Part shown: one piece after another, positions 1 through 64,000 of the stretch
Layout: every line of letters begins with the position of its first letter
How positions within the stretch are numbered: position 1 is the stretch's first letter
Program-made: the position numbers and the translations under genes
The notes under the pieces: generated by a model
The model's database searches: none
What the model was told of the DNA's origin: nothing
Seen by the model: the letters and a program-made list of their open reading frames with translations, nothing else
Source of the DNA: Streptomyces sp. NBC_01298
GTDB taxonomy: Bacteria > Actinomycetota > Actinomycetes > Streptomycetales > Streptomycetaceae
DNA: 64,000 bases
Reading direction: 5' to 3'
Assembly: GCF_035978755.1 (NCBI RefSeq)
Contig: NZ_CP108414.1
Span: forward strand, 5,580,001-5,644,000

Positions 1-1334
1 ATCTGGGAGGCGTACTTCTGCGGGGCCATCTTCGTCGTGACGGAGAGGCCGACCGGGGAGACGCACAGCTCACCGATGGTCTGGATCATGTAGATCGAGA
101 CGAGCCACATCGGGGAGACCATGGTGCCGTCGCCCGCCATGTTCATCGGGACGATGAAGACGAAGAACGAGGCGCCGATCAGGACCAGACCCATCGCGAA
201 CTTCACGATGGTGTTCGGCTCCTGGTTCTTGCGCGCCAGCCACAGCCACAGCCAGGCGAAGACCGGGGCCAGGGCCATCACGAACAGCGGGTTCAGCGAC
301 TGGTACCAGGTGGCCGAGAAGCCGAGGCCGAAGACGGTGTCGGCGGTCTTGTCGTCCGCGAACAGGGACAGCGTGGAGCCGCCCTGGTCGTAGATCATCC
401 AGAACACCGCGGCGGCGATGAAGAAGAAGATGTACGCGGTCATCTTCGACTGCTCGGAGACCGACAGGTCCTTGTCGCGCTTGATGCGCGTCAGCACGGC
501 GATCGGGATGAACAGGCCGGCCAGCGTCAGCGGGACCAGGGCCCAGTTCAGCGTGTAGGCGCCGAGGGCGACCACGGCGCCGTAGAAGACCGCGATGCCC
601 AGGACCGCGAGCGCGACCTTCGTGAGGACCGCCTTGCGCTCCTCCGGGGACAGCGGGTTCGGGACCAGGTTGCTCTTCGGGCTCAGGTGCTTGGTGCCGA
701 GCAGGAACTGGGTGAGACCCAGGGCCATGCCGACGGCGGCGAGGGCGAAGCCCAGGTGCCAGTTGTGCTCCTTGCCGACCGTTCCGACGACGAGCGGGGC
801 GACGAAGGCGCCGAGGTTGATGCCGATGTAGAAGAGCGTGAAGCCACCGTCACGGCGCGGGTCCTCGGGACCGTCGTACAGGTGGCCGACCATCGTGGAG
901 ATGTTGGCCTTCAGCAGACCGGAACCGGCTGCGACGAGGATCAGACCGACGAAGAACATCGCCTGACCCGGCACGGCCAGCGAGATGTGACCGGCGATGA
1001 TCACGAATCCGGCGATGGCGACCGTCTTGCGGGCGCCCCAGACGCGGTCACCGAACCATCCGCCCGGCATGGCCATGAGGTAGACCATGGAGACGTACAC
1101 GGAGTAGATGGCCGTGGTCGTCGCCGCGGTCATCGCGAGGCCGCCGCCCTGGCTGCCCGTGGCGGCGTCGGCGCCGCCCGAGACCAGGTAGTACACGAGG
1201 AGGGCGCGCATGCCGTAGTAGGAGAACCGCTCCCACATCTCGGTCATGAACAGAGTGGCCAGGCCACGGGGGTGTCCGAAGAAGGTCTTCTCGGTGGAGG
1301 GGTCCGCCGAGTCCTTCGTCAGGCTGGAAGCCAT
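1..1334 (-). CDS. POT-family proton-coupled peptide transporter (C-terminus cut by window edge)
   Basis: The protein is an integral membrane symporter that would import di- and tripeptides with protons. The reverse strand reads openly from an ATG at 1334 to the window start, giving 444 residues without a stop; the family is usually about 480-520 residues. The diagnostic POT/PTR2 motif ExxERFxYYG is present at residues 32-41 (EMWERFSYYG), followed by many hydrophobic segments. An AAGGA ribosome site lies about 7 bases before the ATG. It is transcribed away from the two-component system that starts at 1828. The family call is secure; substrate preference cannot be read from the sequence. Confidence 0.93.
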   Translation of the reverse strand, partial: MASSLTKDSADPSTEKTFFGHPRGLATLFMTEMWERFSYYGMRALLVYYLVSGGADAATGSQGGGLAMTAATTTAIYSVYVSMVYLMAMPGGWFGDRVWGARKTVAIAGFVIIAGHISLAVPGQAMFFVGLILVAAGSGLLKANISTMVGHLYDGPEDPRRDGGFTLFYIGINLGAFVAPLVVGTVGKEHNWHLGFALAAVGMALGLTQFLLGTKHLSPKSNLVPNPLSPEERKAVLTKVALAVLGIAVFYGAVVALGAYTLNWALVPLTLAGLFIPIAVLTRIKRDKDLSVSEQSKMTAYIFFFIAAAVFWMIYDQGGSTLSLFADDKTADTVFGLGFSATWYQSLNPLFVMALAPVFAWLWLWLARKNQEPNTIVKFAMGLVLIGASFFVFIVPMNMAGDGTMVSPMWLVSIYMIQTIGELCVSPVGLSVTTKMAPQKYASQ

Positions 1335-1827
1335 GGTCGATCCTTGCTTGCTCGGGACGCGCGGCTTCGTGAGCTCGACGGCGCCCGGTGAGGTGGCCGG
1401 TACCGGCTTCGGGTGTCCCGGACCCCACGCCCGGGGGTCTCGCTCCGCGGGGGCGAAGACGAAGGAACATCCGCAACCGGGATCCACGCCCGTCGCGCTC
1501 CATCGCGCGAAGGGCCCGGCCCATAGGTCATTCACTGTCATCTGCTGCCCGGAACGGGCGGTGCGACAACAATGCCTGCCCGATCAGGGCAGAAATAGAG
1601 ACTTTCGGCTGGTTTTCGCTCGAAAGTCTCTTGGAGGTAGTGCATCAGGCGTCTCGACACCATACGACACGACAGTGCCGCATATGAAAGTACTTGAGAT
1701 ATGGATCACAGGTTGCAGTGGAACCAACTGGGTACATTCGAAGGCCGTTAGTAGTCCCCGAGGACAGATATACAGGGGCCTGTAGGCGGGCCTCTTCTTT
1801 CCCCCGCCGCGGACTACCATCACCCAC
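1335..1827. promoter_or_regulatory. Divergent intergenic region with a perfect inverted repeat
   Basis: These 493 bases separate the divergently transcribed peptide transporter and response regulator. They contain a perfect 11-bp inverted repeat (1597-1607 and 1621-1631, AGAGACTTTCG / CGAAAGTCTCT, 13-base loop). AT-richer patches follow near 1675-1710 and 1760-1775. No convincing coding region is seen. It presumably holds both promoters. Confidence 0.6.
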
Positions 1828-2505
1828 ATGACGCGTGTACTGCTCGCCGAGGACGACGCATCCATCTCGGAACCCCTGGCCCGCGCCCTGCGCCGGGAAG
1901 GGTACGAGGTCGAGGTCCGGGAGGACGGCCCCACCGCCCTGGACGCGGGACTGCAGGGCGGCATCGACCTCGTCGTGCTGGACCTGGGGCTGCCGGGCAT
2001 GGACGGGCTGGAGGTCGCCCGCCGGCTGCGCGCCGAGGGGCACGGATTTCCGATCCTGGTCCTCACCGCCCGCGCCGACGAGGTCGATACGGTCGTCGGC
2101 CTGGACGCCGGCGCCGACGACTACGTGACCAAGCCCTTCCGGCTCGCCGAGCTGCTCGCCCGGGTCCGGGCCCTGCTGCGGCGCGGCGCCACCGAGGCCT
2201 CCCAGGCCCCGGCCACCCACGGAGTGCGGATCGACGTCGAATCGCACCGCGCGTGGATGGGCGAGGAGGAGCTCCAGCTCACCGCGAAGGAGTTCGACCT
2301 GCTGCGGGTCCTCGTCCGCGACGCGGGCCGGGTCGTCACCCGCGACCAGCTCATGCGCGAGGTCTGGGACACCACCTGGTGGTCCTCCACCAAGACCCTC
2401 GACATGCACATCTCCTGGCTCCGCAAGAAGCTCGGCGACGACGCGGCCAACCCCCGCTACATCGCCACCGTCCGCGGGGTCGGTTTCCGCTTCGAGAAGA
2501 GCTGA
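1828..2505 (+). CDS. OmpR/PhoB-family two-component response regulator
   Basis: A DNA-binding response regulator of 225 residues, the usual length. The N-terminal receiver domain (about 1-115) has the acidic pair D9/D10, the phospho-acceptor D52 in VVLDLGLPGMDG, T80 and K102 in DDYVTKPF. A winged-helix output domain (about 125-222) ends with the typical RGVGFRFE strand. The histidine kinase gene follows on the same strand after a 124-base gap carrying an 11-bp tandem array, so the two form a pair. Target genes are unknown; the divergent peptide transporter is a candidate only because of position. Confidence 0.95.
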   Translation: MTRVLLAEDDASISEPLARALRREGYEVEVREDGPTALDAGLQGGIDLVVLDLGLPGMDGLEVARRLRAEGHGFPILVLTARADEVDTVVGLDAGADDYVTKPFRLAELLARVRALLRRGATEASQAPATHGVRIDVESHRAWMGEEELQLTAKEFDLLRVLVRDAGRVVTRDQLMREVWDTTWWSSTKTLDMHISWLRKKLGDDAANPRYIATVRGVGFRFEKS

Positions 2506-2526
2506 GAGCGCCTTCGGGAAGAGCCG

Positions 2527-2592
2527 GAGCACCCCGGGAGCACCGAGGGAGCACCGAGGGAGCACCCCGGGAGCACCCAGGGAGCCACCCGG
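2527..2592. repeat. Six tandem 11-bp repeats between response regulator and kinase
   Basis: Six consecutive 11-bp units with consensus GAGCACCCCGG run from 2527 to 2592. Units one and four are identical, as are units two and three; the last is most degenerate. The array sits in the non-coding gap between the two genes of the two-component system. Confidence 0.9.
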
Positions 2593-2596
2593 GGCC

Positions 2597-2614
2597 GTAT
2601 ATCTGGATATCTAG
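2597..2614. promoter_or_regulatory. AT-rich palindrome just upstream of the kinase start
   Basis: The short palindrome ATATC-TG-GATAT (2599-2610) stands out in very GC-rich surroundings. It lies about 20 bases upstream of the kinase ATG. It could be an operator or a promoter element; no regulator is identifiable from sequence. Confidence 0.35.
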
Positions 2615-2629
2615 GGCATCCTCGGAGTC

Positions 2630-3895
2630 ATGCGTCGCCGCCTGATCAACTCCACGCTCGCCGTGGTGCTCGTCGTCATCGCCGTCTTCGGGGTCTCCCT
2701 CGTCATCGTCGAGACCCGCACCATCACCAGCAGCGCCCAGGACCGGATCGAGTCCGAGGCGCTGCGGCTGGTGGGGACCGTCGAGAGCGACGTCCTGGAG
2801 AAGAAGCCGCTCGACCCCGGTGCGCTCGCCGAACAGCTCGGCGCCGGCCGGTACGCCCGGATCTCGATCCCCGGCCGTGAACCGGTCGAGATCGGGACGC
2901 GCATCGCCGACAGCGTCGTCCGGGGCACCGCCCGCGGGGAGCAGGGCGAGACCGTGGTCGTCGAGGAGTCCCGCTCCACCGTCACCCGCGAGGTGGGCCG
3001 GACCCTGGCCGTGGTCGGCGCCGTCGCCCTGCTGGCCGTCGTGGCGGCCGTCCTGCTCGCCGTGCGCCAGGCCAACCGGCTGGCCTCCCCGCTGACCGAC
3101 CTCGCCGAGACGGCCGAGCGCCTCGGATCGGGCGACCCGCGGCCCCGCCACAAGCGGTACGGGGTTCCCGAGCTGGACCGGGTCGCGGACGTACTGGACT
3201 CCAGCGCCGAGCGGATCGGCCGCATGCTCACCGCCGAGCGGCGGCTGGCCGCGGACGCCTCGCACCAGCTGCGCACCCCGCTCACGGCCCTGTCGATGCG
3301 GCTGGAGGAGATCACGGTCACCGACGACCTGGAGACCGTGCGGGAGGAGGCGACGATCGCCCTCACCCAGGTGGAACGGCTCACGGACGTGGTCCAGCGG
3401 CTGCTGACGAACTCCAGGGACCCGCGCACGGGCTCGGCCGTCCCCTTCGACCTGGACGAGGTCGTCAAACAGCAGCTGGAGGAGTGGCGCCCCGCCTACC
3501 GCAGCGCGGGCCGGGCCGTCGTCCGCTCCGGGAAGACCGGCATCCGCGCCGTGGGCACCCCCGGGGCGGTCTCGCAGGTCCTGGCGACGCTGGTGGAGAA
3601 CTCCCTCATGCACGGAGGCGGCACCGTGGCGCTGCGGACCCGCGTGATCGGCAACCAGGCCGTACTGGAGGTCACCGACGAGGGGCCGGGCGTCCCGCCG
3701 GACCTCGGCAACCGGATCTTCGAGCGGGCCATCAGCGGCCGCAACTCCACCGGCATCGGTCTCGCCGTGGCCCGGGACCTCGCGGAGGCCGACGGCGGCC
3801 GCCTGGAGCTGCTCCAGGCCCGGCCGCCGGTGTTCGCCCTGTTCCTGAGCCGGACCGCGCCGACGCCCACGGAGCCGGAGCAGACGGTCCGCTGA
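2630..3895 (+). CDS. Sensor histidine kinase (HAMP-containing)
   Basis: A 421-residue membrane kinase partnered with the upstream response regulator. An N-terminal membrane helix (about 8-27) is followed by a short extracytoplasmic region (about 30-123), a second helix (about 125-146) and a HAMP linker. The HisKA box SHQLRTPLTAL carries the phospho-acceptor H212. The HATPase domain shows the N-box (ENSLMHGG, near residue 325), a G1 box DEGPGVP and the G2 box GIGLAVARDLAEADGG. The extracytoplasmic loop has no recognisable ligand domain, so the signal is unknown. The gene converges on GtrA. Confidence 0.95.
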   Translation: MRRRLINSTLAVVLVVIAVFGVSLVIVETRTITSSAQDRIESEALRLVGTVESDVLEKKPLDPGALAEQLGAGRYARISIPGREPVEIGTRIADSVVRGTARGEQGETVVVEESRSTVTREVGRTLAVVGAVALLAVVAAVLLAVRQANRLASPLTDLAETAERLGSGDPRPRHKRYGVPELDRVADVLDSSAERIGRMLTAERRLAADASHQLRTPLTALSMRLEEITVTDDLETVREEATIALTQVERLTDVVQRLLTNSRDPRTGSAVPFDLDEVVKQQLEEWRPAYRSAGRAVVRSGKTGIRAVGTPGAVSQVLATLVENSLMHGGGTVALRTRVIGNQAVLEVTDEGPGVPPDLGNRIFERAISGRNSTGIGLAVARDLAEADGGRLELLQARPPVFALFLSRTAPTPTEPEQTVR

Positions 3896-3905
3896 GGGCG
3901 GCCGG

Positions 3906-3921
3906 GGCGGCGGGAGCCGCC
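3906..3921. terminator. Small hairpin between convergent genes
   Basis: GGCGGC-GGGA-GCCGCC forms a 6-bp GC stem in the 36-base gap between the convergent kinase and GtrA stops. There is no U tract, so its role as a terminator is only suggested by position. Confidence 0.35.
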
Positions 3922-3931
3922 GCCGCGGGCC

Positions 3932-4489
3932 TCAGTTGGCCGCGGTCTCCGGGGTCCGCGCCACCGGGGCGGCCTGCGCGTCCGGCGCGGTCGCGGCCTG
4001 GCCGTCACGCTGCTCGACGACCAGCGAGGCCGCGGGCGGCGCCGGCAGGGCCTTGAAGACCCAGGTGCGGTAGGACCAGAAGCGGAACACGGTGGCGATG
4101 CCGATGCCGGTGAACTTGAAGAAGTTCGAGGCGAGCGGCCCGTCCCAGTGGAAGCCGTAGGTGGCGGTGAAGAGGATGCCGTTCTCGATCACGAGCCCGA
4201 TCGCGCTGAACGCGACGAACAGCCCGAGCTCGCGGGTGCGGCCCGCACCGGTCCGGTCGGCCCGGTCCCGGTAGGCGAAGTAGCGGAAGCCCAGGTAGTT
4301 CGTGACGATGGCCACCAGAGTGGCTATCACGCTCGCGCGCACCACCTGGAGGTCGGTGACCTGCCGGATCAGGTTGAAGACGCCCAGGTTGACCAGGACC
4401 CCCAGCCCGCCGACGGCCCCGAACCTGGCGATCTCGCGCGCGAGACCGCGCGCACGGCCGAGGACGGATCCGTTCTCCGGCTTGCTCAT
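3932..4489 (-). CDS. GtrA-family membrane protein
   Basis: A 185-residue protein with four predicted membrane helices and the GtrA signature (FGAVGGLGVLVNLGVFNL near the N-terminus; a later FRFWSYRTWVF). Members take part in moving polyprenyl-linked sugars across the membrane or in cell-surface polysaccharide synthesis. The C-terminal 35 residues are Ala/Pro-rich and probably disordered. It is divergent from purK. The GtrA-purK-purE neighbourhood is also seen in mycobacteria, which supports the call. The specific lipid-sugar substrate is unknown. Confidence 0.9.
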   Translation of the reverse strand: MSKPENGSVLGRARGLAREIARFGAVGGLGVLVNLGVFNLIRQVTDLQVVRASVIATLVAIVTNYLGFRYFAYRDRADRTGAGRTRELGLFVAFSAIGLVIENGILFTATYGFHWDGPLASNFFKFTGIGIATVFRFWSYRTWVFKALPAPPAASLVVEQRDGQAATAPDAQAAPVARTPETAAN

Positions 4490-4628
4490 ATGAGGCTCAG
4501 TCCTGTCTTCGGGGCCCCCGTATGAGGCGTCACACGTCTACTCCACACGTTTGACCCGTGCGCGCCCATGCTAAGTGTCGCCCCATCGGTACGTCTGCGC
4601 CTTCGGACACCGTGCGACACACGGCACA

Positions 4629-4672
4629 CCCGCCGCGCTCCCGCCGCGCTCCCGCCCCGCTCCCGCCGCGCG
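4629..4672. repeat. Four tandem 11-bp repeats upstream of purK
   Basis: Four units with consensus CCCGCCGCGCT run at 4629-4639, 4640-4650, 4651-4661 and 4662-4672. The first two are identical; the third has one change and the fourth differs only in its last base. The last unit forms a hairpin with 4676-4683 (CCCGCCGC / GCGGCGGG). The array lies in the divergent GtrA/purK promoter region. Confidence 0.85.
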
Positions 4673-4746
4673 CGAGCGGCGGGTACCGGCCAGGGCCGTC
4701 CCCGGGTGGGTCCGGATGGCGGAATACCGCCGGATACCCTGGAGGA

Positions 4747-5886
4747 GTGACGTTCCCGGTAGTCGGCATGGTCGGCGGCGGACAGCTCGCCCGCATGACC
4801 CACGAGGCGGGTATCCCCCTCGGCATCAGATTCAAGATCCTCAGTGACACCCCACAGGACTCGGCGGCCCAGGTCGTGAGCGACGTCGTCATCGGCGACT
4901 ATCGCGATCTGGAGACCCTGCGCGCCTTCGCGCGCGGCTGTGACGTGATCACCTTCGACCACGAGCACGTGCCCATCGCGCACCTGCGGGCCCTGGAAGC
5001 CGACGGCATCTCCGTCCGCCCGGGGCCCGACGCGTTGGTGCACGCCGCGGACAAGGGGGTGATGCGCGCCAAGCTCGACGCGATCGGCGCGCCCAGCCCC
5101 CGCCACCGGATCGTGAGCGATCCGGCGGACGCGGCCGCCTTCGCCGAAGAGGTCGGCGGGTTCCCCGTCATCCTCAAGACGGTGCGCGGCGGGTACGACG
5201 GAAAGGGCGTGTGGTTCGTCCGCACGCCGGCGGACGCCGAGGCCCCGTTCAAGGCGGGCGTCCCGGTCCTGGCCGAGGAGAAGGTGGACTTCGTCCGCGA
5301 GCTCGCGGCCAACATCGTCCGCTCCCCGCACGGCCAGGCCGTGTCCTATCCCGTAGTGGAGTCCATCCAGGTCGACGGGGTCTGCGACACGGTCATCGCC
5401 CCCGCCCCGAACCTCTCGGAGGCCCTGGCCGGCGAGGCCCAGGCCCTGGCCCTGCGCATCGCCAAGGAACTCGACGTGACCGGCCACCTGGCCGTGGAGC
5501 TCTTCGAGACCACCGACGGCCGGATCCTGGTCAACGAACTGGCCATGCGCCCGCACAACAGCGGGCACTGGACGCAGGACGGTGCCATCACCTCCCAGTT
5601 CGCCAACCACGTGCGGGCCGTCCTGGACCTCCCCCTCGGCGACCCGCGCCCCCGCGCCCGCTGGACGGTCATGGCCAACGTGCTCGGCGGGGACTACCCC
5701 GACATGTACGCGGCGTACCTGCACTGCATGGCCCACGACCCCCAGCTGAAGATCCACATGTACGGCAAGGACGTGAAACAAGGCCGCAAGGTCGGCCACG
5801 TCAACACCTACGGCGACGATCTGGACGATGTGCTGGAGCGCGCACGTCACGCAGCCGGCTACCTCAGAGGAACCATCCAAGAATGA
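4747..5886 (+). CDS. purK: N5-carboxyaminoimidazole ribonucleotide synthase (PurK)
   Basis: PurK is an ATP-grasp enzyme of purine synthesis that carboxylates 5-aminoimidazole ribonucleotide with bicarbonate and ATP. The 379-residue product begins with the family's nucleotide-binding strand, [13 protein letters not shown], and has the ATP-grasp segment [16 protein letters not shown] and the late motif [16 protein letters not shown] chose the GTG at 4747 because the family starts only a few residues before GGGQL. The GGAGG at 4741-4745 is unusually close to this start, so a slightly different start is possible. The stop overlaps purE by four bases (ATGA), indicating translational coupling. Confidence 0.95.
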
Positions 5887-6419
5887 GCACCTCCGCAGCA
5901 GCTCCCGTCATCGGCATCGTCATGGGTTCGGACTCCGACTGGCCCGTCATGGAGGCCGCCGCCCAGGCCCTCGACGAGTTCGAGATCCCCTACGAGGTGG
6001 ACGTGCTCTCCGCGCACCGGATGCCGCGCGAGATGATCGCGTACGGGGAGCGGGCCGACGGACGCGGCCTCAAGGCGATCATCGCGGGCGCGGGCGGCGC
6101 CGCCCACCTGCCCGGGATGCTCGCCTCGGTCACCCCGCTGCCGGTCATCGGCGTGCCCGTCCCGCTGAAGTACCTCGACGGCATGGACTCCCTGATGTCG
6201 ATCGTCCAGATGCCGGCCGGGATCCCCGTCGCCACCGTCTCGATCGCCGGTGCCCGCAACGCCGGGCTGCTCGCCGTACGGATGCTGGCCGCGCACGACC
6301 CGGAGCTGCGGGCCCGTATGAACGACTTCCTCCAGGACCTGAACGACCAGGCCACCGAGAAGGGCAAGCGGCTGCGTACGAAGGTCGCGGGGCAGGACTC
6401 CTTCGGATTCGGCAAGTGA
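5883..6419 (+). CDS. purE: N5-carboxyaminoimidazole ribonucleotide mutase (PurE)
   Basis: PurE class I moves the carboxylate made by PurK from N5 to C4 of the imidazole ring. The product is 178 residues with the family core: [13 protein letters not shown] near the N-terminus, the catalytic-histidine motif [17 protein letters not shown], and the substrate loop [20 protein letters not shown]. It overlaps purK upstream (ATGA) and the dipeptidase downstream (GTGA), so the three are probably one transcript. Confidence 0.97.
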
Positions 6420-7627
6420 CCCCCGGCAGCGCCGCGGGGGCCGCGGACGCGTCCCGGCACCTGGACGCGGCGCGCGAACTGCTCGCCGAGCACCCGGTCG
6501 TCGACGGGCACAACGACCTGCCCTGGGCCCTGCGCGAGACCGTGCGCTACGACCTGGACCGGCGCGACATCGGCCGCGACCAGAAGGGCCACCTGCACAC
6601 CGACATCCCCCGGCTGCGCGCCGGCGGGGTCGGCGCGCAGTTCTGGTCGGTCTACGTGCGCTCCGACTACGCCGGGGACGACGCGGTCAGCGCCACCCTG
6701 GAGCAGATCGACGTCGTCGCCCAGCTGATCGACCGTTACCCGCGCGACCTGGTGCGGGCGCTGACGGCCGACGACATGGAGGCGGCCCGCGCGCAGGGCC
6801 GGATCGCCTCGCTGATGGGCGCCGAGGGCGGGCACTCCATCAACAACTCGCTCGCCACCCTGCGCGCCCTGCACCAGCTCGGCGTGCGGTACATGACGCT
6901 CACGCACAACGACACCATCGACTGGGCGGACTCGGCGACCGACGAACCCCGGCACGGCGGCCTGAGCGATTTCGGCCGCGAGGTCGTCCGCGAGATGAAC
7001 CGGATCGGCATGCTGGTCGACCTCTCGCACGTCGCCGCGACCACGATGCGCGACGCGCTCGCGGTCACGGCCGCGCCGGTGGTCTTCTCGCACTCCTCGG
7101 CGCGGGCGGTCTGCGACCACGTGCGCAACATCCCCGACGACGTGCTGGCGCTGCTGCCGGCCAACGGCGGGATCGCGATGGCCACCTTCGTGCCCAAGTT
7201 CATCCTCCCGGCAGCCGTCGAGTGGACCCTGGCGGCCGACGAGAACCTGCGCGCGCACGGCCACCACCACCTCGACACGACCCCGGCGGCGATGGCCCTG
7301 CACCGGGCCTTCGAGGAGGCGCGCCCGCGCCCGGTGGCCACGGCCGCCACGGTCGCCGACCACCTCGACCACATGCGCGAGGTGGCCGGCGTCGACCACA
7401 TCGGCATCGGCGGGGACTACGACGGCACCGCCTTCACCCCGGCCGGGCTGGACGACGTGGCCGGGTACCCCAACCTGGTCGCCGAACTGCTGGCACGCCG
7501 CTGGTCGAAGGCCGACCTGGCCAAGCTGACCTGGTCGAACGCGGTACGGACGCTGCGCGACGCCGAGGCGGTGGCGCGCGAGCAGTCGGCCTCCCGGGGC
7601 CCGTCCAACGCGGTGCTCCAGGCCTGA
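6416..7627 (+). CDS. Membrane dipeptidase, peptidase family M19 (renal dipeptidase-like)
   Basis: A binuclear zinc dipeptidase of 403 residues. All metal ligands of the family can be placed: H32 and D34 in VDGHND, the bridging E137 in GAEGGHS, H205 in DLSHV, H226 in FSHSSARA, and the catalytic D334 in GIGGDYDG. The GTG at 6416 overlaps the purE stop and gives the usual family length. From memory, the S. coelicolor counterpart at this locus (Sco3058) has been characterised structurally and acts on L-D dipeptides. Substrates here are inferred by homology. A degenerate paralogue follows. Confidence 0.94.
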
Positions 7628-7833
7628 GGCCGAGCAGCCCCGCCGCTTCCCGGCCGGCCGCCCGGCGGATCCGGCGTACGGGCCGTGACCAGCGCACATC
7701 TGCGCCGGTTACACCCGAACGCCACATCCGCCGGGCGCCTCCGGCGTCCCACATGTCACGGTGGCAACATCTTCCCTGCTTCTCTCCCGCTGCTTTTCGC
7801 AACGACACAGCCGCCGAGACCGGAGCGCACGCC

Positions 7834-8913
7834 ATGGCCGACCTGCAGGACGAACCGCACACGAACCCGGTGGCCCCCGTGGGTCCCGGCTCCCTAGGAG
7901 CCGAGGATCCCACCGGCACGTTGCTCCCGGGCGCCCTGGACCGGGCCGCCGCACTGCTCAGCGTCCATCCCGTCGCGGATGGCAGCAACACCCTCGTCTG
8001 GACCCTTCGGACCAGTCCGTACCACGACATCGAGACCTCGGACGCGGGCATCGACACCGACATCCCGCGGCTGCGCGCCGGGGGAGTGGGGGCCCAGTTC
8101 TGGTCGCTGCTCATGCCGCGCGAGGCCGCCGCCACCGATCAGGTGGTGTCCGACACCCTCGAACAGATCGACGAGGCCCTGGCCCTGATGCGCCGGTACC
8201 CCGACAGCCTCTGCCTCGCGCTGACCGCCGACGACCTGGCGGACGCCCGGAACCGGGGCCGCATCGCCTCGTTCCTCGGCCCCGTACCCGGGCGCACCCT
8301 GACGGACTCGCTGGGCGCGCTGCGCGCCTTCCACGCGCTGGGCGTACGGATCCTCGCGCCGGCCGGGGCCCCCTGGGCGATGGAGGGACTGACCGCCTTC
8401 GGCCACGAGGTGGTCAAGGAGATGAACCTGCTGGCGATGCTGCTGGACCTCAGGGGCTGCCCGCCCGCACCGGCCTGCCAGCTCGCCGCGGCCTCCAAGG
8501 CACCGGTGATCATCTCGCACACCGGGGCGGCCGCCCTCAATCCGCACCCGGACAACGTGACCGACGAGGTGCTGCTCGCGCTGCGCGCGGCGAACGGCCT
8601 GGCGATGGTCAGCTTCGACACCGCGCTCACCGGGGATTCCCTGCACGCGGTCGCGGACCACGTGGAGCACGTACGAGCCGTCGCGGGCCCCCACTGCGTG
8701 GGCCTGGGCGCCGGCTTCGGCGCCGAGCCGGGCATCAGCCGGCCGACGGGACTGACGGACCCCTCGGGCTATCCGCGGCTGATCGCGGAACTCCTGGAGC
8801 GGGGCTGGCCGGAGACCGACCTCGCCCTGCTCACCTGGGGCAACGCCCAGCGGGTGGTGCGCGACGCGGAGTTCACGGCCCGCGCGGCCCAGCACCGCAG
8901 GGCCGCCTCCTGA
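7834..8913 (+). CDS. Degenerate M19 dipeptidase paralogue, probably catalytically inactive
   Basis: This 359-residue protein aligns along its length with the preceding dipeptidase (shared [31 protein letters not shown]-like segments) but has lost most catalytic residues. HND becomes SNT (51-53), GAEGGHS becomes GPVPGRT, DLSH becomes DLRG, and GGDYDG becomes GAGFGA; only the SHS-type histidine survives (IISHTG). The reading frame is intact with an ordinary ATG, so it looks maintained rather than decaying. It may be a binding or regulatory pseudoenzyme; the function is unknown. It probably arose by tandem duplication. Confidence 0.85.
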   Translation: MADLQDEPHTNPVAPVGPGSLGAEDPTGTLLPGALDRAAALLSVHPVADGSNTLVWTLRTSPYHDIETSDAGIDTDIPRLRAGGVGAQFWSLLMPREAAATDQVVSDTLEQIDEALALMRRYPDSLCLALTADDLADARNRGRIASFLGPVPGRTLTDSLGALRAFHALGVRILAPAGAPWAMEGLTAFGHEVVKEMNLLAMLLDLRGCPPAPACQLAAASKAPVIISHTGAAALNPHPDNVTDEVLLALRAANGLAMVSFDTALTGDSLHAVADHVEHVRAVAGPHCVGLGAGFGAEPGISRPTGLTDPSGYPRLIAELLERGWPETDLALLTWGNAQRVVRDAEFTARAAQHRRAAS

Positions 8914-8920
8914 GCGGGAG

Positions 8921-10258
8921 TCAGACGCGCGCCGGCAGCTCGGAGCCGGCCTTGGGCGCCGGGGCCGCCGCGGTCCCGGCGTTTGCGTTCCCGTTCCCGT
9001 TCCCGGTCCCATTCCCGGTCCCATTCCCGTTCCCGGTTCCGGGTACGGGGCTCACGCTCGCCCGCCACAGGAGCAGGCAGGACCAGACGGCGGCCCAGGC
9101 CAGCAGGCCGTTGCGGAGCACCAGGAGGAACGTGCCGATGCCGCTGCCCGCGAGGATCTGCGAGACGTAGGTCAGTGGGTAGATCACGGTGGTGACCGCG
9201 GTCGCGGCCACGATCAGCCAGGCCACCGGCCGCTGCGTGGTGTGCTTGCAGGTCAGGCACACGGCCGCGAGACCGACCAGCCACATCAGGTACTGCGGGC
9301 TGAGCACGCGGCTGGTGATGGTGAAGACGAGGATGGCGCACAGCCCGGCGTCCAGCGGGGTCGCGGTCGTCCAGCGCCGCGCCTTGATCCGCCACAGCAG
9401 CAGCCACGCGAACCCGACGCCCGTGAGGCCGACGGAGAGCATGGCGACGCTGGAGACGTAGGGGCCGACGTACTCGTAGGCCCCGTAGCGGACTTCGGAC
9501 TTCCCGGACCAGGCGCCGACGAGCTTGCCGAACATCAGGGCGGAGCCGCCGAGGGACTCGACCTGGATGCCGCGGTTGCCCTGGTTGCCCAGGAAGCCGA
9601 GGGTGTCGCGGAAGAACAGCGCGAGCACGGCGAGCAGGACGGCCCCGGCCGCCACGGCCGACAGGATGGCGTCGCGGGTGGTGCGGCCGCGCGGGGTGCC
9701 GATCAGCGTGAGCAGCGGCCAGACCTTGACCATGGCGCCGATTCCGGCGAGGACCCCGCCGAGCTTGCGGCGGAAGCGCAGGCACAGCAGCGAGCCGACG
9801 GCGAGCAGGGTGACCTGGAGGTCGTAGCGCGCGAAGGGAAGCGACAGCAGCAGCGGCAGCGTGGTCAGCCACAGCACGGCGCCGGCCAGGCTGCCGTCGG
9901 AGCGGCGGGCGGCGCGGACCAGGCCGACGGTGATCAGCGCGTCGCAGATCACCGTCAGGGCGACGAAGGCCTCGAAGTAGCTGAGGAAGGGGAGCAGGTC
10001 GGGCGACAGGAAGATCGCCGCCGCGGCCGGCGGGTACTGCCACATGACGTCGCCGTGCGGCATGGTCCCCGTCACGAGGACGTTGTACCAGTTGTTGTAG
10101 GTGACGGTGATCTCCGCGCGGACCGAGGAGGTGCCGTGCAGGTTCACCACCAGAAGGACCACCATCAGGGTCCGGGTGGCCAGCCAGAAGCCCGCCATGG
10201 CCAGGCGGCCGGCGCGCCCCCGGAGTGCGGAGTCGATGGTCGTGCTCGTACTGGTCAT
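8921..10258 (-). CDS. GT87-type (DUF2029) polyprenol-phosphate-mannose-dependent mannosyltransferase-like membrane protein
   Basis: A 446-residue polytopic membrane protein with about ten hydrophobic segments. The N-terminal loop contains YNNWYNVLVTGTMPHGDV followed by WQYPPAAA, the pattern of GT87/DUF2029 enzymes that transfer mannose from polyprenol-phosphate mannose on the outer membrane face. The last 40 residues are a low-complexity tail of Gly-Asn/Gly-Thr repeats encoded by 6-bp repeats (about 8985-9045). The ATG at 10258 gives a hydrophilic start before the first helix; an in-frame ATG at 10339 is possible and neither has a clear ribosome site. It converges with the dipeptidase paralogue, 7 bases apart. 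Confidence 0.8.
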   Translation of the reverse strand: MTSTSTTIDSALRGRAGRLAMAGFWLATRTLMVVLLVVNLHGTSSVRAEITVTYNNWYNVLVTGTMPHGDVMWQYPPAAAAIFLSPDLLPFLSYFEAFVALTVICDALITVGLVRAARRSDGSLAGAVLWLTTLPLLLSLPFARYDLQVTLLAVGSLLCLRFRRKLGGVLAGIGAMVKVWPLLTLIGTPRGRTTRDAILSAVAAGAVLLAVLALFFRDTLGFLGNQGNRGIQVESLGGSALMFGKLVGAWSGKSEVRYGAYEYVGPYVSSVAMLSVGLTGVGFAWLLLWRIKARRWTTATPLDAGLCAILVFTITSRVLSPQYLMWLVGLAAVCLTCKHTTQRPVAWLIVAATAVTTVIYPLTYVSQILAGSGIGTFLLVLRNGLLAWAAVWSCLLLWRASVSPVPGTGNGNGTGNGTGNGNGNANAGTAAAPAPKAGSELPARV

Positions 10259-10379
10259 CGGGCGTGAGTCTAGCGATCCATCGTGTGCGGCCCGGGTGGT
10301 CCCGCCAACGATCCGGTGACGAGATGTGAAACCGCTCATTCCGCAACGAAGCGGATCAAGACCGCGGCGGGGGTCGGCC

Positions 10380-10468
10380 GCCGGGCCGACGCCACGTCAG
10401 GCGCCGGGTCCACGCCGGGCCCACGCGCGGCCCATGCCGGGCCCACGCCTGGCCGACGCCGCGTCAGG
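10380..10468. repeat. Degenerate 11-bp tandem array downstream of ugd
   Basis: About eight units resembling GCCGGGCCCAC follow each other at an 11-bp step from 10380 to 10468, with one single-base slip near 10402. Units 10414-10424 and 10436-10446 are identical. The array reaches into the last codons of the UDP-glucose dehydrogenase gene. Confidence 0.75.
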
Positions 10469-11816
10469 CGCGGGGCCGGCCCATCGCGCGGTAGGTCCAG
10501 CCGGCCGCGCGCCACAGGGCGGGATCGAGGGCGTTGCGGCCGTCGAGGACGAGCCGGTCGGTGACGACCTCGCCGAGGGCGGCGGGGTCCAGGTCGCGGA
10601 ACTCCCGCCATTCGGTGAGGTGCAGGACCACCTCGGCGCCGCGGGCGGCGTCCAGGGCGGTGTCGGCGTACCCGAGGGTGGGGAAGACGCGGCGGGCGTT
10701 GTCCATGCCCTTGGGGTCGTAGACGGTGACCTGGCCGCCCTGGAGGTGGATCTGGCCGGCCACGTTCAGCGCGGGGGAGTCGCGGACGTCGTCGGAGTCG
10801 GGCTTGAAGGTGGCGCCGAGGACGGCGACCCGCTTGCCGAGGAAGGAGCCGCCGACGGCGTCGCGGGCCAGCTCGACCATGTGGCCGCGGCGCCGCATGT
10901 TGATGGAGTCGACCTCGCGCAGGAAGGTCAGCGCCTGGTCGGCGCCGAGCTCGCCGGCCCGCGCCATGAAGGCGCGGATGTCCTTGGGCAGGCAGCCGCC
11001 GCCGAAACCGATGCCGGCGCGCAGGAACTTCTTCCCGATGCGCTCGTCGTGGCCGATGGCCTCGGCCAGCTTCACCACGTCGCCGCCGGCGGCCTCGCAG
11101 ACCTCGGCCATGGCGTTGATGAAGGAGATCTTCGTGGCGAGGAAGGAGTTGGCGGCGGTCTTGACGAGTTCGGCGGTGGGGAAGTCGGTGATCACCAGCG
11201 GGGTGCCCTCGCCCATGGGGGTCGCGTAGACCTCGCGCAGGAGCTTCTCGGCGCGCTCGCCCCGTTCGCCGTCGATCCCGATGACGATCCGGTCCGGGTG
11301 CAGGGTGTCCTGGACGGCGAAGCCCTCGCGCAGGAACTCCGGGTTCCAGGCGAGCTCGATCTCCTCGCCGGCCGGGGCGAGCGCGGTCAGCTTCGCGGCG
11401 AGGCGCTCGGCGGAGCCCACCGGCACGGTGGACTTGCCGACGACCAGGGCGGGCCGGGTCAGGTGCGGGGCGAGCGATTCCACGGCGGAGTCGACGTAGC
11501 TCATGTCGCAGGCGTACTCGCCGTGCTTCTGCGGGGTGTTCACGCAGACGAAGTGGACGTCGCCGAAGGCGCCGGCCTCCTCGTAGGAGGTGGTGAAGCG
11601 CAGCCGGCCCGTGGAGCCCGGCAGTCCGGCCACGTGCGCGGCCAGCAGTTCCTCCAGCCCCGGCTCGTACATGGGGACGCGGCCGGCGGCCAGCATGGCG
11701 ATCTTCTCCGGCACCACGTCCAGTCCGAGCACCTCGAACCCCAGCTCCGCCATCGCCGCGGCGTGCGTTGCGCCGAGGTATCCGGTGCCGATCACAGTGA
11801 TCTTGAGGGGGGCCAT
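10464..11816 (-). CDS. UDP-glucose 6-dehydrogenase
   Basis: Oxidises UDP-glucose to UDP-glucuronate with two NAD+, supplying precursors for surface polysaccharide. The 450-residue product has the N-terminal Rossmann motif VIGTGYLGATHAA, the substrate segment CVNTPQ, GKSTVPVGSAERL, NPEFLREG, the conserved ELVKTAANSFLATKISFIN helix, the catalytic cysteine in GFGGGCLPKD, and a C-terminal UDP-binding domain (LGATFKPDSDDVRDSPAL). The ATG at 11816 has an AGGAG ribosome site five bases upstream. The family also includes UDP-mannose-type dehydrogenases, but the motifs fit UDP-glucose dehydrogenase best. Confidence 0.93.
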   Translation of the reverse strand: MAPLKITVIGTGYLGATHAAAMAELGFEVLGLDVVPEKIAMLAAGRVPMYEPGLEELLAAHVAGLPGSTGRLRFTTSYEEAGAFGDVHFVCVNTPQKHGEYACDMSYVDSAVESLAPHLTRPALVVGKSTVPVGSAERLAAKLTALAPAGEEIELAWNPEFLREGFAVQDTLHPDRIVIGIDGERGERAEKLLREVYATPMGEGTPLVITDFPTAELVKTAANSFLATKISFINAMAEVCEAAGGDVVKLAEAIGHDERIGKKFLRAGIGFGGGCLPKDIRAFMARAGELGADQALTFLREVDSINMRRRGHMVELARDAVGGSFLGKRVAVLGATFKPDSDDVRDSPALNVAGQIHLQGGQVTVYDPKGMDNARRVFPTLGYADTALDAARGAEVVLHLTEWREFRDLDPAALGEVVTDRLVLDGRNALDPALWRAAGWTYRAMGRPRA

Positions 11817-11980
11817 GAGTGCTCCTGGAGGTGCGGGGCCGTTCGCGGCAACCGAGCATAGTCGGGCCGGTGGCCGGGGATGCATTCCGGAGCCCGCCAC
11901 CGGTCGGCCACCCCGCTGTCACGCAACTCACGCCCGACGGCCGTGTCGCGGTCGGCGGCCGGACACTAAGCTTGGGCTAC

Positions 11981-11994
11981 TTAACGGTAGTTAA
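11981..11994. promoter_or_regulatory. TTAAC-GGTA-GTTAA palindrome upstream of acyl-CoA dehydrogenase
   Basis: A 5-bp-arm palindrome of unusual AT content lies 31 bases before the TTG start of the acyl-CoA dehydrogenase, at a position suited to an operator overlapping a promoter. The protein that would bind is not identifiable. Confidence 0.4.
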
Positions 11995-12024
11995 CACCAC
12001 GCACCACCTGGGGAGTGAGAGATC

Positions 12025-13197
12025 TTGGCGGGTTCTGCCGACTTCGACCTGTACCGCCCGGCCGAGGAGCACGACATGCTCCGCGAGTCCGTCCGCGCGC
12101 TCGCCGAGGCGAAGATCATGCCCTTCGCCGCCGCGGTAGACGAGGAGTCCCGTTTCCCGCAGGAGGCCCTGGACGCCCTCGTCGCCAGCGACCTGCACGC
12201 CGTCCACGTGCCCGAGACCTACGGCGGCGCGGGCGCCGACGCCCTGGCCACCGTCATCGTGATCGAGGAGGTGGCCCGCGTCTGCGCGTCCTCCTCCCTC
12301 ATCCCGGCGGTCAACAAGCTCGGCTCGCTCCCGGTGATCCTCTCCGGCTCCGAGGAGCTCAAGGCCAAGTACCTCGGCCCGCTGGCCAAGGGCGACGCGA
12401 TGTTCTCGTACGCCCTCTCCGAGCCCGACGCGGGCTCCGACGCGGCCGGCATGAAGACCCGCGCGGTGCGCGACGGCGACTTCTGGGTGCTCAACGGCGT
12501 CAAGCGCTGGATCACCAACGCCGGCGTCTCCGAGTACTACACGGTCATGGCCGTCACCGACCCGGAAAAGCGCTCCAAGGGCATCTCGGCCTTCGTGGTC
12601 GAGAAGTCCGACGAGGGCGTCTCCTTCGGCGCCCCGGAGAAGAAGCTCGGCATCAAGGGCTCCCCGACGCGCGAGGTCTACCTCGACAACGTCCGCATCC
12701 CGGCCGACCGCATGATCGGCGCCGAGGGCACCGGATTCGCCACCGCGATGAAGACCCTCGACCACACCCGCATCACCATCGCCGCCCAGGCCCTGGGCAT
12801 CGCCCAGGGCGCCCTGGACTACGCCAAGGGCTACGTCCAGGAGCGCAAGCAGTTCGGCAAGCCGATCGGCGACTTCCAGGGCGTGCAGTTCATGCTCGCG
12901 GACATGGCCATGAAGATCGAGGCCGCCCGCCAGCTGACCTACTCGGCCGCGGCCCGCTCGGAGCGCGTCTCCGGCGGCGGCCCGCACGAGGACCTCACCT
13001 TCTTCGGCGCCGCGGCCAAGTGCTTCGCCTCCGACGTGGCCATGGAGGTCACCACGGACGCCGTCCAGCTCCTCGGCGGCTACGGCTACACCCGTGACTA
13101 CCCGGTGGAGCGCATGATGCGCGACGCGAAGATCACGCAAATCTACGAAGGAACGAACCAGGTCCAGCGCATCGTCATGGCGCGCAACCTGCCGTAG
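12025..13197 (+). CDS. Acyl-CoA dehydrogenase (FadE type)
   Basis: A flavoprotein catalysing the first step of acyl-CoA beta-oxidation; 390 residues, normal length. The FAD/substrate motif YALSEPDAGSDAAGMKT and the C-terminal motif QLLGGYGYTRDYPVERMMRD are present. The catalytic base is E375 in IYEGTN, as in short- and medium-chain enzymes. The start is a TTG with GGGGAG about nine bases upstream. Mycobacteria carry fadE25 at the equivalent position near purE/purK. The chain-length preference cannot be fixed from sequence. Confidence 0.94.
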   Translation: MAGSADFDLYRPAEEHDMLRESVRALAEAKIMPFAAAVDEESRFPQEALDALVASDLHAVHVPETYGGAGADALATVIVIEEVARVCASSSLIPAVNKLGSLPVILSGSEELKAKYLGPLAKGDAMFSYALSEPDAGSDAAGMKTRAVRDGDFWVLNGVKRWITNAGVSEYYTVMAVTDPEKRSKGISAFVVEKSDEGVSFGAPEKKLGIKGSPTREVYLDNVRIPADRMIGAEGTGFATAMKTLDHTRITIAAQALGIAQGALDYAKGYVQERKQFGKPIGDFQGVQFMLADMAMKIEAARQLTYSAAARSERVSGGGPHEDLTFFGAAAKCFASDVAMEVTTDAVQLLGGYGYTRDYPVERMMRDAKITQIYEGTNQVQRIVMARNLP

Positions 13198-13214
13198 CGT
13201 CCCGGCCCCGCCGG

Positions 13215-13253
13215 ACGCGAGGTCTCCCGGTCCACGGCCGGGGGGCCTCGCGT
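13215..13253 (+). terminator. Probable terminator of the acyl-CoA dehydrogenase gene
   Basis: An 8-bp outer stem (ACGCGAGG at 13215-13222, CCTCGCGT at 13246-13253) encloses a further GC-rich partial stem. It starts 17 bases after the acyl-CoA dehydrogenase stop. No U tract, as is common in Streptomyces. Confidence 0.6.
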
Positions 13254-13328
13254 GTTCCGGCCAACGGCGCACCCCCTAGGCTGTGCGCCGGTCGGCCCCT
13301 GCACGGGGCCGCGGGGGCGGGGAACAGG

Positions 13329-13982
13329 ATGTCCGTAGAACGTCACACAGCGGGGATGCTCCAGCAGATCGCCCGGCAGCAGGACATCGTCGAGATCGCC
13401 CCGCAGGGCACCCCGCAGAAGGCGGCGGCCCTGGCGTACGTGGCGGAGCAGTACGGCTACACGTACGGCACGGCGTACCGGACCGGGTTCAAGGACTCGC
13501 TCGTCCAGGTCCGCATGCACCGGGACCCGCGGCCCGAAGCGCGCGTCCGAGAGGCGGCCACCATCACCGCCCATCCGCGGGCGGGCAACGGCGGGACCGT
13601 GCCGGGGCTGGGGCAGGGTTCGCTGAAGCCGCTGCCCGAGGCCGCCGGCGCCGTGGCCGAGCTGAAGGACCTCGTCACCTTCGACGTCATGGCCATGTAC
13701 GTCGGCGACCGGAAGCAGAGGGTGATGTGCTACCTCGGCTGCGCGGTCGTGACCGGCCTCATGCTCTACGACGGGACGCCGGTCGGAGAAGCGGTCCTCT
13801 CCGGCGGGGCGGTCGCGCTGTGCCTCGCCCTGGCGTTCCAGGTGGGCACGATCCGCCGCGGGAGGATCACGCGGCGGCTGACGGCCGCCGGGTTCCACGA
13901 GGTGCGCGACGATCAGGGCGCCCGGCGGTTCCTGCGCCCGGGGCAGCAGTTGCCCGGCCACGCCAACCCGTTCGCCGCCTGA
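13329..13982 (+). CDS. Hypothetical membrane protein
   Basis: A 217-residue protein I do not recognise. The N-terminal half is soluble; about residues 135-180 contain two hydrophobic segments (MCYLGCAVVTGLMLY and AVLSGGAVALCLALAFQV) separated by a short turn. A basic stretch (RRGRITRRL) and a soluble C-terminus follow. Codon use is typical of the region, supporting it as real. It sits between the acyl-CoA dehydrogenase and manC on the same strand. Confidence 0.75.
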   Translation: MSVERHTAGMLQQIARQQDIVEIAPQGTPQKAAALAYVAEQYGYTYGTAYRTGFKDSLVQVRMHRDPRPEARVREAATITAHPRAGNGGTVPGLGQGSLKPLPEAAGAVAELKDLVTFDVMAMYVGDRKQRVMCYLGCAVVTGLMLYDGTPVGEAVLSGGAVALCLALAFQVGTIRRGRITRRLTAAGFHEVRDDQGARRFLRPGQQLPGHANPFAA

Positions 13983-14096
13983 GGCCCTGGCCTGCGGCGC
14001 AGACGGCCACACTCATCAGGCACGAGCTCCCTGGGGACCCCCCGGATGGGCTAAATTTGGACCTTCGTACGCCGGAACCGGTTGGGGAGAACGCAA

Positions 14097-15179
14097 ATGA
14101 CGGAAGCGATCCTGCTGGTCGGCGGACAGGGGACGCGGCTGCGCCCTGTCACGGTGAACACGCCGAAGCCGATGGTGCACACGGCAGGCGTTCCCTTCCT
14201 CGCCCACCAGATAGCCCGCGCCGCCGCCGCGGGCGTCACGCACATCGTGATGGCCACCTGCTACCTCGCCGAGGTCTTCGAGCCCTACTTCGGGGACGGG
14301 TCCGACTTCGGCGTCCACCTGGAGTACGTGGTCGAGGACGAGCCGCTGGGCACCGGCGGCGCCATCCGCAACGCGGCGCGGCTGCTCACCGGCGGTCCGG
14401 ACTCCTCCGTGCTCGTCTTCAACGGGGACATCCTCACCGGCCTGGACATCGCCGGGCTCGTCGAATCGCACAAGGCGGCCGACGCCGACGTCTCCCTGCA
14501 CCTGGTCCGGGTCGACGACCCGCGCGCCTTCGGGCTGGTCCCCACCGACGCCCACGGGCGGGTGCTGGCCTTCACGGAGAAGCCGCAGACGCCCGAGGAG
14601 ATCATCACCGACCAGATCAACGCCGGCTGCTACGTCTTCCGGCGCAGCGTGATCGACACCATCCCCGCCGGCCGGTCCGTTTCCGTGGAGCGCGAGACCT
14701 TCCCCGGGCTGCTCGCCTCCGGGGCCACCCTGCACGGGGTCACCGAGAACACGTACTGGATGGACCTCGGCAAGCCGGAGGCGATCATCCAGGCCTCCGC
14801 CGACCTGGTCCGCGGCATCGTCCCCTCCCCGGCCGTCCCCGGACGCCGCGGCGAGTCCCTGGTCCTGCCCGGCGCCCACGTGGCGGCCGGGGCCAAGCTG
14901 TCGGGGGGCACCGTCGTGGGCGCCGGAGCCCGCGTCGAGGCGGGCGCGGTGGTCCAGGGCTCCATCGTGCTGGCGGACGCGGTCGTCGGCCCCGACGCGC
15001 AGGTATCAGCCAGCCTGATCGGCGCCGGCGCCTCGGTGGGCGCGCGGACCGTACTGGACTGCGCCGTCATCGGTGACGGAGCCGAGGTGGGGGCCGACAA
15101 CGAGCTCCGCGCCGGCGCCCGGATCTGGTGCGGGGCGCGGCTGCCCGACGCGGCGATCCGCTTCTCCTCCGACGCCTGA
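14097..15179 (+). CDS. manC: Mannose-1-phosphate guanylyltransferase (GDP-mannose pyrophosphorylase)
   Basis: Makes GDP-mannose from mannose-1-P and GTP, the donor for protein O-mannosylation and mannolipids. The 360-residue product has the nucleotidyltransferase signature GGQGTRLRPVTVNTPKPM (9-26), the metal-site FNGDIL, and TEKPQ and YWMDLGKPE segments. The C-terminal 100 residues form a left-handed beta-helix of hexapeptide repeats. The GGGGAG ribosome site supports the ATG at 14097. Assignment to mannose over other sugar-1-phosphates rests on the conserved locus (the S. coelicolor manC lies here) and on manA/manB nearby. Confidence 0.85.
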   Translation: MTEAILLVGGQGTRLRPVTVNTPKPMVHTAGVPFLAHQIARAAAAGVTHIVMATCYLAEVFEPYFGDGSDFGVHLEYVVEDEPLGTGGAIRNAARLLTGGPDSSVLVFNGDILTGLDIAGLVESHKAADADVSLHLVRVDDPRAFGLVPTDAHGRVLAFTEKPQTPEEIITDQINAGCYVFRRSVIDTIPAGRSVSVERETFPGLLASGATLHGVTENTYWMDLGKPEAIIQASADLVRGIVPSPAVPGRRGESLVLPGAHVAAGAKLSGGTVVGAGARVEAGAVVQGSIVLADAVVGPDAQVSASLIGAGASVGARTVLDCAVIGDGAEVGADNELRAGARIWCGARLPDAAIRFSSDA

Positions 15180-15196
15180 CCCGATGGCCTCGGACG

Positions 15197-15219
15197 GGGC
15201 GCCCCGGCAAGGGGCGCCC
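15197..15219. terminator. Bidirectional terminator between manC and LCP gene 1
   Basis: A 9-bp perfect GC stem (GGGCGCCCC / GGGGCGCCC) with a five-base loop lies in the 50-base gap between two convergent genes. Confidence 0.75.
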
Positions 15220-15229
15220 TCCCGCGCGA

Positions 15230-16582
15230 TCAGTTCCCGCGGACGGTGACCTTCTCGTCCTTCTGGATCTGCTGCACCAGCTGCTGCACCTTGGCCTTGT
15301 CCCAGACGAGGTTGCCGCCGCGCTGACCGGAGATCGGCATGTTCATGGACACGCCGTCACCCCCGCTGATGCCCTTCATCGCGAAGAACATCGACCCCAT
15401 GTCGTAGAGCCCCATGTCCTTGTCCACGATCAGCGTGTCCAGGCCCGCGCCCAGCACCGGGTACAGCGCGAACGGGTTCAGGATCGTCGAGGGGGTCGCC
15501 GCCTGGCTCGCCAGCGCCGACAGGAACCTCTGCTGGTTCTTGGTCCGCTGGAGGTCCGACTCGGCGAAGGCGTAGCGGGTCCGTACGTAGGCCAGCGACT
15601 GCTCGCCGTTCAGCGTCTGGGTGCCCTCCTTGAAGTCGGCCCCGGACTTCTCGTCCTTGAACCCCTTCTCGATGTTCAGCTCCACCCCGCCCAGCGCGTC
15701 CACGATGTTCGCGAAGCCGGCGAAGCCGATCTCCGCGTAGTGGTCGATGCGCAGCCCGGTGTTGAACTCCACGGTCCGCACCAGCAGCTCCGGGCCGTCC
15801 TGCGCGTACGCCGCGTTCAGCTTGGTCCGCTTGCCCGTGCCCGCGAACTTCTTGCCCGACTCCGAGCCGATGAAGGAGGGGATCTCCACGTCGGAGTCGC
15901 GGGGCAGGGAGATCATCGTGTTCCCGCTGGAGCACTTGGCGAGGATCATCATCGAGTCGGTGCGCTTGCCCTCGGCCGAGCCCGTGTGGAGCTTCTTCTT
16001 GTCCTCGGCGGACATGCCCTCACGGCTGTCGGAGCCCACGATCAGGTACGTCGTGCAGTCGCCCTCCTTCGGGCGCTCGATGACCTTGGAGAGGTCGACC
16101 TCGCGGCGCACGTTGGAGTCGGCCCAGAAGTAGGTGCCGATGCCCGTCACGAGCAGGCCGGCGACCAGCACGATCGAGCCGATCTTGATCCGCTTGCGCC
16201 AGTCCGGCGCCGGGCCCGCCGGCCGGGCCGGGCCGCCGGGGCCACCGGGACCGCGCCCGCGCGGCCCGGCGGGCGGCTGGCCGCCGCCGCCGTAGACCTG
16301 ACCGGTGTTGTAGCCGCTGTCGTAGGTGCCGCCGCCGTCGTACGAGCCGTCCTGCTGCGGAGGCACGTAAGCCGGCCCGGCCGGCGGCCGGCCCGGACGG
16401 CGCGGGGGCTGCCGGGGCTGCGGCGGCTGCTGCGGCTGCCGGGACGCCTGGGGGCCGGGCCGCTGGACGTGCCTCATCCGCTGTGCGCCTTCCGGCTCCG
16501 CCTGGCCGCTGCCGCGGCCGTACCCGTCATCGCGGCGGCCACGCTGGTCCTGCTCGCCGCTCCACCCGTCCCAGTCACTCAT
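15230..16582 (-). CDS. LCP-family glycopolymer transferase 1
   Basis: LytR-CpsA-Psr proteins move polyprenyl-linked glycopolymers onto peptidoglycan outside the membrane. This 450-residue member has a long Gly/Pro/Gln-rich cytoplasmic N-terminus (1-128), one membrane helix (about 133-153), and an LCP domain from about 178. Characteristic residues are visible: VGSDSR (D185, R187), KRTDSMMI, SLPRDS (R228, D229), KLNAAYA and YVRTRY. There is no C-terminal LytR_C domain. The ATG at 16582 lacks a strong ribosome site. It is divergent from the thioesterase. Confidence 0.92.
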   Translation of the reverse strand: MSDWDGWSGEQDQRGRRDDGYGRGSGQAEPEGAQRMRHVQRPGPQASRQPQQPPQPRQPPRRPGRPPAGPAYVPPQQDGSYDGGGTYDSGYNTGQVYGGGGQPPAGPRGRGPGGPGGPARPAGPAPDWRKRIKIGSIVLVAGLLVTGIGTYFWADSNVRREVDLSKVIERPKEGDCTTYLIVGSDSREGMSAEDKKKLHTGSAEGKRTDSMMILAKCSSGNTMISLPRDSDVEIPSFIGSESGKKFAGTGKRTKLNAAYAQDGPELLVRTVEFNTGLRIDHYAEIGFAGFANIVDALGGVELNIEKGFKDEKSGADFKEGTQTLNGEQSLAYVRTRYAFAESDLQRTKNQQRFLSALASQAATPSTILNPFALYPVLGAGLDTLIVDKDMGLYDMGSMFFAMKGISGGDGVSMNMPISGQRGGNLVWDKAKVQQLVQQIQKDEKVTVRGN

Positions 16583-16625
16583 GTGCCCAAGAATGCCTGG
16601 CCGGGAGGGCCGCGGAACACCCCCG

Positions 16626-16673
16626 GCGGCTCTTCGTACCGGTGCTGTTGCAGAGCTGACACCGGCGAGCCGC
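16626..16673. promoter_or_regulatory. Nested inverted repeats in a divergent promoter region
   Basis: Outer arms GCGGCTC (16626-16632) and GAGCCGC (16667-16673) enclose inner arms CCGGTG (16639-16644) and CACCGG (16660-16665). They lie between the divergent LCP gene 1 and the thioesterase gene. An operator or a leader hairpin are both possible. Confidence 0.4.
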
Positions 16674-16688
16674 ACTTAAGCTGTCTCC

Positions 16689-17231
16689 ATGACAGAGATA
16701 TCGGGCGAGCTGCCGGGAAAGCCGATCTCGGCTTCCCGCACCACCCTGAGCCACATCATGACCGCCAATGACACCAACCTGCTCGGTACGGTGCACGGCG
16801 GAGTGATCATGAAGCTGGTGGACGACGCGGCCGGCGCCGTGGCCGGCCGCCACTCCGGCGGCCCGGCGGTCACCGCCTCCATGGACGAGATGGCCTTCCT
16901 CGCCCCGGTCCGCGTCGGCGACCTCGTCCACGTCAAGGCCCAGTGCAACTGGACCGGCCGCTCCTCGATGGAGATCGGCGTACGCGTTCTCGCGGAGCGG
17001 TGGAACGAGTCCACCCCCGCCACCCAGGTCGGCAGCGCCTACCTCGTCTTCGCCGCGGTCGACGCCGAGGGCAAGCCCCGCCAGGTTCCCCCGGTCCTCC
17101 CCGAGACCGAGCGGGACGAGCGGCGCTACCAGGAGGCCCAGATCCGCCGCACCCACCGGCTCGCCCGCCGCCAGGCCATCCGCGACCTGCGGGAAGAGCG
17201 GTCCGCGCAGGGGCTGGACGCCGACGTCTAG
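16689..17231 (+). CDS. Hotdog-fold acyl-CoA thioesterase
   Basis: A 180-residue cytosolic thioesterase of the YciA/BACH type. Key features are TLSHIMTANDTNLLGTVHGGVIMKLVDDAAG, where the N-HGG segment shapes the active site and the aspartate in VDDAAG is the likely catalytic residue. The strand-rich second half (VHVKAQCNWTGRSSMEIGVRV) also fits. A basic helical C-terminus (RRTHRLARRQAIRDLREERS) extends beyond the domain. The acyl chain length is unknown. The SGNH hydrolase gene follows after 79 bases. Confidence 0.92.
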   Translation: MTEISGELPGKPISASRTTLSHIMTANDTNLLGTVHGGVIMKLVDDAAGAVAGRHSGGPAVTASMDEMAFLAPVRVGDLVHVKAQCNWTGRSSMEIGVRVLAERWNESTPATQVGSAYLVFAAVDAEGKPRQVPPVLPETERDERRYQEAQIRRTHRLARRQAIRDLREERSAQGLDADV

Positions 17232-17310
17232 TGCGCCCGGGTCCGTGCTCCCGTCCGGCCGCGCCCGTCCGCTCGCTGCCGCCCCGCCCCACCCGGAAGG
17301 CAAAGGCATC

Positions 17311-18141
17311 ATGAACCGCCGATCGGCCGTGTTCGCAGGCGTCGCCGGCCTCGCAGGAATAGCCGTCGCGGTTCCGCTGCTGACGCCGTCCTCCGGGAAG
17401 GCCGCCCCCGCCGCCATGGTCCCGCCGTTCCCGACGGCCTCCTCCGAGGCCTCGCCCGGGGCCTCCTCCGCCGCGCGAGCGCCCCGCACCCTGCGCGTCA
17501 TGCCCCTCGGGGCCTCGACGACCGCCGGTGTGGGGAGCTCCGACTTCGGCGGCTACCGGCTGCCGCTGGGGCGCCTGGTCGCGGCCCGGCCGGAGTACGC
17601 CATCGACTTCGTCGGCTCCCGGGCCCAGGGCCCCATGGAGGACAACCAGCACGAGGGGCACCCCGGGTACACCGTCGGCCGCATCCGTGCCGGGGTCGAC
17701 CGGTGGATCGAGGCCGCGAACCCCGACGTGGTGCTGCTGCACATCGGACTGAACAACCTGAACCGCGGCGGCGACCCCGACCAGGCCGCGGACGAGGCCG
17801 GGGAACTGGTCGACCGGATCTTCACCCTGCGCCCGGGGATCACCGTCATCATGCAGGGCCTGGTCCCCTCGACCCCCGGCTCGAAGGACCAGGACATCTC
17901 CGGGGCCATCGCGGAGTACAACCGGAACCTCAAGCGGATCGAGACCCGGGAACAGGGCGCGGGCCGGCACTTCCGCTTCGTCAAGGCCCCCTGGCTGACC
18001 CCCGCGGACCGGGCGGACGCGACCACGCCGGCCGAGCTGGCCGACGGCCTGCACCCGAACGACACCGGGTACGCGAAGGTGGCGGACGCCTTCTTCGAGG
18101 CGATGGAGCGGGCCCACTCGGACGGCTGGTTCGGGAAGTGA
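17311..18141 (+). CDS. Secreted SGNH/GDSL-family hydrolase
   Basis: A 276-residue exported esterase-like protein. A signal peptide is evident (MNRR plus a hydrophobic stretch to about residue 33). The SGNH blocks are visible: block I MPLGASTTAG, where the usual Asp of GDS is Ala but the Ser is kept; Gly in the DFVGS region; Asn in GLNNLNRGG; and the Asp/His pair in DGLHPND. The natural ester substrate is unknown; acetylated polysaccharide is a common guess for this group. An open frame with coding character continues after the stop (see 18142). Confidence 0.88.
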   Translation: MNRRSAVFAGVAGLAGIAVAVPLLTPSSGKAAPAAMVPPFPTASSEASPGASSAARAPRTLRVMPLGASTTAGVGSSDFGGYRLPLGRLVAARPEYAIDFVGSRAQGPMEDNQHEGHPGYTVGRIRAGVDRWIEAANPDVVLLHIGLNNLNRGGDPDQAADEAGELVDRIFTLRPGITVIMQGLVPSTPGSKDQDISGAIAEYNRNLKRIETREQGAGRHFRFVKAPWLTPADRADATTPAELADGLHPNDTGYAKVADAFFEAMERAHSDGWFGK

Positions 18142-18363
18142 GCTCGGATCGCCCTTCCGGGGGCGATCTTCCGCACCGTCCGCACCTTCCGTCCCGACGA
18201 GGTCCGGGCCCTCGTCGGCAGGATCGCCGCCGAACAGGACGGACGGCTCGACATGTACCGGGAGTACGGCTTCACCGATGCCGACGGCACGCAGCCGGAC
18301 TTCGCCGCCCACTGGGCGCAGAACCTGGAGGCGGAGTACGGGCCCCTCGGCGACCCGCTGTAA
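18142..18363 (+). pseudogene. Coding remnant, 73 codons, in frame directly after the SGNH stop
   Basis: Immediately after the TGA at 18139-18141 the same frame stays open for 73 codons to a TAA at 18361-18363. It reads like a real protein segment (FRTVRTFRPDEVRALVGRIA, then MYREYGFTDADG, then a tail ending YGPLGDPL). There is no ATG or GTG before the internal ATG near 18253, which would give only 36 residues. It is most likely the 3' end of a gene that lost its start. I do not recognise the family. Confidence 0.5.
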
Positions 18364-18413
18364 CCCGGTCCGCCCCGAGGGCCCCCGCCGCCCCGACCCG
18401 TACGCCGGTCCGC

Positions 18414-19946
18414 TCAGGAGCCGCCGCAGACCACCTGGTCGCCGGTGACCACACCGAACTCGCCCTGGTACGGGTCCTCCGCGCGCACCGCCACCACCTT
18501 GCGGTAGTCCGCGCCCGCGATCACCACCACGGTCCGCCCCTGCCCCCGCACGGCCCGCATCTCACTGCCGGGCAGCGCGGTGGACACCGTACGGGCCGAC
18601 CGGTCCCAGCGCGGGTCGTACGTGATCACCGTGCGCTTGACGTCCCGGCTCGCGCCGTTCCCCGGAGCCCGGGTGGTGTCGAAGCCGGTGGCGCGCAGCG
18701 CCGAGTCCACCCGGGTGCCCAGCCCGTCGATCCGGGTGCCGTTCTCCACCTGCACCCGGACCTGCCCCGGAGGCACGTCCACCGGCACCGCCGGCTGCCG
18801 GCGCACCGGCTTGCCGGGGGCGGGGGCCGGGGACAGCGGCCGGTCGTCGCGCAGCGCCTGGAAGAGCTTCGCGGCCTTCGCCTCGTCCCATTTCACCGTG
18901 GAGCCGATGCCCTTGACCGGGAAGGAGGGGTTGCCGACGGGCACTGAGGCGAACTCCGAGGACGAGGGGGTGAAATCGCGCATCGCCTGTCCGAGCGCCA
19001 GCATCTGCTCGGAGCCGAAGCCCCGGTCGGCCCGGACCGAGCTCAGCAGGGTGGAGCTGACCTGCTTGAACTTGACGGGGTTGAGCAGCACCCCGCCGCC
19101 CGTGGCCTGCTTGATCAGGGCCGCGATGAACCGCTGCTGGCGCTGCATCCGGCCCAGGTCCGAGGCCCCGTCGACATGGCGCGAGCGCACGTACTGCAGG
19201 GCCTGGCCGCCGCTGAGCCGGTGGGTGCCGGGGAGCAGGTCGAGGCCGGTGTTGGGGTCCTTCATGGTCTTGGCGGTGCAGATCTCCACGCCGCCCATGG
19301 CGTCGACCGTCTTCATGAAGCTGGTGAAGTCCACCTCCAGGTAGTGGTCGATCTTCACGCGGGTCATGCTCTCGACGGTGCGCACGGTCAGCTGGGGCCC
19401 GCCCTCGGCGTAGGCGGCGTTCAGCTTCACGGGGTGGGCCCCGTGCGGTTTGCCGCTGGAGCCGTCCACGTGCGCGGGCAGTTCCACGAAGCTGTCCCGG
19501 GGGAGGCTGATCACGCTGGCCCGCGCCCGGTCCGCCGAGAGGTGGACGAGCATGACGGTGTCGGTGCAGTGGCAGGGCGCGCCGCCCAGGCGGTACTCGC
19601 GCTTCTCCTCGGCGGTGATCTTGTCGCGGCCGTCGGTGCCGACGAGCAGGAAGTTCACCCCGTGCCCGGCCTGCGGCCGGTTCTTCATGTCCTTGAAGGG
19701 GTCCACGCGCTGGATCCCGGTGTCCAGCCCGGTCATCACGGCGTGCCCCAGCGCCCCCGAGCCCAGGACGAGCACGGACAGCCCCGCGGCGAGCCGGACG
19801 CCCCAGCGGGGTCTGTCCTGCGGCCGGTCCCCGCCCTTCCGGGGCCCGGCCGGACCGCCGGGCCGCGGCGCGCGCTGCGACGGCCGGGCGGACCGGGCGG
19901 GCAGGGCGGGTCGGGTGGGACGGTGCGGCTGGGGCACGGGGGACAC
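18414..19946 (-). CDS. LCP-family glycopolymer transferase 2 with LytR_C domain
   Basis: 510 residues: a Pro/Arg-rich cytoplasmic N-terminus (1-45), a membrane helix (about 50-72), an LCP domain (about 95-330) and a C-terminal LytR_C domain (about 405-500, VRVQVENGTRIDGLG). LCP hallmarks include LLVGTDGRD, CTDTVMLVHL, SLPRDSFVEL, KLNAAYAEGG, DHYLEVDF and YVRSRHVDG. The GTG start has an AGG directly adjacent, so the exact start is uncertain. It is divergent from the glycosyltransferase at 20079. Confidence 0.92.
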   Translation of the reverse strand: MSPVPQPHRPTRPALPARSARPSQRAPRPGGPAGPRKGGDRPQDRPRWGVRLAAGLSVLVLGSGALGHAVMTGLDTGIQRVDPFKDMKNRPQAGHGVNFLLVGTDGRDKITAEEKREYRLGGAPCHCTDTVMLVHLSADRARASVISLPRDSFVELPAHVDGSSGKPHGAHPVKLNAAYAEGGPQLTVRTVESMTRVKIDHYLEVDFTSFMKTVDAMGGVEICTAKTMKDPNTGLDLLPGTHRLSGGQALQYVRSRHVDGASDLGRMQRQQRFIAALIKQATGGGVLLNPVKFKQVSSTLLSSVRADRGFGSEQMLALGQAMRDFTPSSSEFASVPVGNPSFPVKGIGSTVKWDEAKAAKLFQALRDDRPLSPAPAPGKPVRRQPAVPVDVPPGQVRVQVENGTRIDGLGTRVDSALRATGFDTTRAPGNGASRDVKRTVITYDPRWDRSARTVSTALPGSEMRAVRGQGRTVVVIAGADYRKVVAVRAEDPYQGEFGVVTGDQVVCGGS

Positions 19947-20078
19947 CTCGCACGATCGGCAGATTCGTCAGAACAGTAGGTCCATACGATCAGCCGCTGT
20001 CCGTACTGCTCATCCGGCGCGCACCCGGTTCCCCCGTACGCGGTAACGTGACACCGATACCCGACCTTGAAGGACCAC

Positions 20079-21104
20079 ATGCCCGCCCAGCAGCCCGCAG
20101 TCTCGGTGATCATGCCGGTGCTCAACGAGGAGCGCCATCTGCGCGACTCGGTCCACCACATCCTCGGACAGGAGTACGGGGGTGAGATGGAAGTGGTGAT
20201 CGCCCTCGGGCCGTCCAAGGACCGTACGGACGAGATCGCCGCCGAGCTGGTGAGGGAAGACCCGCGCGTCCACACCGTCCCGAACCCCACCGGCCGCACC
20301 CCCGCCGCCCTCAACGCGGCCATCCAGGCCTCCCGGCACCCGATCGTGGTGCGCGTGGACGGCCACGGAATGCTCTCCCCGAACTACATCGCCACCGCGG
20401 TCCGTCTCCTGGAGGAGACCGGCGCGCAGAACGTCGGCGGCATCATGCACGCCGAGGGCGAGAACCCCTGGGAGGACGCCGTCGCCGCCGCGATGACCTC
20501 GAAGATCGGCGTCGGCAACGCGGCCTTCCACACCGGTGGCAAGGCCGGCCCCGCCGACACCGTCTACCTCGGGGTGTTCCGGCGGGAGGCCCTGGAGGCC
20601 GCCGGCGGGTACAACGTGGAGTTCATCCGCGCGCAGGACTGGGAGCTGAACTTCCGCATCCGCGAGGCCGGCGGCCTGATCTGGTTCTCGCCGGAGCTGA
20701 AGGTCCAGTACCGGCCGCGCCCCTCGGTGCGGGCGCTCGCCAAGCAGTACAAGGACTACGGGCGCTGGCGCCACGTGGTGGCCCGCTACCACGCGGGCTC
20801 CATCAACCTGCGCTACCTCGCCCCGCCGGCCGCCGTCTGCGCGATCGCCGCCGGTCTGGTCGTCGGCGCGGCCGTCACCCCGTGGGCCTTCGTCCTCCCG
20901 GCGGGCTACCTCGCGGCGATCACCGCGGGCTCCGTCCCGGCCGGCAAGGGGCTGTCCCTCAAGGCCCGGCTGCGCATCCCCGTCGCGCTGGCGACCATGC
21001 ACGTGTGCTGGGGCTACGGCTTCCTGACCAGCCCGCGCTCGCTCGCCGCCAAGGTCATCGCGAGCCGCCGCCCGTCGGTGAGCCGGGACCCCGCGGGGCT
21101 CTGA
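20079..21104 (+). CDS. Family-2 glycosyltransferase with C-terminal membrane segments
   Basis: A 341-residue GT-A fold enzyme. The N-terminus has VSVIMPVLNEERHLRDSV; the nucleotide-sugar/metal site is VVRVDGHGML (a DxH variant of DxD). The acceptor region YNVEFIRAQDWELNFRIREAGG carries the QDWELN-type ED motif. Two to three hydrophobic segments at the C-terminus (about 245-310) anchor it to the membrane. It resembles ExoA-type enzymes that extend lipid-linked oligosaccharides. The ATG at 20079 has GAAGGA upstream. Its place among LCP genes suggests it builds a wall glycopolymer they attach. Confidence 0.88.
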   Translation: MPAQQPAVSVIMPVLNEERHLRDSVHHILGQEYGGEMEVVIALGPSKDRTDEIAAELVREDPRVHTVPNPTGRTPAALNAAIQASRHPIVVRVDGHGMLSPNYIATAVRLLEETGAQNVGGIMHAEGENPWEDAVAAAMTSKIGVGNAAFHTGGKAGPADTVYLGVFRREALEAAGGYNVEFIRAQDWELNFRIREAGGLIWFSPELKVQYRPRPSVRALAKQYKDYGRWRHVVARYHAGSINLRYLAPPAAVCAIAAGLVVGAAVTPWAFVLPAGYLAAITAGSVPAGKGLSLKARLRIPVALATMHVCWGYGFLTSPRSLAAKVIASRRPSVSRDPAGL

Positions 21105-21124
21105 GCTCCCGTACCCGCACGGAA

Positions 21125-21181
21125 CACACACGAAAGGGGTGACCCGGTCCTCGTCGGACCGGGTCACCCCTTTCGTGTGTG
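21125..21181. terminator. Strong bidirectional terminator (26-bp perfect stem)
   Basis: The arms 21125-21150 and 21156-21181 are perfectly complementary over 26 bp with a five-base loop (TCGTC). An A/T-richer stretch lies inside each arm (GAAAGGGG / CCCCTTTC). It sits between the convergent glycosyltransferase and LCP gene 3. Confidence 0.95.
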
Positions 21182-21202
21182 CGAGGCCGCCGGCCTCTCA
21201 GG

Positions 21203-22870
21203 TCACCAGCGGAACGGCTTGTAGATGTCCATGCAGCTGGTGTCCGTGGCGTTGAGCACGTCGGCCGATTCCGGGACGTCGCCGGCCTCGGGCGGCGCCT
21301 GCTGCGGGTAGACGTTGCCCTCGCGCCAGTCGGCGCCCACCAGGACCGTGATCTTGGCCGCCGAGGCCGCCTTCTGCACCGAGGTGGCGGGGATGCCGAG
21401 CGCCGCGGCCACGCTCTGCGCGTCGGCGGCCTGGGCGTCCGTGGCGTAACGGACGACCGTCGCCTTCTCCGGGATGAGCGCGCCGTCCGCCTTGGCCAGG
21501 GTGAACCCCTTGCCGACGAGCTGGCCCGCGATGGCCGTGGCCCGCTTGGGCACGGGCTTCGCACCGGATCCCGTGCCGTTGACCACCTGCACGGCGATCT
21601 TTCCGGGGGCGGAGGCCGGCGGCGCGGAGGACGGCTGCGTGGTCGGCGCGGGGGTGGACGCCGACGCGCTCGCGGCGGGCGCCGGATCGCCGTTCTTGTC
21701 CATGGCCACGTCCTCGCGGAGCAGCTCCCACACCTTCGGGGCGTCCTTGGGGTCGAGGATCAGCCGGTCCTTGTCGCTCGGGGCCGTCAGCACCGGGATC
21801 GTGGTCGACGTGATGCGGTTGATCGGGACGTCCTTGAGCAGCAGGGCGAGGTCGAGGAGCTTCTTGACCGTCCCGATCTCCTCCGACACCTCCAGCGCCT
21901 TCGTCGCCGCCTCCGCCAGGCCCGTGAGGCGGGGCAGGTCGGTGAAGGCGTTCTGGCTCTTGAGCCCGCGCATCATCGAGTTCATGTACATGTGCTGCGC
22001 CTTGGCCCGGGCCATGTCACTGCCGAAGGCGTGCCGGGTGCGCAGCCACTGGAGCGCCTGCTGGCCCTGGACCCTGGTGGTACCGGCCTTCAGCTTGAGG
22101 CCGGAGCCACCCGTACCCGACCCCGGCTCCGACTGGTCGAAGACGTTCTGGTTGACGCAGACGTCCACGCCGCCGATCGCGTCGGCCATGCTCACGACCC
22201 CGACGAAGTCGATCGTCATCCAGTGGTCGATGTAGACGTTGGCCATCTTCTCCCAGGTGGCCAGGGTGCAGCCCGGACCCCCGCGCGAGAAGCTCTCGTT
22301 GATCATCATCTTGGTGGCCTTGTACTTCGCGCCCGTCTTGGGATCGGAGCACTCAGGGATGTCCACGATCGTGTCGCGCGGCACGGAGGTCACCGAGGCG
22401 TTCTTCCGGTCGGCCGATATGTGGATCAGCATCTGCACGTCGGCCCGCGCGGGGCCGCCGATGTTGTCCCAGTCCCCGCCGAGCTTCGCGTTCTCCTCGT
22501 CGCGGACGTCGGAGCCGAGCATCAGGATGTTGATCGGGCGCCGGCCCGCGGCATCGGCCTCGCCCCTGGCGACCCCGCTGTCGCCGCTCAGGCGCTGGCC
22601 GCTGCGGATGTTGCCGTTGAGGTGGCGGTAGTAGAGGTAACCGGCCGCCGCCGTCCCGAGTATGAGCAGCGCGAGGACCAAGGCCGTCCAGCGCAGTATG
22701 CGGCGCCCCCGCCGGGTCGGGCGCCGGCCGCCGCCCGCGCCCCCGCCCCGGCCTGAGCCGGACCTCGGTGCGGGTACGGCACTGGTGGCCGTCGGACGGG
22801 TGCCGGCGCCGGATATGCCGTCGCCGGCCCGGCCCGGCGCCCCCTCCCCTTGCACGCTGCTGTGCCTCAC
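21203..22870 (-). CDS. LCP-family glycopolymer transferase 3 with LytR_C domain
   Basis: 555 residues: a Gly/Arg-rich cytoplasmic N-terminus (1-58), a membrane helix (about 62-82), an LCP domain (about 110-360; LMLGSDVRD, ADVQMLIHIS, SVPRDTIVDIP, MMINESFSRGG, WLRTRHAFGSD), a Ser/Thr/Pro/Ala linker, and a LytR_C domain (KIAVQVVNGTGSG onward). Cysteines flank the LCP core (C in PECSD, GPGCT, DVCVN), suggesting extracytoplasmic disulfides. The start is a GTG with GGGGGA just upstream. LCP gene 4 lies directly upstream on the same strand. Confidence 0.92.
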   Translation of the reverse strand: MRHSSVQGEGAPGRAGDGISGAGTRPTATSAVPAPRSGSGRGGGAGGGRRPTRRGRRILRWTALVLALLILGTAAAGYLYYRHLNGNIRSGQRLSGDSGVARGEADAAGRRPINILMLGSDVRDEENAKLGGDWDNIGGPARADVQMLIHISADRKNASVTSVPRDTIVDIPECSDPKTGAKYKATKMMINESFSRGGPGCTLATWEKMANVYIDHWMTIDFVGVVSMADAIGGVDVCVNQNVFDQSEPGSGTGGSGLKLKAGTTRVQGQQALQWLRTRHAFGSDMARAKAQHMYMNSMMRGLKSQNAFTDLPRLTGLAEAATKALEVSEEIGTVKKLLDLALLLKDVPINRITSTTIPVLTAPSDKDRLILDPKDAPKVWELLREDVAMDKNGDPAPAASASASTPAPTTQPSSAPPASAPGKIAVQVVNGTGSGAKPVPKRATAIAGQLVGKGFTLAKADGALIPEKATVVRYATDAQAADAQSVAAALGIPATSVQKAASAAKITVLVGADWREGNVYPQQAPPEAGDVPESADVLNATDTSCMDIYKPFRW

Positions 22871-22980
22871 GCGTCCCCCATCACGATCATCACGATCAGT
22901 CTGTGTCGGTATTGTGCCGGTCCGACGGGCTCCGGTACGTCATTGCGCGACCGCGGGGAGCCGGTCGGCCCCCCTGTCGG

Positions 22981-24717
22981 TCACTTGGCGCAGACGGACT
23001 TGTCCGCCTCCACCCGCTGGACGCCCTCGGGCGCCTGCTGAGGCGCCGTCAACGAGACTCCCGCCCCCTTGAAATCCGCACCGAGCGTCAGCTTCATCGG
23101 CGTCTTGGGCGCGGCGTCGGCCGTGCCCATCTTCAGCGCCGTCGCCGGCAGGCCCATCATCTCCGCCAACGCCCTGGCCTGATCGGCCTGGTTGGGCGCG
23201 TACTCCAGCTGCGTGGCCGCCACCTTGGCGGGCGCGTTGCCCAGGTTGCTGGACTTGGGCACCCCCTTGGTGTTCTGCAGCCAGTTCAGGGTGCCGGACG
23301 CGGATCCGGCCGGTCCGCCGCCGTTGTAGACCTCCACCCGGACGTCCGCGGCCGCCGCGCGGGGACCCTGCATCAGGGCGTCCAGCTTGGCCTTCGCGTC
23401 CGAGGCGGCAGCGTCCTTCGCGGCCTGTTCCTTCTTCTCGACCTCGGTCAGCGAGACGTCGCCCCGGATCATCTGGAGCAGGGGCTCCGCCTGTGCCTGC
23501 TTGACCACCACTGTGGCCTTCGAGCCGACCGGCTCCGCCGGATTGTCGATGACCGGGAGCGTGGTGAAGGTGATGTTCTTCAGGTCGATGCCCTTCAACT
23601 CGCCCGCGAGATCGGTGAGTTTGGCGATCGACCCTATGCCCGAGTCCACGCTCAGCGATTTGGTGGCCGCCTCGGCGAGGGAGAGGAACTTCTGCGGACT
23701 GGTCAGGGTCTCCTTCGACTTCATCTCCCGCATCATCGAACCCAGGAACTGCTGCTGGGTCTTGATGCGGTCGAGGTCGCTGCGCTGGCCGAAGGCGTGC
23801 CGGGTCCGTACGAAGGCCAGCGCCTGTTCGCCCTGCAGCCGGTGCTCGCCCGCCGTCAGCTTGAGCTTGGAGTCCTTGTCGTTCACGTCCTTCGCCACGC
23901 AGACCGGTACGCCGCCGACCGCCGTGCTCAGGTTCTTCACCGCGTTGAAGTCGGCCATCATGAAGTGGTCGACCTGGATCCCGGTGAGCTCCTTGACCGT
24001 GCGCATCGTGCAGCCCGGGTCGCGCCCCGCCTGCCCCAGGCTGGTGTTGAAGCGGGCTCCGCGCTCGCCGGGGATGTCCTTCGTCGAGCCGTCCGGCTGC
24101 TTGGTCGGACAGGTCGGCACATCGGTGATCAGGTCGCGCGGGATGGACAGCGCGGTGGCGTTGGAGCGGTCCTTCGCGACGTGGAAGAGGATCGTGGTGT
24201 CGGCGTGCCCGACGCTGCCGGCGTCCCCGTACCCCTCGTTGCCCGCGCCGCTGCGCTTGTCCGTGCCGATGACGAGGATGTTGATCGGCTGGTCCTTGCT
24301 GAACCCGCCGCTCGTACCCGCGTCACCGACGTCGGTGACGTTGAGGTTGCCGTTCAGGTGGTCGTAATAGAGGTACCCGGCGATCGACCCGCCGACCAGC
24401 AGGAACGCCAGCGTTCCGCCGGTGACGACCAGGATCTTCTTGCGCCGCCCGCCGCCTCCGCCCCTGCGGGGACGTGCGCCGCGCCGGCCTCCGGGCGGGG
24501 CGTCACCGCGGCGCGGTCCGGGAACGGCGGGACCGGCGGGGGAAGCCGGGGAGCCGGGGGTTCTGCGGGGTGGTGTCGTGCCGGGCGCGCGCCGCTGCGA
24601 GGGCGCTTGCGCAGCGGATTGCTCCAGTCGCAGCTCGTAGTTGCCGGTGCGGGGGTTCAGCACCCACTGGTCTGCGGGGTCGATCTCGTCGGCCCGTCCA
24701 CGGCTTTGCGCATCCAC
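22981..24717 (-). CDS. LCP-family glycopolymer transferase 4 with LytR_C domain
   Basis: 578 residues: a long basic, Pro-rich cytoplasmic N-terminus (1-92) that begins with the tract WVLNPRTGNYELRL, a membrane helix (about 95-115), an LCP domain (about 140-390; LVIGTDKRSG, HADTTILFHVA, SIPRDLITDVPTCP, FNTSLGQAG, FVRTRHAFGQRSD), and a C-terminal LytR_C region (VRVEVYNGGG onward). The start is a GTG at 24717; GGAGG is about 13 bases away, so initiation may be weak. It is about 110 bases upstream of LCP gene 3 and may be co-transcribed with it. Confidence 0.92.
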   Translation of the reverse strand: MDAQSRGRADEIDPADQWVLNPRTGNYELRLEQSAAQAPSQRRAPGTTPPRRTPGSPASPAGPAVPGPRRGDAPPGGRRGARPRRGGGGGRRKKILVVTGGTLAFLLVGGSIAGYLYYDHLNGNLNVTDVGDAGTSGGFSKDQPINILVIGTDKRSGAGNEGYGDAGSVGHADTTILFHVAKDRSNATALSIPRDLITDVPTCPTKQPDGSTKDIPGERGARFNTSLGQAGRDPGCTMRTVKELTGIQVDHFMMADFNAVKNLSTAVGGVPVCVAKDVNDKDSKLKLTAGEHRLQGEQALAFVRTRHAFGQRSDLDRIKTQQQFLGSMMREMKSKETLTSPQKFLSLAEAATKSLSVDSGIGSIAKLTDLAGELKGIDLKNITFTTLPVIDNPAEPVGSKATVVVKQAQAEPLLQMIRGDVSLTEVEKKEQAAKDAAASDAKAKLDALMQGPRAAAADVRVEVYNGGGPAGSASGTLNWLQNTKGVPKSSNLGNAPAKVAATQLEYAPNQADQARALAEMMGLPATALKMGTADAAPKTPMKLTLGADFKGAGVSLTAPQQAPEGVQRVEADKSVCAK

Positions 24718-24939
24718 GGTTTGCTCGAATCCTCCGTCGGTGCTTCGCGACGCGCCTCCCCCAGGCGCACGGTCAACGATCCGGCTGCTGGCACACGGCC
24801 TCTGGTCTGGCCGGGCGCCGGATCGCTCACCTTATCCGGACAGGTTCGCCGCAAACCATGCTGGTGATGAATTCCACGCACTTACAACGGGGCAATCGCC
24901 CCAACAAGCTCGGCCCGGGCACCGCCTTTTGGGATTGCT

Positions 24940-26184
24940 TTACCGGCAGTCGGCCACTCCGGCCGTGGTGCCGGTGAAGGTGGGGACGGGCGTGGAGGGC
25001 TCCGCGGTTCCCGGGCGGCCCCCGGTGCCGCTCGTGGTGCCGCTGGTAGTGCCGTCCGCCTCGTTGCCGTCCGCCTCGTCGTCGGCCGCGGCCGCGGCGG
25101 GCTGGGGTGTGGCCGCGGGCGGGGCGATGGTGAGCGGCTGGTCCGACCGCAGCCGCTGGAAGAGCTGGGTCGCGTCCGGCTGCCGCAGCTCGTCCCGGTT
25201 GAGGTCGGCGGCGTACGGCCGGCGCGGCACCGTGAGGAACTTGATCTGCTCGGTCGGGATGTCTCGTACGCCCCGGACGAGCTCGTACAGCCCGCGCAGC
25301 GAGGCGAGCCCCGGGTCGGTCGTCACCGCGGAGGTCGCCGCGTCCAGCAGCGGGTACAGCCGGGCCGGATTGAGCAGCACCCCGTTGCTCTGCACCTTCT
25401 TGACGAGCGACCCGAGGAACGCCTGCTGGCGCTCCATCCGCTCGGTGTCACTGCCGTTGCCCAGGCTGTGGCGCGCCCGTACGAAGCCCAGCGCCTGCTC
25501 GCCCTGCAGGGTCTGCCGGCCCGCCGGCAGCTTCAGCTTGGCCTCGGTGTCGTCCACCGGCCGCCGCAGGCACACCTCGACCCCGCCTATGGCGTCCACC
25601 ATCTTCTTGAAGCCGCTGAAGTCCAGCACCATGTGGTGATCGACCCGGATCCCGGTCATCGCCTCCACCGTCCGGATCGTGCAGGCGGTCCCGCCCCACT
25701 CGAAGGCCCAGTTGAACTGGGCGAACTGCTCCCTGGTCCGGCTGCCGTCCGGCTTCAGGCACGCGGGTATCTCCGTCATCAGGTCCCGCGGTATCGACAC
25801 CGCCGTCGCGCTCTTCCGGTCCGCCGGCAGGTGCAGCAGGATCGTGGTGTCCGAGCGCTGGGTGCCCTGGTCCTGCCCGTACCGGGCGTTGCCCGCGCCG
25901 GTGCGCGAGTCCGAGCCGATCAGCAGGATGTTCTGCGCGCCGCCCGCCAGGTGCGCCGGGCGCTCCTTCTCGTAGCGCCGCAGCTCGGCGGCGGCCGAGG
26001 TGTCCTCGGCGATGTTCCCGTCGAGCTTGGAGTAGATCCACCAGCCCGTGCCCGCTCCGGCGACGACGAACAGGCCGGTCCCGAGCCCGATCCAGCGCAG
26101 CAGCCGGCGCCGCCTGCGGACGTTCGGAGGCTTGTCGCCTCCGGCCGCATCGGTGCCGCCCGGTATGCCCGCGCTGTCCGTCAC
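24940..26184 (-). CDS. LCP-family glycopolymer transferase 5
   Basis: 414 residues with a short basic N-terminus (1-28), a membrane helix (about 30-52) and an LCP domain (about 84-320; LLIGSDSRTG, RSDTTILLHLP, SIPRDLMTEIPAC, FNWAFEWGG, FVRARHSLGNGSD). A disordered acidic/Thr-rich tail ending VADCR replaces the LytR_C domain. It starts with GTG at 26184. It is the most upstream of three LCP genes read toward lower coordinates (genes 5, 4, 3). Confidence 0.92.
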   Translation of the reverse strand: MTDSAGIPGGTDAAGGDKPPNVRRRRRLLRWIGLGTGLFVVAGAGTGWWIYSKLDGNIAEDTSAAAELRRYEKERPAHLAGGAQNILLIGSDSRTGAGNARYGQDQGTQRSDTTILLHLPADRKSATAVSIPRDLMTEIPACLKPDGSRTREQFAQFNWAFEWGGTACTIRTVEAMTGIRVDHHMVLDFSGFKKMVDAIGGVEVCLRRPVDDTEAKLKLPAGRQTLQGEQALGFVRARHSLGNGSDTERMERQQAFLGSLVKKVQSNGVLLNPARLYPLLDAATSAVTTDPGLASLRGLYELVRGVRDIPTEQIKFLTVPRRPYAADLNRDELRQPDATQLFQRLRSDQPLTIAPPAATPQPAAAAADDEADGNEADGTTSGTTSGTGGRPGTAEPSTPVPTFTGTTAGVADCR

Positions 26185-26249
26185 TCGCGTTCCGTCCCCT
26201 CACCCGAACCGGTACGGGCCGTACGGGTGAGTACGGCCTGTGCCGATCC

Positions 26250-26281
26250 TGCCCCCGGGTGCTCGACGCGGCCCGGGGGCA
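26250..26281. terminator. GC hairpin between TIGR03089 gene and LCP gene 5
   Basis: A 10-bp perfect inverted repeat (TGCCCCCGGG / CCCGGGGGCA, 12-base loop) lies in the 179-base gap. Read on the minus strand it follows the TIGR03089 gene and precedes the LCP gene, so it could terminate the former. Confidence 0.6.
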
Positions 26282-26363
26282 CGGCCGTGTATAGGGCCAT
26301 GTGGGTGACAAATCGCCCAGATCCGGCATTGGGCGGTGTGGGTGACGGCGGCGGCGGGCCGGA

Positions 26364-27113
26364 TCAGGCCGTGTGGGTGACCCGCTCGCTCTCGATCCGC
26401 TGCGCCAGGGCAGCGTCCGCGAGCCCCTCCGCGTTGCGGCACAGCACCACGGAGCCGCCCGTGGCCAAGGCCGCGTAGAGCCCGGCCGAGAGCCCCTCCC
26501 AGCTGTCGTAGCCCTGCCGGGACAGCACCCGGGCACCTTCGCCGAAGCCGAGCTTCACCGCGTCCTCGCGGGCCCGCTCGCAGATCCGGGCGTACGAGAG
26601 CTCCTCACCGCCGACCACCAGGCCCGGGCCGTCCGCGTCCACGGGCTGGAAGGGCGCGAACCGGTCGCCCTGCCCCGGCACCTCCACGGCGTAGTCGGCG
26701 AAGCCGGCCGGCGGCTGCGGGAAGCGCCCGCCCAGCGGCCGCAGCGCGAGCGCCACCCGCTCGCCGGAGCACGCGGCGGCCTCCTCCAGCGTGTCCGGGC
26801 CGCTCACCACGAGATCGGCGCCGCCCGGATCCCCGCCCACCTCCACCACGACCCCGACCGAGGCACAGGCGAGCAGCCACACGGCGCTCTGCCAGTGCGC
26901 GGGGAGCAGCAGGGCGAGCCGGTCGCCGGGCTCGGCGCCCAGGTCGCCCTGGAGCAGATTGGCGGTCTTGGCCACCCAATTGGCGAAGGTGGCGACGGAC
27001 AATTCGACGCGCTCGCCCGTGGCGTCGTCGTAGAAGGTGACGAGCGGGCGGCCGGGATCGGCGGCGAGCGCGGATCGCAGCAGGTCGGCAGGGGTGCGGT
27101 CAGTGGCGTTCAC
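26364..27113 (-). CDS. TIGR03089-family protein (truncated AMP-binding-like)
   Basis: A 249-residue actinobacterial protein resembling the N-terminal part of acyl-CoA synthetases: LVTFYDDATGERVELSVATFANWVAKTANLL, then GDRLALLLPAHWQSAVWLLACASVG. It lacks the adenylation P-loop and the C-terminal lid, so it is unlikely to be a full ligase. The GTG at 27113 begins VNATDRTPADLLRSAL, the natural start for this family. It is divergent from the secreted amidase. The biochemical role is not known to me. Confidence 0.85.
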   Translation of the reverse strand: MNATDRTPADLLRSALAADPGRPLVTFYDDATGERVELSVATFANWVAKTANLLQGDLGAEPGDRLALLLPAHWQSAVWLLACASVGVVVEVGGDPGGADLVVSGPDTLEEAAACSGERVALALRPLGGRFPQPPAGFADYAVEVPGQGDRFAPFQPVDADGPGLVVGGEELSYARICERAREDAVKLGFGEGARVLSRQGYDSWEGLSAGLYAALATGGSVVLCRNAEGLADAALAQRIESERVTHTA

Positions 27114-27142
27114 GGACCAGAGCCTACGCGGAGGGACCTGCG

Positions 27143-27189
27143 CCCCTCCTCCGTACGGCCGCAGCACGATCCCCCGTACGGAGGAGGGG
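27143..27189. promoter_or_regulatory. 16-bp perfect inverted repeat in a divergent promoter region
   Basis: Arms 27143-27158 and 27174-27189 are exact reverse complements (CCCCTCCTCCGTACGG / CCGTACGGAGGAGGGG) around a 15-base spacer. They lie between the divergent TIGR03089 and amidase genes, about 30 and 75 bases from the two starts. A dimeric-regulator operator is the simplest reading; an RNA hairpin is also possible. Confidence 0.6.
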
Positions 27190-27263
27190 TATCCGTACCG
27201 GGACCGGACGGCGCGTCAGTTCTCGGATGGCGCGGGCCTGCGGCAGTCCCCAACATCCTTTCC

Positions 27264-28712
27264 ATGCGTGCATTCCTTGCTTCCTCCATCGGCGTCGCGA
27301 CGGCTGCCGCACTGGCCCTGCCGCTCGCGCTCCCCTCCACGGCCCTCGCCCACCCGGCGGCGACGCGGCAATCGGCCGGGGCGGGCCCGTCGGCCCCCGC
27401 GGCCCCATCGGCCATCGCCGGATCCACCCAGTCCCTGCCGCTGGTCCCCGTCGGACCCGCGGCGAACCGCGCCTCCGGGGTCCCCGGCATGAGCACCTCG
27501 CCCCGGCTGCCCGAGACCCGCGGCCTGCCGGCGCGCGACGTCAAGACCTTCTCGCTCGTCGGCGTCGTCTGGGACGACGCGAGCACCCGGCTCGACGGAC
27601 GCGTCCAGGTCCGCACCCGCTCCGTGACCACCTCGGACTGGTCCGAATGGCAGGACGTCGAGACCCACAACAGCGAACACGCCGCCGACCCCGACACGGC
27701 GGAACGGGGCACCGGCCGGGTCCGCGGCAGCACCGCCCCCCTGTGGGTCGGGCAGTCCGACGGCATCGAGGTCCGCGTCCAGGCGGAACACGGTGACCGC
27801 GAGGTGAGCAGCGGGCTCCCGAGCGGCATGCGCATCGAACTGGTGGACCCGGGGGAGTCCTCCCGCCCCCAGTCGGACGCGAAGAACGGCAACGCCAACG
27901 CCACGGCCGAACCCTCGCCCGTCGTCGACGACGACGACAAGGGCGAGCTGGCCCTCCTGCCCGGCATGACGATGGAGATGGCGGAGTCCTCCTCCGCCAA
28001 CGTGCCGATGGCCCCCCTCGGCGCCCAGGAGATCCCCGCCCTCAACAAGGCCGACTCCACCGCCGACGCGGTCCTCGCCGACGAGGCGCTCGCGGCCGCC
28101 CCGTACATCGGCCCGCGCCCGAAGATCGTCACCCGGCTGGGCTGGGGCGCGGACGAGAGCCTGCGCGAGAAGGGCTTCGTCTACACGAACACGGTCAAGG
28201 CCGCCTTCGTCCACCACACCGCGTCCGGCAACAACTACGCCTGCAAGGACGCCCCGGCCGTCCTGCGCAGCCTGTACCGCTACCACGTCGTCAGCAGCGG
28301 CTGGCGGGACATCGGCTACAACTTCGCCGTCGACAAGTGCGGCACCGTGTACGAGGGCCGGGCGGGCGGCGTCGCCAAGGCGGTGCTCGGCGCGCACACC
28401 ATGGGCTTCAACACGGACAGCATGGGCGTCGCCGTCATCGGCACCTTCTCCTCCACGGCCGCCCCCAAGGCGGCGGTCGACGCGGTGGCCCGCCTCACGG
28501 CCTGGAAGCTGGGCCTCTTCGGCGCGGACCCCCGCGCGAAGACCACGCTGCGCTCGGGCGGCGGCAACCTCTACACGAAGGGCAGCAACGTCCGCCTCAA
28601 CGTCATCTCGGGCCACCGCGACGGCTTCGCCACGGAATGCCCCGGCCGCCTCCTCTACAACGCACTCCCCCCCACCCGAACCGCCTCGGCCAAACTCCAG
28701 GGCCGCCCCTGA
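27264..28712 (+). CDS. Secreted N-acetylmuramoyl-L-alanine amidase (PGRP-like, amidase_2)
   Basis: A 482-residue exported peptidoglycan hydrolase. A clear signal peptide (MRAFLASSIGVATAAALALPLALPSTALAHP) is followed by an N-terminal region of about 270 residues including a beta-rich domain (FSLVGVVWDD, VQVRTRS, WSEWQDVE). The C-terminal amidase_2/PGRP domain (about 290-475) has zinc ligands in FVHHTAS, GAHTMG and GHRDGFATECPG, plus a catalytic-type Tyr in DIGYNF. It would cut the bond between muramic acid and the peptide stem. It is read away from the TIGR03089 gene. Confidence 0.94.
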   Translation: MRAFLASSIGVATAAALALPLALPSTALAHPAATRQSAGAGPSAPAAPSAIAGSTQSLPLVPVGPAANRASGVPGMSTSPRLPETRGLPARDVKTFSLVGVVWDDASTRLDGRVQVRTRSVTTSDWSEWQDVETHNSEHAADPDTAERGTGRVRGSTAPLWVGQSDGIEVRVQAEHGDREVSSGLPSGMRIELVDPGESSRPQSDAKNGNANATAEPSPVVDDDDKGELALLPGMTMEMAESSSANVPMAPLGAQEIPALNKADSTADAVLADEALAAAPYIGPRPKIVTRLGWGADESLREKGFVYTNTVKAAFVHHTASGNNYACKDAPAVLRSLYRYHVVSSGWRDIGYNFAVDKCGTVYEGRAGGVAKAVLGAHTMGFNTDSMGVAVIGTFSSTAAPKAAVDAVARLTAWKLGLFGADPRAKTTLRSGGGNLYTKGSNVRLNVISGHRDGFATECPGRLLYNALPPTRTASAKLQGRP

Positions 28713-29093
28713 GGCCACTCCTTCTCGACGCGTCCCTCACACCGCTGCGCGGGCTTCGGGACGCTGCACCGGGCACCCTTTCGACGCGCCGGCGAGGCTG
28801 AAACGGCCCGCCGGGACCGGAACGGCCCTCCGGGCGCAGCCCCGTACACCCTTCCAGCCCGCCCGCGCCATTTCAGCCGTCCGGCGTTTGAGGACCGGGG
28901 TCCGGGGCGGAGCCCCAGAGGGGTCCGGGCGGCCCGCCCTTCGGGCCGCCCGGGCCCGTCCAGCCGCCCGATGTCCGAGGACCGGGGTCCGGGGTCCGGG
29001 GCGGAGCCCCAGGGTCTGACCGGGGTCCGGGCGGAGCCCGGGGAACGGTGGAAGGGCGGGTAGGGGACAGCCCCGCAGGGCTACGCTCAAGGC
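28713..29093. repeat. Intergenic region with two copies of a dispersed GC-rich repeat and a terminator hairpin
   Basis: Copy A1 spans about 28874-28918 and copy A2 about 28961-29082. Both contain a TTTGAGG-like word (TCCGAGG in A2), then ACCGGGGTCCGG, then GGCGGAGCCCCAG. The last 57 bases of A2 match 39817-39873 with one mismatch. Between the copies a 12-bp stem (28925-28936 and 28942-28953, loop CCCTT) makes a probable terminator for the amidase gene. No gene is seen here. Confidence 0.8.
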
Positions 29094-30305
29094 ATGGCCG
29101 GCCGCTACGACCCCCTCACCCGCACCGCGATCCGCGGCGGCCGCACCCCGGTGCCCCCACCACCCCCGGGCCCCGCCCGAGACACCGGAGCCACCGACTC
29201 CCAGGCACCGGCACCGGCACCGACGCAGGCCCAGGCCCAGGCTCCAGGCCAAGGCGCCGGCACGGGCGCGGCCCAGGCTCCAGGCCAGGGCACCGGCACG
29301 GCCCAGCCCCCCGCCCCGGCCCCGGGCGAGCCCGCAGGCCGGACGTACGGCCAAGCCGCAGGCGACCGCGCGGCCCGCCCCAAGACCCGCACCTGGGCCC
29401 CACCCGGCGGCGGCCCGGTGGATCTGGGGCTCACCCTCGGGCCGCTCAGGCGCGGCCCCGCCGACCCCACCTTCCGCGCCGGACCCGGCACGGTCTGGCG
29501 AGCCACCCGCACCCCCGCCGGCCCGGCCACCCTCCGCGTCACGCTGGAGGGGACGGAAGCGAGCGCCACCGCGTGGGGGCCCGGCGCCGACTGGGTCCTG
29601 GACGGGCTGCCCGAGCTGCTCGGCTCCGCCGACGACCCGGCCGCCTTCGTCCCCCGCCACCGGCTCGTGCACGCCAGCCACCGCCGTCGCCCGGGCCTGC
29701 GCCTGACCCGCACCGGCCTGGTCCTGGAGTCCCTGATCCCGACGGTCCTGGAGCAGAAGGTCACCGCCGACGAGGCGTACCGCGCCTGGCGCCGCCTCGT
29801 ACGCCAGTACGGCGAGCCGGCTCCGGGCCCGGCTCCGGGCACAGGTCCGGACGGCCCCGGCCTCTACGTCATGCCCGACCCCCGCACCTGGGCCCTGATC
29901 CCCTCCTGGGACTGGCACAAGGCCGGAGTCGATTCCAAGCGCTCCGCCACCATCGTCCGCGCGGCCCGCCTCGCGGCCCGCCTCGAAGAGGCGACCGCCA
30001 TGGACCTGCCGGCCGCCGCCGCCCGCCTGGAGGCGATTCCGGGCATCGGCCCGTGGACCTCCGCCGAGACCCTCCAGCGCAGCAACGGCGCGGCCGACGC
30101 CGTCACCACCGGGGACCTGCACCTGCCCGGGATCATCGGCTACGCGCTGGCCGGGAACCGGGACGCCGACGACGCCGCCATGCTGGAGCTCCTCGCGCCC
30201 TACGCCGGCCAGCGCCACCGCGCGGCCCGCCTCGTCCTCCTGGCCGGCGCCGCCCCGCCCCGCCGGGCCCCCCGGATGTACCGGAGCGACATCGGCAAGC
30301 TGTGA
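29094..30305 (+). CDS. DNA-3-methyladenine glycosylase-like protein (HhH-GPD superfamily)
   Basis: A 403-residue base-excision repair enzyme. The C-terminal half has the helix-hairpin-helix and catalytic region of AlkA-type glycosylases: PTVLEQKVTADEAYRAWRRLV, LEAIPGIGPWTSAETLQRSNGAADA, with the expected catalytic Asp position in DLHLPG. The N-terminal 100 residues are a low-complexity Gln/Ala/Pro/Gly tract from an imperfect DNA duplication (QAPGQGAGTG, QAPGQGTGTA) and are probably disordered. An upstream start codon choice further inside the repeat cannot be excluded. Confidence 0.88.
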   Translation: MAGRYDPLTRTAIRGGRTPVPPPPPGPARDTGATDSQAPAPAPTQAQAQAPGQGAGTGAAQAPGQGTGTAQPPAPAPGEPAGRTYGQAAGDRAARPKTRTWAPPGGGPVDLGLTLGPLRRGPADPTFRAGPGTVWRATRTPAGPATLRVTLEGTEASATAWGPGADWVLDGLPELLGSADDPAAFVPRHRLVHASHRRRPGLRLTRTGLVLESLIPTVLEQKVTADEAYRAWRRLVRQYGEPAPGPAPGTGPDGPGLYVMPDPRTWALIPSWDWHKAGVDSKRSATIVRAARLAARLEEATAMDLPAAAARLEAIPGIGPWTSAETLQRSNGAADAVTTGDLHLPGIIGYALAGNRDADDAAMLELLAPYAGQRHRAARLVLLAGAAPPRRAPRMYRSDIGKL

Positions 30306-30326
30306 AGGGCCGGCGCCCCCAAAGGG

Positions 30327-31631
30327 TCAGCGGACCTCGATGAACTCCTCCGCGGCCCGCACCGCCCGCTCCGCCGGAGCGACTGCGGCGTGCCCGACGG
30401 CCACCGCCCCCATCGGGTCCCAGTCCTCCGGAAGGCCGAGCACCTTGCGCACCACGTCCCGGCAGAACATCGTCGAGGACACCCACGCGGAGCCCAGCCG
30501 TTCCCCGGCCAGCGCGACCAGGAAGTTCTGCACGCCCGCGCCCATCGCGACGACGAACATCTCCCGTTCCGCGGCGTCCCGCCGCGCGTGCCCGTAGTCG
30601 TGCGCGCCGTCCGTGACCAGGCAGGGCACCACCAGATAGGGCGCGGCCCGCAGGACGTCGCCCCGCCGGACCCGCTTCGCGACGGACTCCTCGGACTTCC
30701 CGTCCCGCCGCAGGTCCTCGATCCAGGCGTCCCGCATCGCGTCCAGCAGCTCCAGCCGCGCGCCCGCCGACTCCAGCAGCACGAACCGCCACGGCGTCGT
30801 GTGGTGCGGCGCCGGGGCCGTCACGGCCGCCGCGACCGCGCGGCGCACCGCGCCCGGGTCCACCGGCTCGGACGTGAAGGCCCGTACGGTACGCCGCTGC
30901 GTCACCGCCTCCCGTACCGCCTCCGAGGTGCCCAGCCGGAACATGTCGTCGGCCGGCGAGCGCACCAGGTCCACGGCCGAGGAGCCCTCGCCCAGAAGGT
31001 GCGCCAGCCCGCGGACCACCGCCACCGGCAGGCCCTCCGCCTTGCCCTTGACCAGGTCGCCCGCGGCGGCCAGCTCGTCGGCGGTCGCCACGACCGTCGC
31101 GCTCAGCGGGTTCCCGTGGGCGTCGGTGCCGCCGCGCAGGTCGTCCAGGACCCGGACGCCGGCCGAGCCGATGGCCACGTCGGTGAGCCCGGTGCGCCAC
31201 GGCCGCCCGAAGGTGTCCGTCACGATCACCCCCACGTCCACGCCGAGCAGCTCCCGCAGCCCGGCCCGGATCGAGGCGGCCGAGGCGTCGGGGTCCTCGG
31301 GCAGCAGCAGGACGGTGCCGGCCTCGGTGTTCGAGGCGTCGACCCCGGCCGCGGCCATGACCAGCCCCTGCCGGTTCTCCACGATCCGCAGCGTCCCCCG
31401 GCGCGCGACGACCCGTACGGTCTCGGCGTCGATCGCCTCCTCGCGCGAATCGGCGCGGACGATCCGGCCCTCCGCCTTGGAGACGATCTTCGAGGTGACG
31501 AGCAGGATGTCGCCGTCCCGCAGCTCCGGCCCGGCGGCAGCGATCAGTGCCGCCAGGTCGTCGCCGGGCCCTACCTCGGGGATCCCGCCGATGGCCCGGA
31601 CCTCGTACGAGGGCCCGTGCGGGGCGGTCAC
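30327..31631 (-). CDS. fbiB: Coenzyme F420 gamma-glutamyl ligase / FMN reductase fusion (FbiB)
   Basis: The 434-residue bifunctional F420 enzyme found in actinobacteria. The N-terminal CofE domain (about 1-245) has [29 protein letters not shown] and [11 protein letters not shown] and adds glutamates to F420-0. The C-terminal nitroreductase-like FMN domain (about 250-434; [39 protein letters not shown]) reduces the dehydro precursor in the mycobacterial pathway. The GTG start overlaps the fbiA stop (GTGA), so the pair is translationally coupled. Confidence 0.95.
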
Positions 31632-32587
31632 CGGGAGGCCTCCGCCAGTTCCAGCGCGGCCCGCGCCATGTCCGCGGTGGCGGCCAGGTCGGTCATCATC
31701 AGCGGGACCGCCCGGCAGGTGATGCCGGCGGCCTCCACCGCGGTGACGGCGTCCGCGTCGGCGGTGTCGACGAGCCAGCCGTCGAGCAGTTCGGTGCCGT
31801 AGTGCAGGGCGACGGCCGCGGCGGTGGACTCGACGCCCACGGCGGCCAGCACCTTGTCGGCCATCCCGCGCACGGGGGCGCCCCCGACGATGGGGGAGAG
31901 CCCCACCACGGGCGCCGTGGCGGCGGCCACGGCCTCGCGGATGCCGGGTACGGAGAGGATGGTGCCCACCGACACCACGGGGTTCGACGGCGGGAAGAGG
32001 ATCACGTCGGCGGCCGCGATGGCCTCCAGGACGCCGGGCGCGGGCTTGGCCTGCTCGGCGCCCACGGGTACGACGGCCTCGGCGTCCACCGCGGCACGCA
32101 TGCGGACCCAGTACTCCTGGAAGTGGATGACCCGGCGCTCGCCGCTCTGGGAATCGGTGATCGCGACGTGGGTCTCGACCCGGTCGTCGGACATGGGGAG
32201 CAGCCGGACCCCGGGCTGCCAGCGGTCGCAGAGGGCCTCGGTGACGGCGCTGAGCGGGTAGCCCGCACCGAGCATCTGCGTACGGACGATGTGGGTGGCG
32301 AAATCGCGGTCACCGAGGCCGAACCAGGTCGGTCCGACCCCGTACGCGGCGAGTTCCTCCTTGACGGTGAAGGACTCGTCGGTGCGGCCCCAGCCCTGGT
32401 CCTCGTTGATGCCACCGCCGAGGGTGTACATCACGGTGTCCAGGTCGGGGCAGACCTTGAGCCCGAACAGGTGAATGTCGTCACCGGTGTTGCCGATGAC
32501 GGTGATGTCCGCGTCGGGAACCGCGGACTGGAGACCTCGGAGGAAACGGGCGCCGCCGATGCCGCCGGCCAGAACAACAATGCGCAT
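31628..32587 (-). CDS. fbiA: F420 biosynthesis phospholactate/phosphoenolpyruvate transferase (FbiA/CofD)
   Basis: Joins the activated C3 acid (lactyl- or enolpyruvyl-diphospho-guanosine) to the deazaflavin Fo, giving (dehydro)F420-0. The 319-residue product opens with [16 protein letters not shown] and carries the CofD signatures [31 protein letters not shown] and [15 protein letters not shown]. It overlaps fbiB downstream and lies 53 bases after cysteine dioxygenase on the same strand. No clear ribosome site precedes the ATG at 32587. Confidence 0.96.
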
Positions 32588-32640
32588 ACCGCGAAGTCTG
32601 TCAGGCGGCGTCGGGGATCAGCCGGACAGGGCGCCGGTGA

Positions 32641-33189
32641 TCAGACGGACGCGGCCTCGGGCCGGGCCGGGGAGCAGCTGTGCATCGGCATCTGGGTCAG
32701 GCCGGGGAAGTACACGTGCAGGCTGACGGCGCCTTCGAGGCTGTCGTTCTGCACCTCGTGGGCGTACCCGGGGGCGAAGACGCGCTGGGAGCCGGCGCCG
32801 AGCGCGAGCCGGCCGCGGGCGGTGTGCTCGGTCAGTTCGCCGTCCAGGACGGTCAGGACGCCGGAGGAGGCGCCGTGGTCGTGCAGGCCGCTGCCCTGGC
32901 CGGGGACCCAGCTGAGCAGCCAGACCTCGTAGCCGGGGCCGGTGCGCAGCCGGTGGTACCAGCGGGTCGTGGCGTCGTACCGGACCAGGTGCTCCCACTC
33001 GGAGCGGTCGGCGGCGATGGAGCGCGCGAGGCCCACGAACTCGGCGACGGTGGCCGGGTGCTCGCGGGCGGGCTGCAGCAGGTGCTGGACGGAGAGGATG
33101 TCGCCGGCGATCTGGAGGTCGCTCTCGACGGGCGCCGGGGCGACGGCTGCGGCGGTGGGGGTGGCGTTCAGGGTGCTGGTGCTGTTCAT
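32641..33189 (-). CDS. Cysteine dioxygenase (cupin)
   Basis: Oxidises cysteine to cysteine sulfinate with O2 at a mononuclear iron. The 182-residue product shows the cupin metal ligands H103 and H105 (GSGLHDHGASSG) and H144 (FAPGYAHEVQN), in the WVPGQGSGLHDHG context typical of bacterial enzymes. GAGGA (33198-33202) is eight bases upstream of the ATG. The gene has a 173-base leader that encodes a polycysteine peptide (33276-33362) and competing hairpins, so it is probably controlled by cysteine supply. It may share a transcript with fbiA-fbiB. Confidence 0.93.
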   Translation of the reverse strand: MNSTSTLNATPTAAAVAPAPVESDLQIAGDILSVQHLLQPAREHPATVAEFVGLARSIAADRSEWEHLVRYDATTRWYHRLRTGPGYEVWLLSWVPGQGSGLHDHGASSGVLTVLDGELTEHTARGRLALGAGSQRVFAPGYAHEVQNDSLEGAVSLHVYFPGLTQMPMHSCSPARPEAASV

Positions 33190-33244
33190 CGGGGGGTTCC
33201 TCGACGGATGTCAGTCGTGCGGCGGTTGCTGTGGGGGGCGAGCT

Positions 33245-33269
33245 GGAGCTCAGGGGAGCCGAAGCTCCC
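33245..33269 (-). promoter_or_regulatory. Mutually exclusive hairpins in the cysteine dioxygenase leader
   Basis: Read on the minus strand, GGGAGC-TTCG-GCTCCC (33269-33254) makes a stable UUCG-tetraloop hairpin six bases after the leader-peptide stop. An alternative stem pairs GGAGCT (33268-33263) with AGCTCC (33250-33245). The two share a strand and cannot coexist, as in attenuators. C-rich, G-poor RNA follows before the cysteine dioxygenase ribosome site, compatible with Rho loading. Confidence 0.6.
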
Positions 33270-33275
33270 GAGGCA

Positions 33276-33362
33276 TCAACAGCTGCAACAGCAACAGCGA
33301 ACCTGGGCAGCGCACAGGAACCCACGAATGGGGGTCCGGGTGACTGCCGAGAGCGCTGACAT
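33276..33362 (-). CDS. Polycysteine leader peptide (28 residues) of cysteine dioxygenase
   Basis: A 28-codon frame, ATG at 33362 to TGA at 33276-33278, reading MSALSAVTRTPIRGFLCAAQ followed by VRCCCCSC. Six of its last twelve residues are cysteine and the tract abuts the stop. No ribosome site precedes the ATG; instead a promoter (33370-33399) would place the transcription start at or next to the A of ATG, so the frame is leaderless. In mycobacteria, leaderless polycysteine short ORFs act as cysteine-responsive attenuators. Here the downstream gene degrades cysteine. The reading was checked codon by codon; translation itself is inferred. Confidence 0.75.
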   Translation of the reverse strand: MSALSAVTRTPIRGFLCAAQVRCCCCSC

Positions 33363-33369
33363 GCGTACA

Positions 33370-33399
33370 AGAAGACCCGGTGGGGGGTCGGACTGTCAA
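33370..33399 (-). promoter_or_regulatory. Promoter of the leader peptide and cysteine dioxygenase
   Basis: On the minus strand a consensus -35 TTGACA (33399-33394) is followed after 18 bases by TCTTCT (33375-33370), a weak -10. The seventh base downstream ends exactly before the ATG at 33362, predicting a leaderless transcript. Confidence 0.55.
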
Positions 33400-33849
33400 C
33401 CCAATGTCCGATTTGGTAGAAAAGTTTCACCTCATCCGGTTACCGTGCCCGGAGAAAGGTTTGTGCAGTCGGTACCAGGGGATGTGGCGCTGCGAGTCGC
33501 GCCGCAGCTCGCTGTGGCGGCTCTCAAACCCGTAAAGCCGTACGACGTCCTTCTGTGGCTGAAATGTGATCTGCGCCGCTTCTTCGGCTGGATCGGAACC
33601 CCACCACAGAGTGACGCGTCGGCTACGGGGGAGGGAGTGCCGGTTGTGGCGCCTGTGGCATGTGTCACGATTTTTGGCGATTTGAACACTTTCTGCATAG
33701 GCTTGGTTCCGCAGAGTGAATAAGGGGCCCAATAGCAGATCTCGGCTTGACTGCGCCGGAGCCCCGCACTTGTAATTTCACTCGTGTCGTTACGTAGCGA
33801 TGAGTGACGGCATGACCACGGGGACGCACAGACAGAGCGAGGGGCGCAC
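33400..33849. promoter_or_regulatory. Long upstream region of whiB
   Basis: About 450 bases lie between the cysteine dioxygenase promoter and whiB. The stretch is notably less GC-rich than its surroundings (for example 33660-33725 and 33770-33800). No supported gene lies here. whiB genes are known to have developmentally controlled promoters, so this region probably contains them; I cannot assign individual promoters or regulator boxes from sequence. Confidence 0.5.
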
Positions 33850-34113
33850 ATGACCGAGCTGGTTCAGGAACTGCTGGTCGAGGAGGCGGACGAAGAGCTC
33901 GGTTGGCAGGAGCGTGCTCTCTGCGCCCAGACCGACCCCGAGTCCTTCTTTCCCGAAAAGGGCGGCTCGACCCGCGAGGCGAAGAAGGTCTGCCTCGCCT
34001 GCGAGGTCCGCTCCGAATGCCTGGAGTACGCACTCGCCAACGACGAGCGATTCGGCATCTGGGGCGGCCTGTCCGAGCGCGAGCGGCGACGCCTGAAGAA
34101 GGCCGCCGTCTGA
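33850..34113 (+). CDS. whiB: WhiB sporulation regulator (iron-sulfur Wbl protein)
   Basis: An 87-residue Wbl transcription factor that binds a 4Fe-4S cluster through C25, C48, C51 and C57 (pattern C...CLACEVRSEC). The G(I)WGG turn is at 69-73 and a basic C-terminal helix (SERERRRLKKAAV) contacts DNA. The length and sequence match S. coelicolor WhiB, which works with WhiA and sigma-WhiG in sporulation septation. Conserved context supports this: fbiA/fbiB on one side and manB/manA on the other, as around mycobacterial whiB2. GAGGGG lies five bases before the ATG. Confidence 0.96.
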   Translation: MTELVQELLVEEADEELGWQERALCAQTDPESFFPEKGGSTREAKKVCLACEVRSECLEYALANDERFGIWGGLSERERRRLKKAAV

Positions 34114-34150
34114 AGCGCCCTCGGCGCGCACCGAACGGCGCCCACGGAAG

Positions 34151-34279
34151 GGCCCGCGGCAGGGCTCACAGCAGGTCCCGCGGCACGGCCCACGACATAT
34201 CCGGCGGCATATCCGCCGAGATGTCCAGCGGCAGACCCGACGGCACATCCGACGGCAACCCCGACGGCATATCCGACGG
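34151..34279. repeat. 12-bp tandem array downstream of whiB
   Basis: Seven units with consensus CATATCCGACGG run from 34196 to 34279. More degenerate 12-bp units (such as GGCCCGCGGCAG) extend the array back to about 34151. All six frames stay open because 12 is a multiple of three, giving spurious four-residue-periodic proteins on both strands. The 436-base gap between whiB and the glycosyltransferase otherwise shows no supported gene. Confidence 0.8.
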
Positions 34280-34549
34280 ATCCCCCGGATCCGCCGGCCC
34301 ACCCGAAGGCATAGCCGCCTGTGCACCCGGCCTCACGCACGGCAGTGGCCGAAGTGCACGCACCGGTACAAAACGCAGCACGACGAACGGCACGACCCGC
34401 ACGGCGATGTTCAGAGCAAACGGTCCGCCTCCCGCACCTTCCCCGCAGGAGGCGGACCGCTGTGTTCCCAGCCGTTAGGGTGGGGCGCTGTCCAGCAGCC
34501 TCCGAGGGCACACCACCCCCGGACCCCCGGCCGGAGGGCCCGTACCGCG

Positions 34550-37500
34550 ATGTCCCTGCACAGCCAGTCGAGCGCCTCCCACCAGGCTGCCGCCGCACCA
34601 GAGTTCCCCCGGCACGTCGTCACCGCGGTCCTCGTCGCCCACGACGGCGCCCGCTGGCTGCCCCGGACCCTCGCCGGTCTCCTCGGCCAGGAACGCCCCG
34701 CCCAGAGCCACATCGCCGCCGACACCGGCAGCGCCGACGACTCCGCGCGCCTGCTCGGCGAGGCCCTCGGCGAGGACCGCGTCCTGCACCTGGCCCGCCG
34801 CACCGGCTTCGGCGCCGCCGTCGACGAGGCCGCCCGCACCGCCGGGACCCTGACCCCCGAGGAACTCCCGTACCTCAAGCGCCCCTCCGGCTGGGATCCC
34901 GTCAGCCGCACCTGGCGCGACGACACGTACGACCTCCCCGACCTGCCCCACGGCGAACCCGTCCAGTGGCTCTGGCTGCTCCACGACGACTGCGCGCCCG
35001 AGCCCGACGCCCTCGCCGAACTGCTGCGCGTCGCCGACGAGAACCCCGACGCCGGCGTCATCGGCCCCAAGCTGCGCGGCTGGTACGACAAGAAGCAGCT
35101 CCTCGAAGTCGGCGTCACCATCGCCCGCAGCGGCCGCCGCTGGACCGGCCTGGACCGGCGCGAACAGGACCAGGGCCAGCACGACCAGGTCCAGCCGGTC
35201 CTCTCCGTCTCCAGCGCCGGCATGCTGATCCGCCGCGACGTGTACGACGCCCTCGGCGGCTTCGACCGCCGCCTGCCCCTCATGCGCGACGACGTCGACC
35301 TGTGCTGGCGCGTCCAGAGCGCCGGCCACGCCGTCCTCGTAGCCCCCGACGCCGTCCTGCGGCACGCCGAGGCCTCCGCCCGCGAACGCCGCACCGTGGA
35401 CTGCGTCGGCCGCTCCGCCGCCAGCCCGCACCGCGTCGACAAGGCCGGCGCCGTCTACACGATGCTGGTCAACAGCCCCGGCCGCGCCCTCCCGTACGTC
35501 CTGCTGCGCATCCTCCTCGGCACCGTCCTGCGGACCCTCGCCTACCTCGTCGGCAAGGCCCCCGGACAGGCCGTCGACGAGGTCACCGGCCTCCTCGCCA
35601 CCCTGCTCCGCCCCGGCCGGATCCTCGGAGCCCGCCGCCGCAGGGGCCGCGCGGCCGTCACCGCCAAGGAACTGCGCCCCCTCTTCCCGCCGCCCGGCGC
35701 CAGCCTGCGCGCCAACGCCGAACAGCTCGCCGAGTACTTCGGCGCGGGCGGCGACACCGAGAGCGGCGCCGCCGGCCGGCACGGCGGAGCCGTCGAATCG
35801 GGACCCGGCGGGGACGACGCCGACTACCTGGACATCGAACAGTTCGCGCGCCTCAAGCGGATCGCCCGCAAGCCCGCGCCCGTCCTCTTCGGCCTCCTCC
35901 TGCTCGTCTCCCTCATCGCCTGCCGCTCGCTCCTCGGCGGCGGCTCCCTCATGGGCGGAGCCCTGCTGCCCGCCCCCGACGGCGGACCCGACCTCTGGCG
36001 CGTCTACGCCGACGACTGGCAGCCCGTCGGCACCGGCACCACCGCCGGAGCGCCGCCCTACCTCGCCGTCCTCGGCGTCCTGTCCACCCTGCTCCTCGGC
36101 TCCACCAACGCCGCCCTGACCCTGCTGCTCGTCTGCTCGGTCCCGCTCGCCGGACTCACCGCCTACTTCGCCTCCCGGCCGCTGGTGGAATCCCGGCTGC
36201 TGCGCGCCTGGGCCGCCGTCGCCTACGCCTTCCTCCCCGCCGTCACCGGAGCCCTGGCCGGCGGCCGCATCGGCACCGCCGTCCTCGCGATCCTGCTCCC
36301 GCTCATCGCCCGCTCCGCCGTCTCCGCCTTCGGGTTCGCCGACGGGGAGGGCGAGGGCAGCTGGCGCTCCGCCTGGACCTACACCCTCCTGCTGACCCTG
36401 GCCACCGCCTTCACCCCCGTCGTCTGGCCGCTCGCCGCCCTCCTCGGGGTCGCCGCGCTGGTCCTGCGCCGCGCGCGGTGGAAGACGTACGGCCCCCGCC
36501 TCCTCGCGACCCTCGGCGTCCCGGTCCTCGTGCTCGCCCCCTGGTCGCTGAGCCTGCTCACGCATCCCGCGAGCTTCCTGCGCGAGGCCGGACTGCCCTA
36601 CGGAGCCGGCTCGGCCACCGGCCTGGACCTGCTCGGCATCAGCCCCGGCGGCCCCCGCACCGCCGGCGGCCTGATCCTCCTCGGCGTCGTCCTCGCCGCC
36701 CTGGCCGCGCTGCTGCGCGCCGACCGGCAGTTCGCCGTACGCACCGCCTGGGCCACCGCGCTCGCCGCGCTCGTCCTGGCCGTCCTGGTCAACCGCACCA
36801 CCTGGGCCGGCCCCGCCACCCTCGTCTACGGACTCGCCCTGCTGGCGGCTGCCCTCATCGGCGCCGACGGGGCCAAGGTGCGCGTCGCCGCCCGCAGCTT
36901 CGGCTGGCGCCAGCCCCTCGCCGCCCTGATCGCGCTCGCCGCCGCCGTCGGCCCGGTCGTCGGCGCGGTCGGCTGGATGCTCAGCGGCGCCGCCGGACCG
37001 CTGGAGCGCCGCGACCCCGTTCAGGTCCCCGCCTTCGTCGCCGAGGAGAGCGGCACCCGCGACCAGGCCCGCACCCTCGTCATCGGCGCCGACACCCCGG
37101 CCGTCCTCGCGTACAGCCTGGTCCGCGGCTCCGGCGGCCGCCTCGGCGACTCCGAACTCGCCGCCCGGGCCGGCAGCGACACCCGCCTCGACAAGGTCGT
37201 CTCCAGCCTCGTCGCCGGCTCCGGCGCCGACCAGACCGACCAGCTCGGCGGCTTCGCCATCCGCTACGTCCTGGTCCGCGACGGCGCCCCGCAGGAAATC
37301 GGCCGCGTCCTGGACGCCACCCCCGGCCTCAGCCGCCTCAGCAAGCTCGAAGGCAGCGCCCTGTGGCGGGTCGACCGGCAGGTCGCCCGCGCCGTCATCG
37401 TCTCCGGCAAGCCCGGCGAGGCGCCCATCCCCGTCGCCTCCGGTCCCGTCGAGGCACACACCAAGATCCCGGCGGGCGAGGCCGGACGCGTGCTGCGCAT

Positions 37501-38203
37501 CGCCGACCGGGCCGACGCCGGCTGGCAGGCCACCCTCGACGGCAAGCCGCTCAAGGCCAAGACCGTCGACGGCTGGGCCCAGGGCTTCGAACTCCCCGCG
37601 GACGCCGGCCGGCTCGACCTCGTCCACGAGGACGCCCTCACCCGGACCGCCTGGCACTGGGCCCAGGGCCTGCTCGCCCTGGTGCTCCTGGTGATGGCCC
37701 TGCCGGGCCGCCGCGCCCGCCTCGACGACGACCTGCCCGAGGACGAGGCCCCGGCCGCCGAGGAGGCCGGCGAGGGCCGCCGGGCCCGTCGCCTGCGCGA
37801 GCAGGCCGAGCCGGACCCGCAGTCCGGGCCCGCCCCGGCCGAGGCGGCCGTCGCGGCCGACCCGTACGCGCAGATCCCGGCGCAGCAGACGTACGCCGAG
37901 GACGCGTACGCCTACCAGCAGCCGGCCTACGGGGACCAGGGCGGCCAGGGCGGCTATGCCTACGACGCCGCCGCCCAGGACCAGCAGCAGTACGCCCCGT
38001 ACCCGTACGAGCAGCAGCAGCAGTACACCGGCCACCCGGCGGACGCCCCGTACGAGCAGCCGTACCAGCCGTACGAGCAGCAGCCGTACCCGCCCTACCA
38101 GCAGCAGCCCGACCCCCAGACCGGCTACGACACCTACGGCCAGCACGACGGACAGCACGACGGGCAGCACGCCCCGCGTCCGGACGGGAGCCCCCAGCAG
38201 TGA
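34550..38203 (+). CDS. Very large membrane glycosyltransferase (GT2 plus polytopic domain)
   Basis: A 1217-residue protein. The GT2 domain occupies about 20-300 (TAVLVAHDGARWLPRTL, a HDDCAPEPDAL metal site, GMLIRRDVYDALGGFD, and MRDDVDLCWR). It is followed by a soluble linker and about 12-14 membrane helices (about 440-820), then an extracytoplasmic domain (about 830-1040), a last helix, and a disordered tail. The tail has repeated Tyr/Gln/Pro motifs (YAYQQPAYGDQ, PYEQQQQY). It presumably transfers sugar to an envelope acceptor. Its GTGA overlap with the next gene indicates coupling. The ATG at 34550 begins MSLHSQSS. Confidence 0.88.
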   Translation: MSLHSQSSASHQAAAAPEFPRHVVTAVLVAHDGARWLPRTLAGLLGQERPAQSHIAADTGSADDSARLLGEALGEDRVLHLARRTGFGAAVDEAARTAGTLTPEELPYLKRPSGWDPVSRTWRDDTYDLPDLPHGEPVQWLWLLHDDCAPEPDALAELLRVADENPDAGVIGPKLRGWYDKKQLLEVGVTIARSGRRWTGLDRREQDQGQHDQVQPVLSVSSAGMLIRRDVYDALGGFDRRLPLMRDDVDLCWRVQSAGHAVLVAPDAVLRHAEASARERRTVDCVGRSAASPHRVDKAGAVYTMLVNSPGRALPYVLLRILLGTVLRTLAYLVGKAPGQAVDEVTGLLATLLRPGRILGARRRRGRAAVTAKELRPLFPPPGASLRANAEQLAEYFGAGGDTESGAAGRHGGAVESGPGGDDADYLDIEQFARLKRIARKPAPVLFGLLLLVSLIACRSLLGGGSLMGGALLPAPDGGPDLWRVYADDWQPVGTGTTAGAPPYLAVLGVLSTLLLGSTNAALTLLLVCSVPLAGLTAYFASRPLVESRLLRAWAAVAYAFLPAVTGALAGGRIGTAVLAILLPLIARSAVSAFGFADGEGEGSWRSAWTYTLLLTLATAFTPVVWPLAALLGVAALVLRRARWKTYGPRLLATLGVPVLVLAPWSLSLLTHPASFLREAGLPYGAGSATGLDLLGISPGGPRTAGGLILLGVVLAALAALLRADRQFAVRTAWATALAALVLAVLVNRTTWAGPATLVYGLALLAAALIGADGAKVRVAARSFGWRQPLAALIALAAAVGPVVGAVGWMLSGAAGPLERRDPVQVPAFVAEESGTRDQARTLVIGADTPAVLAYSLVRGSGGRLGDSELAARAGSDTRLDKVVSSLVAGSGADQTDQLGGFAIRYVLVRDGAPQEIGRVLDATPGLSRLSKLEGSALWRVDRQVARAVIVSGKPGEAPIPVASGPVEAHTKIPAGEAGRVLRIADRADAGWQATLDGKPLKAKTVDGWAQGFELPADAGRLDLVHEDALTRTAWHWAQGLLALVLLVMALPGRRARLDDDLPEDEAPAAEEAGEGRRARRLREQAEPDPQSGPAPAEAAVAADPYAQIPAQQTYAEDAYAYQQPAYGDQGGQGGYAYDAAAQDQQQYAPYPYEQQQQYTGHPADAPYEQPYQPYEQQPYPPYQQQPDPQTGYDTYGQHDGQHDGQHAPRPDGSPQQ

Positions 38204-39690
38204 AGCAGCGCGTACCCCTCACGCTCGCCGCCGTCACGGCCGCCCTGGCCGCCGTCACCGGCCTCGCCACCCTCACCGCGCCGGCCGCCGACGGGGCCTC
38301 CACGGCCGCCGGGGGCAAGGCCGCGGCCCGGATGCCGGTCGAGCGGTCCCTCCTGGTGTGCCCCGCTCCCAGCACCTCCGACATCGCCGAGACCCTGTAC
38401 ACGGCGATCACCCCGGGCGCGGCCTCCCCGGGCGGCAAGGGCACGGCCCGGCTGCTGGGCGCGACCAAGGAGGCCAAGCCCGTCCTGGAACTCAAGGAGC
38501 CCGGCAAGCCCGTGGGCGCCAAGGCCTCCGGAGCCGAGGCCCCCGCGCTCAGCGGCGTCGCCGACGGGTTCCTCGCCCCCGGCTGGAGCGCGCAGCAGAC
38601 CACCATGGTCTCGGTGGGCCGTACGCGCGGCCTGCTCGGCGTCGGCTGCACCACGCCCGGCACCGACTTCTGGTTCCCCGGCGTGAGCACCGCCAAGGGC
38701 CGCGAGGACTATGTCCACCTCACCAACCCCGACGACACCGCGGCCGTGGTGGACATCAAGCTGTTCGGCCCGGACGGCGCGGTGAAGGCCGAAGCCGGGA
38801 TCAGCGAGAACATCCGCATCGACCCGAAGTCCAGCAAGGCCATCTCCCTGGCCTCCCTCGCCCCCGGCGCGCAGCTCGCGGACGTCACCGCCCACGTGAC
38901 CACCCGCGCCGGCCGGGTCGGAGCCACCGCCCAGGTGGGCGAGGAGGGCGTCGGCGCCGACTGGCTGCCCGCCTCCGTGGACCCGGCGGGGAGCCTGGTC
39001 CTGCCCGGGATCCCGGCGGACGCCACCTCCGTACGGCTGGTCGCCTTCGTTCCCGGCGAGGAGGACGCGGACCTCAAGGTGAAGCTGGCCGCGCCGAACG
39101 GCTCGATCAGCCCCGCGGGCAGCGAGCAGTTCCACGTCAAGGCCGGCATGACCGCGAGCCTCGACCTCAAGGACGTCACCCGCGGCGAGGCGGGCTCCCT
39201 GGTCCTCTCCCCGGCCGACCCCAAGAAGTCCGAGGTCCCCGTGGTCGCGGCCCTACGGGTGGTCCGAGGCACCGGAGCCAAACAGGAAGTCGCCTTCATC
39301 CAGGCGTCCGCCCCCGTCGGCACCCGGGCGACCGTCGCGGACAACCGCCCCGAGGCCAACGCCACCCTGCTCTCCCTGACGGCCCCGGCCGGCGCCGACG
39401 CCACGGTCAAGGTCACGACCTCCCCGGGCACGGAGGGCGGCGAACCCGCCTCCCAGGAGGTCAAGGTCAAGGGAGGCACCACGCAAACGGTGGCCCTCGC
39501 CCCGACGGGCGGCAAGGGCGCCTACGCCCTCACGGTGGAAACCCTCTCCGGCGGCCCCGTCCACGCGTCCCGCACCGTGACGATCCCCCGCGACGGAATC
39601 CCGATGTTCACCATCCAAACCCTCACGGACGACCACTCCACGGTCTCAGTCCCCAAGGCCACCCAGGACCTCACGGTCCTGACCCGCTAA
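38200..39690 (+). CDS. Secreted DUF5719-family protein
   Basis: A 496-residue exported protein with an N-terminal signal sequence (MKQRVPLTLAAVTAALAAVTGLATLTAPA) and a beta-rich body of several Ig-like segments (for example VHLTNPDDTAAVVDIKLFGPDG and GRVGATAQVGEEGVGADWLP). Two or three cysteines (VCPAP, GVGCTTPG) may pair outside the cell. The GTG at 38200 overlaps the glycosyltransferase stop, so the two products probably act together at the membrane. I recall this family as DUF5719; the function is unknown. Confidence 0.82.
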   Translation: MKQRVPLTLAAVTAALAAVTGLATLTAPAADGASTAAGGKAAARMPVERSLLVCPAPSTSDIAETLYTAITPGAASPGGKGTARLLGATKEAKPVLELKEPGKPVGAKASGAEAPALSGVADGFLAPGWSAQQTTMVSVGRTRGLLGVGCTTPGTDFWFPGVSTAKGREDYVHLTNPDDTAAVVDIKLFGPDGAVKAEAGISENIRIDPKSSKAISLASLAPGAQLADVTAHVTTRAGRVGATAQVGEEGVGADWLPASVDPAGSLVLPGIPADATSVRLVAFVPGEEDADLKVKLAAPNGSISPAGSEQFHVKAGMTASLDLKDVTRGEAGSLVLSPADPKKSEVPVVAALRVVRGTGAKQEVAFIQASAPVGTRATVADNRPEANATLLSLTAPAGADATVKVTTSPGTEGGEPASQEVKVKGGTTQTVALAPTGGKGAYALTVETLSGGPVHASRTVTIPRDGIPMFTIQTLTDDHSTVSVPKATQDLTVLTR

Positions 39691-40019
39691 CAGCCGCCCA
39701 GCCGCGGAGCCGATCCAGCCGTCCGGCGCTTGAGGACCGGGGTCCGGGGCGGAGTCCCAGGGGGTCCGGGCGCAGCCCGGTACCCCTCCCCAGCCCCGCC
39801 GGCGTTTGAGGCGCGGGTCCGGGCAGAGCCCGGGGAACGGTGGAAGGGCGGGTAGGGGACAGCCCCGCAGGGCCACCCCCGCACCGCCGACGCGGGTCGG
39901 GACGGCAGGCCGGGCCAGGATGACGCGGCCGGGCGAGCCGGCACGGCAAAGGGCGGGCGATCACGGCAAGGCCGGGTCAGGAAGACGGGGGCGGGCAGGC
40001 CCGCCAAGGGCCCGGACGC
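39691..40019. repeat. Convergent intergenic region with two copies of the dispersed repeat
   Basis: Copy B1 spans about 39716-39760 and B2 about 39791-39873. B1 matches copy A1 (28874-28918) almost base for base, and the end of B2 matches the end of A2. The region lies downstream of DUF5719 and downstream of the convergent metallopeptidase-like gene. No gene is seen. Confidence 0.8.
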
Positions 40020-40514
40020 CTAGTCCGACCCGTACCGCGGATCCACCGTCTCGGGCGACAGCCCAAGCAGCTCCGCGACCTGCTCCACCACGATCTCGTG
40101 CACCAGCATCGCCCGCTCGTCCCGAGACTTCGCCCGAATCTCCACGGGCCGCCGGAACACCACGATCCGGGCCGGCCGCCCACCCCCGGCCTCCGCCAGC
40201 GCCCCCAGCGGCACCGCCTCGTCGTTCCAGCCCGCCTCCGCGCCGCCAGGCGCCCCCGGCACGTCGCCGATCATGAACTCCACCTCGGCCAGCTGCGGCC
40301 ACCGCCGTTCGAGCCGCTCCACGGAGTCCCGTACGAGGTCTCCGAAGAGCTCCCCCCGGCTCGCCGACAGCGGTACCTGCGGAGGAGCCACCGGCCCGCG
40401 CATCCCGCGCCCGTGCCGGTCGCGCCGCCGCACCCGTGGCTCACCGGCGGGGGACCCGCCGGGCAGGGAGGCGGCAGGGGGCACGGGAGGGGGAGGCAGA
40501 GTGCTGTCCGTCAC
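40020..40514 (-). CDS. Metallopeptidase-family (Zincin_1-like) protein lacking the second zinc histidine
   Basis: A 164-residue protein of the small zincin family found near manB in actinobacteria. The core is VPLSASRGELFGDLVRDSVERLERRWPQLAEVEF, RIVVFRRPVEIRAKSRDERAMLVHEIVVEQVAELLGL. The expected HExxH helix reads HEIVVEQ, so the second histidine is missing and zinc proteolysis is doubtful. The GTG start at 40514 is chosen over an upstream extension that lacks family character. It is divergent from the DUF3499 gene. Confidence 0.75.
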   Translation of the reverse strand: MTDSTLPPPPVPPAASLPGGSPAGEPRVRRRDRHGRGMRGPVAPPQVPLSASRGELFGDLVRDSVERLERRWPQLAEVEFMIGDVPGAPGGAEAGWNDEAVPLGALAEAGGGRPARIVVFRRPVEIRAKSRDERAMLVHEIVVEQVAELLGLSPETVDPRYGSD

Positions 40515-40650
40515 CCCCGCAGGGTAGCCCGCAGATCCACGCCGGGGCGGGGGAGATCGGACGACACGGGGGCGGCACGGGGGCGACACGGGCGAGCGTC
40601 GGGGGGCGAGTCGTCGCGGCCCGGTCAAGAGTGCGGTACGGTCCAACGTC

Positions 40651-41025
40651 GTGAGCCTTGTACGTCGCTGTTCGCGCACCGCGTGCGGCCGCCCTGCCGT
40701 CGCGACTCTGACGTACGTCTACGCCGATTCGACCGCAGTTCTCGGCCCGCTCGCCACCTACGCCGAACCCCACTGTTACGACCTCTGCGCCGAGCACTCG
40801 GAGCGCCTGACCGCTCCGCGCGGCTGGGACGTCGTACGCCTCACCGACGGGTCGGCGCCCTCGCGTCCCACCGGTGACGACCTCGAAGCACTCGCCAACG
40901 CCGTGCGCGAGGCGGCCCGTCCGCCGGAGCGCGCGGCCGGAGCGGGTGGCGCGGGTCAGGGCGGTCCCAGCACCGGGGAGACCCGTCGCGGACACCTCCG
41001 CGTCCTGCGTTCGCCCGATTCCTGA
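40651..41025 (+). CDS. DUF3499-family protein with Cys/His cluster
   Basis: A 124-residue actinobacterial protein. The conserved part is the first 70 residues: VRRCSRTACGRPAVATLTYVYADSTAVLGPL, then EPHCYDLCAEHSERLTAPRGWDVVRL. The pairs CSRTAC and CYDLCAEH look like a zinc-ribbon site. The C-terminus is disordered. The GTG at 40651 gives the expected start. Its position beside manB is conserved in mycobacteria, suggesting a link to this locus, but the function is unknown. Confidence 0.88.
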   Translation: MSLVRRCSRTACGRPAVATLTYVYADSTAVLGPLATYAEPHCYDLCAEHSERLTAPRGWDVVRLTDGSAPSRPTGDDLEALANAVREAARPPERAAGAGGAGQGGPSTGETRRGHLRVLRSPDS

Positions 41026-41103
41026 CATTCGGTTGATCTGAAAAGCCGCGCTGTGTCCACGGTAGGTTTGCTTCACCGCACATGACCTTCAGGAGGGCAG
41101 GCA

Positions 41104-42474
41104 GTGGCCACCGATCTTTCGAACATCGTCAAGGCGTACGACGTACGGGGCGTCGTGCCGGACGAGTGGGACGAGCAGCTGGCCGAACTGTTCGGCGCCG
41201 CCTTCGTCGAGGTGACCGGTGCCTCGGCGATCGTCATCGGCCACGACATGCGGCCCTCCTCCCCGGCCCTGTCGGGCGCCTTCGCCCGCGGCGCGGCCGC
41301 GCGCGGAGTCGACGTCACCCTCATCGGGCTGTGCTCCACGGACCAGCTGTACTACGCCTCCGGCAAGCTGAACCTGCCCGGCGCGATGTTCACGGCCTCG
41401 CACAACCCGGCCCAGTACAACGGCATCAAGCTCTGCCGGGCCGGCGCCGCCCCGGTCGGCCAGGACACCGGCCTCTCCACCATCCGCGAGCTCGCGGAGC
41501 GGTGGAGCGACGAGGGCGCCCCGGCGATCCCCGCCGGCACCGTCCCGGGCACCATCACCGAGCAGGACACCCTCACCGGCTACGCCGACCACCTGAAGGG
41601 CCTGGTCGACCTCACCGCCGTCCGACCGCTGAAGGTCGTCGTCGACGCGGGCAACGGCATGGGCGGGCACACCGTCCCCACCGTCTTCACGGGCCTCCCG
41701 CTGGACGTGGTCCCCATGTACTTCGAACTGGACGGGACCTTCCCCAACCACGAGGCCAACCCCCTCGACCCGAAGAACATCGTCGACCTCCAGGCCCGCG
41801 TACTGGCCGAGGGCGCCGACCTCGGCATCGCCTTCGACGGTGACGCCGACCGCTGCTTCATCGTCGACGAGCGCGGCGAGGGCGTCTCCCCGTCCGCCAT
41901 CACGGCCCTGGTCGCCGCCCGCGAGCTGGCCCGCAACGGCGGCACCGGCACGGTGATCCACAACCTGATCACCTCCTGGTCCGTGCCCGAGGTCGTCCGC
42001 GAGAACGGCGGCACCCCCGTCCGCACCCGCGTCGGCCACTCCTTCATCAAGGAGGAGATGGCCAAGTCCGGCGCCATCTTCGGCGGCGAGCACTCGGCGC
42101 ACTACTACTTCAAGGACTTCTGGAACGCGGACACCGGCATGCTCGCCGCGCTCCACGTCCTGGCGGCCCTCGGCGGCCAGGACGGCCCCCTCTCGGACCT
42201 GGTCTCCTCCTACGACCGCTACGCGGGCTCCGGCGAGATCAACTCGACGGTCGCCGACCAGAAGGCCCGCCTGGCCGCCGTCAAGGAGACCTACGGCTCC
42301 GCCGAGGGCGTCACCCTGGACGAACTGGACGGCCTCACCGCGACCAGCGCCGACTGGTGGTTCAACGTCCGCGCCTCCAACACCGAGCCCCTCCTGCGCC
42401 TCAACGTAGAAGCCCGCGACGAGGCCACGCTGGCCAAGATCCGCGACGAGGTCCTGGCGCTCATCAGGGCCTGA
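41104..42474 (+). CDS. manB: Phosphomannomutase (ManB)
   Basis: Interconverts mannose-6-P and mannose-1-P, between ManA and ManC. 456 residues with the phosphohexomutase landmarks: phosphoserine S99 in TASHNPAQYNG, metal loop FDGDADRC (D245, D247, D249), sugar-binding GGEHSAHYYF, and the phosphate site RASNTEPLLRL near the C-terminus. The GTG start has AGGAGG seven bases upstream. S. coelicolor ManB at this locus is known to be needed for normal mannose-dependent envelope modification. A phosphoglucomutase side activity is possible. Confidence 0.95.
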   Translation: MATDLSNIVKAYDVRGVVPDEWDEQLAELFGAAFVEVTGASAIVIGHDMRPSSPALSGAFARGAAARGVDVTLIGLCSTDQLYYASGKLNLPGAMFTASHNPAQYNGIKLCRAGAAPVGQDTGLSTIRELAERWSDEGAPAIPAGTVPGTITEQDTLTGYADHLKGLVDLTAVRPLKVVVDAGNGMGGHTVPTVFTGLPLDVVPMYFELDGTFPNHEANPLDPKNIVDLQARVLAEGADLGIAFDGDADRCFIVDERGEGVSPSAITALVAARELARNGGTGTVIHNLITSWSVPEVVRENGGTPVRTRVGHSFIKEEMAKSGAIFGGEHSAHYYFKDFWNADTGMLAALHVLAALGGQDGPLSDLVSSYDRYAGSGEINSTVADQKARLAAVKETYGSAEGVTLDELDGLTATSADWWFNVRASNTEPLLRLNVEARDEATLAKIRDEVLALIRA

Positions 42475-42481
42475 GCAAAAT

Positions 42482-42527
42482 CAGCCCCGTCGGCGTTTGA
42501 GGCGCGGGGCCCGGGGCGGAGCCCCAG
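42482..42527. repeat. Third location (copy C) of the dispersed intergenic repeat
   Basis: A single copy, with GGCGTTTGAGGCGCGGGG followed by CCGGGGCGGAGCCCCAG, begins seven bases after the manB stop. It closely resembles copies at 28874, 28961, 39716 and 39791. Confidence 0.8.
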
Positions 42528-42586
42528 CAGCGGACCCGCACCCGACCCGCGGCCGTACCGCCGAGCCACCTCCCGGCCGGGGCCGG

Positions 42587-42682
42587 AGCACCAGCTCCAC
42601 CCCGGACCGGAGGTCCGCCTCGACCCCGCACCAGAGGTCATCCTCAACCCGTCACCAAAGGTCATCCTCAACCCGTCACCAA
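42587..42682. repeat. Four tandem 24-bp repeats upstream of the Trm112-like gene
   Basis: Units at 42635-42658 and 42659-42682 are identical (beginning AGGTCATCCTCAACCCGTCA). Two degenerate units precede them at 42587-42610 and 42611-42634. The word AGGTGA follows directly. The array lies 57 bases before the Trm112-like start codon. Confidence 0.88.
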
Positions 42683-42739
42683 AGGTGACTCGGCGGTAGG
42701 CTGACCAGGCCCGATCCACACCCCCGAAGGGAACCGCAC

Positions 42740-42928
42740 ATGCCGCTCGAAGCCGGCCTCCTGGAGATCCTCGCCTGCCCCGCCTGCCACTCGCCCCTGG
42801 AGGACAAGTCGGCCGACGCGGAGACCCCGGAGCTGATCTGCACCGGCGGCCAGGACTGCGGTCTCGCCTACCCGGTCCGCGACGGCATCCCGGTCCTCCT
42901 CGTCGACGAGGCACGCCGCCCCGCCTGA
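42740..42928 (+). CDS. Trm112-family small zinc-binding protein
   Basis: A 62-residue protein with the Trm112 pattern: [15 protein letters not shown] (C13, C16), then [27 protein letters not shown] (C34, C40). The four cysteines should bind one zinc. In eukaryotes the family activates methyltransferases; in bacteria the role is less clear. It sits between manB and the sugar-isomerase-like gene on the same strand. Confidence 0.93.
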
Positions 42929-43009
42929 GCCTCCTACCGCCACCCCGCGCAAACGCTGAGACTGGTTCCGTCCACACAGGTTCCGTCACCCACACAGCCG
43001 GAGGCCGCC

Positions 43010-44143
43010 ATGCTCGACGAGTCGCTCCTCGACGCACCTGACGATCTCGCCCGCGCCGACCGCCGCGGTCTGCTCCGCGGCGCCGCCGACGCGGGCGCAC
43101 GGGTACGCACCGCGGCCCGGCACGCCGCCGAGGCCGGTCTCGGTGACCTGCGCCCCGACGGCCGACCCCGCGCGGTCCTGATCGCCGGGCCGGGCACCGC
43201 CGCCACCGGGGTCGCCGATCTGCTCGGCGCGCTCGCCGGAGCCTCCGCGCCCGTGATCCGGCTGCACCCGACCGGCGTCGCGCACGCCGCCGGGGCCCTG
43301 CGCTGGACCCTGCCCGGCTGGGCCGGCCCCGTCGACCTGCTGCTCATCGCCACCACCGACGGAACCGAGCCCGGCCTCGCCGTCCTCGCCGAGCAGGCCT
43401 ACCGGCGCGGCTCCACCGTCGTCGCCGTCGCCCCCGAGCGCTCGCCGCTGAGCGAAGCGGTGGACGGCGCGCACGGGCTCCTCGTACCGATGGCCAAGGC
43501 CCCGTACCAGGAGTACGACGAGTCGGCCGCGGCCGGCCCCGGCGCCCTCTGGGCCCTGCTGACCCCGCTGCTGGTGCTCCTCGACCGGGTCGGCCTGATC
43601 ACCGCCGCACCGCAGACCCTGCAGCTCGTCGCCGACCGGCTCGACCGCACGGCCGAACGCTGCGGCCCCGCCATCGTCACCTACTCCAACCCGGCCAAGA
43701 CCCTGGCCTCCGAGCTGGCCGACTCCCTCCCGCTCATCTGGAGCGAGGGCGCCGCCGCCGGACCCGCCGGACGCCGCTTCGCGGCCACCCTCGCCGAACT
43801 CGCCGGGCGACCCGCACTCGCCGCCGACCTTCCCGAGGCCCTCCCGGCCCACGGGGTCCTGCTCTCCGGCGATTTCGCCGCCGGCGCCGACCCCGACGAC
43901 TTCTTCCGCGACCGAGTGGAAGAACCGCAGGCCCTTCGCGCACGCATCGTCCTGTTGCGCGACAGGCCCGCAGGCGGACTGACAGCCGCCCCTGCCGCAC
44001 GAGAGCTCGCCCTTAGCCACGACACGGCCATCAGCGAGCTCGAACCGGAGGAGGGCACAGAGCTGGAACAGCTCGCCGAACTCCTCGCCGTCACGGATTT
44101 CGCCACCGCCTACCTGGCGTTGGCCTCCGGGGGACACAGCTGA
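43010..44143 (+). CDS. Phosphosugar isomerase-like protein (SIS fold, manA-linked family)
   Basis: 377 residues with two SIS-type subdomains. The N-terminal one contains VLIAGPGTAATGVADLLGAL and a VDLLLIATTDGTEP strand-loop where a classical SIS domain binds the sugar phosphate. The later segment GPAIVTYSNPAKTLASELADSLPLIWSEG resembles the bifunctional phosphoglucose/phosphomannose isomerase fold. Mycobacteria have the homologous gene between manB and manA. A catalytic role is unproven. The ribosome site is GGAGG about seven bases before the ATG at 43010. Confidence 0.85.
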   Translation: MLDESLLDAPDDLARADRRGLLRGAADAGARVRTAARHAAEAGLGDLRPDGRPRAVLIAGPGTAATGVADLLGALAGASAPVIRLHPTGVAHAAGALRWTLPGWAGPVDLLLIATTDGTEPGLAVLAEQAYRRGSTVVAVAPERSPLSEAVDGAHGLLVPMAKAPYQEYDESAAAGPGALWALLTPLLVLLDRVGLITAAPQTLQLVADRLDRTAERCGPAIVTYSNPAKTLASELADSLPLIWSEGAAAGPAGRRFAATLAELAGRPALAADLPEALPAHGVLLSGDFAAGADPDDFFRDRVEEPQALRARIVLLRDRPAGGLTAAPAARELALSHDTAISELEPEEGTELEQLAELLAVTDFATAYLALASGGHS

Positions 44144-44182
44144 GGCGCACGCACGCGCGCCTCTCACCCAGGAAGACGACCG

Positions 44183-45355
44183 ATGGACCGCCTCACGAAC
44201 ACGATCCGCCCCTACGCCTGGGGATCGACCACCGCGATTCCCGGGCTCCTCGGAGTCGCGCCCACCGGCGAACCCCAGGCCGAGCTGTGGATGGGCGCCC
44301 ACCCGGGCGCCCCCTCCCGCCTCGACCGCGGAGCGGGCGAGCGCGCCCTCTCGGACGTCATCGCCGCCGACCCCGAAGGTGAACTGGGAGTCGCGTCCGT
44401 CCGCAAGTTCGGCCCCAGGCTCCCCTTCCTCTTCAAGGTCCTCGCCGCCGGCGCCCCGCTCTCCCTCCAGGTCCATCCCGATCTCGCCCAGGCGAAGGCC
44501 GGGTTCGAGGACGAGGAGCGGCGCGGAGTCCCGATCGACGCACCGGACCGCAACTACAAGGACGCCAACCACAAGCCCGAGCTGGTCTGCGCCCTCACCC
44601 CCTTCGAGGGCCTGTCCGGGTTCCGGCCGCCGCTGGAGGCCGCCGCCCTGCTGGAGGGCCTCGGCGTCAACTCCCTGAAGCCCTACGCCGACCTCCTGCG
44701 GGCACACCCCGAAGAGGCGGCCCTGCGCGAGGTGCTCACCGCCGTCCTCACCGCCGACCGCGCCGAGATGGCCCGTACGGTCACCGAGGCCGCGGCCGCC
44801 GCCGAGCGGCTCGGCGGCCCGTACGCCCCGTACGCCGGACTGGTCCACCACTACCCGGGCGACCCGGGGGTCATCGCCGCGATGCTCCTCAACCACGTGC
44901 AACTCCAGCCCGGCGAAGCCATGTTCCTCGGCGCCGGCATCCCGCACGCCTACCTCGACGGCCTCGGCGTAGAGCTCATGGCCAACTCCGACAACGTCCT
45001 GCGCTGCGGGCTCACCCCCAAGCACGTCGACGTGCCGGAGCTGCTGAAGGTCACCCTCTTCGAGCCCGGCGACCCCGGCATCCTGCGCCCGGAGGGCAAC
45101 GGCGAGGAGGTCTACGAGACTCCCATCGACGAATTCCGGCTCTCCCGCTTCGTCCTGGCCGCCGCCGGCGCCCCCCGGGTGCTGCCCGACGGCACCGCGC
45201 AGATCCTGCTGTGCACGGCGGGCTCCCCGAAGGCGAACTCCACGAAGTCCGGCGAACTGACCCTGGCCCCCGGCGAATCGGTCTTCGTACCGGCCGGCGA
45301 AAAGGTCGAACTGTCCGGAACCGGCACCGTCTTCCGTGCCACCGTGGTGGTCTGA
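44183..45355 (+). CDS. manA: Mannose-6-phosphate isomerase (ManA, type I)
   Basis: Converts fructose-6-P to mannose-6-P with zinc. 390 residues, starting MDRLTNTIRPYAWGSTTAIP. Zinc-site segments are visible: LSLQVHPDLAQA (Gln and His), NHKPELVCALTPFEGLSGFRP (Glu), and GIPHAYLDGLGVELMANSDNVLRCGLTPKHVDV (His). It is 39 bases downstream of the isomerase-like gene and shares its direction with manB, so GDP-mannose supply genes are clustered. A PTS gene lies about 2 kb further on. Confidence 0.95.
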   Translation: MDRLTNTIRPYAWGSTTAIPGLLGVAPTGEPQAELWMGAHPGAPSRLDRGAGERALSDVIAADPEGELGVASVRKFGPRLPFLFKVLAAGAPLSLQVHPDLAQAKAGFEDEERRGVPIDAPDRNYKDANHKPELVCALTPFEGLSGFRPPLEAAALLEGLGVNSLKPYADLLRAHPEEAALREVLTAVLTADRAEMARTVTEAAAAAERLGGPYAPYAGLVHHYPGDPGVIAAMLLNHVQLQPGEAMFLGAGIPHAYLDGLGVELMANSDNVLRCGLTPKHVDVPELLKVTLFEPGDPGILRPEGNGEEVYETPIDEFRLSRFVLAAAGAPRVLPDGTAQILLCTAGSPKANSTKSGELTLAPGESVFVPAGEKVELSGTGTVFRATVVV

Positions 45356-45448
45356 CGTACCGTCCCTCTCGGTGGCTGTGAGAATCTGCGGCCGTAGCGC
45401 GGCGTCCCGGCCCGGGGCGCCGCACCGAGGAAGGGACACATCGCAACC

Positions 45449-46393
45449 ATGAGCGCGTCGGGCGGTACCAAGGCGATCGTGGCGGCACTCGCCGCCAATC
45501 TGGCCATCGCGGTAGCCAAGTTCGTGGCCTTCGTCTTCAGCGGCTCGTCGTCGATGCTCGCGGAAAGCGTCCACTCGCTGGCGGACTCCGGAAACCAGGG
45601 CCTGCTCCTGCTGGGCGGCAAGAAGGCCCAGCGCGAGGCGACTGCGGAACACCCCTTCGGGTACGGGCGCGAGCGCTACATCTACGCCTTCCTCGTCTCC
45701 ATCGTGCTGTTCACCGTCGGTGGCATGTTCGCCATCTACGAGGGCTACGAGAAGATCCACGAGCCGCACGCGATCTCGCACTGGTACTGGCCGGTCGGCG
45801 TCCTCCTGTTCGCGATCATCGCGGAGTCCTTCTCCTTCCACACCGCGATCAAGGAGTCGAACGAGATCCGCGGCAGCCTCACCTGGGGCCAGTTCATCAA
45901 GCGCGCCAAGGCCCCCGAGCTCCCCGTGGTCCTCCTCGAAGACCTCGGCGCCCTCATCGGCCTCGTCCTGGCCCTCGCGGGCGTCGGCATCGCCCTGCTC
46001 ACCGGCAACGGCGTCTGGGACGGCATCGGCACCCTGTGCATCGGCGTCCTGCTGATCATCATCGCCATCGTGCTCGCCGCCGAGACCAAGTCCCTGCTGC
46101 TCGGCGAGGCCGCCGGTACCGAGGACGTCGAGAAGATCAAGGCAGCCGTCGTCGACGGGGACGTCGTGACCGGCATCATCCACATGCGCACCCTGCACCT
46201 CGGCCCCGAGGAGCTCCTGGTCGCCGCGAAGATCTCCGTCCAGAGCGACGACACCGCGACGGAGGTGGCCAACGCCATCAACGCCGCCGAGGCCCGCATC
46301 CGCGCGGCCGTCCCGATCGCCCGCGTGATCTACCTCGAGCCGGACATCTTCAACGCCGAGGCCGCGGCGAAGGGCACCAACCCGGGCAACTGA
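45449..46393 (+). CDS. Cation diffusion facilitator family transporter
   Basis: A 314-residue divalent metal exporter-like protein. Helices 1-2 carry SSSMLAESVHSLADSGNQGLLLLG (the HSLAD metal site) and the conserved EHPFGYGRERYIYAFLVS. A second metal-site helix follows (LPVVLLEDLGALIGLVLALAGVG, with ED in place of the usual HxxxD). A C-terminal cytoplasmic domain ends near residue 300. It resembles the SLC30A9-type branch. The altered second site makes the transported ion uncertain. A strong terminator follows. Confidence 0.9.
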   Translation: MSASGGTKAIVAALAANLAIAVAKFVAFVFSGSSSMLAESVHSLADSGNQGLLLLGGKKAQREATAEHPFGYGRERYIYAFLVSIVLFTVGGMFAIYEGYEKIHEPHAISHWYWPVGVLLFAIIAESFSFHTAIKESNEIRGSLTWGQFIKRAKAPELPVVLLEDLGALIGLVLALAGVGIALLTGNGVWDGIGTLCIGVLLIIIAIVLAAETKSLLLGEAAGTEDVEKIKAAVVDGDVVTGIIHMRTLHLGPEELLVAAKISVQSDDTATEVANAINAAEARIRAAVPIARVIYLEPDIFNAEAAAKGTNPGN

Positions 46394-46403
46394 CCCGGCG
46401 CCC

Positions 46404-46455
46404 GACGCGAAGGAGGCCCCCCCCTGCGCACACGCAGGGGGGCCTCCTTCGCGTC
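46404..46455. terminator. Bidirectional terminator
   Basis: A long inverted repeat (46404-46428 with 46433-46455), perfect apart from two extra C bases in the left C-run, closes on a short CACA loop. It separates the convergent transporter and signal peptidase genes. Confidence 0.9.
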
Positions 46456-46465
46456 ACGCGGGTGG

Positions 46466-47215
46466 TCAGTCGGAAGACGCGGCCTCGTACGACCACGTCA
46501 GCTGTCCCGGACCGGTGGGCGCCGCGTTCCGCGCCGCCTTCGCGGCCCGCCGCCGCGCCACCAGTGAGCCGATCCCGAGCCCGCCGCCGACGAGGAAGAC
46601 CGGCACACCGAGCAGGCCCACGAGCCCGACGACGTCCACCGCGACCGGCATCTCGGCCAGCGTGACTCCCCATACGGCCGACACCGGCACCGTTCCCTGG
46701 TCCCGGTTGCGGGTCCGCAGATGGGAGTCGTAGGAATTCGAGCGGTTGTCGCCCATCAGGAACATCCGCCCCTCGGGCACCGTGACATCGAAGGGAGCCG
46801 TCGCCGGCACGGCCGGGTCCTTGAGGTACGGCTCGGCGAGCGGCTCCCCGTTCAGCGTGAGAGTCGCCTGACCCGGCGCCCACGAGATGCGGTCCCCGCC
46901 CAGGGCCACCACCCGCTCGAAGACCTGCTGGCCGCTCTGTACCCCTGACCCGTCCACCCACGAGGGAGGGGCCGCGACGATCACGGCGTCCCCGTGCCGG
47001 ACCTCCGGCGGAGCGGTCCGCGCGAACCAGACCTGGTCTCCGGGGGAGTAGGAGGGCCTCATCGACTGGGACGGGACGATCGTCATCCGGTAGTCGTCCG
47101 AGAGGACGTACCTGGCCCAGCTCGCCGATCCCACGAACAGCACCGCTCCGAGCACCATGAGCACCACCGCCCAGATCCCTCTTCGCCGTCCCGGCCTGCG
47201 CTGATCCCGCCCCAT
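46466..47215 (-). CDS. Signal peptidase I-like protein with Glu at the catalytic Lys position
   Basis: A 249-residue S26-family protein with membrane helices near both ends (about 13-33 and 185-210). Box B holds the nucleophile S51 (VPSQSMRPSY), and box E MGDNRSNSYDSHLRTR is intact. In box D, however, the usual K-R-V-(I/V)-G reads VFERVVALGGDRI, so E100 stands where the general-base lysine should be. The ATG at 47215 has AAGGGGAC upstream. Either a non-standard mechanism or loss of activity is possible. True preprotein cleavage in the cell probably relies on other paralogues. Confidence 0.85.
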   Translation of the reverse strand: MGRDQRRPGRRRGIWAVVLMVLGAVLFVGSASWARYVLSDDYRMTIVPSQSMRPSYSPGDQVWFARTAPPEVRHGDAVIVAAPPSWVDGSGVQSGQQVFERVVALGGDRISWAPGQATLTLNGEPLAEPYLKDPAVPATAPFDVTVPEGRMFLMGDNRSNSYDSHLRTRNRDQGTVPVSAVWGVTLAEMPVAVDVVGLVGLLGVPVFLVGGGLGIGSLVARRRAAKAARNAAPTGPGQLTWSYEAASSD

Positions 47216-47331
47216 GTCCGTCCCCTTCGCCAAAAGCCCTGTCGGCTGGCGAAGCGTACGCAGCGCCCTCGGGCCCCGTACCACCGAGGTGGGGTACGGG
47301 GCCCGAGGGGCGTTCCGGAGGATCCGCGCGG

Positions 47332-49422
47332 CTACTGGATCTCGCGCAGCACGTCCAGGATCGCGGCCTTGCCGGGCGCGGCCTGCAGCCGCTCCCGGAA
47401 GCCGGTGTCCATCAGCTTGCGTGACAGCAGCGCCAGGATCCGCAGGTGCTCGTCCCCGGCCGCGGCCTCCGGCACGGAGATCATGAAGACCAGCCGGGCC
47501 TTCGTCCCGTCCAGCGCGCCCCACTCGATGCCCTCGTCGGACCGGGCGAAGCCCACCGTCGGGCGGGTCACCGCGTCCGTCTTGGCGTGCGGGATGGCGA
47601 TGGACTCGCCGAGGCCGGTCGTGCCCTGCGCCTCCCGGGCCAGGGCGACCCGTACGAGCTCGTCCACGTCGGTGACGTTGCCGGTCGTGGCCAGCATCTC
47701 CGCCATCTCGCGGATGGCCGCCTCCTTGGAGTCCGAGGACAGCTCCGTCTTCACGGTCTGCTCGGTGAGGTACCCGGAGAGCACCTCGGGCGGTCCGCCC
47801 GCGGCCACCGGAGCCGCGGTCGAGGCCTGGGCCCGTACGGCCGTCCCGGCGCCCGCGCCCGCGGCGGCGGTCGCGACGGCGCCCGCACCGCCGCCACCGC
47901 CCACGGGGGCGCCCGCGCCGACCAGGGCCGGCTCCGGCGAGAGGCCCGCGGACCCGCCGCCGATCACGCCCTCCCGGCGCAGCTTGAACTCGATCAGGGC
48001 GTTCGTGGTCAGCGCGGTCACGACCGCACCGGCCGCGATGGCCACGAAGAACATCGCGACGCCGCTGATCGCACCGAACAGCGAGACGATCGGACCGCCG
48101 TGCGGCACCGAGTCCTGGACCCCGGCCACACCGGCGATCGCACCGGCCACCGCGCCACCGAGCATGTTCGCCGGGATGACCTGGGCGGGCCGGGCCGCGG
48201 CGAAGGGGATCGCTCCCTCGGAGATGCCGAAGAAGCCCATGAACAGGGCGGCCAGGCCCGTTTCCTTCTCCTCGTCGCTGTAGAGCTTGCGGCGCAGCAG
48301 CGTGGCCAGGCCCTGGCCGAGCGGCATGACGGGGATGGCCGCGGCGGCCATGCCCATGACGTGGTTGTTGGTACCGATGAGGCCGACGGCGACGAGGAAC
48401 GCGGTCTTGTTGACCGGACCGCCCATGTCGAAGGCGATCATCAGGCCGATGATGGTGCCGAGCACGATCGCGCTGGAGCCGGTCATCCCGTTCAGCCAGT
48501 CGGTCAGGTGCGTGAAGACCCAGGAGATCGGCTGGCCGATCACGTAGATGTAGAACAGGCCCAGGGCCACGGTCGACACGATCGGGATCACGATGATCGG
48601 CATGATCGGCTGGATGACCTTGGGGACCTTGACCTTCTTGATCCACATGACCAGATAGCCCGCGATGAAGCCCGTCGCGATGGCGCCCAGGAAGCCGGCG
48701 TTCGCCTCGGCCCCGTAAATCTCCACGGCGTTGGCGGCGAGGAAGCCGCCGATCATGCCGGGTACGAGGGCGGGCCGGTCGCCCAGTGCGTAGGCGATGT
48801 AGCCGGAGAAGATCGGCAGCATCAGCGAGAAACCGGTCAGGCCGAGCTTGTTGACGTAGAACCAGAAGGTCCCGTCGGGAATGACCAGCCCGCCCTTGGC
48901 GTCCGCGTGCCCGCCGAGGGACAGGGAGACGGCCAGCAGCAGACCGCCCACGACCACGAACGGGATCATGTGGGAGACGCCGTTCATCAGCGCCTTGTAC
49001 GCCTGGCTGCGCTGATGGCCGCCACCGCCGGCGCCACTGCCGGCTGCCGCCGCCGTCCCGGACCGCACCGGCGCGCTCTGCGCGCGCTGGATCAGCTCCT
49101 CCGGCTTGTGGATGCCGTCCGCGACACCGGTGGAAAGGACCCGCTTGCCGGCGAACCGGTCGAGGTCCACTTCCTTGTCGGCGGCGATGATGACGGCGTC
49201 CGCTTCCCTGACATCGTTGTCAGAGAGCACGTTCTCGGCCCCGATCGATCCCTGGGTCTCCACCTTGATCGAGACGCCGAGACGGTCGCCGGCCTGCTGG
49301 AGCTTCTCCGCGGCCATGTACGTGTGCGCGATACCGGTGGGGCACGCGGTAACGGCGACGATCTTCACGGGCTTGCGCCCGCTCGCGTCCCCGCCTTCGG
49401 GAGGGCCTGCCGGACTGGTCAC
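47332..49422 (-). CDS. Fructose-type PTS permease, EIIB-EIIC-EIIA fusion
   Basis: A 696-residue sugar phosphotransferase permease. EIIB (about 19-120) has the phosphocysteine C27 in TACPTGIAHTYMAAEKL. EIIC (about 165-480) is polytopic, with GGLLLAVSLSLGG and MGGPVNKTAFLVAVGL. An Ala/Gly-rich linker leads to EIIA (about 550-696) with phosphohistidine H612 in IAIPHAKTDAV. The GTG at 49422 has GAGGAG six bases upstream, preferred over an ATG at 49497. No fruK or fruR gene is adjacent; manA nearby raises mannose as an alternative substrate. Confidence 0.93.
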   Translation of the reverse strand: MTSPAGPPEGGDASGRKPVKIVAVTACPTGIAHTYMAAEKLQQAGDRLGVSIKVETQGSIGAENVLSDNDVREADAVIIAADKEVDLDRFAGKRVLSTGVADGIHKPEELIQRAQSAPVRSGTAAAAGSGAGGGGHQRSQAYKALMNGVSHMIPFVVVGGLLLAVSLSLGGHADAKGGLVIPDGTFWFYVNKLGLTGFSLMLPIFSGYIAYALGDRPALVPGMIGGFLAANAVEIYGAEANAGFLGAIATGFIAGYLVMWIKKVKVPKVIQPIMPIIVIPIVSTVALGLFYIYVIGQPISWVFTHLTDWLNGMTGSSAIVLGTIIGLMIAFDMGGPVNKTAFLVAVGLIGTNNHVMGMAAAAIPVMPLGQGLATLLRRKLYSDEEKETGLAALFMGFFGISEGAIPFAAARPAQVIPANMLGGAVAGAIAGVAGVQDSVPHGGPIVSLFGAISGVAMFFVAIAAGAVVTALTTNALIEFKLRREGVIGGGSAGLSPEPALVGAGAPVGGGGGAGAVATAAAGAGAGTAVRAQASTAAPVAAGGPPEVLSGYLTEQTVKTELSSDSKEAAIREMAEMLATTGNVTDVDELVRVALAREAQGTTGLGESIAIPHAKTDAVTRPTVGFARSDEGIEWGALDGTKARLVFMISVPEAAAGDEHLRILALLSRKLMDTGFRERLQAAPGKAAILDVLREIQ

Positions 49423-49784
49423 TGGAATCTCCTCACGACACATGCGTTGTCCTGCGGGATCGCGCGTACAACCCGACCCAACGGCATCCTCGTCCATGTA
49501 AGGGCGTGATCAAAAGTCCGAAAGGCCCCTAATTCTCCGGCGGAAGCCCCGAACCCGGGCCGAGACTTGCCCACCGCGGCCCCAAGTCGCCTGGGCCCCG
49601 CTCGGCCGATCGGTGTAGATTCGTCATCAGTGTCAGGCGTCGCTGCTGATGGCGGTCGGGCGGTCTTCGGACCGGCCGAGGGGAGAGAGGACCCCCGACG
49701 GACTGAGCGCCTTGTGCGCCGTCCAGCGGACGGTGCGCGGCTCAGCCGTACCCACCTCTCCACCCTCACGAGGAGCAGCACCAT
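49423..49784. promoter_or_regulatory. Divergent region between the PTS gene and sahH
   Basis: A TAGATT hexamer (49616-49621) is a plausible -10 for sahH, about 165 bases before its ATG. A hairpin (CCGTCC-AGC-GGACGG, 49719-49733) lies in the predicted leader. I looked for the SAH riboswitch consensus and did not recognise it. No gene is seen. Confidence 0.4.
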
Positions 49785-51236
<1,452 letters not shown>

Positions 51237-51285
51237 TCCCCACGGATCAGCGGCACCCACGCGGCACCCCCGCAGCACCACGCGT

Positions 51286-51315
51286 CAGGCCCCCGGCATC
51301 CGTGCCGGGGGCCTG
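51286..51315 (+). terminator. Terminator of sahH
   Basis: A perfect 13-bp stem (51286-51298 and 51303-51315) with a TCCG tetraloop lies 49 bases after the sahH stop. It contains a C5/G5 core and no U tract. Confidence 0.88.
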
Positions 51316-51348
51316 CCCCGTACCCGCCCGAACCCAGGAAGACGCCCC

Positions 51349-51981
51349 ATGCCCCGAGGCCGCTACGCGCTGCACGACCCGCACGACCACACCCCCCTCG
51401 GCGAGGAGCACTTCCACTGCGCCCCGGGCCCCTCCGGCTGGCGCTACGTCTCCCAGCTCACGGCGCCCGACGGCGCGCACCGCGGCTCCGTCGACCTGGC
51501 CGTCGACGAACTGGGCCGCCCCATCCGCCTGGAGGTCAACGCCTCCAGCTGGCAGGTCCGCGGCGCCGCCATCGACGGGATCACCTGGGTGCGCACCGAC
51601 CCCGCCGGAGCCGAAGCCACCGAGGGCAACGTCCCCGGGGCCGCCGGCTTCACCGGTACCTCCCCGGCCTTCCTCGTCGCCACGGCCCGGCTGCTGCGCC
51701 TGACCCCCGGCGGTCCCGCCACCCGCGTCCGCCTGGTCGCCCTGACCGACCCCGTCCTGGCGGCCCGTACGACCGACCAGGCCTGGGCGCTCCTCGACCG
51801 CGCCGAGCACCCCACGGACAGCGGCCCGCTCCTGGTGGACGAGTACCGGGTCACGGCCCTGGACACCGGCGAGGTGCACACGGTCCACATCGCCGGCGAC
51901 GTGGTCCTCTCGGCCCCCGGCATCGAACTCGAACACCTGGAGACCCCGCCGTCGGCCTTCACCGACGCACCGCTCGGCTAG
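51349..51981 (+). CDS. Hypothetical protein
   Basis: A 210-residue, probably cytosolic protein that I do not recognise. The sequence is rich in beta strands (WRYVSQLTAPDGAHRGSVDLAVDELGRPIRLEVNASSWQVRGAAIDGITWVRTD, then VDEYRVTALDTGEVHTVHIAGDVVLSAPGIELEHLE). There is no signal peptide or membrane helix. Codon usage is typical. Its stop overlaps the stop of the convergent RDD gene within the shared CTAG at 51978-51981. Confidence 0.75.
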   Translation: MPRGRYALHDPHDHTPLGEEHFHCAPGPSGWRYVSQLTAPDGAHRGSVDLAVDELGRPIRLEVNASSWQVRGAAIDGITWVRTDPAGAEATEGNVPGAAGFTGTSPAFLVATARLLRLTPGGPATRVRLVALTDPVLAARTTDQAWALLDRAEHPTDSGPLLVDEYRVTALDTGEVHTVHIAGDVVLSAPGIELEHLETPPSAFTDAPLG

Positions 51982-52898
51982 GCGGGCGGCGCGAACCCGG
52001 TCGCCCTGGGCGGCTCGGGTACGGGTACGGGTACGGGCGCCACCGGAGCCACCGGAGCGGCGACGGGAACCACCGCCGGCGCGACCACGGCCGGCATCAC
52101 CACCGGCGCGTGCTGCCCGTACGGCACGGGAGCGGCCCCGGGAGCCGGCTGCTGCCGGAAGGCCCGCGCGGCGTCCCGCGACTGCCGTTCGTGGACCACG
52201 GCCATCAGGAAGGCGGCGGCCGGCACCCCGACGGGCGGCGGAGCCCCCGTACGCGCCACCAGATCGTCCGCGAGCCGGGCCGCCATCGAGGCACCCACCT
52301 GCGGATCCAGCTGGTTCATGCGCGTCAGGTACTGCCGGATCGCCAGCCACAGCCCGTCGGGCACCGCGGACAGGTCCAGCCCGCCGAACCGCCCGGCCAG
52401 CCACGGCGGCGGCGGAGGCACCGGCATCACCCGCGCCCCCGGCACCCGCTCCCGGATGACCAGCGTCCCCGCGAACACGTCCCCGAGCCGCCTTCCCCGC
52501 TCGGAGAACAGCGAGGCGATGCACGCCACCGACCCGAAGGTCATCAGCAGTTCGAAGACCCCGAAGGCCCCGCGCACCAGCGCGTGCCGGAAGCGGATCG
52601 GCCCGCCGTCGTCACGCACCACGCGCAGCCCGCACGCGAGCTTGCCCAGCGAGCGCCCGTGGCTCAGCGTCTCCACCGCGATCGGCACGCCGACCAGGAC
52701 GAGGACGAACGAGGCCACGGACACGGCCGCCCGGGCCGCCCCGTCCATCGACGCGGTGGCCAGCACGAGCCCGATGGAAATGAGCAGGTACCCGGCGACG
52801 TACACGAGCAGGTCCAGCAGGATCGCCAGCGCCCGGCTCGGCAGCCTCGCCGGTCGCAGCCCCAGGACGACCGCGTCCCCCGTCACCAGATCGCTCAC
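51978..52898 (-). CDS. RDD-family membrane protein
   Basis: 306 residues. The RDD domain (about 20-160) has three membrane helices with LPSRALAILLDLLVYVAGYLL carrying the R..D pair, GRSLGKLACGLRVV and RHALVRGAF. A soluble stretch and a Pro/Val/Ala-rich tail (VVPVAAPVAPVAPVPVPVPEPP) follow. The GTG at 52898 gives VSDLVTGDAVVLGLRPARLPSR. It is divergent from the SpoIIM-like gene, a pairing also known in mycobacteria. The function of RDD proteins is poorly known. Confidence 0.9.
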   Translation of the reverse strand: MSDLVTGDAVVLGLRPARLPSRALAILLDLLVYVAGYLLISIGLVLATASMDGAARAAVSVASFVLVLVGVPIAVETLSHGRSLGKLACGLRVVRDDGGPIRFRHALVRGAFGVFELLMTFGSVACIASLFSERGRRLGDVFAGTLVIRERVPGARVMPVPPPPPWLAGRFGGLDLSAVPDGLWLAIRQYLTRMNQLDPQVGASMAARLADDLVARTGAPPPVGVPAAAFLMAVVHERQSRDAARAFRQQPAPGAAPVPYGQHAPVVMPAVVAPAVVPVAAPVAPVAPVPVPVPEPPRATGFAPPA

Positions 52899-53013
52899 CG
52901 ACGCACACCCTTCACGTGACCTGCCCCGCCCCATCGGCCTCCAGTCTGCCAAGCTGACGAGGCAAGCAGTAGGAGAAACCGGTAGGGACCAGGGGCAGGG
53001 GAGCGCCAACCGC

Positions 53014-54021
53014 ATGGATCTCGACGTCTTCGTTGCGGCCCACCAGGCCGAGTGGGCCCGCCTCGAACAGCTCCTGGGCCGGGGCCGCCGCCTCACGGGA
53101 GCCGAGGCCGACGAGCTCGTCGCGCTCTACCAGCGCACGGCCACCCACCTCTCCCTCGTCCAGTCCAGCACCCCCGACCCGATGCTCACGGGCCGCCTGA
53201 CCCAGCTCGTCGCCCGCGCCCGCGCCACGGTGACGGGCACCCGCCGGTCCGGCTGGCGCGACGCGGCCCGGTTCTTCACGTCGGGCTTCCCGGCGGCCGT
53301 CTACCTCAGCCGCCGCTGGTGGATACCCACGGCTCTGATCTCCACGGCCGTGGGCGTGCTCGTCGGCTGGTGGATAGCCACCCACCCGGAGATCCAGAGC
53401 GCGATCGGGGCTCCGGACGACCTGAAGGCGATGACGAAGCCGGGCGGCGGGTACGAGACGTACTACTCCAGCCACCCTGCGGCCTCCTTCGCGGCCCAGG
53501 TCTGGACGAACAACGCCCAGGCCGCCGCGATCTGCCTGGTCCTGGGCGGCTTCCTGGGCCTGCCGGTCCTGTACATCCTGTGGCAGAACATGCTCAACCT
53601 GGGCGTCGGCATCGGCCTGATGTCCTCGGCCGACCGCCTCGACGTCTTCCTCGGCCTGATCCTCCCGCACGGCCTGCTCGAACTGACCGCCGTCTTCGTC
53701 GCCGCCGGTACGGGCCTGCGCCTGGGCTGGACGGTCATCGACCCGGGTCACCGCACCCGCCGCGTGGCCCTCGCCGAACAGGGCCGCGCCGCCCTCGGCA
53801 TGGCCATCGGCCTGGCGGCGGTGCTCTTCCTCTCGGGCCTGATCGAAGGCTTCGTCACCCCCTCCGGCCTGCCCACCTGGGCCCGCATCGGCATCGGCGT
53901 GGCCGCCGAGGCGGCCTTCCTGCTCTACGTCTACGTCCTGGGCGGCCGCGCGGCCCGAGCCGGCGACACGGGCGACGTGGAGCAGGCCGACCAGACGGCG
54001 ACGCTCCCCACCGCGGCCTGA
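53014..54021 (+). CDS. SpoIIM/DUF95-family integral membrane protein
   Basis: 335 residues. A soluble N-terminus (MDLDVFVAAHQAEWARLEQLLGRGRRLTGAEADELVALYQRTATHLS) precedes about six membrane helices starting near residue 108. The conserved SpoIIM region is AAQVWTNNAQAAAICLVLGGFLGLPVLYILWQNMLNLGVGIGLM and LPHGLLELTAVFVAAGTGLRLG. In Bacillus, SpoIIM serves peptidoglycan remodelling during engulfment; the actinobacterial role is unknown. It belongs with the DUF58, MoxR and DUF4350 genes that resume at 60480 beyond the rRNA operon. Confidence 0.9.
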   Translation: MDLDVFVAAHQAEWARLEQLLGRGRRLTGAEADELVALYQRTATHLSLVQSSTPDPMLTGRLTQLVARARATVTGTRRSGWRDAARFFTSGFPAAVYLSRRWWIPTALISTAVGVLVGWWIATHPEIQSAIGAPDDLKAMTKPGGGYETYYSSHPAASFAAQVWTNNAQAAAICLVLGGFLGLPVLYILWQNMLNLGVGIGLMSSADRLDVFLGLILPHGLLELTAVFVAAGTGLRLGWTVIDPGHRTRRVALAEQGRAALGMAIGLAAVLFLSGLIEGFVTPSGLPTWARIGIGVAAEAAFLLYVYVLGGRAARAGDTGDVEQADQTATLPTAA

Positions 54022-54612
54022 TGTGCGTCCGGGCCTGCTGAGCTGCTAGTCTCCTCGTCGTCCCGCAAACACTGTTGACACGGTGGCTGTGGGGAGGTAG
54101 ATTCGAACGGTTGCCTCGAACTGGACAAGTTCGGCAGCGATGGTTTAAAGTCTTTCTCGCCCCCCAGGAATTGAATTCCGAGCGGGCACATCCAACTCTT
54201 CATTCAGGAAACTGAAGCCGGGAAATCCGGTGGAAAACTTCTGATAGAGTCGGAATCGCCGGAAAGGGAAACGCGAAAGCGGATGACCTGGAAGGCGAAA
54301 AACAAGCGAGACAGACTCTGATAGAGTCTGAAACGCAAGAACAGAACGAAAGCCCGGAGGAAAGCCCGAGAGGGTGAGTACAAAGGAAGCGTCCGTTCCT
54401 TGAGAACTCAACAGCGTGCCAAAAATCAACGCCAAAAAGTTGATACCCCGTCCATTTCGATGGATGAGGTTCCTTTGAAAAAGACCTGTGAGGTCGCGGT
54501 TCTGCCGTGATGCTTGCAGGCAATTACACAGCGAGGACGCAGTGGACGGTCGGTCTTATTCCGACATGACTGTCCCGCTCTAAGTGCGTGTGCACCCGAT
54601 TACGGGTAAACA
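54022..54612 (+). promoter_or_regulatory. rRNA operon promoter and leader region
   Basis: The best promoter is TTGACA (54075-54080), 17 bases, TAGATT (54098-54103). A second candidate is TGGACA (54122-54127), 18 bases, TAAAGT (54146-54151). Two extended -10-like words TGATAGAGT end at 54250 and 54327. The stretch TTGAGAACTCAACAG near 54400 matches TTGAGAACTACACAG in the 16S-23S spacer and resembles an antitermination box. Multiple promoters are usual for Streptomyces rRNA operons. No gene is present. Confidence 0.75.
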
Positions 54613-59543
<4,931 letters not shown>

Positions 59544-59616
59544 CAGTTGCTCGCGTCCACTGTGTTAGTTCTGAAGTAACGAACTGTGTTCATATCCGGT
59601 TGGTTAACTTCATAGT

Positions 59617-59736
59617 GTTTCGGTGGTCATAGCGTTAGGGAAACGCCCGGTTTACATTCCGAACCCGGAAGCTAAGCCTTTCAGCGCCGATGGTACTGCA
59701 GGGGGGACCCTGTGGGAGAGTAGGACGCCGCCGAAC
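59617..59736 (+). rRNA. rrf: 5S ribosomal RNA
   Basis: About 120 bases, beginning GTTTCGGTGGTCATAGCG and ending GGACGCCGCCGAAC, with complementary 5' and 3' ends. The loop segment reads CCCGGTTTACATTCC, one T more than the Streptomyces form I remember (see findings). Confidence 0.96.
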
Positions 59737-59749
59737 AATTATTGTAGAG

Positions 59750-59783
59750 AGCCCCGTACCAGGGAACTGGTACGGGGCTTTTC
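59750..59783 (+). terminator. Rho-independent terminator of the rRNA operon
   Basis: GCCCCGTACCAG and CTGGTACGGGGC form a 12-bp perfect stem around GGAA, extended by one A-T pair and followed by TTTTC. It is one of the few terminators in this window with a U tract. Confidence 0.95.
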
Positions 59784-59834
59784 TGCGTTTACGGGGACTT
59801 TTCAGGGCCCCGTCCATGTGGATTTGGTTAGGGC

Positions 59835-60431
59835 CTACCAGTCGGCGGGGTAGCTCTTGAGACCGCTCGTGTCGAGAGTCCAGCGGCCGGCGATGACGGT
59901 GTCCCCGAAGGAGTACGGGACCTTCTTTCGGTAGCGGATGCCGTCAGGTCCTTCCGAGGGGTCGCTGTGCACCGTGGCGGTCTTCTTGTCCTTGCGGGGG
60001 TCCACGACGACGTAGAGCGGGACGCCCATCTTCGGATAGTCGTGGAGCTTGTCGCGGATGTCGGTGAGGGAGTTCGTGCGTGAGACGACCTCGACCACCA
60101 TCAGGACATCGCGGGAGTTCACGACCTTGGCCGTGTCGTCGGTGTCTTCCTCGGCGATGACCATGAGGTCGGGGACCTTGGTCAGGCCCGTCACCGGATC
60201 ACCCATGTTGGTGTCGTTGAGAGCCATGACCTCGGGTGTCTGAGCCTCGATCTGACGGCGTAGCCGCACCACGTTCAGACCGTGTGGAGCTGTGGGGCTC
60301 ATCATCGTGAGGGAGATCTGACCTTCGGTCGTCTGCACCTTCCACTGGTCTTCCTGGTGCTCGGCCAGCTCGGAGAGTTGCTCCGCGAAGTCGTGCATGC
60401 GGCGCATCTGCTCCGGGGTGAGATCGGCCAT
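59835..60431 (-). CDS. Uma2-family (DUF820) putative endonuclease
   Basis: A 198-residue protein with the PD-(D/E)XK-like Uma2 core: VRLRRQIEAQ, VPDLMVIAEEDTDD, VLMVVEVVSRTNSLTDIRDKLHDYPKMGVPLYVVVDPRKD. The acidic and lysine positions of the fold are present. The ATG at 60431 has AGGAGG five bases upstream. Streptomyces carry many such genes, often as single accessory units; biological roles are unclear. It lies between the rRNA terminator and the DUF58 gene, reading toward the rRNA operon. Confidence 0.88.
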   Translation of the reverse strand: MADLTPEQMRRMHDFAEQLSELAEHQEDQWKVQTTEGQISLTMMSPTAPHGLNVVRLRRQIEAQTPEVMALNDTNMGDPVTGLTKVPDLMVIAEEDTDDTAKVVNSRDVLMVVEVVSRTNSLTDIRDKLHDYPKMGVPLYVVVDPRKDKKTATVHSDPSEGPDGIRYRKKVPYSFGDTVIAGRWTLDTSGLKSYPADW

Positions 60432-60479
60432 GGTGTCCTCCTGGTGGGTACCCGACCAGCGTAGCCAGTCGGTCACCAC

Positions 60480-61790
60480 CTAGAGCCGACCCGCTGCCTT
60501 GAGGGCCAGGTAGGCGTCGGCCAGGGCCGGGGCCAGGGCGTCCGGGGTGGCGTCGACCACGTGGACGCCGTGGCGGGTGAGCTGTTCGGCCGTGCGGCGG
60601 CGGGCCGCCTGGGACTGGGTGCCCGCGGCGGCTTCGTAGACGGCTTCCACCGTGCCGCGGGACTTCGTCATCTCCGCTACGTGGGGGTCGCAGACCGAGG
60701 CGAGGAGGACCGTGTGGCGCTGGGTGAGGCGGGGGAGGTGCGGGAGCAGGCCCTCCTCGACGGGGGCCTGGTCCAGGCTCGTGAGGAGGACCACCAGGGA
60801 GCGGCGCGGGGCGCTGCGCAGGATGGTGGAGACCAGGGTGCGGGAGTCGGTTTCGACCAGTTCCGGTTCGAGGGTGGCCATCGCGTTGACGAAGGCGGGC
60901 AGGGTGTCGGCGGCGCCGCGGGCCTGGATCTGGGCGCGGAGGCGGCGGTCGTGGGCCAGGAGGTCCACGCGGTCGCCGGCGCGGGTGGCCAGGGCGGTGA
61001 GGAGCAGGGCCGCGTCCATCGCCGAGTCGAGGCGCGGGGCGTCGCCGACGCGGCCGGCCGCGGTGCGGCCGGTGTCGAGGCAGATCAGGATGTGGCGGTC
61101 GCGTTCCGGGCGCCAGGTGCGGACGGCGACCTTGTTCTGGCGGGCGGTGGCCCGCCAGTCGATGGAACGGGTGTCGTCGCCGGGTACGTAGTCGCGCAGG
61201 CTGTCGAACTCCGTGCCCTCACCGCGCGTCAGGACGCTGGTGCGGCCGTCCAGTTCGCGCAGGCGCGCGAGGCGGGAGGGGAGGTGCTTGCGGCTGCTGA
61301 ACGGGGGCAGGACGCGGACCGTCCAGGGGACGGTGTGGTGGCCCTGGCGGGCCAGCAGGCCCAGCGGACCGTACGAGCGGATCGTGACGCGGGACGCCTG
61401 GCGGTCGCCGCGGCGGGTGGGCCGCAGGCGGGTGGTGAGGCGGCGGCGTTCGCCCGGAGGCACCGTCAGGGTGTGGCGGGAGTCCGCGATTTCCGTTCCG
61501 GGGACCCAGCTGCTCGGGGGCCAGGCGTCGCGGATCCGGGCGCGGAGGGTCCGGGGGGACGGGTTCGTGACGGTGAGGTGGACGTCCGCGGACTCGCCGA
61601 GGCGGACGGAGGTGTCGCCGGAGCGGGCCAGGAGGAGCGTGCGGACCGGGGCGGCGAGGGCGTAGTCGACCGCGCAGGCCAGGGCGAGCGGGGCGTTGAC
61701 CGCCAGCATCCCCGTCCAGCTCGGTCCGAGGACGCCGACGGGGATGCTGCCGAGGGCCGCGAGCAGGGCGGCGCGTCCGGTGAACGCCAT
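60480..61790 (-). CDS. DUF58-domain protein (MoxR-associated)
   Basis: 436 residues: two N-terminal membrane helices (about 5-45), a beta-rich segment, then the DUF58 signature GEGTEFDSLRDYVPGDDTRSIDWRATARQNKVAVRTW. A von Willebrand A-like region follows with HILICLDTGRTAAGR (a partial MIDAS). The ATG overlaps the moxR stop (ATGA). Such proteins are thought to be substrates or partners of the MoxR AAA+ chaperone. Confidence 0.93.
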   Translation of the reverse strand: MAFTGRAALLAALGSIPVGVLGPSWTGMLAVNAPLALACAVDYALAAPVRTLLLARSGDTSVRLGESADVHLTVTNPSPRTLRARIRDAWPPSSWVPGTEIADSRHTLTVPPGERRRLTTRLRPTRRGDRQASRVTIRSYGPLGLLARQGHHTVPWTVRVLPPFSSRKHLPSRLARLRELDGRTSVLTRGEGTEFDSLRDYVPGDDTRSIDWRATARQNKVAVRTWRPERDRHILICLDTGRTAAGRVGDAPRLDSAMDAALLLTALATRAGDRVDLLAHDRRLRAQIQARGAADTLPAFVNAMATLEPELVETDSRTLVSTILRSAPRRSLVVLLTSLDQAPVEEGLLPHLPRLTQRHTVLLASVCDPHVAEMTKSRGTVEAVYEAAAGTQSQAARRRTAEQLTRHGVHVVDATPDALAPALADAYLALKAAGRL

Positions 61791-62752
61791 CAGCGCGGTA
61801 CGGGGACGTGGGTGAGGATCGCGGTGATGACCGCGTCGGCCGTCACGCCCTCCATCTCGGCCTCGGGGCGGAGTTGGACGCGGTGGCGCAGCGTCGGCAG
61901 GGCCAGGGCCTTCACGTCGTCGGGGGTGACGTAGTCGCGGCCCACGAGCCAGGCCCAGGCGCGGGCGGTGGCCAGCAGGGCGGTGGCGCCGCGCGGGGAG
62001 ACGCCGAGGGTGAGGGAGGGGGATTCGCGGGTGGCGCGGCAGATGTCGACGACGTACGCGGTGATCTCCGGGGAGACGCTGGTGGCTTCGACGGCCTTGC
62101 GGGCGGCGTCGAGCTCGGCGGGGCCGGCGACCGGGCGGATGCCCGCGGAGTGCAGGTCGCGGGGGTTGAAGCCGGCCGCGTGGCGGGTCAGTACGCCGAT
62201 CTCGTCCTCGCGGGAGGGGAGCGGGACGGTGAGCTTCAGGAGGAAGCGGTCGAGCTGGGCCTCGGGGAGGGGGTAGGTGCCCTCGTACTCGACCGGGTTC
62301 ATGGTGGCGGCGACGAGGAACGGCTCCGGGAGCTTGCGGGGCGTGCCGTCGACGGTGACCTGGCGCTCCTCCATCGCTTCGAGGAGGGAGGACTGGGTCT
62401 TGGGGGGCGTGCGGTTGATCTCGTCGGCGAGGAGGAGATTGGTGAAGACCGGGCCGTTCTGGAAGGAGAACTCCGCGGTGCGGGCGTCGTAGACGAGGGA
62501 GCCGGTGACGTCGCTCGGCATCAGGTCGGGGGTGAACTGGACGCGCTTGGTGTCGAGTTCGAGGGAGGCGGCGAGGGCCCGCACGAGGAGGGTCTTCGCG
62601 ACGCCGGGGACGCCTTCGAGGAGGACGTGGCCGCGGCAGAGGAGGGCTACGACGAGACCGGTGACGGCGGAATCCTGGCCGACCACGGCCTTTCCGATCT
62701 CGGTGCGGAGCGCCTCCAGGGCGGAGCGGGCGCTGTCCGTGGTGGCCGTCAT
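61790..62752 (-). CDS. MoxR-family AAA+ ATPase
   Basis: 320 residues. Walker A is GVPGVAKT (47-54), Walker B LLLADEINR, followed by PPKTQSSLLEAMEERQVT and sensor 1 VAATMNP; the lid domain includes LGVSPRGATALL and VTPDDVKALALPTLRHR. MoxR proteins act as chaperones that assemble or activate protein complexes, here presumably with the DUF58 and DUF4350 products. Four-base overlaps on both sides (ATGA) show tight operon organisation. Confidence 0.95.
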   Translation of the reverse strand: MTATTDSARSALEALRTEIGKAVVGQDSAVTGLVVALLCRGHVLLEGVPGVAKTLLVRALAASLELDTKRVQFTPDLMPSDVTGSLVYDARTAEFSFQNGPVFTNLLLADEINRTPPKTQSSLLEAMEERQVTVDGTPRKLPEPFLVAATMNPVEYEGTYPLPEAQLDRFLLKLTVPLPSREDEIGVLTRHAAGFNPRDLHSAGIRPVAGPAELDAARKAVEATSVSPEITAYVVDICRATRESPSLTLGVSPRGATALLATARAWAWLVGRDYVTPDDVKALALPTLRHRVQLRPEAEMEGVTADAVITAILTHVPVPR

Positions 62753-64000
62753 GAGGTGCGGACCTCCCTTTCGAGGGCGTCGAGGTGGTCGGCGAGCGCG
62801 ATGAGCGCCGCGTCGGTGGTGGGGGTGGTGCCGAAGAGCAGGGTGTCCGGGGCGTGCGGGGGCCGTCCGGCGGTGAGGCGGGCCGCGACGGCGGGGACCA
62901 GGGAGGCCGGGTCGTGGGCCTGGGAGGCCGGTACGCCGACCAGCGCGGCCAGGCGTTCGCGGGCGGCGGCGCGCAGCACGGTGGCCGCGCGGTCGCGGGC
63001 GTCGGCCTTGCGGTACAGGCGGGCGCGGCCCTCGGTGGCCTCGGAGGCGCGGACGAGGACGGGGAGGCGTTCTGTGACGAGCGGGCCGAGGCGGCGGGCG
63101 CGCCAGAGGGCGGCGACGGCGGCGGCGAGGAAGAGCTGGAGCAGGGCCCAGCTCCAGCCGGCGGGGATCAGGTCGAGGAAGTTCCGCTCCTCGCCGGTGC
63201 CTTCGGCGTTGTCGGGGTCGCTGTCGGCGAGGGACGGCAGGTACCAGACGAGGTGCGGGCGGGAGCCGAGGAGGTGGAGCGCGAGGGAGGCGTTGCCCTC
63301 CTTGGCGAGGTTCTTGTTGAGGAGGGCGTCCTCGGAGCCGAGGAGGACGGTGTCGCCGCCGGGGATGCCGGTGGGCAGGACGAGGAGGGTGGGGTGGCCG
63401 GCGTCGGGGTAGCAGCCGGTGGCTCCGGGGGTGGTGGTGGCGTAGTTCTGGCCGCCGCCCGTCGCGGCGCGGCCCGCGGTGGTGGCGGCGGGGAGGGTGC
63501 AGGAGCCGCCCGGGTCGAGGTTCGTGTCCGGGGCGGTGGAGTTGCCGGGGGTGCGGGTGCCGGGGGCCAGCGAGGGGAGGCTGAGGGAGCTCGGCGCGAG
63601 CAGGACGGTCCGGCCGCCGGAGAGGTCGATCGCGGAACGGACGGCGCGGAGTTGGGTCTCCCCGAGCCGGTCGGGGTCGGTGACCAGCAGGGTCGTGTCG
63701 GGTCCGGCGGCGTCGGCGGCCTCCGCGGCGGTGGTGACGACACGGGTCGTCACCCCGCGGTCCGCGAGGAGTTCGGCCACGGCCCGGCTGCCGGCGGGGT
63801 CGGCGGAGCGGGGGTCGAGGTAGCCGTGCCGGGCACCGGAGTTGAGGGCGGCGAGGGCCAGCCCGGCGGCGAGGAGCACAGCGAGCGCGAGGAGGAACCC
63901 GCGGGAGCGGGTCCACAGGTCCCGGGGCGATGCGCCTCCGGCGGTGGTACGGGGAGGGGCGGCGGCCTCGCCGGCCGCCGGGGCGGGGGCTCCGTCGGCG
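62749..64000 (-). CDS. DUF4350-family membrane protein (N-terminus beyond window)
   Basis: The frame continues to the window edge; about 417 residues are visible. A membrane helix near the N-terminus (FLLALAVLLAAGLALAALN) precedes an extracytoplasmic DUF4350 domain (SRAVAELLADRGVTTRVVTTAAEA, LLVTDPDRLGETQLRAVRSAIDLSGGRTVLLAPSS). A second helix (WSWALLQLFLAAAVAALWRARRLGP) and a cytoplasmic C-terminus follow. The upstream codons before the first helix are Ala/Pro-rich and open, so the true start lies outside. The stop overlaps moxR. Confidence 0.9.
   Translation of the reverse strand, partial: ADGAPAPAAGEAAAPPRTTAGGASPRDLWTRSRGFLLALAVLLAAGLALAALNSGARHGYLDPRSADPAGSRAVAELLADRGVTTRVVTTAAEAADAAGPDTTLLVTDPDRLGETQLRAVRSAIDLSGGRTVLLAPSSLSLPSLAPGTRTPGNSTAPDTNLDPGGSCTLPAATTAGRAATGGGQNYATTTPGATGCYPDAGHPTLLVLPTGIPGGDTVLLGSEDALLNKNLAKEGNASLALHLLGSRPHLVWYLPSLADSDPDNAEGTGEERNFLDLIPAGWSWALLQLFLAAAVAALWRARRLGPLVTERLPVLVRASEATEGRARLYRKADARDRAATVLRAAARERLAALVGVPASQAHDPASLVPAVAARLTAGRPPHAPDTLLFGTTPTTDAALIALADHLDALEREVRTS

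Follow-up and report, generated by a model that had tools for sequence, protein, structure and literature searches.

The closest known counterparts of the element described here are mycobacterial attenuators built on leaderless polycysteine short ORFs. Canestrari and colleagues are said to have described, in 2020, short ORFs of this sort that begin with a leaderless 5′-AUG, carry Cys codons near the stop and precede cysteine-metabolism genes, and in the mechanism reportedly put forward, stalling of a ribosome within the Cys tract keeps structures that would mask the ribosome-binding site from forming. The locus analysed here shares with these leaders a leaderless-looking short ORF, Cys codons near its stop and a cysteine-metabolism gene downstream. 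It differs from them in that it lies in other bacteria, that the gene it precedes encodes an enzyme that degrades cysteine, cysteine dioxygenase (CDO), and that genes for F420 biosynthesis are linked to it. Moreover, in a group of 75 Streptomyces loci the Cys codons are predicted to pair with the CDO start, and the codon mostly used is UGU, against the habit of the neighbouring genes. Exposure of a start by a stalled ribosome is also known from the erm-type translational attenuators, where a drug-dependent nascent-peptide arrest on the leader exposes a hidden downstream start; here the presumed signal would instead be the tRNA supply.

Cys leaders were predicted by Seliverstov et al. (2005) for cys/cbs genes of Mycobacterium, P. 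acnes and B. longum (PMC1262725). As at the present locus, Cys runs lie near the stop of a short ORF and a terminator was not found; those leaders belong to Cys-supply genes, and the accessible sections of the paper describe neither pairing with a gene start nor CDO or a Streptomyces cysteine leader (PMC1262725). A mycobacterial gene of the cysA2 type is stated to carry a Cys leader as well (PMC4633059, in the accessible text). RNA-seq of 5′ ends in S. lividans yielded eight leader peptides, among them leuL, trpL, ilvL, metL, thrL and alaL, seven of which were called leaderless; according to the sections available, none of the eight is for cysteine or precedes CDO, and they are discussed as transcription attenuators with a terminator present in some only (PMC8079986). 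The metL leader, MSTTSDRTPATEATTTPGARCMCRRMCAF, has three Cys near its end (PMC8079986, Table 4) and might sense cysteine besides methionine. Within the accessible text of the open-licence literature searched, no description of a CDO gene preceded by a poly-Cys leader was found. Leaderless poly-Cys attenuation is already known, and what is new here is the UGU bias of the leader Cys codons together with their complementarity to the CDO start.

The CDO locus and its leader

The window, by which we mean the whole stretch of 64,000 nt of Streptomyces sp. NBC_01298 DNA that was analysed, contains the features listed in Table 1. The CDO activity is predicted: the protein carries a CDO_I domain (70.6 bits, above the Pfam cut-off), and its PDB relatives and the source annotations bear the name cysteine dioxygenase; an NCBIfam search with it returned no family. 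The same type of search gave no family match for the small divergent gene, which we take to be WhiB-like. The leader ORF sits between this gene and CDO, whose ATG is at 33189 on the minus strand. Among the 80 named Streptomyces loci, all 80 have a homologue of the small gene divergent from CDO and all 80 have cofD 3′ of CDO on the same strand, with CDO-cofD gaps of 13-187 nt in the 79 that were measured. CDO and cofD/fbiA probably form one operon, and since these gaps are short and fbiB overlaps cofD in the window, the cysteine leader may influence F420 synthesis.

Table 1. Coordinates of features at the CDO locus, numbered within the window
Feature	Position	Strand	Basis
fbiB/cofE (F420)	30327..31631	-	overlaps cofD end
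cofD/fbiA (F420)	31628..32587	-	downstream of CDO, same strand
Cysteine dioxygenase (CDO), CDO_I, PF05995	32641..33189	-	profile match and named relatives
CDO start AUG AAC AGC, proposed target of Cys-codon pairing	33181..33189	-	AACAGC at codons 2-3 in relatives
Predicted hairpin CGUCG...CGAUG enclosing GAGGA and AUG of CDO	33187..33206	-	clade alignment
Shine-Dalgarno GAGGA of CDO	33198..33202	-	read from sequence
UTR element ACAGCAAC, complement of GUUGCUGU in the Cys codons	33225..33232	-	RNAalifold, window clade
Predicted hairpin GGGAGC-UUCG-GCUCCC, starting 6 nt past leader stop	33254..33269	-	fold, clade alignment
Cys tract UGU UGC UGU UGC AGC UGU UGA	33276..33296	-	proposed sensor codons and anti-start GCUGUU repeats
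Leader ORF MSALSAVTRTPIRGFLCAAQVRCCCCSC and stop, leaderless-looking	33276..33362	-	translation; conserved in relatives
-10-like TCTTCT, 7 nt 5′ of leader ATG	33370..33375	-	read from sequence
-35 TTGACA	33394..33399	-	read from sequence; position fixed in relatives
Small gene divergent from CDO, presumably WhiB-like	33850..34113	+	Cys residues, context

The first-pass annotation of this DNA had described a 28-codon ORF (33362-33276, minus strand) ending R-C-C-C-C-S-C-stop, and translation reproduces it as a peptide of 28 aa with the C-terminus RCCCCSC. A ribosome site for CDO, also claimed there, is found as GAGGA at 33202-33198. Upstream of the leader, the candidate promoter comprises TTGACA, an 18-nt spacer, TCTTCT and 7 nt before the ATG at 33362. 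TCTTCT is a poor -10 hexamer, relatives carry hexamers of the TCTCCT/TGTCCT type at this place, and a generic sigma-70 promoter scan made no call at the leader promoter. The run of four Cys codons alone is no proof of anything, since in the 9.7-Mb genome the pattern TGYTGYTGYTGY is matched 62 times, in part by overlapping hits, and its reversed control 77 times. A search of positions 32600-34200 against Rfam 15 gave no match with E up to 1, and hence no known riboswitch or leader family.

Conservation of the tract, its frame, the stop and the promoter excludes chance. A first set comprised 110 Streptomyces loci (80 + 30, the window's own included), searched for leaders with at least 3 Cys among the last 12 residues. 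An ATG ORF of 28-38 aa with a Cys-rich end lies upstream of CDO in 109 of these 110 loci, which are phylogenetically non-independent, L001-L080 and the other sampled genomes possibly overlapping in species. The sole exception, L082 in genome G012, has unrelated upstream DNA and no leader. At L082 foreign-looking DNA is joined just 5′ of the conserved part, together with a stretch that resembles a transposase mosaic end, and the junction is perhaps an assembly chimera. A second set, in which 20 of the 28 loci differ from those of the first, has the leader in 28/28. The third set of 30 loci (29 from 16 other genera and one from a divergent Streptomyces, G064) contains it in 28, with a length of 26-51 aa and with all 16 genera represented; L189 is without a leader, L204 is cut by a contig end, and the genome of L189 has another CDO. 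Except for L212, which has 2, these 28 leaders have 3-8 Cys in their last 16 residues. The N-terminal halves vary widely across genera, as a comparison of MSEQRVHSESLVTELRRAASALCCRCS with MLAEPHVTTRTRRRASCRVALAQNCCCPCRCR illustrates, and the Cys cluster, the stop and the promoter are kept. The alignments across Streptomyces and related species that had been suggested as a check of the tract and its frame have thus come out in its favour.

The promoter is equally constant. In all 109 Streptomyces leaders the first base of TTGACA is 36 or 37 nt from the ATG, taking for L034 and L046 an in-frame ATG 6 nt upstream as the start, and TTGAC lies 35-37 nt before the start in all 28 leaders of the third set, where the in-frame start having TTGAC at 31-42 nt was chosen. 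Overall, TTGAC(A) is found 35-37 nt upstream of the start in 137/137 leaders checked, and a Shine-Dalgarno-like sequence before the start in none of the 137. The earlier assignment of a TTGACA/TCTTCT promoter, and of a leader that has no ribosome site, is backed by these counts, which are strong sequence evidence that the transcript begins at the leader ATG. With a Cys cluster conserved in frame near the stop (109/110, 28/28 and 28/30), a cysteine-metabolism gene (CDO) behind it and a short ORF at what appears to be the transcript 5′ end, the locus can be described as a probable attenuator of the leaderless poly-Cys kind, conserved across 17 sampled genera, an assignment that the sequence comparisons support well.

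Cys codons and the start of CDO

The Cys codons of the leader are unusual for their surroundings. Counted over their final 14 codons, the 109 leaders contain 422 UGU and 169 UGC (591 in all), compared with 7 UGU and 234 UGC among the 241 Cys codons of the adjoining cofD in 80 loci. In the window, 46 long frames with high GC3, certainly not all of them genes, contain 193 UGC and 31 UGU, and not one of the 81 Cys codons in four window genes plus the CDO bodies is UGU. The codon preceding UGU ends in GC in 370 of 412 cases, which generates a repeated GCUGUU.

The CDO start AUG AAC AGC complements this repeat. The start region reads AUGAACAGC, with AACAGC as codons 2-3 in 102 of 107 loci (the 110 of the first set minus L082, which has no leader, and L030 and L093, in which no CDO start was called) and in 18 of the 20 new loci. 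According to leader type the 107 loci split into a group of 75 and a clade of 32 that includes the window. In the 75 loci the leader tail is predicted to pair with CDO positions +4 to +14 with a mean probability of 0.78-0.98, and CDO bases +4 to +8 are paired with the tail with a mean probability of 0.92-0.97; for the window clade (32 loci) the mean probability over +4 to +8 is 0.69-0.82.

This complementarity was compared with that of synonymous sequences redrawn using the genes' own codon usage, with a threshold fraction of 0.05. The duplex of the 75 loci is at -22.7 kcal/mol compared with -8.1 kcal/mol when both sides are redrawn (fraction ≤ 0.05 in 75/75) and -14.7 kcal/mol when the leader alone is redrawn (74/75), and so exceeds the codon-matched expectation. 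Redrawing the CDO start alone gave ≤ 0.05 in only 13/75, a weak result attributable to AAC and AGC being common codons anyway. Pairing in the window clade is weaker than in the 75 loci (-15.0 compared with -9.6 for both sides redrawn), and the fraction is ≤ 0.05 in 10/32 loci for both sides, 4/32 for the leader and 2/32 for the start. For the window alone the duplex is at -18.5, with fractions of 0.05 (both sides), 0.45 (leader) and 0.06 (start), and synonymous leaders pair equally well (-19.1 compared with the observed -18.5). In L103 and L109 a changed CDO start, AUGGACAGC, is matched by a change of the leader to GCUGUCC, and one pair of the helix in the 75 loci is U-G in 53, C-G in 13, U-A in 4 and non-standard in 5; the pairs being nearly invariant, true co-variation is thin. 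The codon-matched comparison points to a strong RNA-level constraint on the Cys tract in the 75 loci.

UGU is also favoured in the other genera, where it accounts for 86 of 120 leader Cys codons and where pairing of the leader with the CDO start is inconsistent (AACAGC opens CDO in 2/28 loci and GUGCACCGC in 7/28). Pairing is therefore not the sole reason for UGU, and slow decoding or another partner may contribute to the preference.

Ribosome position and the direction of the proposed switch

We propose that the Cys codons make expression responsive to cysteine limitation, in a cysteine-sensing translational attenuator that is on when Cys-tRNA is scarce and whose Cys codons are antisense to the CDO start; on balance the evidence tips slightly towards this reading. 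With the A of its ATG as the first transcribed base, the leader would be translated immediately, without a Shine-Dalgarno site. The Cys codons would be the sensor, the ribosome pausing there when Cys-tRNA is short. As long as no ribosome occupies the tract, the Cys-codon RNA with its repeated GCUGUU, antisense to the CDO start region, would pair with the first CDO codons and translation would be held down. Pausing on the Cys codons would expose the CDO start and so allow expression of CDO and of the cofD-fbiB genes that follow.

The effect of ribosome position was modelled by masking the footprint and computing the energy needed to open the CDO start, a calculation that ignores the kinetics of co-transcriptional folding. 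Over the 107 loci this opening energy is 8.4 with the Cys codons free and 3.5 when the RNA is free only from 10 nt past the stop. For 25 of the 75 loci it is 10.5 without a ribosome, 10.1 with a ribosome 8 codons before the tract, 4.0, 3.2 and 3.1 with a ribosome on the first, second and third Cys, 4.4 on the last Cys and 5.8 on the stop. Given the drop from 10.5 to 3.1-4.0, a ribosome on the Cys codons is predicted to expose the CDO start. The new loci behave similarly: in 15 of the 20 (the omitted five have leaders beginning MS) the energy is 9.5 with no ribosome, 9.1 upstream of the tract, 4.4 on the first Cys, 3.1 on the second and 4.5 on the stop, and the drop at the first Cys exceeds 2 in 13/15. 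The window clade (16/32 loci) goes from 5.9 without a ribosome to 4.6-5.1 at every position, and since a ribosome 8 codons before the tract gives similar energies, the effect there is not tract-specific. In the window itself there is no change, with 5.0-5.3 at every codon and 8.7-8.9 for the interval from the Shine-Dalgarno sequence to +10. Masking of the start by RNA, relieved once a ribosome occupies the Cys tract, is thus predicted in the 75 loci, weakly so in the window clade and not at all in the window; we infer that the clade works alike. Sequestration of the Shine-Dalgarno sequence under leader control was rejected, its opening energy shifting by less than 0.4 kcal/mol on average with ribosome position in the 107 loci.

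For the 75 loci the model accordingly predicts the ordinary direction, with CDO expressed under Cys-tRNA scarcity. Cysteine breakdown that is switched on by cysteine scarcity makes little obvious sense. We take SCO3035 of S. coelicolor to be CDO, given that whiB is SCO3034 and given the gene order seen here. If that is so, CDO rises together with cysteine-supply genes, which leans weakly against the inverted direction: under H2O2, SCO3035, listed as hypothetical, is up 6.5-fold and SCO5772 8-fold, in an RNA-seq table that includes cysI, cysH, cysN, cysM and cysA as up (PMC4991794, in the sections available). The authors state that all 28 H2O2-up genes lose their response in the HbpS-SenS-SenR mutant (PMC4991794), so that a transcriptional cause of the rise is as possible as the leader.

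Rho-dependent transcription attenuation, in which the C-rich, G-poor stretch would load Rho and leader ribosomes would gate its access to the polymerase, is a possible if rather doubtful alternative. The C-rich RNA before CDO that the first-pass annotation had pointed out is general, the interval between leader and CDO averaging 45.5% C and 24.2% G with C above G in 107/107 loci; the CDO body is less skewed (41% C, 33% G), and with T runs of at least 5 in 3/107 intervals there are few candidates for intrinsic terminators. Rho has been suggested for the mycobacterial cys leaders, weakly according to the authors (PMC1262725), and the change reported for SCO3035 is at the mRNA level (PMC4991794), both as given in the accessible text. 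Yet Rho does not account for why the Cys codons complement the CDO start, the interval can be as short as 75 or as long as 218 nt, and a low-G UTR may simply mean little structure.

Less easily accommodated is the inverted logic claimed in the first-pass annotation, by which ample cysteine would bring the ribosome to the stop, change the RNA and switch CDO on, scarcity keeping it off. This would suit the function of the enzyme, and the annotation had linked it to two mutually exclusive hairpins 6 nt past the stop. In the window such hairpins are indeed predicted, the competing one when the ribosome sits on the stop codon, which might thereby select between them. They are, however, confined to the window clade, as seven other loci folded differently at this place, and they were discarded as the conserved core of the element. 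A further point, the best sequence argument for inversion, comes from the window clade with shorter RNAs: after a stall at the first Cys the final GCUGUU would still be available to AACAGC, and the opening energy of the 32 loci falls from 5.4 with the RNA free from 9 nt before the stop-codon end to 3.9 with it free from 10 nt past. With the full leader folded, however, stop and Cys stalls are equal in the window and average 4.7 and 5.1, respectively, in the clade (16/32 loci). As the model for the 75 loci points the opposite way, opening the start on a Cys stall, and SCO3035, if it is CDO, rises with Cys biosynthesis genes, the inverted logic is unsupported and we consider it unlikely. A restricted version, that at least the window clade is wired oppositely, with cysteine sufficiency placing a ribosome on the stop that masks the last anti-start repeat and turns CDO on, strikes us as quite unlikely too; if true, such wiring would have turned a device for cysteine starvation into a sensor of cysteine excess.

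The window clade has other RNA features of its own. The UTR element has the consensus ACAGCRAC, and in the RNAalifold alignment (29 of the 32 sequences) one co-varying pair with the Cys codons is U-A in 15, U-G in 9 and C-G in 5 and hence standard in 29/29. The pairing was not retained, being no stronger than with synonymous leaders (≤ 0.05 in 0/32, and in 8/32 against shuffled UTRs). Each of the 7 pairs of the CGUCG...CGAUG hairpin is kept in 28 or 29 of the 29 clade sequences.

That the leader merely couples CDO to general leader translation, the Cys codons being kept for RNA pairing and sensing no cysteine, would be in keeping with the strong RNA-level constraint in the 75 loci, but Cys clusters persist in 16 other genera without consistent pairing and in differing surroundings, which renders this reading improbable. 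A classical transcription attenuator, with a GC hairpin and a U run between leader and gene, was set aside, T runs of at least 5 being as rare as noted above and a scan of the window having found no terminator-like site between leader and CDO.

Other cysteine leaders and implications

Besides the leader described here, the window genome has a leaderless-looking Cys leader, MTGNDVRLWRRVHMDLLRYAGCVCRPSC and stop (L247:1205-1292), before its second CDO (PF05995 match at 2656629), with TTGAC 36 nt before the ATG; a rhodanese match lies just beyond that CDO, and the leader end was found in 7 of the 14 loci of the second CDO. Near 5024600 (L268:1207-1297) the leader MAMKHQQADLTKRRAVDLCRVAAMLCRSM, followed by its stop, precedes a tandem-rhodanese gene of the cysA2 type, and near 4016610 (L125, reverse complement 1410-1518) there is a poly-Cys leader rich in UGU that ends in VDLCRRVSAACCCCR and stop. 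The gene behind the latter encodes what we take to be a DAACS-type symporter, possibly a cystine importer. In the fold model the opening energy of the Shine-Dalgarno sequence of the second CDO drops from 9.1 to 5.4-7.7 with a ribosome, and no clear pattern emerged for the rhodanese and symporter leaders. Given these other Cys leaders in the same genome, CDO seems to be part of a cysteine-leader group.

Among 20 distant CDO-like loci (L169-L188), scanned for at least 4 Cys in the last 14 residues, a leader was seen in L169 only. This set includes L186, the second CDO of the window genome, whose 3-Cys leader fell below the scan threshold, L187 and L188, which are second copies in Streptomyces, and L178, which had about 200 nt upstream only. 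L169 lies in G037, a genome from a different family of the same order; its more distant CDO-like gene (about 46% identity) follows an unrelated poly-Cys leader ending in LRRVASALCCCLCCRPSL. With at least 3 Cys required, nothing that we would regard as a leader was seen in L248-L263 apart from L262, a second encounter with the divergent Streptomyces G064. In other actinobacterial families, CDO-like genes have Cys-rich short ORFs nearby in L253 (13-120) and L255 (1162-1201).

The attenuator that we propose poses a puzzle, for it places a cysteine-destroying enzyme under a device expected to answer cysteine shortage. The design it suggests has the sensor codons double as antisense RNA to the regulated start; this would in part account for the odd choice of UGU. 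The position of cofD and fbiB raises the question whether the leader also sets F420 biosynthesis. If the proposal is true, the known range of leaderless poly-Cys attenuators would widen beyond mycobacteria to include the Streptomyces family, and a catabolic gene would be among their targets.
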